37,637 bases of DNA from Prevotella sp. (GTDB lineage: Bacteria; Bacteroidota; Bacteroidia; Bacteroidales; Bacteroidaceae), in NCBI GenBank assembly GCA_017474515.1, contig JAFVHN010000095.1, forward strand, positions 1-37,637, read 5' to 3'. Numbering within the stretch: position 1 is the stretch's first letter; every line of letters starts with the position of its first letter. Of this stretch, positions 1 through 37,637 are shown one piece after another. Under the pieces are notes generated by a model that was given only the letters and a program-made list of their open reading frames with translations, was not told where the DNA came from and did not search any database. Both the position numbers and the translations under genes were made by a program.

Positions 1-1
1 C

Positions 2-1309
2 TACACCGTGGAAATCATGCAAAACACGCAGCAGACCAACGTCTTCCGCATCATGAAGCCCTACGACCAGGCCATTCTCAACGAGAAGTGGGAAACCCAG
101 GGAACACAGTCGCCCTACATTCAAATCACCATCCTCAAGCCGGATACCATCATCAAAGAAACTACCATTACCGAGAGCGACCTGGTGCTGTTTAGCGACA
201 TCAACAGCGGTTACTACAACACCTCCAACGGCTACAACAAGGACATCATGCTCTACCATCCCTCCGTTTTCCCCAAGTACCAGGACGAGAGCTACTGGCT
301 CCACAGCAAGGTGCTCGAATACCAGGAGAACGGGCTACCCGGCCTCGTGCAGCTGGCTCCCTTCTACTACATGGATGGCCTGGGCGGCTGGAACTATACC
401 AGCAACGACGGCATGGTGACCATCGTGTTCCCCGGCTACGACCCGAAAGACTATGAAATCGACTTCGCCTACACCGGCCGCTTCACCGACACCGACAACA
501 ACGACTTCGGCGAAGGCACCGTCACACTGGGCGCCGACATCACCAGCGCCAAGTATGTGGTGACAAGCGAAAAGGACCAGCTCGACGCCATCGTGGCCGG
601 GCTGAGCGACGGCACCGTGGAAGGTGAGGAAATCAACGCCTCAGGCACCGTGAGGTTCCCGCTCACAGAGAGCAACACCTACTACTTCGTGCTCGTGGGC
701 TTCGACGGCGACAAGGCAGTGGCCTCCGACGCATTCAAGTTCAAGTTCCAGGCCAGCGGCGAGACCGCCGAGACATGGACTCCCGTCTATATCGGCACCT
801 ACCAGTACACCGCCAAGGACTACACCAGCGACGAGAGCGGCGGCATCTGGGAAGGCAGCTTCGAAGGCACGCTCTACCAGAGCGACAGCAATCCCAACAC
901 CTACCTCATCAACCCGTGGGCCGACATCACCGAGGAGACACCGACCGAGGGACTGGTGTTCACCATGAACGAGGACAACACCCTCATCGTTGACCAGGTA
1001 TTCACCGGATGGGTAGAGCCCGACTACGGCGAGGTGTGGGCCTCCGACCTCGTGACGGGCGAAATAGCCGACCTGCCCAGCTACTATGAGAACGGCGTGT
1101 TCTACTTCAACCTCGAGTACCACGTGGCAGCAGGTGCCTTCACCTTCGTGCAAGACACCTTCACCCTCACCGCCGAGGCACAGGCAAAGATGGCCGCCGC
1201 CATCAAGGGCGCCAAGCACGCCCGTAGCCAGAAGGCCAACAGGCAGCTTCAGAACCACATCAGCAAGAACGTGGCTCCCCTGAAGACCGCCAAGTTGCTC
1301 GACAAATAA
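2..1309 (+). CDS. Secreted/surface protein, 5' end outside window
   Basis: The frame is open from the first bases of the window, so the N-terminus is missing; a GTG at 8 is only an internal codon. About 435 residues remain. They are rich in Tyr, Asp, Thr and Gly with alternating beta-type stretches, as in Bacteroidetes secreted or lipid-anchored proteins. A segment around residues 140-250 reads like a fibronectin-type or Ig-like sandwich. I do not recognise the family. The last 35 residues are unlike the rest: Lys-, Arg-, Ala- and Asn-rich and basic, ending in KTAKLLDK, with no T9SS-like sorting tail. A strong terminator follows at 1343-1385, so this is the end of its transcript. Secretion is inferred from composition only. 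Confidence 0.75.
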   Translation, partial: YTVEIMQNTQQTNVFRIMKPYDQAILNEKWETQGTQSPYIQITILKPDTIIKETTITESDLVLFSDINSGYYNTSNGYNKDIMLYHPSVFPKYQDESYWLHSKVLEYQENGLPGLVQLAPFYYMDGLGGWNYTSNDGMVTIVFPGYDPKDYEIDFAYTGRFTDTDNNDFGEGTVTLGADITSAKYVVTSEKDQLDAIVAGLSDGTVEGEEINASGTVRFPLTESNTYYFVLVGFDGDKAVASDAFKFKFQASGETAETWTPVYIGTYQYTAKDYTSDESGGIWEGSFEGTLYQSDSNPNTYLINPWADITEETPTEGLVFTMNEDNTLIVDQVFTGWVEPDYGEVWASDLVTGEIADLPSYYENGVFYFNLEYHVAAGAFTFVQDTFTLTAEAQAKMAAAIKGAKHARSQKANRQLQNHISKNVAPLKTAKLLDK

Positions 1310-1342
1310 GATTCCTTCTCATAAAGACAAATTGTTATTTTC

Positions 1343-1385
1343 AGGCTCCGCCAGACGCTGATGTCTCGCGGAGCCTATTTTTTTT
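1343..1385 (+). terminator. Rho-independent terminator of the first gene
   Basis: A 9-bp stem, AGGCTCCGC (1343-1351) with GCGGAGCCT (1368-1376), is extended inside by AGAC/GTCT and followed by eight T residues (1378-1385). It lies 34 bases after the stop codon. Confidence 0.9.
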
Positions 1386-1486
1386 AGACAATTATCGTCA
1401 TCCGACAATATCGTTTCTTGAATGGTCCGACCCCTGGAAGCGGCGGCTCCTATGGCGGCGGCCACCACACCAACTCACACATCTCG

Positions 1487-1574
1487 CCAGTCCAGACCGC
1501 AAACGACTCCAGTCCAAACCGCAAACGACTCCAGTCCAAACCGCAAAACGACTCCAGTCCGACTGCAAAAAACT
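1487..1574 (+). repeat. 22-bp tandem repeat, four units
   Basis: Four consecutive units start with CCAGTCC: 1487-1508, 1509-1530, 1531-1553 and 1554-1574. The first two differ at one base, the third carries one extra A, and the fourth is degenerate. The array lies in the 445-base gap before rimP. The gap also holds a terminator, a terminator-like hairpin and a promoter; no gene in it is supported. Confidence 0.85.
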
Positions 1575-1590
1575 GAAGGCAGGACTGGGG

Positions 1591-1646
1591 AAAAACGCCC
1601 TAAAAAGCTGACAGACCGTTTTTTTGCGGCTTTTTGGCGTTTTTTT
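1591..1646 (+). terminator. Terminator-like hairpin upstream of rimP promoter
   Basis: AAAAACGCC (1591-1599) pairs with GGCGTTTTT (1636-1644) and, after a two-base bulge, AAAAAGC (1602-1608) pairs with GCTTTTT (1629-1635). A run of T follows to 1646. It would insulate the rimP operon from upstream transcription. The 20-base loop makes it less typical than the terminator at 1343. Confidence 0.55.
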
Positions 1647-1655
1647 ACAAAATTA

Positions 1656-1687
1656 TTTGCATAATTGGCGCAAAAGGCGTACCTTTG
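1656..1687 (+). promoter_or_regulatory. Bacteroidetes-type promoter of rimP-nusA-infB
   Basis: TTTG at 1656-1659 and TACCTTTG at 1680-1687 are separated by 20 bases, matching the Bacteroidetes -33/-7 consensus (TTTG, TAnnTTTG). Transcription would start near 1694-1697, leaving a leader of about 60 bases before rimP. Confidence 0.8.
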
Positions 1688-1700
1688 CACCCGTTCAGTG

Positions 1701-1732
1701 GAATGAGGGACCCGCAAGAGGGTTCCTCATTC
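1701..1732 (+). promoter_or_regulatory. 5' leader hairpin of the rimP operon
   Basis: GAATGAGG (1701-1708) pairs with CCTCATTC (1725-1732), then G-T, A-T and CCC/GGG pairs continue inward, giving 13 bp around the six-base loop GCAAGA. It would sit at the very 5' end of the transcript. No U-run follows, so it is not a simple terminator. A role in mRNA stability or autoregulation is inference. Confidence 0.6.
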
Positions 1733-1754
1733 TTAATTTATATAACGCAACTGT

Positions 1755-2222
1755 ATGATTGACAAGAACATCGTAAAGAGTTTTGTGGAGGAATGGCTCG
1801 CCGAAAAAGAGTATTTCCTCGTGGACGTTGAAATCAGCACCGACAACAAGATTGTGGTGGAAATAGACCATGCCGACGGGGTATGGATTGAGGATTGCGT
1901 GGAGCTGAGCCGATACATCGAGGACCGGCTCGACCGCGACAAGGAGGACTATGAGCTCGAGGTGGGCTCGGCAGGGCTCGGCCAGCCGTTCAAGGTTCAC
2001 CAGCAATACGAGATACACGTCGGAAAGGAAGTGGAGGTGCTGGCCGCCGACGGCAAGAAATACAAGGGCGTGCTCAAGAGCGTGGAGGGCCGGCAGTTCG
2101 TGGTCACCGTGCAGGAGAAAGTTCACCAGGAGGGCAAGAAGCGCCCCGTGGTGCAGCCCGTGGACCACACCTTCAGCATGGATGAGGTAAAATATACAAA
2201 ATACATAATAAGTTTCAAATAA
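1755..2222 (+). CDS. rimP: Ribosome maturation factor RimP
   Basis: The product (155 aa, normal for the family) assists late assembly of the 30S ribosomal subunit in the cytoplasm. The N-terminal half carries the alternating beta/alpha pattern around LVDVEIS and VVEIDHADGVWIEDC (about residues 20-50), then the SAGLGQPF motif (about residues 72-79) that marks RimP proteins. The C-terminal half is a small SH3-like beta domain. It is the first gene of rimP-nusA-infB, an order conserved widely in bacteria, and its stop lies three bases before nusA. The start at 1755 follows the promoter and leader hairpin by about 20 bases. Confidence 0.95.
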   Translation: MIDKNIVKSFVEEWLAEKEYFLVDVEISTDNKIVVEIDHADGVWIEDCVELSRYIEDRLDRDKEDYELEVGSAGLGQPFKVHQQYEIHVGKEVEVLAADGKKYKGVLKSVEGRQFVVTVQEKVHQEGKKRPVVQPVDHTFSMDEVKYTKYIISFK

Positions 2223-2225
2223 GCT

Positions 2226-3488
2226 ATGGCAGCAACAAAAAAGAAAGAAAAGGAAGAGAGCCTGATTGACAAATTCAACGACTTTGCGAAGGACAAGCAG
2301 ATTGACCGCACCACGCTGGTGAGCGTGCTCGAAGAGAGTTTCCGCAACGTGATAGCAAAGATTTTCGGCTCCGACGAGAACTTCGACGTCATCGTGAACC
2401 CCGACAAGGGCGACTGCGAGATTTACCGCAACCGCACCGTGGTGAACGACGGCGAGGTGGTTGACGAAAACAAGGAGATAGCACTGACGGAGGCCCGGAA
2501 AATCGCCGACGACTACGAAGTGGGCGAAGAGGTGAGCGAACCCGTGAACTTCGAGAAGTTCGGGCGGAGGGCCATCCTCAACCTCAGGCAGACACTGGCC
2601 TCGAAGATTCTGGAGCTGGAGCACGACTCGCTCTACAACAAGTACAAGGACCGCGTGGGACAGGTCATCAGCGCCGAGGTCTATCAGGTGTGGAAACGCG
2701 AAGTGCTGCTCGTAGATGATGAAAACAACGAGCTCATACTGCCCAAGTCGGAGCAGATTCCCAACGACCAGTACCGCAAGGGCGAAACCATCCGCGCCGT
2801 CATCCATCAGGTGAACAACGAGAACAACAACCCCAAAATCATACTGAGCCGCACCAGCCCCGAGTTCCTGAAAAGGCTGCTGGAGGCCGAGGTGCCCGAA
2901 ATCAACGACGGGCTCATCACCATTCGCCGCGTGGCACGCATGCCGGGTGAAAGGGCAAAGATTGCCGTGGAAAGCTACGACGACCGTATCGACCCCGTGG
3001 GAGCTTGCGTGGGCGTGAAGGGAAGCCGCGTGCACGGCATCGTAAGGGAACTCAACAACGAGAACATCGACGTCATTAACTATACTGCCAACACGCGACT
3101 CTTCATTCAGAGGGCACTCAGCCCGGCACAGGTGTCGAGCATCTCCATCGACGAGGAAAACCATAAGGCTGAGGTCTATCTCAAGCCCGAAGAGGTGAGC
3201 CTGGCCATCGGACGCGGCGGACTGAACATCAAACTGGCCTCCATGCTCACGGAATACACCATCGACGTGTTCCGCGAAATCGACAACGAGGACAACGAGG
3301 ACATCTACCTCGACGAGTTCGCCGACGAAGTGGACCAGTGGGTGCTCGACGCCATCAAGGCCATCGGCCTCGACACGGCAAAGGCTGTGCTCAACGCGCC
3401 GAGGGAAATGCTCGTGGAGAAAGCCGACCTCGAGGAAGAAACCGTGGACCAGCTCATAAACGTGTTAAAGGCAGAATTTGAACAATAA
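2226..3488 (+). CDS. nusA: Transcription termination/antitermination factor NusA
   Basis: This 420-aa protein binds RNA polymerase and nascent RNA and controls pausing, termination and antitermination. In order there is an N-terminal polymerase-binding domain (about 10-135), an S1 domain (about 143-208) and two KH domains with the loops GVKGSRV (263-269) and GRGGLNI (329-335). A single short helical, helix-hairpin-helix-like segment follows at about 372-418. It lacks the two long acidic repeats of E. coli NusA, which is usual for Bacteroidetes. The gene is tightly spaced with rimP (3 bases) and infB (9 bases), indicating one transcript. Confidence 0.97.
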   Translation: MAATKKKEKEESLIDKFNDFAKDKQIDRTTLVSVLEESFRNVIAKIFGSDENFDVIVNPDKGDCEIYRNRTVVNDGEVVDENKEIALTEARKIADDYEVGEEVSEPVNFEKFGRRAILNLRQTLASKILELEHDSLYNKYKDRVGQVISAEVYQVWKREVLLVDDENNELILPKSEQIPNDQYRKGETIRAVIHQVNNENNNPKIILSRTSPEFLKRLLEAEVPEINDGLITIRRVARMPGERAKIAVESYDDRIDPVGACVGVKGSRVHGIVRELNNENIDVINYTANTRLFIQRALSPAQVSSISIDEENHKAEVYLKPEEVSLAIGRGGLNIKLASMLTEYTIDVFREIDNEDNEDIYLDEFADEVDQWVLDAIKAIGLDTAKAVLNAPREMLVEKADLEEETVDQLINVLKAEFEQ

Positions 3489-3497
3489 GAAAAGAGG

Positions 3498-6389
3498 ATG
3501 AATATAAGATTAAATAAAGCAATAAGAGAACTGAATATCGGCCTGAGCACGGCGGTTGAGTTCCTCGAGAAAAAAAGCGACCTTGGCGAGGTGCGCGCCG
3601 ACCCCAATTTCAAATTGAACGAACAACAGTATAATGCACTGGTTGAGCAGTTCAGGAAGGACAAAGAGGTGAAAGGACTCGCCGAAAAACTTTTCCCCAA
3701 ACACCAGAAGGAAAAGAAGGCCGCTCCAGCCGAGCCTCAGAAGCCCGCTCTCGCCAAAACGCCCGGTGACAACAAACAGCAGTTTACGCCACTGGGGAAA
3801 ATAGACCTCGACAAACTGGGACGAAAGCCCGAGAATGCCAAGAAGAAAGGCACCGAAACTGCCAAACCGGCAGAAAAGCCTCAGCCGGCGCCCGAAAAGA
3901 AGGCCGCTCCCGAAAAGAAGGCCGCACAACCCGCCAAGGAACCGCAACCGGCAAAGGAACCGCAGCCCGCTAAGGAGCAGCAACCGGTGAAAGAGCCCCA
4001 GCCCGCAAAAGAGCAGCCGAAGGCCGTGGAGCAGGCTCCCGCACAGCCGCTGCCCGAAAAAGAGCAGCCGGCAGAGCAGGCACAAGCCGAACAGCAGCCC
4101 GAAAAGAAAGAAGAGCCGAAGAAGGGACCCGAGGTGTTCACACTGAAAAGTGAAACCAAGCTGGCACCGAAAGTCAACGTACTCGGAAAAATCGACCTCT
4201 CGACCATCAACCAGAGCACAAGGCCCAAGAAAAAGTCGAAAGAGGAGAAAAAACGCGAACGCGAGGAAAAAGCCAAGCAGGCAGCAGGAAACACCGCCAG
4301 CACGGAGAAGAAAAAACGCCAGCGCATCAACAAAGAGCGCGTGGACATTGAGGCGGAAGGCAGAAAACCCCAAAACAACAAACCGGGCAACGCCAACAAC
4401 AACAATGCCGCCAACAACAACGCCGGAGGCGGACAGGGCAAGAAGAAGAACAAGAAACGCGCTCCGCAGAAACCCCTCGAGGTGAACGAAGAGGACGTGG
4501 CACGCCAGGTAAAGGAAACGCTGGCTCGCCTCACCAACAAGCAGAACCAGAACAAGAAGGGTGCCAAATACCGCAAGGAGAAGCGCGACGCCGTGCAGGA
4601 AAAACTCCACGAGCAGATGGTCGAGGAGCAGGCCGGAAGCAAGGTGCTCAAGCTCACCGAGTTCGTCACCGTCAGCGAACTGGCCACCATGATGAACGTC
4701 GGCGTGAACCAAGTCATCGGCACCTGCATGTCGATTGGCATCATGGTGAGCATCAACCAGCGCCTCGACGCAGCCACCATCAACATCGTGGCCGAGGAGT
4801 TCGGATTCACCACCGAATACGTGAGCGCCGACGTGCAAAACGCCATCACCGAGGAAGAGGACAACGAAGACGACCTCGTGCCACGCGCTCCCATCGTCAC
4901 CGTCATGGGACATGTGGACCACGGTAAGACATCGCTGCTCGACCATATCCGCAACACCAACGTCATCGCCGGCGAGGCCGGAGGCATCACACAGCACATT
5001 GGCGCATACATCGTGGAGCTGAAGGACGGCCGCAAAATCACCTTCCTCGACACGCCGGGACACGAAGCGTTTACCGCCATGCGTGCCCGCGGTGCACAGG
5101 TCACCGACATCGCCATTATCATCATTGCCGCCGACGACTCCGTGATGCCCACCACCAAGGAGGCTATCGCTCACGCACAGGCCGCCAACGTGCCCATGGT
5201 GTTTGCCATCAACAAGATAGACAAACCGGGCGCCAATCCCGACAAGATTCGCGAAGACCTGGCAAACATGAACCTCCTCGTGGAAGAATGGGGCGGAAAA
5301 TACCAATGCCAGGAAATCTCGGCAAAGAAAGGCATCGGCGTGGACGAGCTGTTGGAGAAAGTACTCCTTGAGGCCGAAATGCTCGAACTGAAAGCCAACC
5401 CCAACCGCAAGGCCACGGGAAGCATCATAGAAAGCTCGCTCGACAAGGGCCGCGGATACGTCAGCACGGTGCTCGTGTCGAACGGCACGCTCCACGTGGG
5501 CGACATCGTGGTGGCTGGAACCAGCTACGGACGCATCAAGGCCATGTTCAACGAGCGCAACCAGCGCATCAAAGAGGCCGGACCGGCAGAACCCGCCATC
5601 ATCCTCGGACTGAACGGCGCACCGACGGCCGGCGACTCCTTCCACATCATGGAGTCGGAGCAGGAGGCACGCGAAATCACCAACAAACGCGTGCAACTGC
5701 AACGCGAGCAGAGCCTGAGAACCACCAAGACACTGGGACTCGACGACATCTCGCACCGCATAGCACTGGGCGAATTCCACGAGCTGAACATTATCGTAAA
5801 GGGCGACACCGACGGAAGTATCGAGGCCCTGAGCGACTCGTTCATCAAGCTTTCCACCGAAAAGGTGCAGGTGAACGTCATCAACAAGGCCGTGGGACAA
5901 ATCTCCGAAAACGACGTCATGCTGGCCAGCGCCTCCGACGCCATCATCGTGGGCTTCCAGGTACGTCCGAGCGCCGACGCCAGGAAACTGGCCGAGCACG
6001 AGGGCGTGGAAATCAATACCTACAGCATCATCTACGACGCCATCGACGAGGTGAAATCCACCATGGAGGGCATGCTCGACAAGGTGAAGAAGGAGGTTAT
6101 CTCAGGCGAGATAGAGGTCAAGCAGGTGTTCAAAATCTCGAAGGTCGGCACCGTGGCCGGCGGACTGGTCATCGATGGAAAGGTGCACAACAAGGACAAG
6201 GCCCGCGTCATTCGCGACGGCATCGTCATCCACACCGCCAACATCGATGCTCTCAAGCGCTACAAGGACGACGCCAAGGAGGTGGCCACCGGACTCGAAT
6301 GTGGCATCTCGCTGGTCAACTTCAACGACATCCAGGTGGGCGACATCATCGAAACCTTCACCGAAATCGAGGTGGAGCAGAAACTCTGA
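3498..6389 (+). CDS. infB: Translation initiation factor IF-2
   Basis: This GTPase (963 aa) places initiator tRNA on the 30S subunit and promotes subunit joining. A long Lys/Pro/Gln/Glu-rich region (about residues 60-380) contains near-repeats of AKEPQP and an Asn-rich patch. An IF2_N-type helical domain lies near 388-440. The G domain shows GHVDHGKT (471-478), DTPGHE (518-523) and NKID (572-575), followed by beta-barrel domains II, III and IV. The C-terminal domain ends in the usual I-E-V-E-containing strand. It is the last gene of the rimP operon; a strong terminator begins 18 bases after the stop. Long open frames on the opposite strand here are codon-bias shadows. Confidence 0.98.
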
Positions 6390-6406
6390 CACCCGGATTT
6401 ACCGAG

Positions 6407-6443
6407 AAAAAGGGCGAAACGTTTGGTCGTTTCGCCCTTTTTT
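6407..6443 (+). terminator. Terminator of the rimP-nusA-infB operon
   Basis: AAAAAGGGCGAAACG (6407-6421) and CGTTTCGCCCTTTTT (6428-6442) form a 15-bp stem with the six-base loop TTTGGT, ending in a T-run. Confidence 0.95.
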
Positions 6444-6533
6444 CATACCTTAAACAAGGAACTGGTTTGCCGCGAACCCCGCGGCTACGTCATCTACGAC
6501 CGCTTCCTCAACCTTTGGATCAAACAGTTGTAA
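6444..6533 (+). pseudogene. C-terminal remnant of an AAA-type ATP-binding protein
   Basis: Directly after the infB terminator a frame of about 29 codons ends in TAA at 6531-6533. It includes the string GYVIYDRFLNLWIKQL. The YDRF-x-x-LW signature is typical of the C-terminus of Bacteroidetes AAA-family ATP-binding proteins of the archaeal-ATPase type, from my knowledge of that family. No start codon or ATPase core is present. The GC-rich codon use differs from the A/T-rich DNA on either side. I read it as a 3' scar left after deletion of most of a gene; a chance reading is possible because it is short. Confidence 0.5.
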
Positions 6534-6579
6534 AAAAAACAAAAATAAGAATCCTCCCGAAAAAAAAATGCGGTTTTCA

Positions 6580-6610
6580 TTTGTCGTTTGCGCTTTTTTC
6601 CCTATATTTG
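6580..6610 (+). promoter_or_regulatory. Promoter of the Ig-like surface protein gene
   Basis: TTTG (6580-6583) and TATATTTG (6603-6610) are 19 bases apart. Transcription would start near 6618, giving an unusually long leader of nearly 380 bases before the ATG at 6996. Between the two lie a small GAGCT-TTT-AGCTC hairpin (6806-6818) and the larger fold at 6837-6935. Confidence 0.7.
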
Positions 6611-6836
6611 CAGACGAGAATGTTAATCCGAGTTTAGCAACCTTAAAAGAAAGGAGAAACAAGAAACAGACATACAGCACACTCCCCCCGAGAGAGGCCA
6701 CGGCGCAGCCACAGCCCCTCGCAGCGAATCTTTTTCTATTCAACAAAATTATTCACTCGGAGGAGCGTCACCACTTCATGACTATACAAACATATCATAG
6801 ATATTGAGCTTTTAGCTCTTGTTCTCTCAATTCGAA

Positions 6837-6935
6837 ACCGCCAAATCTTCGTCCACGAGAATAAGCAGCCTGAAAGTTCACGTCCTTTGGGCGTGGACTA
6901 TTCGTGTTTATTCGTGGACATGGTTACTTGGCGGT
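6837..6935 (+). ncRNA. Structured leader RNA, three nested stems
   Basis: Three helices nest. P1 is ACCGCCAA (6837-6844) with TTGGCGGT (6928-6935). P2 is GTCCACGA (6851-6858) with TCGTGGAC (6912-6919), extended with bulges to 6863/6909. P3 is GTTCACGTCC (6876-6885) with GGGCGTGGAC (6889-6898), including two G-T pairs and closed by a TTT loop. The 5' strand of P2 can instead pair with CGTGGAC at 6892-6898, so two states are possible. It sits 60 bases before the ATG at 6996. I cannot assign a known RNA class; the ATTCGTG repeats recall sequences around GxxExxY-type intervening elements, but that is recollection only. Confidence 0.5.
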
Positions 6936-6995
6936 ACCAGAATTGGGGATAAGCAAGGAATGGTTTCACGCTCTTTCTTTTTATTCCAAATCAAA

Positions 6996-8366
6996 ATGAA
7001 ACTCAACAATCGTATCATTCATTATGTAAAACATATAAGTATTATTTGTCTATTTTTGTTATCATTTTCTTTAAAGTGCTATTCTTATGTGCAAGAAAAA
7101 ACAATCTATACTACTCTTAATAGTACTTTTTATATAAGCCCATGGAGTGACAGAGGGTCGGGGTATTCTGGTTACACTTGTACTTATACTTATTGCTATG
7201 CAGAAAATTCCAATGCTTTTTCTATAAACGTTTCTTCGCAAACTTCTACAACTTACACAAGTGAAAGCGGCATTCAGCATGGCTATTATGCTACTTATAG
7301 CGTAAAAGCACTTCAGACAGGCAATTACATTATTTATGGAGGTTCAGAATGCGTAAAAAGTGTTGCTGGAGGATGGACATATGGCAATCCTGTTATAAAA
7401 TACCATATTGTAGTTTCCAATCCACCCCCAACGCCACAAGTTGTTTCAATTACGATTCCCAATAATGTATCGCTTTCGGTAGGTGAAATATATGAATATT
7501 CACCTGTCATTTATGAAGCAGGGGCATCAACTACATTAAGCTGGAAAAGTAGCCAACCCTCTATTGTGTCTGTAAATGATGCAGGTGTAATAAATGCTTT
7601 GTCCATTGGAAACTCAGTAATTACATGTACAGCTTCAAATGGCGTTTCCGCAAGTTCTGAGGTTAGTGTTCACCCAAAATATGTCAGCAGTATTTCTTTG
7701 AACATTTCAGAATTGACTATTGCCGAAGGTGATGTGTTTACCATGGAAGCAACAGTTTTGCCAGAAGATGCAGAAAACAAGCAAATCCTTTGGAATAGTT
7801 CGGACAATAAAATAGCATTTGTATCAAATGAGGGCATACTCTGTGCTGCTTCTGTTGGTTATTGTTATGTGACGGCATCGTCAACTGATGGTTCCAACAT
7901 CAGTGCCAACTGCTTGGTGCATGTTGTGCCTGGAGAAACTACGACCAAGACCATGGCTCTGGCGATGAAACTGGTGAAAGGCGCGATAGCGTTGCAGGTT
8001 GGCGGCTCCGTGACGCTGGCTCCGCTGTATCAGCCTCTCGGCGTCACGACCGACGAGGTGACATGGTCGACGAGCGACCCTGCCGTGGCTACCGTCGACA
8101 CCGAGGGCACGGTGACGCCCCTGGCAGAGGGCGAGGCCATCATCACGGCCACGTCGAAGATTGACGCTGAACTGTCGGCAGAGTGTCGCGTCAAAGTGTT
8201 CGAGGGCGATGGTGGCGGCGTTGACGAGGGCGTTTCCACCGACTACGGCGGTATGTTTAGTGCGCCTGCCCGTCGGTCGGTCTTCGATGTGCAGGGGCAT
8301 CGGTTGCCGGAGCCGCGAAAAGGAGCGGTGAACATCATTGGCGGGAACAAAGTTTATGTGAAGTGA
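6996..8366 (+). CDS. Secreted protein with three Big2 Ig-like domains
   Basis: The product is 456 aa. The start at 6996 begins a signal peptide (basic MKLNNR, then a hydrophobic run to about residue 29); an in-frame ATG at 6819 would place the folded leader RNA inside the protein and is rejected. A Cys/Tyr-rich N-terminal domain (about 35-140) is followed by bacterial Ig-like group 2 domains at about 148-226, 229-310 and 326-402. A C-terminal tail (425-456) has the FDVQGHRLPEP and GNKVYVK pattern that recalls sorting-type tails of Bacteroidetes secreted proteins. The DNA is A/T-rich up to about 7930 and clearly GC-rich afterwards, so the gene looks like a recombinant. A surface or adhesive role is inferred. 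Confidence 0.85.
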   Translation: MKLNNRIIHYVKHISIICLFLLSFSLKCYSYVQEKTIYTTLNSTFYISPWSDRGSGYSGYTCTYTYCYAENSNAFSINVSSQTSTTYTSESGIQHGYYATYSVKALQTGNYIIYGGSECVKSVAGGWTYGNPVIKYHIVVSNPPPTPQVVSITIPNNVSLSVGEIYEYSPVIYEAGASTTLSWKSSQPSIVSVNDAGVINALSIGNSVITCTASNGVSASSEVSVHPKYVSSISLNISELTIAEGDVFTMEATVLPEDAENKQILWNSSDNKIAFVSNEGILCAASVGYCYVTASSTDGSNISANCLVHVVPGETTTKTMALAMKLVKGAIALQVGGSVTLAPLYQPLGVTTDEVTWSTSDPAVATVDTEGTVTPLAEGEAIITATSKIDAELSAECRVKVFEGDGGGVDEGVSTDYGGMFSAPARRSVFDVQGHRLPEPRKGAVNIIGGNKVYVK

Positions 8367-8435
8367 TGTCTGTCGGCTGGTTTTACAAAAAAGGATGATG
8401 CTGGGCAACCGTTGCTGCGCCATCACATCGATTTC

Positions 8436-8482
8436 ACACCTCTTCTTTCATGACAAACGATGAAAGGGGAGGTGTTCTTTTT
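8436..8482 (+). terminator. Terminator of the Ig-like protein gene
   Basis: ACACCTCTTCTTTCAT (8436-8451) pairs with ATGAAAGGGGAGGTGT (8460-8475), 16 bp including two G-T pairs, loop eight bases, followed by TCTTTTT. It also separates this gene from the convergent small genes on the minus strand. Confidence 0.8.
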
Positions 8483-8544
8483 GGCATAAAGGCAGTGAGA
8501 ACGAAAAAGTTATATTGAATATACTGATAGAAAACCAGAACGAC

Positions 8545-8745
8545 CTATGATTCCAGTTCCCGCAACAGGTCTGTCAAAATGTAGAGGTCGCTTTGTAGTT
8601 GCAGGCCGCTGTCAGGATTTTCCAACAACGCAAATGTACGGGAATTATAAAGGATGTCAAGGGCACGCTCAACATCGATGTTGAGGTGTTCTGCCAGCAT
8701 CGTGGCAATCCTGGCAGTCTTCCGCCATAATACCTGGTCTCTCAT
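8545..8745 (-). CDS. Small DUF3791-like protein
   Basis: A 66-aa helical protein containing ARIATMLAEHLNIDVERALD and ending SDLYILTDLLREL. It resembles the short Bacteroidetes proteins I know as DUF3791, which usually occur with a DUF3990 (ADP-ribosyltransferase-fold) gene and a second DUF3791-like gene. A strong AGGAGG ribosome binding site lies about nine bases before the ATG, which is unusual in Bacteroidetes and supports the start. It is the second gene of a two-gene unit, 31 bases after its partner. The function is unknown; an antitoxin-like role is inference from the usual context. The family name is from memory and not checked. Confidence 0.7.
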   Translation of the reverse strand: MRDQVLWRKTARIATMLAEHLNIDVERALDILYNSRTFALLENPDSGLQLQSDLYILTDLLRELES

Positions 8746-8776
8746 GGCCTTCCTCCTTTCATCTCAACGGTTTCAC

Positions 8777-9013
8777 TCATTTTGTGCCTCCTTCTTTTGC
8801 ATCCCAATTGCGCAAAGCCTCCTGCACATTCCACACCACTCCGTCAATGCTCTCGGTATGCAGTGTGTCATAGCAGTCGAACAACAACCGCCTTATAAGG
8901 TCATGGTGTTTTAGGCGGTTGTGCAGCTCTGTAGTGGAGATGCCCATCTGTCTTGCCGTGGCCCCGATGGCCAATGTCACAAATTGAGTTTTTTGCAAAG
9001 CCGTTGCTTCCAT
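8777..9013 (-). CDS. Small DUF3791-like partner protein
   Basis: A 78-aa protein with a helical N-terminus (ARQMGISTTELHNRLKHHD) and the core LIRRLLFDCYDTLHTES followed by VVWNVQEALRNW. The pattern of a helical segment, then YDTLHT and a final amphipathic helix is what I associate with DUF3791-type proteins that flank DUF3990 genes. Its promoter (9043-9074) is clear and divergent from sufB. No DUF3990 gene lies between it and the 66-aa gene: the gap is only 31 bases. The pair is therefore either a reduced version or the two ends of a deleted three-gene set. Confidence 0.7.
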   Translation of the reverse strand: MEATALQKTQFVTLAIGATARQMGISTTELHNRLKHHDLIRRLLFDCYDTLHTESIDGVVWNVQEALRNWDAKEGGTK

Positions 9014-9042
9014 ATTCTTTCACTGCAAATGTTATACGGTTG

Positions 9043-9074
9043 CAAAGTTAAGGAAATCTTAGGAAAGGAACAAA
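9043..9074 (-). promoter_or_regulatory. Promoter of the small minus-strand gene pair
   Basis: Read on the minus strand, TTTG (9074-9071) and TAACTTTG (9050-9043) are 20 bases apart, a full match to the Bacteroidetes consensus. Transcription would start near 9035, about 20 bases before the ATG. An 8-bp inverted repeat, TTCCGTTT (9090-9097) with AAACGGAA (9121-9128), lies between this and the sufB promoter and could be an operator. Confidence 0.75.
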
Positions 9075-9169
9075 GAAATGTAGATGATTTTCCGTTTGCA
9101 AATAATTATAAAAGAAAGGAAAACGGAAGAAAATGAGGGGAGGGGGAGCGGGTTTTCGATTATTTGTTG

Positions 9170-9177
9170 TAATTTTG
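9170..9177 (+). promoter_or_regulatory. -7 element of the sufB promoter
   Basis: TAATTTTG matches TAnnTTTG and lies 23 bases before the sufB ATG at 9201. No clear TTTG stands 19-21 bases upstream. Its position excludes the longer in-frame start at 9084. Confidence 0.55.
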
Positions 9178-9200
9178 CAGGGAAAAACGGAAAAGGAGAC

Positions 9201-10694
9201 ATGCAAGATACTGGAAACCAAGACAACGGAAAGAAGAAAAAGCCGACGGAAGGGAACGACAACGAGCTGGTGAGACGCATTGCCGAGCAGAAATACGAGT
9301 TCGGGTTCACCACCGACGTGGCGACGGACATCATTGAGAAAGGACTCAACGAGGACGTGGTGCGCATTATCTCGAAGAAGAAGGGCGAGCCGGAATGGAT
9401 GCTCGACTTCCGCCTTCGTGCGCTGCGCCACTGGCAGACCATGCGCCAGCCGGATTGGGGCCACCTCCACCTGCCGCCCATCGACTATCAGGCCATCAGC
9501 TACTACGCCGACCCGCTGGCGAAGAAGGCGAAGGGCGACGGAAAGATAGACCCCGAGTTGGAAAAGACCTTCGACAAGCTGGGCATCCCCCTGGAGGAGC
9601 GGCTCGCCCTGAGCGGCAACACCGCCGTGGACGCCATCATGGACTCGGTGTCGGTGAAGACCACGTTCAAGGAGAAGTTGCGCGAGAAAGGCGTCATCTT
9701 CTGCTCCATCGGCGAGGCCATCAAGGAGCACGGCGACCTGGTGCGCCAATACCTCGGCACCGTGGTGCCCTACCGCGACAATTTCTTTGCCGCCCTCAAC
9801 TCGGCGGTGTTCAGCGACGGCTCGTTCGTATATATCCCCAAGGGCGTGCGGTGCCCCATGGAACTGAGCTCCTATTTCCGCATCAACGCCCTGGGCACGG
9901 GGCAATTTGAGCGCACGCTCATCGTGGCCGACGACGACAGCTACGTGAGCTACCTGGAGGGCTGCACGGCCCCCATGCGCGACGAGAACCAGCTGCATGC
10001 CGCAATTGTGGAAATTGTGGTGATGAACCGCGCGGAGGTGAAATACTCCACGGTGCAGAACTGGTACCCGGGCGACGAAAACGGACGCGGCGGCGTGCTC
10101 AACCTTGTCACCAAGCGCGGCGACCTGCGCGGCGAGGGGTCCAAGCTGTCGTGGACGCAGGTGGAAACGGGCTCCGCCGTGACGTGGAAATATCCGTCGT
10201 GCGTGCTTCGCGGCGACAACTCCACGGCCGAGTTCTACAGCGTGGCCGTTACGAACAACTACCAGCAGGCCGACACGGGCACGAAGATGATACACATGGG
10301 CCGCAACACCAAATCGACCATCATCTCGAAAGGCATCAGCGCCGGCCATTCGCAAAACAGCTACCGAGGCCTGGTGCGGGCCACGGCGAAGGCCGACAAC
10401 GCCCGCAACTACTCGTGCTGCGACAGCCTCTTGCTGGGCAGCGAGTGCGGGGCGCACACCTTCCCCTATATGGACGTGCACAACCCCACGGCCATCTTCG
10501 AGCACGAGGCCACCACGAGCAAGATTTCCGAAGACCAGCTCTTCTATTGCAACCAGCGCGGCATTCCCACCGAGCAGGCCGTGGGGCTCATTGTCAACGG
10601 CTACGCCAAGGAGGTGCTCAACAAGCTCCCGATGGAGTTTGCCGTGGAAGCGCAGAAACTGCTTAGCGTAACGCTTGAAGGAACGGTGGGGTGA
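9201..10694 (+). CDS. sufB: Fe-S cluster assembly protein SufB
   Basis: SufB is the scaffold subunit of the SufBCD complex on which Fe-S clusters are built in the cytoplasm. The product is 497 aa, normal for the family. It shows the right-handed beta-helix core with [19 protein letters not shown], the [11 protein letters not shown] stretch, [17 protein letters not shown] and the C-terminal helical signature [20 protein letters not shown]. The ATG at 9201 follows AAAAGGAGA and the -7 element. Unusually, sufC is not next: an opposite-strand five-gene module and two repeat elements lie between, so sufB is 5 kb from its partners. It must be transcribed separately from sufCDS. Confidence 0.97.
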
Positions 10695-10711
10695 CTTGCA
10701 AGTTTTTTTGG

Positions 10712-10743
10712 AGTTTAGGAGTTTAGGAGTTCAGGAGTTCAGA
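10712..10743 (+). repeat. 8-bp tandem array, AGTTTAGG type
   Basis: Four perfect-period units: AGTTTAGG (10712-10719), AGTTTAGG (10720-10727), AGTTCAGG (10728-10735) and AGTTCAGA (10736-10743). The last unit runs into CGATAGT. It starts 17 bases after the sufB stop. A sister array is at 12152-12183. Confidence 0.9.
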
Positions 10744-10794
10744 CGATAGTTTTCTTCTCAATAAAGAATGTGGGTGGAAAACTATCGTCTGAAC
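10737..10794 (+). repeat. 18-bp inverted repeat after sufB
   Basis: GTTCAGACGATAGTTTTC (10737-10754) is perfectly complementary to GAAAACTATCGTCTGAAC (10777-10794) around a 22-base loop. It overlaps the last unit of the 8-bp array. No T-run follows, so it is an atypical terminator; it may protect the 3' end of the sufB mRNA. Confidence 0.85.
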
Positions 10795-10825
10795 TTATAA
10801 AATGATAAGGCAAAACGGGCCTTCG

Positions 10826-11056
10826 TTTTGTCAAGATTTTTCAACAAATTTTGGTTCCCCCAAGAAGTTTGACGGCAAATTTCGGGGAGAGAATTGGCAA
10901 ATTGAGGGGAGAGAATTGGCGTTTTTCTCCCCTCAATTTGCGGTCAAACACCACGCTATTTGCAAGCCTTTGATTTTCAACAAATTACAAAACCGTCGGA
11001 AAATCGGCGATTTTGTCAAGATTTCTTACCAAAATTCCCCCATGTCCTTATCCATC
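10826..11056 (+). repeat. Interspersed palindromic element, copy A (plus)
   Basis: Conserved blocks in order: TTTTGTCAAGATTTTTC (10826-10842); inverted-repeat arm beginning GTTTGACGGCAAATTTCGGG (10867-10891); opposite arm ending TTTGCGGTCAAAC (10927-10949); TTTTGTCAAGATTTCTTACC (11011-11030) followed by AAAATTCCCCC; then CTTATCCATCAC (11047-11058). The first and last large blocks form a direct repeat. The internal sequence GCAAATTGAGGGGAG (10897-10911) also pairs perfectly with 10927-10941, giving competing hairpins. The copy fills most of the 444-base gap between sufB and the next gene; no gene is supported in that gap. Copies B and C share block order and spacing. Confidence 0.85.
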
Positions 11057-11063
11057 ACACGCA

Positions 11064-11106
11064 CAAAAAAACGGGACTGGCGCCTTTTACAAGCGAGTCC
11101 CGTTTT
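11064..11106 (-). terminator. Terminator of the SPFH module
   Basis: AGTCCCGTTTT (11096-11106) pairs with AAAACGGGACT (11068-11078). Read on the minus strand, the stem is followed by a run of seven T (11070-11064). It lies just beyond the 3' end of the DUF4359-like gene. Confidence 0.85.
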
Positions 11107-11138
11107 CTTATTATTCCTGTTTCTTTCAACGAGCCGGG

Positions 11139-11675
11139 TTATTTGTTTTTCTGCGCCTTGCGCTCTTCCTTTTCCCTGCGTCGTTCTTCCTTAGCCTTGC
11201 GCCGCTCCTCCTTTGCCTTTCGGCGTTCCTCTTTCAGCTGTTCGCGTTTCAGCCTCTTGACATCCTTGAGCGCCACCTTTGCCGCTTCCAGTTCGTTTTT
11301 TGCCTCATCCTTTTCATCGGCGGCCTTTTCCAGTGCCTCGCGCAGCATTTTCTTGTCGAACGTAAACACATGTCCCAAGATGCCCAGCGAGAGGGTGCGG
11401 TCGTTGCCGCCCTGGCTGATGTGCGTGGTGTTGAACAGGTAGTAGTTGTTCACCTGCAACTTGCTGTTGAGCGCCACCTCCACGGTTTTGTTCACGATGT
11501 TTTTTCCCAGCTTCGTCAGGGCATTGTCGCCAAATCCCCTGTTCTCAGCCTCTTCGTCCACATACGCTTTCACGGCTTCCATCATGGCGGCCTTGTGTGC
11601 GGCCTTGTCGGGAACCGTCTGTGTCATCAATACCGCCACCAGCAGCAGGATGACAATAACCAAAAGTTTTTTCAT
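11139..11675 (-). CDS. Membrane-anchored DUF4359-like protein
   Basis: A 178-aa protein. Residues 1-20 form a hydrophobic N-terminal anchor or signal (KKLLVIVILLLVAVLM). A central domain (about 24-115) carries TVPDKAAHK and NNYYLFNTTHIS and reads like DUF4359, a family of unknown function; that name is from memory. From about residue 113 to the end the protein is almost wholly Lys, Arg, Glu and Ala, with repeats of KEERRKA, a long charged helix or coiled coil. It is the last gene of the minus-strand module, 93 bases after the GYF_2 gene, with its own -7 element at 11702-11709. It may be expressed both with the module and alone. Role unknown. Confidence 0.75.
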   Translation of the reverse strand: MKKLLVIVILLLVAVLMTQTVPDKAAHKAAMMEAVKAYVDEEAENRGFGDNALTKLGKNIVNKTVEVALNSKLQVNNYYLFNTTHISQGGNDRTLSLGILGHVFTFDKKMLREALEKAADEKDEAKNELEAAKVALKDVKRLKREQLKEERRKAKEERRKAKEERRREKEERKAQKNK

Positions 11676-11701
11676 CTTTTTCTATGTATTGTTTGCGCGT
11701 G

Positions 11702-11709
11702 CAAAGATA
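11702..11709 (-). promoter_or_regulatory. -7 element before the DUF4359-like gene
   Basis: On the minus strand this reads TATCTTTG, a full TAnnTTTG match 26 bases before the ATG at 11675. A matching TTTG 19-21 bases upstream is not evident. Confidence 0.5.
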
Positions 11710-11768
11710 CAAAAAAAGAGAGAAAAGCCATTATGTTAGGCAAAAAAACATGCCATTCGCCCGATTTC

Positions 11769-12128
11769 TCAGGGCTGCACGGCGGTGGTGAGGGGCGGCG
11801 GGGTGAGGGCCACGATGCGGAGCACCTGAGGCACCTGTTCCGCGGGTTTCCATTCGGCCATGCCGGGCATCCAGCACAGCGTGTCCTTGTTGAGCCTGTG
11901 GCTGAGCACCATTTGCGACAACTCGCGCTCGTCGAGCGGTCCCAGGGGTTGCCCGTCCACGGCCACATAGAACATTTCGGGTTGTGGCTTCGGCATGGTC
12001 TGAATGCTTCCGGGCACCTGCATTTGTTGCAACTGCTGGTTCATGCTTCCCACCATCTGGCGGGCTATCTGCATGCTCATGCCGAACTCCACGAGGCGGT
12101 CGAGCGAAAAGAAATTGCTGTCGTCCAT
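11769..12128 (-). CDS. GYF_2-domain protein
   Basis: A 119-aa protein. Residues 1-50 are helical, Met- and Gln-rich and probably oligomerising. Residues 52-104 form a GYF_2 (DUF4339) domain: MFYVAVDGQPLGPLDERELS, then TLCWMPGMAEWKPAEQVP. The GPL, W-x-x-GM and W-x-A positions match the family. The tail contains TPPPL. GYF-type domains bind proline-rich peptides in eukaryotes; bacterial GYF_2 proteins are poorly studied. The same domain type ends the SPFH protein two genes upstream, so the two probably act on one target. No membrane segment is visible. Confidence 0.85.
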   Translation of the reverse strand: MDDSNFFSLDRLVEFGMSMQIARQMVGSMNQQLQQMQVPGSIQTMPKPQPEMFYVAVDGQPLGPLDERELSQMVLSHRLNKDTLCWMPGMAEWKPAEQVPQVLRIVALTPPPLTTAVQP

Positions 12129-12151
12129 ATTGTTGATATTTATTTTTTGGG

Positions 12152-12183
12152 AGTTTAGGAATTTGGGAGTTTAGGAGTTTAGA
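12152..12183 (+). repeat. 8-bp tandem array, second copy
   Basis: Units AGTTTAGG (12152-12159), AATTTGGG (12160-12167), AGTTTAGG (12168-12175) and AGTTTAGA (12176-12183), followed by CAATAGT. Unit, period, copy number and tail match the array at 10712-10743. This one lies inside the minus-strand module, between two of its genes. Confidence 0.85.
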
Positions 12184-12234
12184 CAATAGTGGAGGCGGGA
12201 GCGCCTATTCCCCGTGAGGGGCTGGTTTAGGTGT

Positions 12235-12555
12235 TCAACCCTTTTTCCTGAATTTCACCCACACCAGCGCACCGAGCACGATAAGCAGTACGGCAAAAAT
12301 GCGCAAGCCCGTTCGCCAGGTGGCCTGGTCGTCTTTTTCCTCTTCCATCATTTTTTCCATGTCTTCGGCGCCCTCCTTGACGAGGTAATATTTCGCTCCG
12401 TCGAGATAGAGCGAGGTGAGCGAGTTGCCCTTGATGCGGCCAATGACGGTAACGGTCTGCAAGGGGTTGACAACCCGGTACGACACGTCCACGTCGCCGC
12501 TGGTGTCGTAGTCACGATTTGAGGCGATCCTGAAGCCCCTCTTCGTCATTTTCAA
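12235..12555 (-). CDS. Small C-terminally anchored membrane protein
   Basis: About 106 residues from a TTG at 12555. The N-terminal 70 residues look like a beta domain (DVSYRVVNPLQTVTVIGRIKG); the C-terminus is one membrane helix (about residues 82-102) ending in the basic VKFRKKG. No ATG or GTG start exists. The same frame stays open upstream, without a start codon, right back to the stop codon of the SPFH gene at 12697-12699. That upstream part is A/T-richer than its surroundings but reads plausibly as protein. The gene may have lost its start, may use a rare start, or may once have been joined to the SPFH gene. Family not recognised. Confidence 0.55.
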   Translation of the reverse strand: MKMTKRGFRIASNRDYDTSGDVDVSYRVVNPLQTVTVIGRIKGNSLTSLYLDGAKYYLVKEGAEDMEKMMEEEKDDQATWRTGLRIFAVLLIVLGALVWVKFRKKG

Positions 12556-12696
12556 CGTATAGCTTTGGTCGTCGGTGGCGGTTTCCGCTGCCTTGTCAAC
12601 TAGAAAGTGCTTATCAATTTTACTTTCATTGTGGCCGGTTTCTTTAGTTGCTAATAGATATTGCTGAGAATCAACAACATACCGAACATAGAGCGA

Positions 12697-14088
12697 TTAA
12701 GGCATGGGCGGGGGCATGGGCGGGGGAGTGGCTCCGGCCGGCGGTGCGAAGAGCGGCGACAATTCGGGTTGCATGGCGGCCTCGCCCCATTGCGCCATTC
12801 CCTGCCTCCATACGAGCGTCTGGGGCTTCAAGTTTCCATTTTGCACCAGTTGCATCATTTGCGGCTGGGAGAAAGGCCCGGCCTGCTGTCCGCCGATGGC
12901 CACAAACCATTGCACGTTGGGCATGGGCGGCGGCGTGGGCTGGCTGCCGGGCATGGGCGGTGGCGTGCCGCCTTGTGGTTGTTGCCAATATTGTCCCATG
13001 TTTCCCATCATTCCGGCCATTTGGTGTCCCATTGCTCCGCCCATCATCATTCCGGTCATCATTCCGGCGGCATTCATTCCTCCTCCGCCGCCACCGTCGC
13101 CCATCTGCCCCATTTGTCCGAGGCTCTCTGCGGCGGCCTTGAGCACTTCGGTCTGCTGGTCCAGTCCGTGTGCTCCGATGAATTGCGTTTCGGTCTGCAG
13201 GCGTTGTGCGCGCTGAGCCTCCTCCCTTTGAATGCGCAGGGTTTCCTCCATGTTTTGTCGGTTGATTTCCTGCGTATCCTTCAGGTTCTTGATGTTCACG
13301 TCGCGCTGAGCCTTCAAGGTGTCGGCGGTGATGCCTGCGGTGAGGTGCCTGAGCTCCTCGTAGTAAGGGCTTTCCTTGTTGATTTCTATGGCCGCAATGT
13401 CAATGGCCTTGAGGTTCACGCCGAAGTCGGTTTCAATCCTTGGCCTGAGTTTTTGCTCTGAGCGCTCGTTCACCTCCATAATCATTCGCTCCACCTGCAC
13501 GAGCGGCAGACCCGTTTCTTGCGGCAGGTTGGCCACGATGCCCTTGATGTTGCGGCGCACGGCGTCCTGAATCTGCTTGATGAGATTCTCGTGGCTGAAG
13601 TTCACCAGGCGGTTGAGCTTGATGAACTGCTTGTAGTCGGTGATGTTGAACGTCATGGTTCCCCTTACGGCCACGGGCACGCCGTGGTCGGGCAGGCGGG
13701 GGTCGAAGACGTCGAAATAGGGTACGGCGAAGCGCACCTGGTTGTTCTGCTGAAGGTTAATGAAATACACCTCGGCCTGGAATGGCGAGTCGCCGCCGTA
13801 GGCCAGCCCGATGATGTTTGTCAATACGGGCAGGTTGGCCGTGGTGATGGTCTGCTCGAAGGGCCCCTCAATGAAGTCCTGCATGGTGCCGTCTTTCTGC
13901 TGATAGACGAAAACCGCCACCTCGCCGTCTTTCACGCGCAGGGTGCTTCCCCAGCGAATGCTGTTCTCACGGCTGGTGCTATTGGCCTCCTGGTTCCTGG
14001 GCCTCCATTTCCACACGATATATTCTTGCTCGTCGCAACGGATGACGTTCATGATTCCGCCTCCGCGACCTCTTCCGAAAAGTCCCAT
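12697..14088 (-). CDS. SPFH/band-7 protein with C-terminal GYF_2 domain
   Basis: A 463-aa protein. Residues 20-250 form an SPFH/band-7 domain of the YdjI-like ('virion core protein') branch: short N-terminus without a membrane helix, the VWKWRP segment, and a DFGVNL-x-AIDIAAIEI strand near 221-236. A coiled coil follows (about 255-305), then a Gly/Met-rich linker (325-370), PPPMP motifs at 376-380 and 386-390, a GYF_2 domain (392-442: WFVAIGGQQAGPF, LVWRQGMAQW) and a second proline-rich tail ending PPPMPPPMP. Bacillus YdjI helps recruit PspA to stressed membranes. Replacement of the zinc-ribbon end by GYF_2 is what sets this protein apart. It lies 48 bases after the zinc-ribbon membrane gene. 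Confidence 0.88.
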   Translation of the reverse strand: MGLFGRGRGGGIMNVIRCDEQEYIVWKWRPRNQEANSTSRENSIRWGSTLRVKDGEVAVFVYQQKDGTMQDFIEGPFEQTITTANLPVLTNIIGLAYGGDSPFQAEVYFINLQQNNQVRFAVPYFDVFDPRLPDHGVPVAVRGTMTFNITDYKQFIKLNRLVNFSHENLIKQIQDAVRRNIKGIVANLPQETGLPLVQVERMIMEVNERSEQKLRPRIETDFGVNLKAIDIAAIEINKESPYYEELRHLTAGITADTLKAQRDVNIKNLKDTQEINRQNMEETLRIQREEAQRAQRLQTETQFIGAHGLDQQTEVLKAAAESLGQMGQMGDGGGGGGMNAAGMMTGMMMGGAMGHQMAGMMGNMGQYWQQPQGGTPPPMPGSQPTPPPMPNVQWFVAIGGQQAGPFSQPQMMQLVQNGNLKPQTLVWRQGMAQWGEAAMQPELSPLFAPPAGATPPPMPPPMP

Positions 14089-14136
14089 TGTTTATAAGTT
14101 TAAAAGGTGAAAAAAAAGAAAGGGTGAAAAAAAGAG

Positions 14137-15114
14137 CTATTCGCTGACGCTGGTGTCGTCTTCCTCGACTTCGCTGAGGTCGTAGATTTCGTGTCCGCAA
14201 TACTTGTCAATCTCTTTCTTGTGGGTCACATAGAACGTGGAAAGCTGATTGGTGTAGTTCTTGAACAGCTTGTCGAATGTTTCCTTCTTTGTCTTCTCAT
14301 AGCTGGAATATTCGTCCACGGTGGTCCAGATGATGTCCATGGCGGCGTTTTTCCTCTGCTCAAAGTTCTCGATGGTGAGGGGAAGTGCCTTCAGGCTGTC
14401 GAGTTGTCCCACCAGGGTGTTGTATTGCTCGTCAACTTTCAGCTCGGTCTGTGAGTCGGAGCACATGCCAATGAAAGTGAGAATGGCGCCGATGATGAGT
14501 GCCACGAGGCATCCGGTGTAGCAGCCTTTGTTGTTTTGGTAGCTCAGGCTGTTTCCTCCGCCCGACCCTTTCAATGCCGCAATCCTGGCCTTCTCCTCCA
14601 TTTTCTTCATTTCGGCCTCTTGCCTGCGTCTTTCGGCTTCCTGTTTCTTCCACTCAGCAACCTCCTGGCGTATTTCTTCAAGCAGGACCTTCACCTTCGG
14701 GTTTTCGCCGTAGAGTGTCATGGCCTTGCGGCGGTGCTCCTCGAGTGTTGCCACCACCAGGGGTGCGTTGACGGTTCCGGCCTTCAATTGTGCCAGTCCG
14801 CGGTTCATCTGCTCAATGAGGAAGTCGAGTTCCTGGTTGCGGCTGTCGTTGCTTACCACGCTTCCGCATGAGGGGCAGATGCCCGTCAGGGCCGGAAGGA
14901 TTTCGCCGCAGGCGGGGCACTTGAGCAACTTGGGCTGGGCGGCCTGCTTCTGCTGGCGTATTTTCTGGACTTCAGCGTCGAGCAACAGGTTGACCTCGTC
15001 GGGGTCGTTGCCTTCGAGTAGTGCGCGCTTCACGATAATGGCGCGTTCCTCGGGGGTGAGCATGCCGTCAACAAGCGAGGCGGCAATAAGCTCTCTTAGG
15101 GATTCTGAGAACAT
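14137..15114 (-). CDS. Zinc-ribbon membrane protein of the SPFH module
   Basis: A 325-aa protein and the first gene of the minus-strand module. Residues 1-50 form a helical TerB-like segment with LVDGMLTPEER and DPDEVNLLLD. A zinc ribbon follows (C66-x2-C69, C80-x2-C83: CPACG and CPSCG). A long charged coiled coil covers about 140-182, then a Gly/Ser hinge and one membrane helix (about 199-218, CLVALIIGAILTFIGMC). The C-terminal 105 residues, on the other side of the membrane, are helical and end in an acidic tail. The layout resembles Bacillus YdjG (zinc ribbon plus membrane helix), partner of YdjI. That parallel is structural inference, not a family assignment. Confidence 0.8.
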   Translation of the reverse strand: MFSESLRELIAASLVDGMLTPEERAIIVKRALLEGNDPDEVNLLLDAEVQKIRQQKQAAQPKLLKCPACGEILPALTGICPSCGSVVSNDSRNQELDFLIEQMNRGLAQLKAGTVNAPLVVATLEEHRRKAMTLYGENPKVKVLLEEIRQEVAEWKKQEAERRRQEAEMKKMEEKARIAALKGSGGGNSLSYQNNKGCYTGCLVALIIGAILTFIGMCSDSQTELKVDEQYNTLVGQLDSLKALPLTIENFEQRKNAAMDIIWTTVDEYSSYEKTKKETFDKLFKNYTNQLSTFYVTHKKEIDKYCGHEIYDLSEVEEDDTSVSE

Positions 15115-15266
15115 GGCGTTTATCTGTTTTAGTTAATATTTAAGGTGGATGATGATATGAAAAGAACCTGCGGACAGGCCGCCGGATGTTTAAAGGGGGG
15201 AGTGTTTACATCATTGTCTTGGTTTGGGGTTAAAGTGGAAAGTAAAGACTGGAAATAATAGTGCCA

Positions 15267-15274
15267 CAAATTTA
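15267..15274 (-). promoter_or_regulatory. Possible -7 element of the SPFH module
   Basis: On the minus strand this reads TAAATTTG, matching TAnnTTTG. It would give a leader of about 145 bases. No good TTTG is found at the right spacing upstream, so support is weak. Confidence 0.35.
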
Positions 15275-15366
15275 TAAATAAATTTTCATTTACCGTCGTT
15301 TCGGGTTGAAAAATAAACATCTGGTAAATATTTTTTACCTTCGTTAACAACACGACAGACAGCTAT

Positions 15367-15586
15367 CCGGGTGGATAGAAACTGTCAAAAATTTTGACAA
15401 AAACGAGGAAAACTGCCGGCTTTTGTAACATACTGATAATCAAGGGTGTATAAATCGGTGAGAGTTTGACCGCAAATTTCGGGGAGAGATTTTGAAGTTT
15501 GAGAGGAGAAATCTTCAAGATCTCTCCCCGAAATTTGCGGTCAAACCCCGGCCCCCTTGAAAGTTTCCATGAAAAATCTTGACAAA
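15367..15586 (-). repeat. Interspersed palindromic element, copy B (minus)
   Basis: Read on the minus strand the block order is that of copies A and C: TTTGTCAAGATTTTTCATG (15586-15568), the inverted repeat (15546-15464), a TTGATTATCAGT block, TTTTTGTCAAAATTT (15403-15389) and CTATCCACCCGG (15378-15367). The inverted repeat is the longest of the three copies: 15464-15497 against 15513-15546, 34 bp with one G-T pair, of which the outer 26 bp are perfect, around a 15-base loop. The gap 15115-15765 holds this element and promoters; no gene is supported in it. Confidence 0.85.
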
Positions 15587-15699
15587 CCTCGCGCCTTCTG
15601 CCCTGCGCGGGTATTGTGAAAAAACGTTTTCGCGAGTAGAGGAACAAGCCACTTTTTCGACACTTTAGCAGCGAAGATAAACATTTCTTCCTCAGAGTG

Positions 15700-15730
15700 G
15701 CCGATAATTCGGCTTTTTTGTGTAAATTTG
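15700..15730 (+). promoter_or_regulatory. sufC promoter region with hairpin
   Basis: TAAATTTG (15723-15730) is the -7 element, 35 bases before the sufC ATG; it lies after the in-frame ATG at 15697, which is therefore excluded. Just upstream GCCGA-TAAT-TCGGC (15700-15713) is followed by six T, a small terminator-like hairpin lying where the -33 element should be. It could block read-in or be bound by a regulator. Confidence 0.5.
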
Positions 15731-15765
15731 CACTCTTAAAACAATTATCAAAGAAAAAAGCACCG

Positions 15766-16503
15766 ATGTTAGAGATAAGAAACCTGCATGCCCGCATCGA
15801 CGGGAAAGAGATACTTCGCGGCATCGACCTCACCGTGGGCGACGGCGAAACGCACGCCATCATGGGTCCCAACGGGTCGGGAAAGAGCACGCTGAGCGCC
15901 GTGCTGGTGGGCAACCCCCTTTACGAGGTCACCGAGGGCGAGGCGTGGTTCAACGGCAAGAACCTGCTGGAAATGAAGCCCGAGGAGAGGGCCCACGAGG
16001 GGCTCTTCCTCTCGTTCCAATATCCCGTGGAGATTCCCGGCGTGTCGATGACCAACTTCATGAAAGCCGCCATCAACGAGAAACGCAAGTACCTGGGACT
16101 GGAGCCGATGAACGCGGCGGAATTCCTCAAACTGATGAGGGAAAAGCGCAAAGTGGTGGACCTCGACGCAAAGTTGAGCAACCGCTCGGTGAACGAGGGG
16201 TTCAGCGGCGGCGAGAAGAAGCGCAACGAGATTTTCCAGATGGCCATGCTGGAGCCCAAGCTCAGCATCCTCGACGAAACCGACTCGGGGCTCGACGTTG
16301 ACGCCATGCGCATCGTGGCCGAGGGGGTGAACAGCCTGCGCACGCCCCTCAGCTCGTGCATCGTCATCACCCACTACGACCGCCTGCTCGAAATGATCAG
16401 GCCGCAACAGGTGCACGTGCTCTACAAGGGACGCATCGTGAAGACGGCAGGGCCAGAGCTGGCAAGGCATATTCAGGAGAATGGGTACGACTGGATAAAA
16501 TAA
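15766..16503 (+). CDS. sufC: Fe-S assembly ATPase SufC
   Basis: SufC is the ABC-type ATPase of the cytoplasmic SufBCD complex and drives the conformational change needed for cluster assembly. The 245-aa product has Walker A GPNGSGKS (34-41), the ABC signature FSGGEKKR (146-153) and Walker B ILDETDSGLD (168-177), with the Q-loop in LSFQYP. ETDSGLD in place of the commoner EPTSGLD is typical of SufC. It starts a sufC-sufD-(pRiA4b-type gene)-sufS unit with its own promoter. The 111 bases before sufD carry a palindromic repeat. Confidence 0.97.
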   Translation: MLEIRNLHARIDGKEILRGIDLTVGDGETHAIMGPNGSGKSTLSAVLVGNPLYEVTEGEAWFNGKNLLEMKPEERAHEGLFLSFQYPVEIPGVSMTNFMKAAINEKRKYLGLEPMNAAEFLKLMREKRKVVDLDAKLSNRSVNEGFSGGEKKRNEIFQMAMLEPKLSILDETDSGLDVDAMRIVAEGVNSLRTPLSSCIVITHYDRLLEMIRPQQVHVLYKGRIVKTAGPELARHIQENGYDWIK

Positions 16504-16507
16504 AGCA

Positions 16508-16592
16508 GGGAGCCCCCCTCTAATCCCCCCAAGGGGGAGGGGGAGTGACGCCAAGACTTCCCCCCTTTGGGGGGATTAGAGGGGGACTCCCC
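16508..16592 (+). repeat. G/C-tract palindrome between sufC and sufD
   Basis: The arm at 16508-16536 (GGGAG, CCCCCTCTAATCCCCCC, AAGGGGG) is complementary, with a few mismatches, to 16557-16592 (CCCCCCTTTGGGGGG, ATTAGAGGGGG, ACTCCC). The TCTAATCCCCCC / GGGGGGATTAGA motif is of a kind I know as a common interspersed palindrome in Bacteroidetes and cyanobacteria. Inside an operon it could lower expression of the downstream genes or shape mRNA decay. Confidence 0.85.
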
Positions 16593-16614
16593 CAACAAAT
16601 TGAAAACCAATCAA

Positions 16615-17958
16615 ATGGATAGCGAGAAACAATATATTGCCCTTTTCAAGGAGTCGCAGGAAGTGATTCAAAGCCATAGCGCACCCGTCATGAATGCCGT
16701 GCGCGACCAGGCGTTCCGCGACTTCCAGGCCGCAGGGTTCCCCACCAAGAAGGTGGAACGCTATAAATATACCGACGTCGCCGAGCTCATGGCACCCGAC
16801 TATGGGCTGAACCTGAGGCGGTTGCACATACCCGTGGACCCCTACGAGGCGTTCCGCTGCGACGTGCCCAACCTGAGCACATCGCTCTACTTCGTGGTCA
16901 ACGACGCCTTCTATGAACAGGAACAACCCAAGGGGCGGCTGCCCGAAGGAGTCATCGTAGGCTCGCTCAAAGAAGAGGCCAAAAGGAACCCGCGACTCGT
17001 GGAGAAATACTACGCACGCATTGCCAAGACCGGCGACGACGGCATCACAGCACTCAACACCATGCTGGCGCAAGACGGGCTGCTCGTGTATGTGCCAAAA
17101 GGCGTTAAAGTGGACCGCGCCATACAGGTTATCAACATCTTGCGTAGCGACGTGGACCTGATGGTGAACCGGCGCGTGCTCATCGTAGTGGAAGAGGGGG
17201 CGGAGGTGAAATTGCTGTTCTGCGACCATGCCGCCGACGACCGCAACTTCCTGGCCACGCAGGTCATAGAGGCTTTCGTGGGGGCCAACGCCGCGCTGGA
17301 CCTCTATTGCCTGGAGGAAACCCACGCACGCAACGTAAGGCTCAGCAACGTCTATATAGAGCAGCAACGCGACAGCCGCGTAAGCCATAACGTCATCACC
17401 CTGCACAACGGCATCACACGCAACAAGACCGACCTGGTGATGGCCGGGGAGGGGGCCGAGTGCCAGCTCTGCGGAGCCGTCATCGCCGACAAGCAGCAGC
17501 ATGTGGACAACAACACGCTCATTGTTCACCAGGTGCCCCACTGCACCAGCCGCGAAACCTACAAATATGTGCTCGACGGACAGGCCACGGGAGCCTTCGC
17601 CGGAAGGGTGCTCGTGAACCCCGGTGCACAACAGACCGACTCGCAAATGACCAACCAGAACCTTTGCGCAACGCCCGAGGCGAGGATGTTCACACAGCCC
17701 ATGCTCGAAATCTATGCCGACGACGTGAAATGCGCTCACGGAAGCACCGTGGGGCAACTCAATGCCGCCGCCATGTTCTACATGCAACAAAGGGGCATCA
17801 GCAAGGAGGAGGCCAAGATTCTCCTGCAAAACGCATTCATCAACCAAGTGGTGGACCAGATAAAACTGGAACCCCTGCGCGACAGGCTTCACCACCTCGT
17901 GGAAAGGCGATTCAGGGGGGAACTGAGCAAATGCGAGGGATGCAAACTGTGCAAATAA
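16615..17958 (+). CDS. sufD: Fe-S cluster assembly protein SufD
   Basis: SufD is the SufB-like partner of the SufBCD complex and is linked to iron entry during cluster assembly. The product is 447 aa from the ATG at 16615; an in-frame ATG at 16567 lies within the palindromic repeat and is rejected. The beta-helix core includes RVLIVVEEGAEVKLLFCDH and NVYIEQQRDS, and the C-terminal helical part reads HGSTVGQLNAAAMFYMQQRG, with the expected G-x-x-x-E-A-x-x-x-L pattern after it. The last residues hold a Cys cluster, C440, C443 and C446 (CEGCKLCK), possibly a metal site. Confidence 0.96.
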   Translation: MDSEKQYIALFKESQEVIQSHSAPVMNAVRDQAFRDFQAAGFPTKKVERYKYTDVAELMAPDYGLNLRRLHIPVDPYEAFRCDVPNLSTSLYFVVNDAFYEQEQPKGRLPEGVIVGSLKEEAKRNPRLVEKYYARIAKTGDDGITALNTMLAQDGLLVYVPKGVKVDRAIQVINILRSDVDLMVNRRVLIVVEEGAEVKLLFCDHAADDRNFLATQVIEAFVGANAALDLYCLEETHARNVRLSNVYIEQQRDSRVSHNVITLHNGITRNKTDLVMAGEGAECQLCGAVIADKQQHVDNNTLIVHQVPHCTSRETYKYVLDGQATGAFAGRVLVNPGAQQTDSQMTNQNLCATPEARMFTQPMLEIYADDVKCAHGSTVGQLNAAAMFYMQQRGISKEEAKILLQNAFINQVVDQIKLEPLRDRLHHLVERRFRGELSKCEGCKLCK

Positions 17959-17986
17959 AAACCGAAAACCTATAACCTAAAACAAT

Positions 17987-18979
17987 ATGGCAAAGAAAAT
18001 CAGAATCGACGGGACACCCCATCACGACGACCTTCCCAACATCACGTTGGACAGAATACAGAAAAAAGACCGGACATTCATGGAAAGCCTGGGCATCAAG
18101 GACACCGACCAGGCTTTTGAAATGCTGGAAATGATGGGCTTCGACATCCCAAAACTAAAACAAGCCATTATAAATGACGAGCAGTTTCCCAATTCTGAAA
18201 AAGAAATGATGGAACGTTTCTACAACCCGGAAAATGACCTGATTCGGAAAATGATGGAAAAGATGAAAAATGACGACGAGGACGACGAGGACGGCGACGA
18301 GGATGAGTGGATGGAAGAAGAAGACTTTGGAACCATCTCAAAACTGATGCACGACGTGAAACCGCAGGAATACCTTTTGCGCATCTCGTTGAAAGACAGC
18401 CCCGTGCCGGTGTGGAGGGAAGTAAAGGTGCCCTCGAACCTCTCGCTCGAGGCGCTCGCCGTCATTCTTGTACATGCCATGGGATGGAACAACTCGCACA
18501 TGCACCAATTACGCTTCAAAAACAATTATTACCTGAGCAGCGAGGAAGATATCAACGACTTCGGATACGACGGTCCAAGATTCATCAACCATAACGCCAA
18601 TGACTTCCACGTGGGACAACTTTTCAACGAGAAAGGCGTGAAAATAGAATTGGAATACGACTTCGGCGACTCGTGGAAACACAACGTGTGGATGAAAAGC
18701 GTAAGGGACTATGAGCCAAACGAAAAACCCACCGTAGAACTGGTGAAAGGCAAAGGTATGTGCCCGCCCGATGATTGCGGAGGAGTATGGGGTTACGAAG
18801 AATTGCTTCTATTAAACAAGAAGAAACGGAAAACTTCCGAAGAAAAGGAACGGCTGAAATGGCATTTCATCGATAAAGACTACGACCCCGACTACTTCGA
18901 TTTTGAGGAAGAAAGCTGGTATTTGAATGATGTATGGGAGGCAATGCAGGAATACTTTGAAAACAAAGGCAAGGAATAG
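17987..18979 (+). CDS. Plasmid pRiA4b ORF-3 family protein
   Basis: A 330-aa protein. The N-terminal 90 residues are helical and unassigned. An extremely acidic stretch (about 95-113, mostly Asp and Glu) leads into a pRiA4b ORF-3-like domain (about 127-310) with YLLRISLKDSPVPVWREVKV, LVHAMGWNNSHMHQL, the YDFGDSWKH motif and CPPDDCGGVWGYEELL. All are hallmark segments of the family, whose function is unknown though it is often found near mobile DNA. It lies 28 bases after sufD and 38 before sufS, so it is probably co-transcribed with the Fe-S genes. A role in Fe-S assembly would be inference from position; the conserved Cys, His and Asp residues could bind metal. Confidence 0.9.
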   Translation: MAKKIRIDGTPHHDDLPNITLDRIQKKDRTFMESLGIKDTDQAFEMLEMMGFDIPKLKQAIINDEQFPNSEKEMMERFYNPENDLIRKMMEKMKNDDEDDEDGDEDEWMEEEDFGTISKLMHDVKPQEYLLRISLKDSPVPVWREVKVPSNLSLEALAVILVHAMGWNNSHMHQLRFKNNYYLSSEEDINDFGYDGPRFINHNANDFHVGQLFNEKGVKIELEYDFGDSWKHNVWMKSVRDYEPNEKPTVELVKGKGMCPPDDCGGVWGYEELLLLNKKKRKTSEEKERLKWHFIDKDYDPDYFDFEEESWYLNDVWEAMQEYFENKGKE

Positions 18980-19017
18980 CCCTGCCCCTCAAACATCTTG
19001 AAAAAGAAGATATTACA

Positions 19018-20247
19018 ATGTACGACATAAAGAAAGTGCGCGAGGCATTCCCCATCCTCTCGCGCATGGTCTATAACAAACCGCTGGTTTACCTCGACAA
19101 CGGCGCCACCACTCAGAAACCGCTCTGCGTGCTCGATGCCATGCGCGAGGAATATCTCAACGTGAATGCCAACGTACACCGCGGCGTTCACTATCTTTCG
19201 CAACAAGCCACCGACCTGCACGAGGCGGCGCGCGAAAAGGTGCGGGCTTTCATCAACGCCGCAAAGACCGAGGAAATCGTGTTTACGCGCGGCACCACCG
19301 AAGCTATCAACTTGGTGGCCAGCACTTTCTGCGAAAGTCAGATGAAGGAGGGCGACGCCGTGTTGGTAACCGACATGGAGCACCACTCCAACATCGTGCC
19401 GTGGCAACTACAGACCTCACGCCGCGGCATCACCGTGAACCACCTGCCCATTACCGACGACGGACAGTTGTGTATCAACGACTTCGAGACGTTTCTCACG
19501 GAGCGCACGCGGTTGGTGAGCATCACCCATGTTAGCAATGTGCTCGGCACCGTGAACCCCGTGAAAGACATTGTGAGGATGGCCCACGCCCGCGGCATTC
19601 CCGTATTGGTGGATGCGGCACAGAGCGCGCCGCACCTGAAGCTCGACGTCAGGGACCTGGATTGCGATTTCCTGGCGTTTAGCGGCCATAAGATGTACGG
19701 CCCCACGGGCATCGGCGTGCTCTACGGCAAGGAGGAATGGCTCGACCGGCTTCCACCTTATCAGGGCGGCGGAGAGATGATTGACCGCGTGACGTGGGAG
19801 AAAACCACTTTTGAGCGCTTGCCGTTTAAGTTTGAGGCCGGCACGCCCGACTATATCGCCACCCACGGTCTGGCGACGGCCATCGGCTTCATGGAAGACC
19901 TGGGCATGGAAAACATCGTCAGGCACGAGCAAATGCTCACCGCCTACGCCCTCAAGAAGCTGAAAGAGGTGGAGGGCGTCCGCATCTACGGCTTGCAAGA
20001 ATGCACGTCGTCGGCCCCTCGCGACGCGGTCATCAGCTTTAACGCCGGCAACATCCACCACCTCGACATCGGCACGTTGCTCGACCGCATGGGCGTTGCC
20101 GTGCGCACCGGCCACCATTGCGCCCAGCCGCTCATGGCACGCCTGGGGACGCAAGGCACCGTGAGGGCATCGCTTGCCCTTTATAACACTTGCGAGGAAA
20201 TCGACATCCTCGCCGATGCCCTCCGCCGCGCCATAAGAATGTTCTGA
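19018..20247 (+). CDS. sufS: Cysteine desulfurase SufS
   Basis: SufS is the PLP-dependent enzyme that takes sulfur from cysteine for Fe-S cluster assembly. The 409-aa product is a class-V aminotransferase-fold protein of group II. The PLP lysine is K225 in SGHKMYGPTG; the catalytic cysteine is C368 in RTGHHCAQP; ATTQKP and RGTTEAINLVA near the N-terminus are also family marks. The usual sulfur acceptor SufE or SufU is not in the window. It is the last gene of the suf unit, followed by the 9-bp repeat array and a terminator shared with convergent pnp. Confidence 0.97.
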   Translation: MYDIKKVREAFPILSRMVYNKPLVYLDNGATTQKPLCVLDAMREEYLNVNANVHRGVHYLSQQATDLHEAAREKVRAFINAAKTEEIVFTRGTTEAINLVASTFCESQMKEGDAVLVTDMEHHSNIVPWQLQTSRRGITVNHLPITDDGQLCINDFETFLTERTRLVSITHVSNVLGTVNPVKDIVRMAHARGIPVLVDAAQSAPHLKLDVRDLDCDFLAFSGHKMYGPTGIGVLYGKEEWLDRLPPYQGGGEMIDRVTWEKTTFERLPFKFEAGTPDYIATHGLATAIGFMEDLGMENIVRHEQMLTAYALKKLKEVEGVRIYGLQECTSSAPRDAVISFNAGNIHHLDIGTLLDRMGVAVRTGHHCAQPLMARLGTQGTVRASLALYNTCEEIDILADALRRAIRMF

Positions 20248-20251
20248 GTTT

Positions 20252-20318
20252 TTTCCTAGATTTTCTAGACTTTCTAGATTTTCTAGATTATCTAGAATTT
20301 CTAGATTTCTATAGAACT
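20252..20318 (+). repeat. 9-bp tandem array, TTTTCTAGA type
   Basis: CTAGA recurs at 20256, 20265, 20274, 20283, 20292 and 20301, an exact 9-bp period, with a seventh unit degraded to ATAGA. The core TCTAGA is palindromic, so the array is nearly symmetric between strands. It lies between the sufS stop and the terminator. Confidence 0.92.
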
Positions 20319-20334
20319 CTATATAAAAAGTAGA

Positions 20335-20372
20335 AAAAGCGGAGATGAGCCGTGGGGTTCATCTCCGCTTTT
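20335..20372. terminator. Bidirectional terminator between sufS and pnp
   Basis: AAAAGCGGAGATGA (20335-20348) pairs with TCATCTCCGCTTTT (20359-20372), and further pairing inside leaves the loop GTGG. A-rich and T-rich flanks make it work in both directions for the convergent genes. Confidence 0.93.
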
Positions 20373-20411
20373 ATTTATGCCTTTGTCAAAAGCCGTTGGG
20401 TTTTGACGGGG

Positions 20412-22778
20412 TTAGAAATCCAGATGGTCGAGGGCATCGCTGAAGCCTTTGGGCTCATGCTCGGCCATGGGGTCGTGATATTCCTGGTCGTTGGGGCGCT
20501 CACGATTGAAGTTCTTCGGCATGCGTTCGCCGATGCTATTGCCGTTTCCGCGCTCGTTGCGCTGGCGGCGCTCACCGTTTCCGCGTCCGCCCTGACGGCG
20601 TTCTCCGCGCTCGGGCCTCGGCCTGCGCTCGCGCTCCACATAACCCTCGGGTTTGGGAATGAGCACGCGGTGGCTGAGCTTGTACTTGCCGGTCTTGGGG
20701 TCAATCTCAAGGAGTTTCACGTTGATTTTGTCGCCTTCCTTCAGTCCGGCTTCCTCAATGGTTTCCAGGCGCTTCCAGTCAATCTCCGAGATGTGGAGCA
20801 GACCGTCCTTTCCAGGCATGATTTCCACGAAGCATCCATAGGGCATAATGCTCCTGACGGTGCCTTCATAGACCTCTCCCACCTCGGGAATGGCCACGAT
20901 GGCCTTGATTTTGGCAATGGCGATGTCGATGCTCTCCTTGTTGGGAGCACTCACCTGCACCTTTCCTACGCCGTCAATCTCGTCGATAGTGATGGTGGCA
21001 CCGCTATCCTCTTGCATCTGCTGGATGATTTTTCCGCCCGGGCCGATAACGGCACCGATGAACTCCTTGGGAATTTCGAATTGCTCAATTCTGGGCACCT
21101 GGGGCTTCATTTCGGCCCTGGGCTCAGCGATGGTGTCGGTGATGCAGTTGAGGATGTGCTCCCTGCCGGCCTTGGCCTGCATGAGGGCTTTCTCCAGGAT
21201 GTCGAACGACAATCCGTCGCACTTGATGTCCATTTGTGTGGCGGTCAGTCCGTCGCGTGTTCCGGTGGTCTTGAAGTCCATGTCGCCGAGGTGGTCCTCA
21301 TCGCCGAGGATGTCGGAGAGCACGGCATATTTGTCCTCGCCGGGATTTTTAATCAGACCCATGGCAATGCCGCTCACGGGCTTCTTGATGGGCACGCCGG
21401 CGTCCATGAGTGCCAAAGTACCTGCGCAGACGGTGGCCATGGAGCTCGAGCCGTTGGATTCGAGGATTTGCGACACGAGCCTTACGGTATAGGGGAAGTC
21501 GGCGGGAATCTGCCCTTTCAATCCTCTCCATGCCAGGTGTCCGTGACCGATTTCACGGCGTCCCACACCGCGCTGTGCCTTTGCCTCGCCGGTGCAGAAG
21601 GGCGGGAAGTTATAGTGCAGGAGGAAGCGCATGTATCCGCGCTCCAGCACGTCGTCCACGAGTTTCTCGTCGAGCTTTGTTCCCAGTGTGCAGGTGGTGA
21701 GGCTCTGCGTCTCGCCACGGGTGAAGATGCTGCTGCCGTGAGGCATGGGCAGAGGCGACACCTCGCACCAGATGGGCCTGATTTCGTCGCACTTGCGTCC
21801 GTCGAGCCTGATGCCCTCGTCGAGGATGCAGCGGCGCATGGCGTCGCGCTCCACGTCGTGGTAGTAGCGGTCCATCATGGCATATTTCTCTTCCAGCTCA
21901 TCCTCGGTGAGGTCGGCGTGTGCGGCGGTGTAGGCCTCTTTGAAGTCGGTGAGGATTTTCTCGAACGCCTCGGCGCGCTGCTGCTTCTCCAGGGCCTGCT
22001 TGGTGATGTCGTAGGCGGGCTGATAGAGTTCGTTGTTCATTTGCTGGCGCAGCTCCTCGTCGTTCACTTCGTGATCGTATTCGCGCTTCACGTCCTTGCC
22101 CAGTTCCTTCGAAAGTTCTTCCTGGAGCAGGCACATGGGCTTGATGGCCTCCATGGCAGCTTTCAGTGCGCCGATCATGTCTTGCTCGCTCACTTCCTTC
22201 ATTTCGCCTTCCACCATCATGATGTTTTCTGCCGATGCGCCTACCATGATGTCCATGTCGGCTTCTTTCATCTGCTCGAAGGTGGGGTTGATGACATACT
22301 GCCCGTTCACCCTTGCCACGCGGCACTCTGAGATGGGGCATTCAAAGGGAATATCTGAGCAGGCCAGTGCTGCCGAGGCGGCAAAGCCTGCCAGAGCGTC
22401 GGGCTGGTCCACGCCGTCGGCGCTGAGCAGCATGACGTTGACAAAAACTTCGGCATGATAGTTAGAGGGGAACAGCGGGCGGAGCACGCGGTCCACCAAG
22501 CGGCTGGTAAGGATTTCGTTGTCACCGGCCTTGCCTTCGCGCTTTGTGAAACCGCCCGGAAATCTGCCGGCGGCGGAGTACTGCTCGCGATAATCAACTT
22601 GCAAAGGCATGAAATCGGTTCCGGGAACGGCATCCTTTGCGGCACATACCGTAGCCAGCAAGACGGTGTTGTTCATGCGCAGCACCACGCTGCCATCGGC
22701 CTGCTTGGCCACTTTCCCGGTTTCAATGGTGATGGTTCTTCCATCGGCCAATTGAAGGGTTTTCGTAATTACGTTCAT
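20412..22778 (-). CDS. pnp: Polyribonucleotide nucleotidyltransferase (PNPase)
   Basis: PNPase degrades RNA 3' to 5' with phosphate and can add tails; it is a cytoplasmic trimer and core RNA-decay enzyme. The 788-aa product has two RNase PH domains (about 1-215 and 320-545). The second carries [13 protein letters not shown] and TATQMDIK, where the catalytic aspartates of the family lie. Then come a KH domain ([14 protein letters not shown], about 560-620) and an S1 domain ([20 protein letters not shown], about 630-700). A basic Arg/Gly-rich tail ([20 protein letters not shown]) precedes an acidic end. The leader hairpin may relate to autoregulation, known for E. coli pnp but only inferred here. 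Confidence 0.98.
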
Positions 22779-22821
22779 CTAAAAATTTAAAATACTTATT
22801 GTTTTAACAAAACATCAAAAT

Positions 22822-22845
22822 GCCACGGGCACGGGGCCCATGTGC
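22822..22845 (-). promoter_or_regulatory. Hairpin in the pnp leader
   Basis: On the minus strand GCACATGGGC (22845-22836) pairs with GCCCGTGGC (22830-22822), nine pairs with one bulge and a five-base loop, near the 5' end of the mRNA. It resembles in position the RNase III-processed leader hairpin of E. coli pnp; a regulatory role here is untested. Confidence 0.45.
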
Positions 22846-22856
22846 AAAAAATCGTG

Positions 22857-22884
22857 CAAATTTACGAAAAAATAGTTGAACAAA
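22857..22884 (-). promoter_or_regulatory. pnp promoter
   Basis: On the minus strand TAAATTTG (22864-22857) is a full -7 match and TTTG (22884-22881) a -33 candidate, but the spacing is only 16 bases, shorter than usual. The leader would be about 70 bases. Confidence 0.5.
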
Positions 22885-23012
22885 AGAACTTTTGCCCATT
22901 TATTTATCTTTTATTAAAAAATAATGAAGGTTTTGCGCGATGTCGGCTTTTCATTTTGGTATTCTGAACTCCCTCAACTTGCGAATGGTTTTCACTTTGC
23001 GCAGCGCTCCTT

Positions 23013-23247
23013 TTTTGTCAAGATTTTTCATGACTTTTTGAACACCCCAAGAAGTTTGACCGCAAATTTTGGGGAGAGATCTTGAAGATCGAGAGGAGAA
23101 ATCTTGAAGATTGAGAGGAGAAATTTGCAGTCAAACCATGAGGAATTTACAAACCTCTGATTTTCAATTACTTATAAAATCAACAGAAAATTAGTCCATT
23201 TTGTCAAATATTTTTACCAAAATTACCCCCCTTCGCTATCCACCGGG
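23013..23247 (+). repeat. Interspersed palindromic element, copy C (plus)
   Basis: Blocks in order: TTTTGTCAAGATTTTTCA (23013-23030); arm GTTTGACCGCAAATTTTGGG (23054-23078 in full); arm AAATTTGCAGTCAAAC (23121-23136); ATTTACAAACCTCTGATTTT (23145-23164); TTTTGTCAAATATTTTTACC (23199-23218) then AAAATTACCCCC; CTATCCACCGGGG (23236-23248). Between the arms a 22-bp unit starting ATCTTGAAGAT is repeated (23079-23100, 23101-23122). From the first to the last GTCAA block this copy is 218 bp against 216 in copy A. The 643-base gap 22779-23421 otherwise holds only promoters and a purine-rich tract at 23280-23345. Confidence 0.87.
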
Positions 23248-23390
23248 GAACGACTTTAAAACTACGGCCATTGGAACATGAGAAAGGGGAAGGAACAAGG
23301 AAGAGGAAGAGGAAGACGGGGAACATCGGAAAAAAGCTTGGGAAATGGAAAAAAATACGGTCGGGAGGGCCGGAAATGGAAAGAAATTCG

Positions 23391-23398
23391 TATTTTTG
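23391..23398 (+). promoter_or_regulatory. -7 element of the GH95 gene
   Basis: TATTTTTG matches TAnnTTTG, 23 bases before the ATG at 23422. No TTTG is seen at the -33 position. It lies downstream of the in-frame ATG at 23278, which is therefore not the start. Confidence 0.45.
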
Positions 23399-23421
23399 CA
23401 TGCCAAATAACAATCACGAGC

Positions 23422-25872
23422 ATGATGAAGAAAACGCTTTTACTGGCACTGGCGGCCGCCACATGGATGTGCGCCGGCGCCACCATGCCCCTCCGCCCGC
23501 GCCTTCCCCGGCCCATGCAGCTGTGGTATGACCGTCCCGCCAACTATTTCGAGGAGTCGCTGCCCATTGGCAACGGCAAGCTGGGAGCACTGGTCTATGG
23601 CGCTCCCGACGACGACATCATCTACCTGAACGACATCACCCTGTGGACAGGCACCCCCGTTGACCAGCGCGAGGATGCCGGAGCGGCCGCATGGATTCCG
23701 AAAATCCGCGAGGCGCTCTTTGCCGAAGACTATGCCCGCGCCGACTCCCTGCAATTGCATGTGCAAGGCCATAACTCTCAGTATTACCAACCTTTAGCCA
23801 CGCTCCACGTCCGCGACGGCAACCGCGCCCCGGTGGTGGCCTACCGCCGCCGACTGAGCCTTGACAGCGCCCTGGTAAACATTGCCTACCGCCGCGGCAA
23901 CACCGCTTACGAGCGCGAATATTTTGCCTCGCATCCCGACCGCGCCGTGGCCATGCGCCTGAAAGCCTCGGTGCCCGGCGGCCTGGACCAGGAGCTGACG
24001 CTCACCGCGCAGGTGCCCCACCGCGCCAAGGCATCGGCCAACGCCGGAACAGGCCGCGGATGGCAGGGGCAGCTCACCCTGACCGGACACGCCGAGGGCG
24101 ACCCCCGCCAGTCCATGCATTTTTGCACGCAACTATTGGTGAGGACCGTTGGCGGACGGGTGGAAGCCTCCGACTCCACGCTCCACATCACCGGAGCCAC
24201 CGAAGCGGAAATCTATATCGTCAACGAAACGAGCTTCAACGGCTCGCGCAACCACCCCGTCACCCAGGGCGCACCTTATATAGAAACAGTCACCGACGAG
24301 GCATGGCACCTGGTGAACTACAGTTATGAGGAACTACGGCAACGCCACCTCGACGACTACGCCGCCCTGTATAACCGCCTGAGCCTGTGGCTGGAAGAAA
24401 ATCCGGGCGACAACGAAGGCAACCCGCTCGCCGTCACCACCGACGCGCTCTTGCTGCGCCACACCGACACCGCGCCGAGCCCATATCTTGAAACACTCTA
24501 TTTCCAATACGGGCGATATCTGCTCATCAGTTCTTCGCGAACGCCCGGCGTGCCCGCCAACCTGCAAGGCCTGTGGACACCCCACAAGTGGTCGCCGTGG
24601 AGGGGCAACTACACCATGAACATCAACCTGGAGGAGAACTACTGGCCCGCCTTCACCGCCAACCTGGCGGAAATGGCCGCGCCCCTCGACGACTTCATAG
24701 CGGCACTGGCCGAGAACGGCCACCACACCGCCCGCCACTACTACGGCATCGACCAAGGATGGTGCGCCAGCCACAACTCCGACATCTGGGCCATGACCAA
24801 TCCCGTGGGCGAGAAGAACGAAAAGCCGGAATGGGCCAACTGGAACATGGGCGGCGCATGGATGGTACACACGCTTTGGGAGCGGTACCTCTTCACCCAA
24901 GACGCCGACTACCTGCGCCGGGTGGCCTTCCCATTGATGATGGGGGCGGCACGGTTCTGCCTGGATTGGCTGACCGAAAACCCGCGCGTGCCGGGCGAGC
25001 TCATCACCGCGCCCAGCACGTCGCCCGAGAACGAATATGTCACCGACCGCGGCTATCATGGCATGACGTGCTACGGCGGCACCGCCGACCTGGCCATCAT
25101 CCGCGAACTGCTCATCAACACGCTCAAGGCCGACGACGTGGTGAACGGACAACACCCCCTTGACGCCGAAACCATGGCTTTCAGGAAGCGGGCCGCCGAT
25201 GCCCTGCAACGCCTACACCCCTACACGGTGGGCAGGGAGGGCGACCTCAACGAATGGTACTACGATTGGAACGATTTCGACCCGCACCACCGCCATCAGT
25301 CGCACTTAATCGGCCTTTACCCCGGCAACCATCTTACCGACCCCGCCCTGCAACAGGCTGCTGCCAAGACACTTGAGCAGAAGGGCGACCACACCACCGG
25401 CTGGAGCACCGGCTGGCGCATCAACCTTTGGGCACGACTGCACAACGGCGAGAAAGCGTATCAGACGCTTCGGAAACTGCTCACCTACGTCAGCCCCGAC
25501 AACTATGAAGGTCCCGGGAAAAGGCGGTCGGGAGGCACCTATCCCAACCTCATGGATGCCCATCCGCCATTCCAGATTGACGGCAACTTCGGCGGAACGG
25601 CAGGCATTTGCGAGATGCTGGTGCAAAGCACGACCGACAACGGCCACACCACCATCGAGCTCCTGCCGGCCTTGCCGCAACAATGGCAAAGCGGAGAAGT
25701 GAGAGGGCTGGCCGCCAGGGGCGGATACACGGTCACCCTGAGATGGATGAACGGCCGCCCAGCATGGGCCGACATCACCGCAAAAAACAAGGGAACATTA
25801 ACCGTGGTTTACAATGGAAAGGCGAAAAAAGCAAAAGCCCGCCCCGGAAAAACCATACACCTGAAATGGTAA
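23422..25872 (+). CDS. Glycoside hydrolase family 95 (alpha-L-fucosidase type)
   Basis: An 816-aa secreted enzyme starting at MMKKTLLL (23422), with a signal peptide to about residue 21. An N-terminal beta-sandwich begins ESLPIGNGKLGALVYG, and the (alpha/alpha)6 catalytic domain contains PANLQGLWT, MNINLEENYW, APSTSPENEY and DGNFGGTAGI. In Bifidobacterium AfcA the active residues are Asn421, Asn423, Glu566 and Asp766; likely equivalents here are N400, N402, E536 and D720. Family members release alpha-1,2-L-fucose or alpha-L-galactose from host or plant glycans. Which substrate applies cannot be read from sequence. No SusC/SusD pair is near; an AraC-type regulator follows. Location periplasmic or surface, by signal peptide. 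Confidence 0.95.
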   Translation: MMKKTLLLALAAATWMCAGATMPLRPRLPRPMQLWYDRPANYFEESLPIGNGKLGALVYGAPDDDIIYLNDITLWTGTPVDQREDAGAAAWIPKIREALFAEDYARADSLQLHVQGHNSQYYQPLATLHVRDGNRAPVVAYRRRLSLDSALVNIAYRRGNTAYEREYFASHPDRAVAMRLKASVPGGLDQELTLTAQVPHRAKASANAGTGRGWQGQLTLTGHAEGDPRQSMHFCTQLLVRTVGGRVEASDSTLHITGATEAEIYIVNETSFNGSRNHPVTQGAPYIETVTDEAWHLVNYSYEELRQRHLDDYAALYNRLSLWLEENPGDNEGNPLAVTTDALLLRHTDTAPSPYLETLYFQYGRYLLISSSRTPGVPANLQGLWTPHKWSPWRGNYTMNINLEENYWPAFTANLAEMAAPLDDFIAALAENGHHTARHYYGIDQGWCASHNSDIWAMTNPVGEKNEKPEWANWNMGGAWMVHTLWERYLFTQDADYLRRVAFPLMMGAARFCLDWLTENPRVPGELITAPSTSPENEYVTDRGYHGMTCYGGTADLAIIRELLINTLKADDVVNGQHPLDAETMAFRKRAADALQRLHPYTVGREGDLNEWYYDWNDFDPHHRHQSHLIGLYPGNHLTDPALQQAAAKTLEQKGDHTTGWSTGWRINLWARLHNGEKAYQTLRKLLTYVSPDNYEGPGKRRSGGTYPNLMDAHPPFQIDGNFGGTAGICEMLVQSTTDNGHTTIELLPALPQQWQSGEVRGLAARGGYTVTLRWMNGRPAWADITAKNKGTLTVVYNGKAKKAKARPGKTIHLKW

Positions 25873-25880
25873 AGGAGTTT

Positions 25881-25947
25881 TTAGGAAAGCCTAGGAAGCC
25901 CTAGGAAAACCTAGGAAGTCCTAGGAACTCCTAGGAAAACCTAGGAA
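25881..25947 (+). repeat. 10-bp tandem array, CTAGGAA type
   Basis: Six and a half exact-period units from 25881: TTAGGAAAGC, CTAGGAAGCC, CTAGGAAAAC, CTAGGAAGTC, CTAGGAACTC, CTAGGAAAAC, CTAGGAA. Positions 1-7 are conserved and 8-9 vary. It fills the gap between the GH95 stop and the AraC gene and is followed by an A-rich stretch containing the AraC start. Confidence 0.93.
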
Positions 25948-25976
25948 AGAAAAAAACCAAGAAAAAAGAAAAAAAC

Positions 25977-26876
25977 ATGGAAGCCCCAAGCGCAAAAGAC
26001 GACATCAAAATGATGGAAATATCGGTGAGCAGCGTCAGCCAGCTGGTGCCCACCTGCACCCATATCGACGACGACCTGCTGTTGCTCGGCGACTTCGCCC
26101 AGATGCCCTGGCCCACCTCGCCGCGACGCATGAAATGCCTGCTCATGGGCCTCTGCCTGAAAGGGAAGGCGCAATATAGCGTGGACACCGAGGAGCACAT
26201 GGTGAAACCCAACGACGTCATCATCATCAACGAGGGAACCGTGGTTGACAACGGCATGTTCAGCCACGACTTCAACGGCGTGGCCATCCTGATGAGCCAC
26301 GACTTCATTGGCGAGGCCATCAAGGGCATCCACGAGTTGTCGCAGCTCTTCCTCTTCTCGCGCACACATCCCGTGTTCACCCTCGGCGCCGACGAGTCGC
26401 AGGGCCTACAGCACTATTTCCACGCCATTGAGAAACATGCCGCCAACACCGCCCACCACTTCCGCAAGGAACTGGTGCAATCGTACATCATGACCATGAT
26501 TTACGACATCAGCAACACCATCTGGCGCCTGCAACAAACGAGCGACCGGCGGCAGACGCGGGCAGAGGCCATCTTCGCACAATTCATCCGGCTGGTTGAC
26601 GAAAACTTCAGGAGCGAGCGCCGCGTGGGCTGGTATGCCGAACAGTTGTGCATCACGCCCAAGTACCTGTCGGAGACCGTGAAGACGGTGAGCCGGCGAA
26701 CACCCAACGAATGGATTGACAACTACGTCATCCTGGAGGTGCGCGTGTTGCTGAAAAACTCCACGCTGAGCATCAAGGAAATAGCGCAGCGGCTGAACTT
26801 CCCCAACCAGTCGTTCCTTGGCAAATTCTTCAAGGAGCACATGGGCCTCTCGCCAAGCGACTACAGGAAAAGCTGA
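25977..26876 (+). CDS. AraC-family transcriptional regulator
   Basis: A 299-aa cytoplasmic DNA-binding protein. The N-terminal half (about 25-130) is a cupin-like sensing domain with GLCLKGKAQYSVDTEEHMV and NDVIIINEGTVV. The C-terminal 95 residues hold two helix-turn-helix motifs: WYAEQLCITPKYLSETVK, and IKEIAQRLNFPNQSFLGKFF followed by GLSPSDYRKS. The gene lies 104 bases after GH95, with a 10-bp repeat array between them and no clear promoter of its own, so it may be read from the GH95 transcript or regulate neighbouring glycan genes. The ligand is unknown. Confidence 0.94.
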   Translation: MEAPSAKDDIKMMEISVSSVSQLVPTCTHIDDDLLLLGDFAQMPWPTSPRRMKCLLMGLCLKGKAQYSVDTEEHMVKPNDVIIINEGTVVDNGMFSHDFNGVAILMSHDFIGEAIKGIHELSQLFLFSRTHPVFTLGADESQGLQHYFHAIEKHAANTAHHFRKELVQSYIMTMIYDISNTIWRLQQTSDRRQTRAEAIFAQFIRLVDENFRSERRVGWYAEQLCITPKYLSETVKTVSRRTPNEWIDNYVILEVRVLLKNSTLSIKEIAQRLNFPNQSFLGKFFKEHMGLSPSDYRKS

Positions 26877-26896
26877 AGAAAAAACTCCACAACCGC

Positions 26897-26927
26897 TTTG
26901 CGCTTCAACCAATTATTCGTAATTTTG
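26897..26927 (+). promoter_or_regulatory. gpmI promoter
   Basis: TTTG (26897-26900) and TAATTTTG (26920-26927) are 19 bases apart, a full consensus match. The leader is about 65 bases. Confidence 0.75.
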
Positions 26928-27000
26928 CACCCGAAAACGGCAATGGCCGCATGAAGCAAGTACACGCATCATAAAAAAAAATAGATTAAAAACAAGCATT

Positions 27001-28527
27001 ATGGCAAAGAAAGCATTACTGATGATTCTCGACGGATGGGGCATCGGAAAGCATGGCAAGGGCGACGTCATCTACAACACGCCGACTCCCTACCTCGACT
27101 ACCTCACCGCCGTCAGTGCACACTCGCAGCTACAGGCCAGCGGCGAAGACGTGGGACTGCCCGACGGACAGATGGGCAACTCGGAAGTGGGCCACCTCAA
27201 CATCGGCGCAGGCCGCGTGGTCTATCAGGACCTGGTGAAAATCAACCGCGCCTGCCGCGACAACAGCATCATGGACAACGAGCAGGTGAAGGCCGCCTAC
27301 AGCTACGCCAAGGAGAAGGGCAAGAAGCTCCACCTCATGGGGCTCACCTCCGACGGCGGCGTGCACTCCTCGCTCGACCACCTCTTCAAGCTCGTGGAGA
27401 TAGGACATGAATACGGCCTCGACGGCAACGTCTTCGTGCACTGTTTCATGGACGGCCGCGACACCGACCCGAAGTCGGGAAAAGGATTTATCAGCCAGTT
27501 GCAGGACGTGTGCGACAAGAACGGCGCACACATTGCAAGCATCGTGGGACGATTCTACGCCATGGACCGCGACAAGCGCTGGGAGCGCGTGAAGGAGGCA
27601 TACAACCTCCTCGTGGCCGGACAGGGCAAGCAGGCCAAGGACATGGTGGCGGCCATGGAGGAAAGCTACGAGGCCGGCGTCACCGACGAGTTTGTGAAGC
27701 CCATCCACAACGCCAACATCAACGGCGTGATTGAGGAGGGCGACGTGGTCATCTTCTTCAACTTCCGCAACGACCGCGCAAAAGAGCTCACCATCGTGCT
27801 CACCCAGCAGGACATGGAAGACCAGGGCATGAAGACCATTCCCGGACTGCAATACTTCTGCATGACGCCCTACGACGCATCGTTCAAGGGCCTGCATGTG
27901 CTCTTCCCCAAAGAGAACGTGGAGGACACACTGGGCGAATACCTCTCGAAAAAAGGCCTCAGGCAGCTGCACACCGCCGAGACTGAGAAATATGCCCACG
28001 TCACCTTCTTCTTCAACGGCGGGCGCGAGAAACCCTTCGAAGGCGAGGACCGCATTCTGGTGGCAAGCCCGAAGGTGCCCACCTACGACCTGAAGCCAGA
28101 AATGTCGGCCTACGAGGTGAAAGACAAACTGGTGGCCACCATCAAGACGCAGATGTACGACTTCATCGTGGTGAACTTTGCCAACGGCGACATGGTGGGC
28201 CACACCGGCGTGTATAACGCCATCGCCAAGGCCGTGTGGGCCGTTGACCACTGCGTGCAGGAAGTCATCGAGGCCGCCAAGGCCAACGGCTACGAGGCCA
28301 TCATCATTGCCGACCACGGCAATGCCGACAACGCCATCAACGCCGACGGCACACCCAACACGGCTCACTCGCTGAACCCCGTGCCCTTCATCTACGTCAC
28401 CGACAACAACTCGGCAACGGTGAAAGACGGGCGGCTGGCCGACGTGGCACCGTCAATCCTCCACATCCTCGGGCTGGAACAGCCCTCCGACATGACGGGC
28501 GAGTGCCTTATCAGCGACAACGTCTGA
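27001..28527 (+). CDS. gpmI: 2,3-bisphosphoglycerate-independent phosphoglycerate mutase
   Basis: This glycolytic enzyme interconverts 3- and 2-phosphoglycerate in the cytoplasm using two manganese ions. The product is 508 aa, normal for the family. D11 in [10 protein letters not shown] is a metal ligand, S61 in [15 protein letters not shown] is the phosphorylated serine, and [27 protein letters not shown] and [10 protein letters not shown] are further hallmarks. It has its own promoter and a strong terminator, so it is a single-gene unit. Confidence 0.98.
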
Positions 28528-28554
28528 CAACCCTTGACCCACGACCACCATTAA

Positions 28555-28600
28555 GAAACCGGGGCGCGCCATGAACTGACGCGCCCCGGTTTCGTTTCGT
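28555..28600 (+). terminator. gpmI terminator
   Basis: GAAACCGGGGCGCG (28555-28568) and CGCGCCCCGGTTTC (28580-28593) form a perfect 14-bp stem, followed by GTTTCG. The T-run is short but the stem is very stable. Confidence 0.8.
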
Positions 28601-28628
28601 AGGAGGCTCCCACTGCTTGCATAAGGGC

Positions 28629-28662
28629 AAGAAGAAAACCGGTGCATCACTGCACCGGTTTC
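28629..28662 (-). terminator. Terminator of the tRNA-Arg transcript
   Basis: AAACCGGTGCA (28636-28646) pairs with TGCACCGGTTT (28651-28661) around TCAC. Read on the minus strand the stem is followed by TTCTTCTT, and it lies about 60 bases beyond the tRNA 3' end. Confidence 0.7.
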
Positions 28663-28720
28663 TTACCTTGAAATAATTAAGCCTAACCTTTATGAAAACT
28701 TTGATCTTATTACTACTTCG

Positions 28721-28792
28721 TGGTCCAACCGGGAATCGAACCCGGATCTAATCTTTAGGAGAGACTTGTTCTATCCATTGAACTATTAGACC
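28721..28792 (-). tRNA. tRNA-Arg (anticodon CCT)
   Basis: On the minus strand the acceptor arm GGTCTAA pairs with TTGGACC (one G-T). D arm, anticodon stem AGTCT/AGATT with loop CTCCTAA, and a T arm with GGTTCGATTCC complete the cloverleaf. The loop gives anticodon CCT, reading AGG. The discriminator is A and the 3' CCA is not encoded. A -7 element lies just upstream at 28810-28817. Confidence 0.95.
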
Positions 28793-28809
28793 ATCATTCT
28801 TTTCGCCTG

Positions 28810-28817
28810 CAAAGATA
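28810..28817 (-). promoter_or_regulatory. -7 element of the tRNA-Arg promoter
   Basis: TATCTTTG on the minus strand, 17 bases before the tRNA 5' end. A clear TTTG at -33 is not seen; the region there is a run of T on that strand. Confidence 0.5.
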
Positions 28818-28952
28818 CAACGTTTAGGTGAAAAATAAAAACATTTTGCAAAAAAAATTCACCACGTTTAAACTTTTCTCACTCCCGCGCGTCATATTCT
28901 TTAATAAAGAATTGTTTTCTAAGCTCCAATAATTTAAGAAGTAAAAATTTTT

Positions 28953-31544
28953 ATGTACAGACTCCTATTATTGTGCCTTACCGTCATGTTTTCGTTACAA
29001 ACCTTTGCGCAGGGCACCGTGAAGGGGCATGTCGTTGACAAAGCGACCGACGAGAGCCTGCAATTTGTCAATGCTGCCGTGTATGCGCAAAATGACACCA
29101 CGAAGATTGTGGCGGGAGCCATCACCGACGCCAACGGCAGCTTCACCATCGGCGGCCTGAAGAACGGGCGCTACCGCCTGGTGCTGAGCTTTGTGGGCTA
29201 CCGCGACGTGGTGCGCCAGTTCAACATCACTGCCCAGAAGCCCAACGAGCACTTCTCCCACATTTTCATGAGCGAGGACAGCCGCCAACTCAGCGAAGTC
29301 ACCGTGGTGGGACAGCGCTCGGGAGTGAAACTTGAAGTGGACCGCAAGAGCTTCGACGTGTCGCAAGACATCAACAACGCCGGAGGTGCAGCCAGCGACG
29401 TGCTGGAAAACATTCCCAGCGTGGAGGTGGACCAGGACGGCAACGTGTCGCTCAGGGGAAACACCAGCGTGGAGGTGTGGATTAACGGCAAGGCCAGCGG
29501 ACTGACCAGCGACAACCGCGCCGAGATACTGAAACAGCTGCCCGCGGAGAGCATCGAGCGCATTGAGGTCATCGACAACCCCTCGGCCAAGTTCTCGGCA
29601 GAAGGGTCGGCAGGCATCATCAACATTGTGCTCAAGCGCGACCGAAAGGCCGGCTACTACGGCAGCGTCAGGGTGGGCGGAAACACCAACAAGAGCGCCA
29701 ACACCGGCTTTAGCATCAATTATTCGAGCGGACTGCTCGACGCCTACGCCAACATCGGCTACCGCCACCGCCAGAACAACCTGGGCGGAAGCCTCAGCGA
29801 GCAGCAATACCTCAACACCAACCAATATCAGAACTACCGCAGCGACAACAGCGAATACGGCAACAACCTCTTCAGCCGCGCCGGACTGACCTTCCATCCC
29901 ACGACGAAGGACGATATCGGCGTGAGCGGAATGATGATGTTCGGCGGACGCAAGAGCTACAGCCACACGCCCTACCACTACGGCACCATCGGCGCCATGC
30001 AAGACACCTACCTCATGCACCGCGACACACGTTCGGGCGGCGACAACAGGATGCTTCACGGTGAACTGAGCTACCGGCACATGTTTACCGACACCCACTT
30101 CATCGACCTCACACTGAGCACCGGCAACTGGCGCGCCGACAACGACAACATCTACCAGGACAGCACCTACTACTACAGCGGCGAGGTGCCCACGGCATAC
30201 AGCTGGCAGTCGAGGCCCATGAACATGCGCAACCGCAACAGCGAAATAAAGCTCGACTACGAAAACCCCATCACCGACAAAATGAGGCTCCAGGCAGGCT
30301 ACAACGGGCGATTCTCGCACGAAAACTCGCCGCAGGAGTCGTTCATTGCCGACAAATGGGCCGGCGGCACGCCCACTGAGGAAAAGACCTACTTCAACCG
30401 CTTCATCTACGACAACACCATCCATGCACTCTACGCCACGGCAACCTATAACTTCGGGAAATTCGGACTGATGGGCGGACTGCGCGGAGAATACTGGAAG
30501 GTGAACACCGAGAGCTACGACTGGGAACAGGAGCACAATCCGCAGAAACGCGACAAACCGTTCAAGAAAGACTTCTTTGAACTATTCCCAAGCATCTTCA
30601 TGTCGTACCAGCTCACCGAAAACGACCAGCTGCAGCTGAACTGGACACGCAGGCTGAGAAGGCCGTGGGGCGGACAGCTGAACAACTTCAAAAACACGCG
30701 CGACGCATCGATGGTGTCGTTCGGAAACCCCGAGCTGACACCGGAATTCAGCAACAGCTTCTCGCTCAACTACCTGAAGACCTTCGGCGACCAGTCGTTC
30801 CTGCTGAGCGCCTACTACCGGCCCACCACCGACGTCATTCAGCGCATACGGTGGCAGAGCATGTCCGACGGCCTGATGTACTCCACCAGCATGAACCTTT
30901 CCAAAAGCACCAGCACCGGTCTGGAGTTGACGCTGAAGAACCGGCTGTTCAAGATTCTCGACATCAACACCAACGCCAACTTCTACTACTACAAGCTCAA
31001 CGGCTTCTCATACGTCATTGAAGGGCAGACGGTGACGGGCGAGGAAGACCATAACTTCACGTGGAACGCGCGCTGCCAGGCATCGCTCATCCTGCCCTAC
31101 GACATCTCGGTGCAGGTGACCGGCAACTACCGCGCACGGCAGGTCATCACGCAGGGTTACCGAAAAGCCAGCTACGGCATGGACATGGGCTTGCGCAAGA
31201 ATTTCTTCGACAAGAAGCTTACCGTGTCGCTCAACTGCCGTGACCTCCTCGACAGCCGCCATTGGGAAAACTATACCAGCGGGCCCACCTTCACACGCCA
31301 CCAGAAAAACTGGCGTGGCGGACGGCGATTTAACCTCACCCTTTCGTGGAACTTCGGAAACATGAAGCCCAAGAGAGAGGAAAGAGGCGACGAAGATGCC
31401 GACGGAGGCGAAGGCGGCGGAGCATTTGGACAAGACAACTTCGGCAACAACCAGCAGAGGGGTGCCGCCAACGCACAGCAGCAAAAAGGCGGCAACAATA
31501 ACCCGCCGAGGGAGACAAACACCGAGCAGCCAGCCGAAGAATAG
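28953..31544 (+). CDS. Outer-membrane beta-barrel protein with CarboxypepD_reg-like domain
   Basis: An 863-aa outer-membrane protein. A signal peptide (MYRLLLLCLTVMFSLQTFAQ) is followed by a carboxypeptidase-regulatory-like domain (about 22-100: GHVVDKATDESLQFVNAAVY, GRYRLVLSFVGYRDV). A TonB-plug-like domain with EIVDN-type sequence covers about 110-215 (VLENIPSVEVDQDGNVSLRG, IERIEVIDNPSAKFSAEGSAGIINIVL). A large barrel runs to about 815. This is the 'outer membrane beta-barrel family protein' group rather than SusC; no SusD follows. After the last strand there is an unusual acidic, Gly/Gln/Asn-rich tail of about 50 residues. The GH65-like gene begins 54 bases later, so the two are probably one operon. 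A perfect 7-bp inverted repeat (28896-28902/28906-28912) lies upstream. Confidence 0.92.
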   Translation: MYRLLLLCLTVMFSLQTFAQGTVKGHVVDKATDESLQFVNAAVYAQNDTTKIVAGAITDANGSFTIGGLKNGRYRLVLSFVGYRDVVRQFNITAQKPNEHFSHIFMSEDSRQLSEVTVVGQRSGVKLEVDRKSFDVSQDINNAGGAASDVLENIPSVEVDQDGNVSLRGNTSVEVWINGKASGLTSDNRAEILKQLPAESIERIEVIDNPSAKFSAEGSAGIINIVLKRDRKAGYYGSVRVGGNTNKSANTGFSINYSSGLLDAYANIGYRHRQNNLGGSLSEQQYLNTNQYQNYRSDNSEYGNNLFSRAGLTFHPTTKDDIGVSGMMMFGGRKSYSHTPYHYGTIGAMQDTYLMHRDTRSGGDNRMLHGELSYRHMFTDTHFIDLTLSTGNWRADNDNIYQDSTYYYSGEVPTAYSWQSRPMNMRNRNSEIKLDYENPITDKMRLQAGYNGRFSHENSPQESFIADKWAGGTPTEEKTYFNRFIYDNTIHALYATATYNFGKFGLMGGLRGEYWKVNTESYDWEQEHNPQKRDKPFKKDFFELFPSIFMSYQLTENDQLQLNWTRRLRRPWGGQLNNFKNTRDASMVSFGNPELTPEFSNSFSLNYLKTFGDQSFLLSAYYRPTTDVIQRIRWQSMSDGLMYSTSMNLSKSTSTGLELTLKNRLFKILDINTNANFYYYKLNGFSYVIEGQTVTGEEDHNFTWNARCQASLILPYDISVQVTGNYRARQVITQGYRKASYGMDMGLRKNFFDKKLTVSLNCRDLLDSRHWENYTSGPTFTRHQKNWRGGRRFNLTLSWNFGNMKPKREERGDEDADGGEGGGAFGQDNFGNNQQRGAANAQQQKGGNNNPPRETNTEQPAEE

Positions 31545-31598
31545 CCCCAATCTCCAAGACAAACATTACCCCAAAACAACTAATCTTCTAAACAAACG

Positions 31599-33788
31599 AT
31601 GAACAAAACCCTTCCAACCAGAACGGCCATGATGGCGGCTTTCACCGCCATCATGGCCGTTTCGCATGCACAGATTAACCGCCAGGCGGTGGTGTCGCGC
31701 AACAATCCGCAGGTGCATGCCATTGACTCCCTGCAGTCACTGTCAGTGGGCAACGGCGGATTCGCCATGACGGTGGATGCCACAGGCCTGCAAACCTTTC
31801 CCGAACTTTACAAGAACGGCGTGCCCTTGGGCACCATGAGCGACTGGGGATGGCACAGTTTTCCCAACACCGAGAACTACCGCGCCGAGGAGGCCCTGCA
31901 GCCCTACGACTTCGGCCACACCTCGAAACCCGGCAAACGGAAGAAGGAAACCTATAGCGTGGAAAACAAAGCCGACCAAAGGGCGAAAGCGGCAGCGGCT
32001 TATCTGCGCGCCAATCCCCACCGCCTGCACCTCGGAACCGTGGGGCTGGGCATCCATGAACCCGAAAAAGTGGAGGCCATCCATCAGCACCTCGACCTGT
32101 GGACGGGAACCATCGACAGCCGCTTTTCCTACAATGGCAAGTGCTATCACGTCACCACGGTGTGCCACCCCGAACGCGACATCATTGCCACCCGCGTATG
32201 CGTGGAACTGCAAGACACGCTGGCCAAAGGCGACAACCGCGAGAGCATCATCATGCGCTTCCCCTACCCCACCGGCGCACACAGCGACGACGCCTGCCAA
32301 TGGGACAATGCCGACAACCGCAACTGGGAACGCCACCACACGCAAATCGTGGAAAAAACCGACAGCGGGGCGTTGTTGAAAAGAACCATCGACGACACCT
32401 CTTACTACGTCAACATCAGGTGGCAGGGAAAACCCGTGGAGGTATTTAACGACGGCTCATTCCCCCTGGAAAACCTACTGCAGGAGTTTGGCTTTGCAGG
32501 AACGGAATTTTCGTTCGTTTGCGAATTTCTCCCCAATGCTCCCACAACAACCACGCTACCGACCTTCGATGAAACGGCCCGGGCCTCTGCCGGCTTTTGG
32601 CACGACTACTGGACCAAGGGGGGCATCATCGACTTCTCGCACTGCACCGACCCGCGGGCCCGCGAACTGGAGCGTCGCGCCGTGCTCAGCCAATACCTGC
32701 TGGCCGTGAACTGTGCGGGCGACACTCCGCCGCAGGAAACGGGACTCACCTATAATTCATGGTTCGGCAAATTCCACCTGGAAATGATTTGGTGGCATCA
32801 GGCGCAGTTCGCCCTCTATGGACATCCCGAACTGCTGGAACGCAGCCTCGACTGGTATTTCAAGGCGGCACCGGTGGCGCGTGAGATTGCCAGGCGGCAG
32901 GGCTTCGACGGCCTGAGATGGATGAAAATGACCGACCCCTCGGCACAGGAGGCGCCGTCGAAAGTGGGCAGTTTCCTCATCTGGCAGCAGCCACACCTCA
33001 TTCACCTGGCCGAACTGCTGCGCAGGGCCGACGGCGACGGCATGCGCATCGTAAGGAAATTCTGGCCGTTGGTGAAACCCACGGCGGCATTCATGCAGAG
33101 TTTTGCCGACTATGAAAAGAAAAATGGCCGATATGTGCTGAAAGGCATCATACCGGCGCAGGAAACGCTGAGAGCTGCTGAAACGAAAAACCCGCCCTTC
33201 GAACTGTCCTACTGGCAGTGGGGACTCACCACCGCCGATACTTGGAGCACGCTCATGGGCGAGGGCCATCAGACACAATGGCAACAAGTGGCACAAAAAC
33301 TGTCGCCACTGGCCTATAATTCCGACAGCCTGTACCTGGCAGCCGAAACCGCCACCGACACCTACCGCGACATTCGTTTCACCAGCGACCATCCCGCCAT
33401 TCTCGGAGCACTGGGCATTCTGCCCGGCGGAACACTCACCGACAAGGCAATAATGAAAAAGACGCTCAACTGGATTTGGGATAACTGGAATTGGGACAAG
33501 ACCTGGGGCTGGGATTATCCCATGGTGGCCATGAATGCCGCACGGCTGGGTGAGCGCGAAAAAGCCGTTGATGCACTCCTTATGCCCAAGCGCACCAACA
33601 CCTATTTGGTGAGCGGCCACAATTATCAGGACCAGCGGCTGCGCCTTTACCTGCCCGGCAACGGCGGCTTGCTCACCGCCCTTGCCATGATGTGTGCAGG
33701 ATGGGACGGTTGCCAGGAGCGCAATCCCGGCTTCCCCGACAACGGGCAGTGGGATGTGCGCTGGGAGGGCCTTCTTCCACTGCCTTGA
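31599..33788 (+). CDS. Secreted GH65-like six-hairpin glycosidase
   Basis: A 729-aa protein with a signal peptide to about residue 25 (MAAFTAIMAVSHAQ). An N-terminal beta-sandwich begins LSVGNGGFAMTVDATGLQTF, followed by GTMSDWGWHSFP. A helical domain contains NSWFGKFHLEMIWWHQAQFALYG, matching in place and type the segment that carries the general acid in GH65 and related clan GH-L enzymes (the Glu of HLEM). The C-terminal half includes WNWDKTWGWDYPM. Bacteroidetes proteins of this kind are often called GH65 or hypothetical; I cannot name a substrate. It is likely co-transcribed with the barrel protein and works in the periplasm. Confidence 0.8.
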   Translation: MNKTLPTRTAMMAAFTAIMAVSHAQINRQAVVSRNNPQVHAIDSLQSLSVGNGGFAMTVDATGLQTFPELYKNGVPLGTMSDWGWHSFPNTENYRAEEALQPYDFGHTSKPGKRKKETYSVENKADQRAKAAAAYLRANPHRLHLGTVGLGIHEPEKVEAIHQHLDLWTGTIDSRFSYNGKCYHVTTVCHPERDIIATRVCVELQDTLAKGDNRESIIMRFPYPTGAHSDDACQWDNADNRNWERHHTQIVEKTDSGALLKRTIDDTSYYVNIRWQGKPVEVFNDGSFPLENLLQEFGFAGTEFSFVCEFLPNAPTTTTLPTFDETARASAGFWHDYWTKGGIIDFSHCTDPRARELERRAVLSQYLLAVNCAGDTPPQETGLTYNSWFGKFHLEMIWWHQAQFALYGHPELLERSLDWYFKAAPVAREIARRQGFDGLRWMKMTDPSAQEAPSKVGSFLIWQQPHLIHLAELLRRADGDGMRIVRKFWPLVKPTAAFMQSFADYEKKNGRYVLKGIIPAQETLRAAETKNPPFELSYWQWGLTTADTWSTLMGEGHQTQWQQVAQKLSPLAYNSDSLYLAAETATDTYRDIRFTSDHPAILGALGILPGGTLTDKAIMKKTLNWIWDNWNWDKTWGWDYPMVAMNAARLGEREKAVDALLMPKRTNTYLVSGHNYQDQRLRLYLPGNGGLLTALAMMCAGWDGCQERNPGFPDNGQWDVRWEGLLPLP

Positions 33789-33797
33789 GAAGAGATT

Positions 33798-33878
33798 TTA
33801 GGAAAACTTAGGAAGCCCTAGGAGGTCATAGGAAAGCATAGGAAGTCCTAGGAAAACCTAGAAAAACTTAGGAGGCCC
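33798..33878 (+). repeat. 10-bp tandem array, CTAGGAA type, second locus
   Basis: Eight units of exact 10-bp period from 33798: TTAGGAAAAC, TTAGGAAGCC, CTAGGAGGTC, ATAGGAAAGC, ATAGGAAGTC, CTAGGAAAAC, CTAGAAAAAC and TTAGGAGGCC, then CTGGGAAAGA merging into a hairpin. It lies between the convergent GH65-like and GH2 genes and is more degenerate than the array at 25881. Confidence 0.92.
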
Positions 33879-33900
33879 TGGGAAAGACCCAGGACCTCCT
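33862..33900 (-). terminator. GH2 terminator built on the repeat array
   Basis: AGGAGGCCCTGGG (33870-33882) pairs with CCCAGGACCTCCT (33888-33900) with one C-A mismatch and the loop AAAGA. Read on the minus strand it is followed by AAGTTTTTC, giving a terminator five bases after the GH2 stop. Confidence 0.75.
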
Positions 33901-33905
33901 ATCAA

Positions 33906-37133
<3,228 letters not shown>

Positions 37134-37138
37134 TTAAC

Positions 37139-37178
37139 ATAGGAAAGCCTAGGAAAACCTAGGAAGGCCTAGGAAAAC
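37139..37178 (+). repeat. 10-bp tandem array, CTAGGAA type, third locus
   Basis: Units ATAGGAAAGC (37139), CTAGGAAAAC (37149), CTAGGAAGGC (37159) and CTAGGAAAAC (37169), then a degenerate CTGGAATTTAC. It lies in the divergent gap between the GH2 gene and the last gene, just upstream of the GH2 promoter. Confidence 0.92.
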
Positions 37179-37243
37179 CTGGAATTTACGCCTAAATAAT
37201 AAAAAAATTCGGGAAAAAGCACCCCAATATGATTAAAAATTCG

Positions 37244-37251
37244 TATTTTTG
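37244..37251 (+). promoter_or_regulatory. -7 element of the last gene
   Basis: TATTTTTG, preceded by TTCG, 30 bases before the ATG at 37282. The same TTCGTATTTTTGCA string stands before the GH95 gene (23387-23400). No -33 TTTG is seen. Confidence 0.5.
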
Positions 37252-37281
37252 CAAAAATTTACATCCTAAACTTATATCAAC

Positions 37282-37637
37282 ATGAAACACCTTCTACACC
37301 AACCAACCCTGGCGAGGCTCACGCTCAGCATGCTCCTTGCCCTGTTCTCCGTTGCCTCCTGGGGCGACGAGCTCACCGTGTATGACGGCACCGTGACACA
37401 CAACAGAGTGCCGATTAACGTCTATTATTTCGACGACTTCTCCAAAAGCCAGGTCGTCATCCCAGCCGAAGAGCTGGAGAATATGATTGGAGCCTGCATC
37501 AACAGCATCACCTTCTACACAACAAGTTCGAACATCCCCTACACCGCCGTCAGTTCGGCCGACATCTTCCTCAAGGAAGTGGACTACACCACCATCTCCG
37601 CCTTTGAGGACATCGCCACCGGCACCACCGTGTTCAC
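37282..37637 (+). CDS. Secreted protein, 3' end outside window
   Basis: The first 118 residues of a longer protein. A signal peptide covers about 1-32 (TLSMLLALFSVASWG). The mature part begins with ELTVYDGTVTHNRVPINVYY and contains NSITFYTTSSNIPYTAV and FLKEVDYTTISAF. This beta-rich opening is of a kind I associate with large Prevotella secreted proteins that carry jelly-roll and fibronectin-like domains. The function cannot be judged from the fragment. It is divergent from the GH2 gene. Confidence 0.85.
   Translation, partial: MKHLLHQPTLARLTLSMLLALFSVASWGDELTVYDGTVTHNRVPINVYYFDDFSKSQVVIPAEELENMIGACINSITFYTTSSNIPYTAVSSADIFLKEVDYTTISAFEDIATGTTVF

What the first reader, a model, noticed from the sequence alone, without database searches (positions are those of the whole stretch)
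11139..15114. SPFH / GYF_2 / zinc-ribbon membrane module, possibly an undescribed membrane-stress system
Seen: five minus-strand genes encode a zinc-ribbon protein with one membrane helix, an SPFH protein with a C-terminal GYF_2 domain, a small C-terminally anchored membrane protein, a second GYF_2 protein, and a membrane-anchored DUF4359-like protein with a long charged tail. Known: in Bacillus, the zinc-ribbon membrane protein YdjG and the SPFH protein YdjI recruit PspA to damaged membranes. Inference: this is a Bacteroidetes counterpart in which GYF_2 domains are the recruiting surface and no PspA is encoded nearby.
Basis: partly seen in the sequence, partly recalled or inferred. Interest (0 to 1): 0.75.

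Follow-up and report, generated by a model that had tools for sequence, protein, structure and literature searches.

The report
PspA-free SPFH membrane scaffold cassette
Three of the five genes belong to a compact gene cassette found sparsely across Bacteroidota, which probably builds a protein patch on the inner side of the cell membrane, like a Bacillus membrane-stress module but without its main protein PspA; the other two genes are probably bystanders.

Summary
The five minus-strand genes are real, but they are not one system. Three of them (zinc-ribbon protein, SPFH-GYF_2, small GYF_2 protein) belong to a discrete four-gene cassette found sparsely across Bacteroidota. The "small C-anchored protein" is a TMEM43-family fragment seen at this place only in the window. 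The DUF4359-like gene is an independent gene with relatives elsewhere. The block sits between sufB and sufC.

The YdjGHI comparison is partly right: same Band_7_1 family, no TM in the SPFH protein, a zinc-ribbon partner often with a TM. But PspA is missing from this genome and, at the family cut-off, from 43 of 44 carriers searched, and GYF_2 replaces the Bacillus zinc ribbon. New here: GYF_2-tailed Band_7_1 proteins almost always carry PPP motifs (98 of 99), zinc-ribbon-tailed ones do not (0 of 3). This suggests that GYF_2-polyproline cross-linking assembles the scaffold. Function (membrane stress) is inferred, not shown. New variant of a known kind.

The parts
14137..15114 (-). ZR: TerB/DUF533-like N-terminal helices (by alignment to its family), one zinc ribbon (CPAC...CPSC), coil, one membrane helix, C-terminal ~100 aa tail; proposed membrane tether
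   Evidence: homologue in 74 of 79 distinct SPFH loci
12697..14088 (-). SPFH scaffold: Band_7_1 + M/G-rich helix + PPP linker + GYF_2 + PPP tail; no predicted membrane helix
   Evidence: only Band_7_1 match in the own genome
11769..12128 (-). SG: small protein with conserved N-terminal motif (DRLVEFGM..A.QQMV..MN) + GYF_2 + TPPPL tail; third cassette gene
   Evidence: homologue in 77 of 79 distinct SPFH loci
12235..12696 (-). TMEM43-family fragment with one membrane helix (possible ORF 12235-12549/12555), probably a decayed gene; lies in the SPFH-SG gap where 11 other loci hold variable genes; not a conserved part
   Evidence: slot compared
11139..11675 (-). DUF4359-like membrane-anchored protein; neighbour, probably not part of the cassette; TATCTTTG box at 11702-11709
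10866..10952 (.). palindromic intergenic repeat, left flank of the block
15463..15549 (.). palindromic intergenic repeat, right flank of the block (two stretches 85% and 89% identical to the left copy)
9084..10694 (+). sufB, upstream neighbour (named from its similarity to SufB/SufD-type proteins, by eye)
15766..16503 (+). sufC, downstream neighbour (start inferred from the ORF 15697-16503; named by eye)

Best explanation
The ZR, SPFH-GYF_2 and SG genes (plus, in most relatives, a 4-TM gene) form a cytoplasmic-face membrane scaffold that works like the YdjG/YdjI part of the Bacillus pspA-ydjGHI operon but without PspA. Proposed working: soluble SPFH protomers oligomerise (inferred from the SPFH superfamily); ZR and/or the 4-TM protein tether them to the inner membrane (inferred from predicted helices and from YdjG/YdjH); the GYF_2 domain at the end of each SPFH chain binds PPP tails of neighbouring SPFH chains, of SG and of GYF_2-tailed cargo, giving a cross-linked patch, with SG as free linker or cap (inferred from GYF_2/PPP association). 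The patch would organise or protect the membrane and recruit variable client proteins encoded in the SPFH-SG slot. In the window the slot holds only a TMEM43 remnant, and the DUF4359 gene is a neighbour. Shown: gene conservation, domain content, absence of PspA matches, GYF_2-PPP association. Inferred: oligomer, tethering, binding, physiological role.
For: First flanking genes share little: of 134 scanned, the commonest Pfam family is in 8, so the cassette is a discrete unit. SPFH has no predicted membrane helix in 79 of 79 and SG in 77 of 77; 63 of 66 4-TM ORFs have four; 59 of 87 ZR ORFs have at least one (simple hydropathy rule). 77 of 79 loci encode at least one predicted anchor; 12 of 13 loci that lack the 4-TM gene but have ZR carry a ZR with a helix (Fisher p 0.049, not corrected for kinship, largely one clade). 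PPP: 77 of 79 SPFH and 53 of 77 SG ORFs, against 10 of 863 other mechanical ORFs (100 aa or more) of the same loci; in the last 35 residues 73 of 79 SPFH against 0 of 863. Across the Band_7_1 proteins looked at, GYF_2-tailed 98 of 99 have PPP, zinc-ribbon-tailed 0 of 3. In L036 both SPFH and SG carry zinc ribbons instead of GYF_2, i.e. both tails switched together (one locus). GYF_2 residues are invariant (W427, G430, M431, W434 in 68 SPFH; G63, W86, W93 in 72 SG; L036 and some near-duplicates not in these alignments). A eukaryotic GYF domain binds a proline-rich motif (PMC5657617, passages). PspA over the cut-off in 1 of 44 carriers. YdjI is held to be soluble and needs YdjG and YdjH for membrane foci (PMC8581546, sections 7 and 11).
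Against: The PPP association is not corrected for kinship and the zinc-ribbon class has only 3 members; other GYF_2 proteins here are proline-rich too (3 of 3 DUF4359 fusions have PPP), so PPP may be a spacer. 24 of 77 SG ORFs lack PPP. The eukaryotic GYF ligand seen in print is PPGF, not PPP. Without L036 the SPFH-tail/SG distance correlation (0.51) is no higher than that of the SPFH domain with SG (0.58), so the tails show no extra co-evolution. The TPM partner YdjH has no counterpart among the window proteins and 4-TM proteins scanned, and ZR resembles YdjG only in zinc ribbon plus membrane helix; 24 of 74 loci with ZR have no predicted helix in it. No stress regulator or promoter was found that ties the cassette to envelope stress. 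Distribution is very patchy (7 of 393 genomes of the order, own included), which also suits a conflict system. Distance correlations of ZR with SG and with the SPFH tail are weak (0.15, 0.22 without L036).
Confidence: 0.5

Rival explanations
1. A true Psp system: the cassette recruits a PspA/ESCRT-III protein encoded elsewhere in the genome.
For: Closest studied relative YdjI recruits PspA (PMC8581546); band-7 genes are found next to pspA in Bacteroidota (PMC9239133 passage). PF04012 matches in 156 of 375 genomes of the phylum sample, 147 over the cut-off.
Against: No PF04012 match in the own genome and only 1 of 44 carrier genomes over the cut-off, 2 more below it. Completeness of 39 of the 44 is not told; other ESCRT-III-type families were not searched.
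Confidence: 0.05
2. The cassette is an accessory conflict (anti-phage or anti-bacteriocin) membrane module with exchangeable effectors in the SPFH-SG slot.
For: Patchy distribution (7 of 393) with 58-81% SPFH identity to the window among 67 others in unrelated contexts; variable slot genes (bPH_1 in L167, LRR_5-GYF_2 in L146, GYF_2-tailed in L145, DUF6591 lipoproteins in L115, L118, L148); a ZR-SPFH pair on a viral contig (L237); PD-T4-6, MkoA and mad6 matches in 3 of 134 flanking proteins each, PDC-S01 in up to 5 (25 of 49 families shown).
Against: No PADLOC match for SPFH, SG, TMEM43 piece, DUF4359 or one 4-TM protein; ZR only weak coil-region matches to LmuB (5.6e-5) and Cas9 (0.0017). Several flanking families are metabolic. 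Only 1 relative of SPFH in viral contigs, none of SG. No control set of flanks was scanned.
Confidence: 0.2
3. The five genes are one operon and one machine, with DUF4359 and the small anchored protein as working subunits in this lineage.
For: Same strand, adjacent; GYF_2-DUF4359 neighbours in one frame or next to each other in 13 same-genus genomes (tables compared), so DUF4359 can be a GYF_2-linked protein; the TMEM43 piece keeps one membrane helix and the window lacks the 4-TM gene.
Against: Neither gene occurs in the 80 named loci L105-L184. DUF4359 relatives of 52-63% identity lie elsewhere, 5 of 9 stand-alone contexts looked at beside two glycosyltransferase-like genes (naming by eye). 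TMEM43 homology extends past any ATG; no counterpart at this place in the other loci.
Confidence: 0.1
4. GYF_2 and PPP are just flexible spacers or decoration; the SPFH protein works alone as a chaperone-like ring.
For: Proline-rich linkers accompany GYF_2 in unrelated proteins here; SPFH tails do not track SG better than the SPFH domain does.
Against: SG, essentially a free GYF_2 tail, is in 77 of 79 loci, and both tails switch together in L036 (one case).
Confidence: 0.15

Closest known systems
Bacillus subtilis pspA-ydjGHI (YdjI = SPFH, YdjG = zinc ribbon + TM)
   Same: SPFH protein held to be without its own anchor, a zinc-ribbon membrane protein encoded in the same operon, small domain at the SPFH C-terminus (PMC11237479 and PMC8581546); B. 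subtilis has a Band_7_1 match (that it is YdjI is recalled)
   Different: No PspA, no TPM protein detected; SPFH tail is GYF_2 + polyproline instead of a zinc ribbon; extra SG gene; 4-TM protein with no clear Pfam family; ZR family begins with TerB/DUF533-like helices rather than two zinc ribbons and a YpeB-like domain
GltJ/AgmX of Myxococcus (zinc finger + GYF; architecture recalled)
   Same: its GYF domain is the only solved-structure match to the SPFH and SG profiles (PDB 7z3c, 2.4e-9 and 3.5e-10); NCBIfam NF033761 matches
   Different: Only the GYF_2 stretch matches, far below the GltJ family cut-off (38.8 of 450 bits); gliding role is recalled, not tested
TMEM43/LUMA family (PF07787)
   Same: 12256-12600 matches model positions 89-204
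   Different: Fragment lacking both ends; genes in 14 other genomes (13 in one frame of 419-498 aa, one split over two contigs); in the 6 stretches looked at no cassette gene lies near
Band-7/flotillin operons linked to PspA (PMC9239133, PMC11237479)
   Same: SPFH protein with membrane partners
   Different: Neither paper's main text holds a word beginning with GYF; the cassette has no PspA

Membership tests
Bacillus pspA-ydjGHI module | SPFH protein of Band_7_1 type without membrane helix | tested here: met
   3.8e-25, over cut-off; 0 helices in 79 of 79
Bacillus pspA-ydjGHI module | adjacent zinc-ribbon membrane protein (YdjG-like) | tested here: met
   but domain order differs, the zinc ribbon of the window protein is below Pfam cut-offs, and 24 of 74 loci with ZR have no predicted helix in it
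Bacillus pspA-ydjGHI module | PspA encoded in the operon | tested here: not met
Bacillus pspA-ydjGHI module | TPM-domain membrane protein (YdjH) | tested here: not met
   no TPM match among the five window proteins or 14 4-TM proteins; slot and flank genes of relatives not checked in full
Bacillus pspA-ydjGHI module | induction by envelope stress | not testable with these tools
   needs expression data
Psp response | PspA/IM30 protein PF04012 | tested here: not met
   0 in own genome, 1 of 44 carriers over cut-off
GYF_2 (PF14237) | match over the curated cut-off | tested here: met
   64.9 and 63.4 bits against 25.8; only these two matches in the own genome
TMEM43 (PF07787) | full-length domain | tested here: not met
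   positions 89-204 of 250 only
DUF4359 (PF14271) | match over the curated cut-off | tested here: not met
   24 bits against 27, but positions 1-102 of 103
known anti-phage systems (PADLOC) | matching model | tested here: not met
   no match except weak coil-region matches of ZR

The most novel reading that the evidence does not exclude
A PspA-independent bacterial membrane platform assembled by multivalent GYF_2-polyproline contacts: SPFH oligomers display GYF_2 domains and polyproline tails, SG is a free linker, and GYF_2-tailed or proline-tailed clients encoded in a variable slot are docked onto it; in some lineages zinc ribbons replace GYF_2 in both proteins at once.
Probability: 0.35. Interest if true: 0.75.

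Novelty: new variant of a known kind. Interest (0 to 1): 0.48.

Why it matters
It would show that the SPFH half of a Psp-like membrane system is a working unit by itself in bacteria that lack PspA, and would give bacterial GYF_2 (DUF4339) domains a concrete job: holding membrane scaffolds together through proline tails. The prediction is small enough to test with three purified proteins.

Tried and rejected
Five-gene unit: rejected, since the TMEM43 piece and DUF4359 do not recur. PspA elsewhere in the genome: not found. Defence system: PADLOC gave nothing for the cassette beyond weak coil matches; flanks hold a few matches, with no control set (25 of 96 and 25 of 49 families shown). Phage-borne system: one IMG/VR relative of SPFH, none of SG. 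Phylum-wide co-occurrence with PspA: by match positions the sample of 375 holds a complete SG only in the own genome, so no contingency test was possible. SG N-terminal helix as a copy of the SPFH helix before GYF_2: hmmsearch found 0 of 79 at E<0.01, hhalign gave probability 73.7, so only suggestive. ZR against solved structures: zinc-ribbon-level matches and a weak tellurite-resistance-type match (0.066). sigma-70 scan not informative: 5 sites against 3.0 expected, 12 terminator-like against 8.0.

Rows dropped before counts: 4 of the 80 named loci gave no complete SPFH ORF by my caller (L126, L142, L147, L168; L147's genome was still). L123 and L166 are the same contigs as L033 and L034 and were removed, leaving 79 distinct with the window. 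3 of 137 flank references were left out of the flank alignment (134 scanned). Alignments A5 (72 of 77 SG) and A6 (68 of 79 SPFH) leave out L036 and some near-duplicates. The GYF regex missed L110 and that missed L047; both have GYF_2 by eye (L047 also matched the GYF query); GYF_2 in L239-L243 is by eye. The 98 of 99 / 0 of 3 count adds the 79 to 14 second-family SPFH proteins (L037-L047, L049-L051), L048, L052, L236, L237 and five of the order search (L239-L243); the one GYF_2-tailed protein without PPP is L145. PPP in SG was counted on stop-to-stop ORFs. PspA was searched in 44 of the 83 handles I first listed.

Papers: passages only of PMC9239133, PMC11237479, PMC5657617, PMC7159879, PMC10936438; passages and sections 7 and 11 of PMC8581546; other papers only as search listings. 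The GltJ biology is recalled.
Full report
OBSERVATION. The five minus-strand ORFs are present. Pfam gives Band_7_1 + GYF_2 for 12697-14088 and GYF_2 for 11769-12128, both far over the cut-off; DUF4359 just below cut-off for 11139-11675; only sub-cut-off zinc ribbons for 14137-15114; and TMEM43 for 12235-12555. The own genome (3.5 Mb, 118 contigs, 88% complete) has no other GYF_2 match, no other Band_7_1 match, no other TMEM43 match and no PspA match. The whole block lies between sufB and sufC, on the opposite strand.

WHICH GENES BELONG TOGETHER. A protein search in 119 related genomes matched 36; SPFH homologues over most of their length are in G059, G004 and G045 (same genus) and, in two pieces, in G083 (same order), besides more distant SPFH-GYF_2 and other GYF_2 proteins. 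An alignment of these five with the window's was used to scan one genome for each of 84,980 named species: 213 relatives, best 80 fetched, titled as Bacteroidota-type organisms except one 'uncultured bacterium'. In the 79 distinct loci with a complete SPFH ORF (window included), profile searches within 6 kb found ZR in 74, SG in 77 and a 4-TM protein of about 115 aa in 65; usual order ZR, SPFH, SG, 4-TM. Thirteen other loci share the window's lack of the 4-TM gene, among them its closest relatives by SPFH identity; in three of the thirteen a contig end is near. Flanking genes are unlike from locus to locus: among 134 first flanking proteins the commonest Pfam family, AAA_14, is in 8. The loci were fetched by SPFH similarity, so the counts speak of neighbours of this SPFH family, not of all SPFH proteins.

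WHICH DO NOT. The TMEM43 piece is found at this place in no other locus. TMEM43 genes occur in 14 other genomes of the relatives sample: 13 in one open frame of 419-498 aa, one (G018) split over two contigs; in the 6 stretches looked at no cassette gene lies near. The homology of the window piece begins upstream of any ATG in the frame and ends before the last part of the model, so it looks like a remnant. It lies in the gap between SPFH and SG, where 11 other loci (SG 464 bp or more behind SPFH) hold varied genes: of those scanned, DUF6591 lipoproteins (L115, L118, L148), a bacterial PH protein (L167), a DUF4013 protein (L113), GYF_2-tailed proteins (L145; L146 with BspA-type leucine repeats), others without any Pfam match (L120, L129, L155). 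The DUF4359 gene has relatives in 48 of 119 genomes, own included; of 9 stand-alone contexts looked at, five lie beside two glycosyltransferase-like genes (naming by eye). None of the 80 named loci has either gene. Yet GYF_2 and DUF4359 lie in one open frame in 12 same-genus genomes and side by side in a thirteenth (tables compared), so a link between the two domains exists in the genus.

HOW IT MAY WORK. SPFH and SG have no predicted membrane helix (79 of 79 and 77 of 77), the 4-TM protein has four in 63 of 66 ORFs, ZR at least one in 59 of 87 ORFs (simple hydropathy rule). 77 of 79 loci encode some anchor. This matches B. subtilis, where YdjI, held to be soluble, needs YdjG and YdjH for membrane foci. 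The C-terminal parts carry the new observation. SPFH proteins have PPP in 77 of 79 cases and within the last 35 residues in 73 of 79; other mechanical ORFs of 100 aa or more in the same loci have PPP in 10 of 863 and in the last 35 residues in 0 of 863. Where zinc ribbons replace GYF_2, PPP is absent: 0 of 3 (L036, L048, L052), against 98 of 99 with GYF_2; under random assignment this split has a chance of about 2e-5 (4/171,700, worked by hand, kinship ignored). In L036 the SG protein has switched to zinc ribbons too. Since a eukaryotic GYF domain binds a proline-rich peptide, and aromatic residues of the domain are invariant, I infer that GYF_2 domains of one chain hold proline tails of the next, of SG, and of clients. 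The ligand in that paper is PPGF, so the bacterial specificity is open. The co-switch rests on one locus, and without it the SPFH tail tracks SG no better (0.51) than the SPFH domain does (0.58).

PSPA. Over the PF04012 cut-off 1 of 44 carrier genomes (a Mucilaginibacter MAG) has a match and 2 more match below it; in a 375-genome sample of the phylum 147 are over the cut-off. Kinship confounds the contrast: the sample is drawn differently and, by their titles, many carriers are Prevotella-like MAGs. It is enough to say that the cassette does not seem to need PspA.

DISTRIBUTION AND MOBILITY. 7 of 393 genomes of the order, own included, carry an SPFH relative at E<=1e-50, while SPFH identity to the window is 58-81% among the 67 others aligned. 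No plasmid record covers most of the query (16 records, best 27% identity); a 'Bacteriophage sp.' record and one IMG/VR contig hold a zinc-ribbon gene followed by an SPFH-GYF_2 gene, without SG. Pairwise-distance correlations between cassette genes (L036 left out) are 0.58 SPFH-SG, 0.64 SPFH-4TM, 0.68 SG-4TM, 0.48 SPFH-ZR, but only 0.15 SG-ZR and 0.22 SPFHtail-ZR, so ZR is the loosest member. The window block is bracketed by similar palindromic repeats (10866-10952, 15463-15549).

LITERATURE. Full-text searches for SPFH/GYF/PspA/TMEM43 (20 of 45 papers listed), YdjI/YdjG/SPFH (12 of 13), DUF4339/GYF_2/TerB/SPFH (3 of 3), YdjI/zinc ribbon/SPFH/GYF/Prevotella (2 of 3) and DUF4339 or GYF_2 domain (2 of 2) listed no paper whose title or abstract start describes this cassette; the library holds only open-licence papers. 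PMC11237479 describes the Bacillus operon as band-7 with C-terminal zinc ribbon plus a two-zinc-ribbon TM protein and a TPM protein (passages).

VERDICT.

Noticed in passing
window 9084-16503; L186-L214: The sufB-sufC gap is a recurrent insertion place in this genus: among 29 other genomes with a fetched sufB locus, 14 have sufC within 235 bp of sufB, 6 have it 374-957 bp away, 1 at 1336 bp, and in 8 it is not within the 1.5 kb held, where unrelated genes lie.
   Followed up: partly
window 10703-10750 and 12143-12190: A 48-nt direct repeat (88% identical) brackets SG and DUF4359; the palindromic repeats bracket the wider block from DUF4359 to ZR.
   Followed up: no
L098 5033-5998, L099 5596-6498, L100 5854-6744 and ten more genomes: GYF_2-linker-DUF4359 proteins (one open frame in 12 same-genus genomes, side by side in a thirteenth); the three read in full have PPP linkers.
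   Followed up: partly
L237 6579-8729; L236 13050-15759: A viral contig and a record named Bacteriophage sp. carry a double-zinc-ribbon protein followed by SPFH-GYF_2; L236 may be bacterial.
   Followed up: partly
flanks of L105-L184 and L033-L036: Ion-channel-type families: Ion_trans in 2 and Castor/Pollux-like in 2 of 134 flanking proteins (by eye the Ion_trans genes are those at L035 10813-11631 and L115 11193-12050).
   Followed up: no
L037-L047, L049-L051: A second, shorter SPFH-GYF_2 family (about 368-416 aa); all 14 seen have PPP; its neighbours were not analysed.
   Followed up: no
window 11702-11709: TATCTTTG, the Bacteroidetes -7 type box (recalled motif), 26 bp before the DUF4359 start; TANNTTTG occurs 24 times in the window against 11.6 expected.
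   Followed up: no
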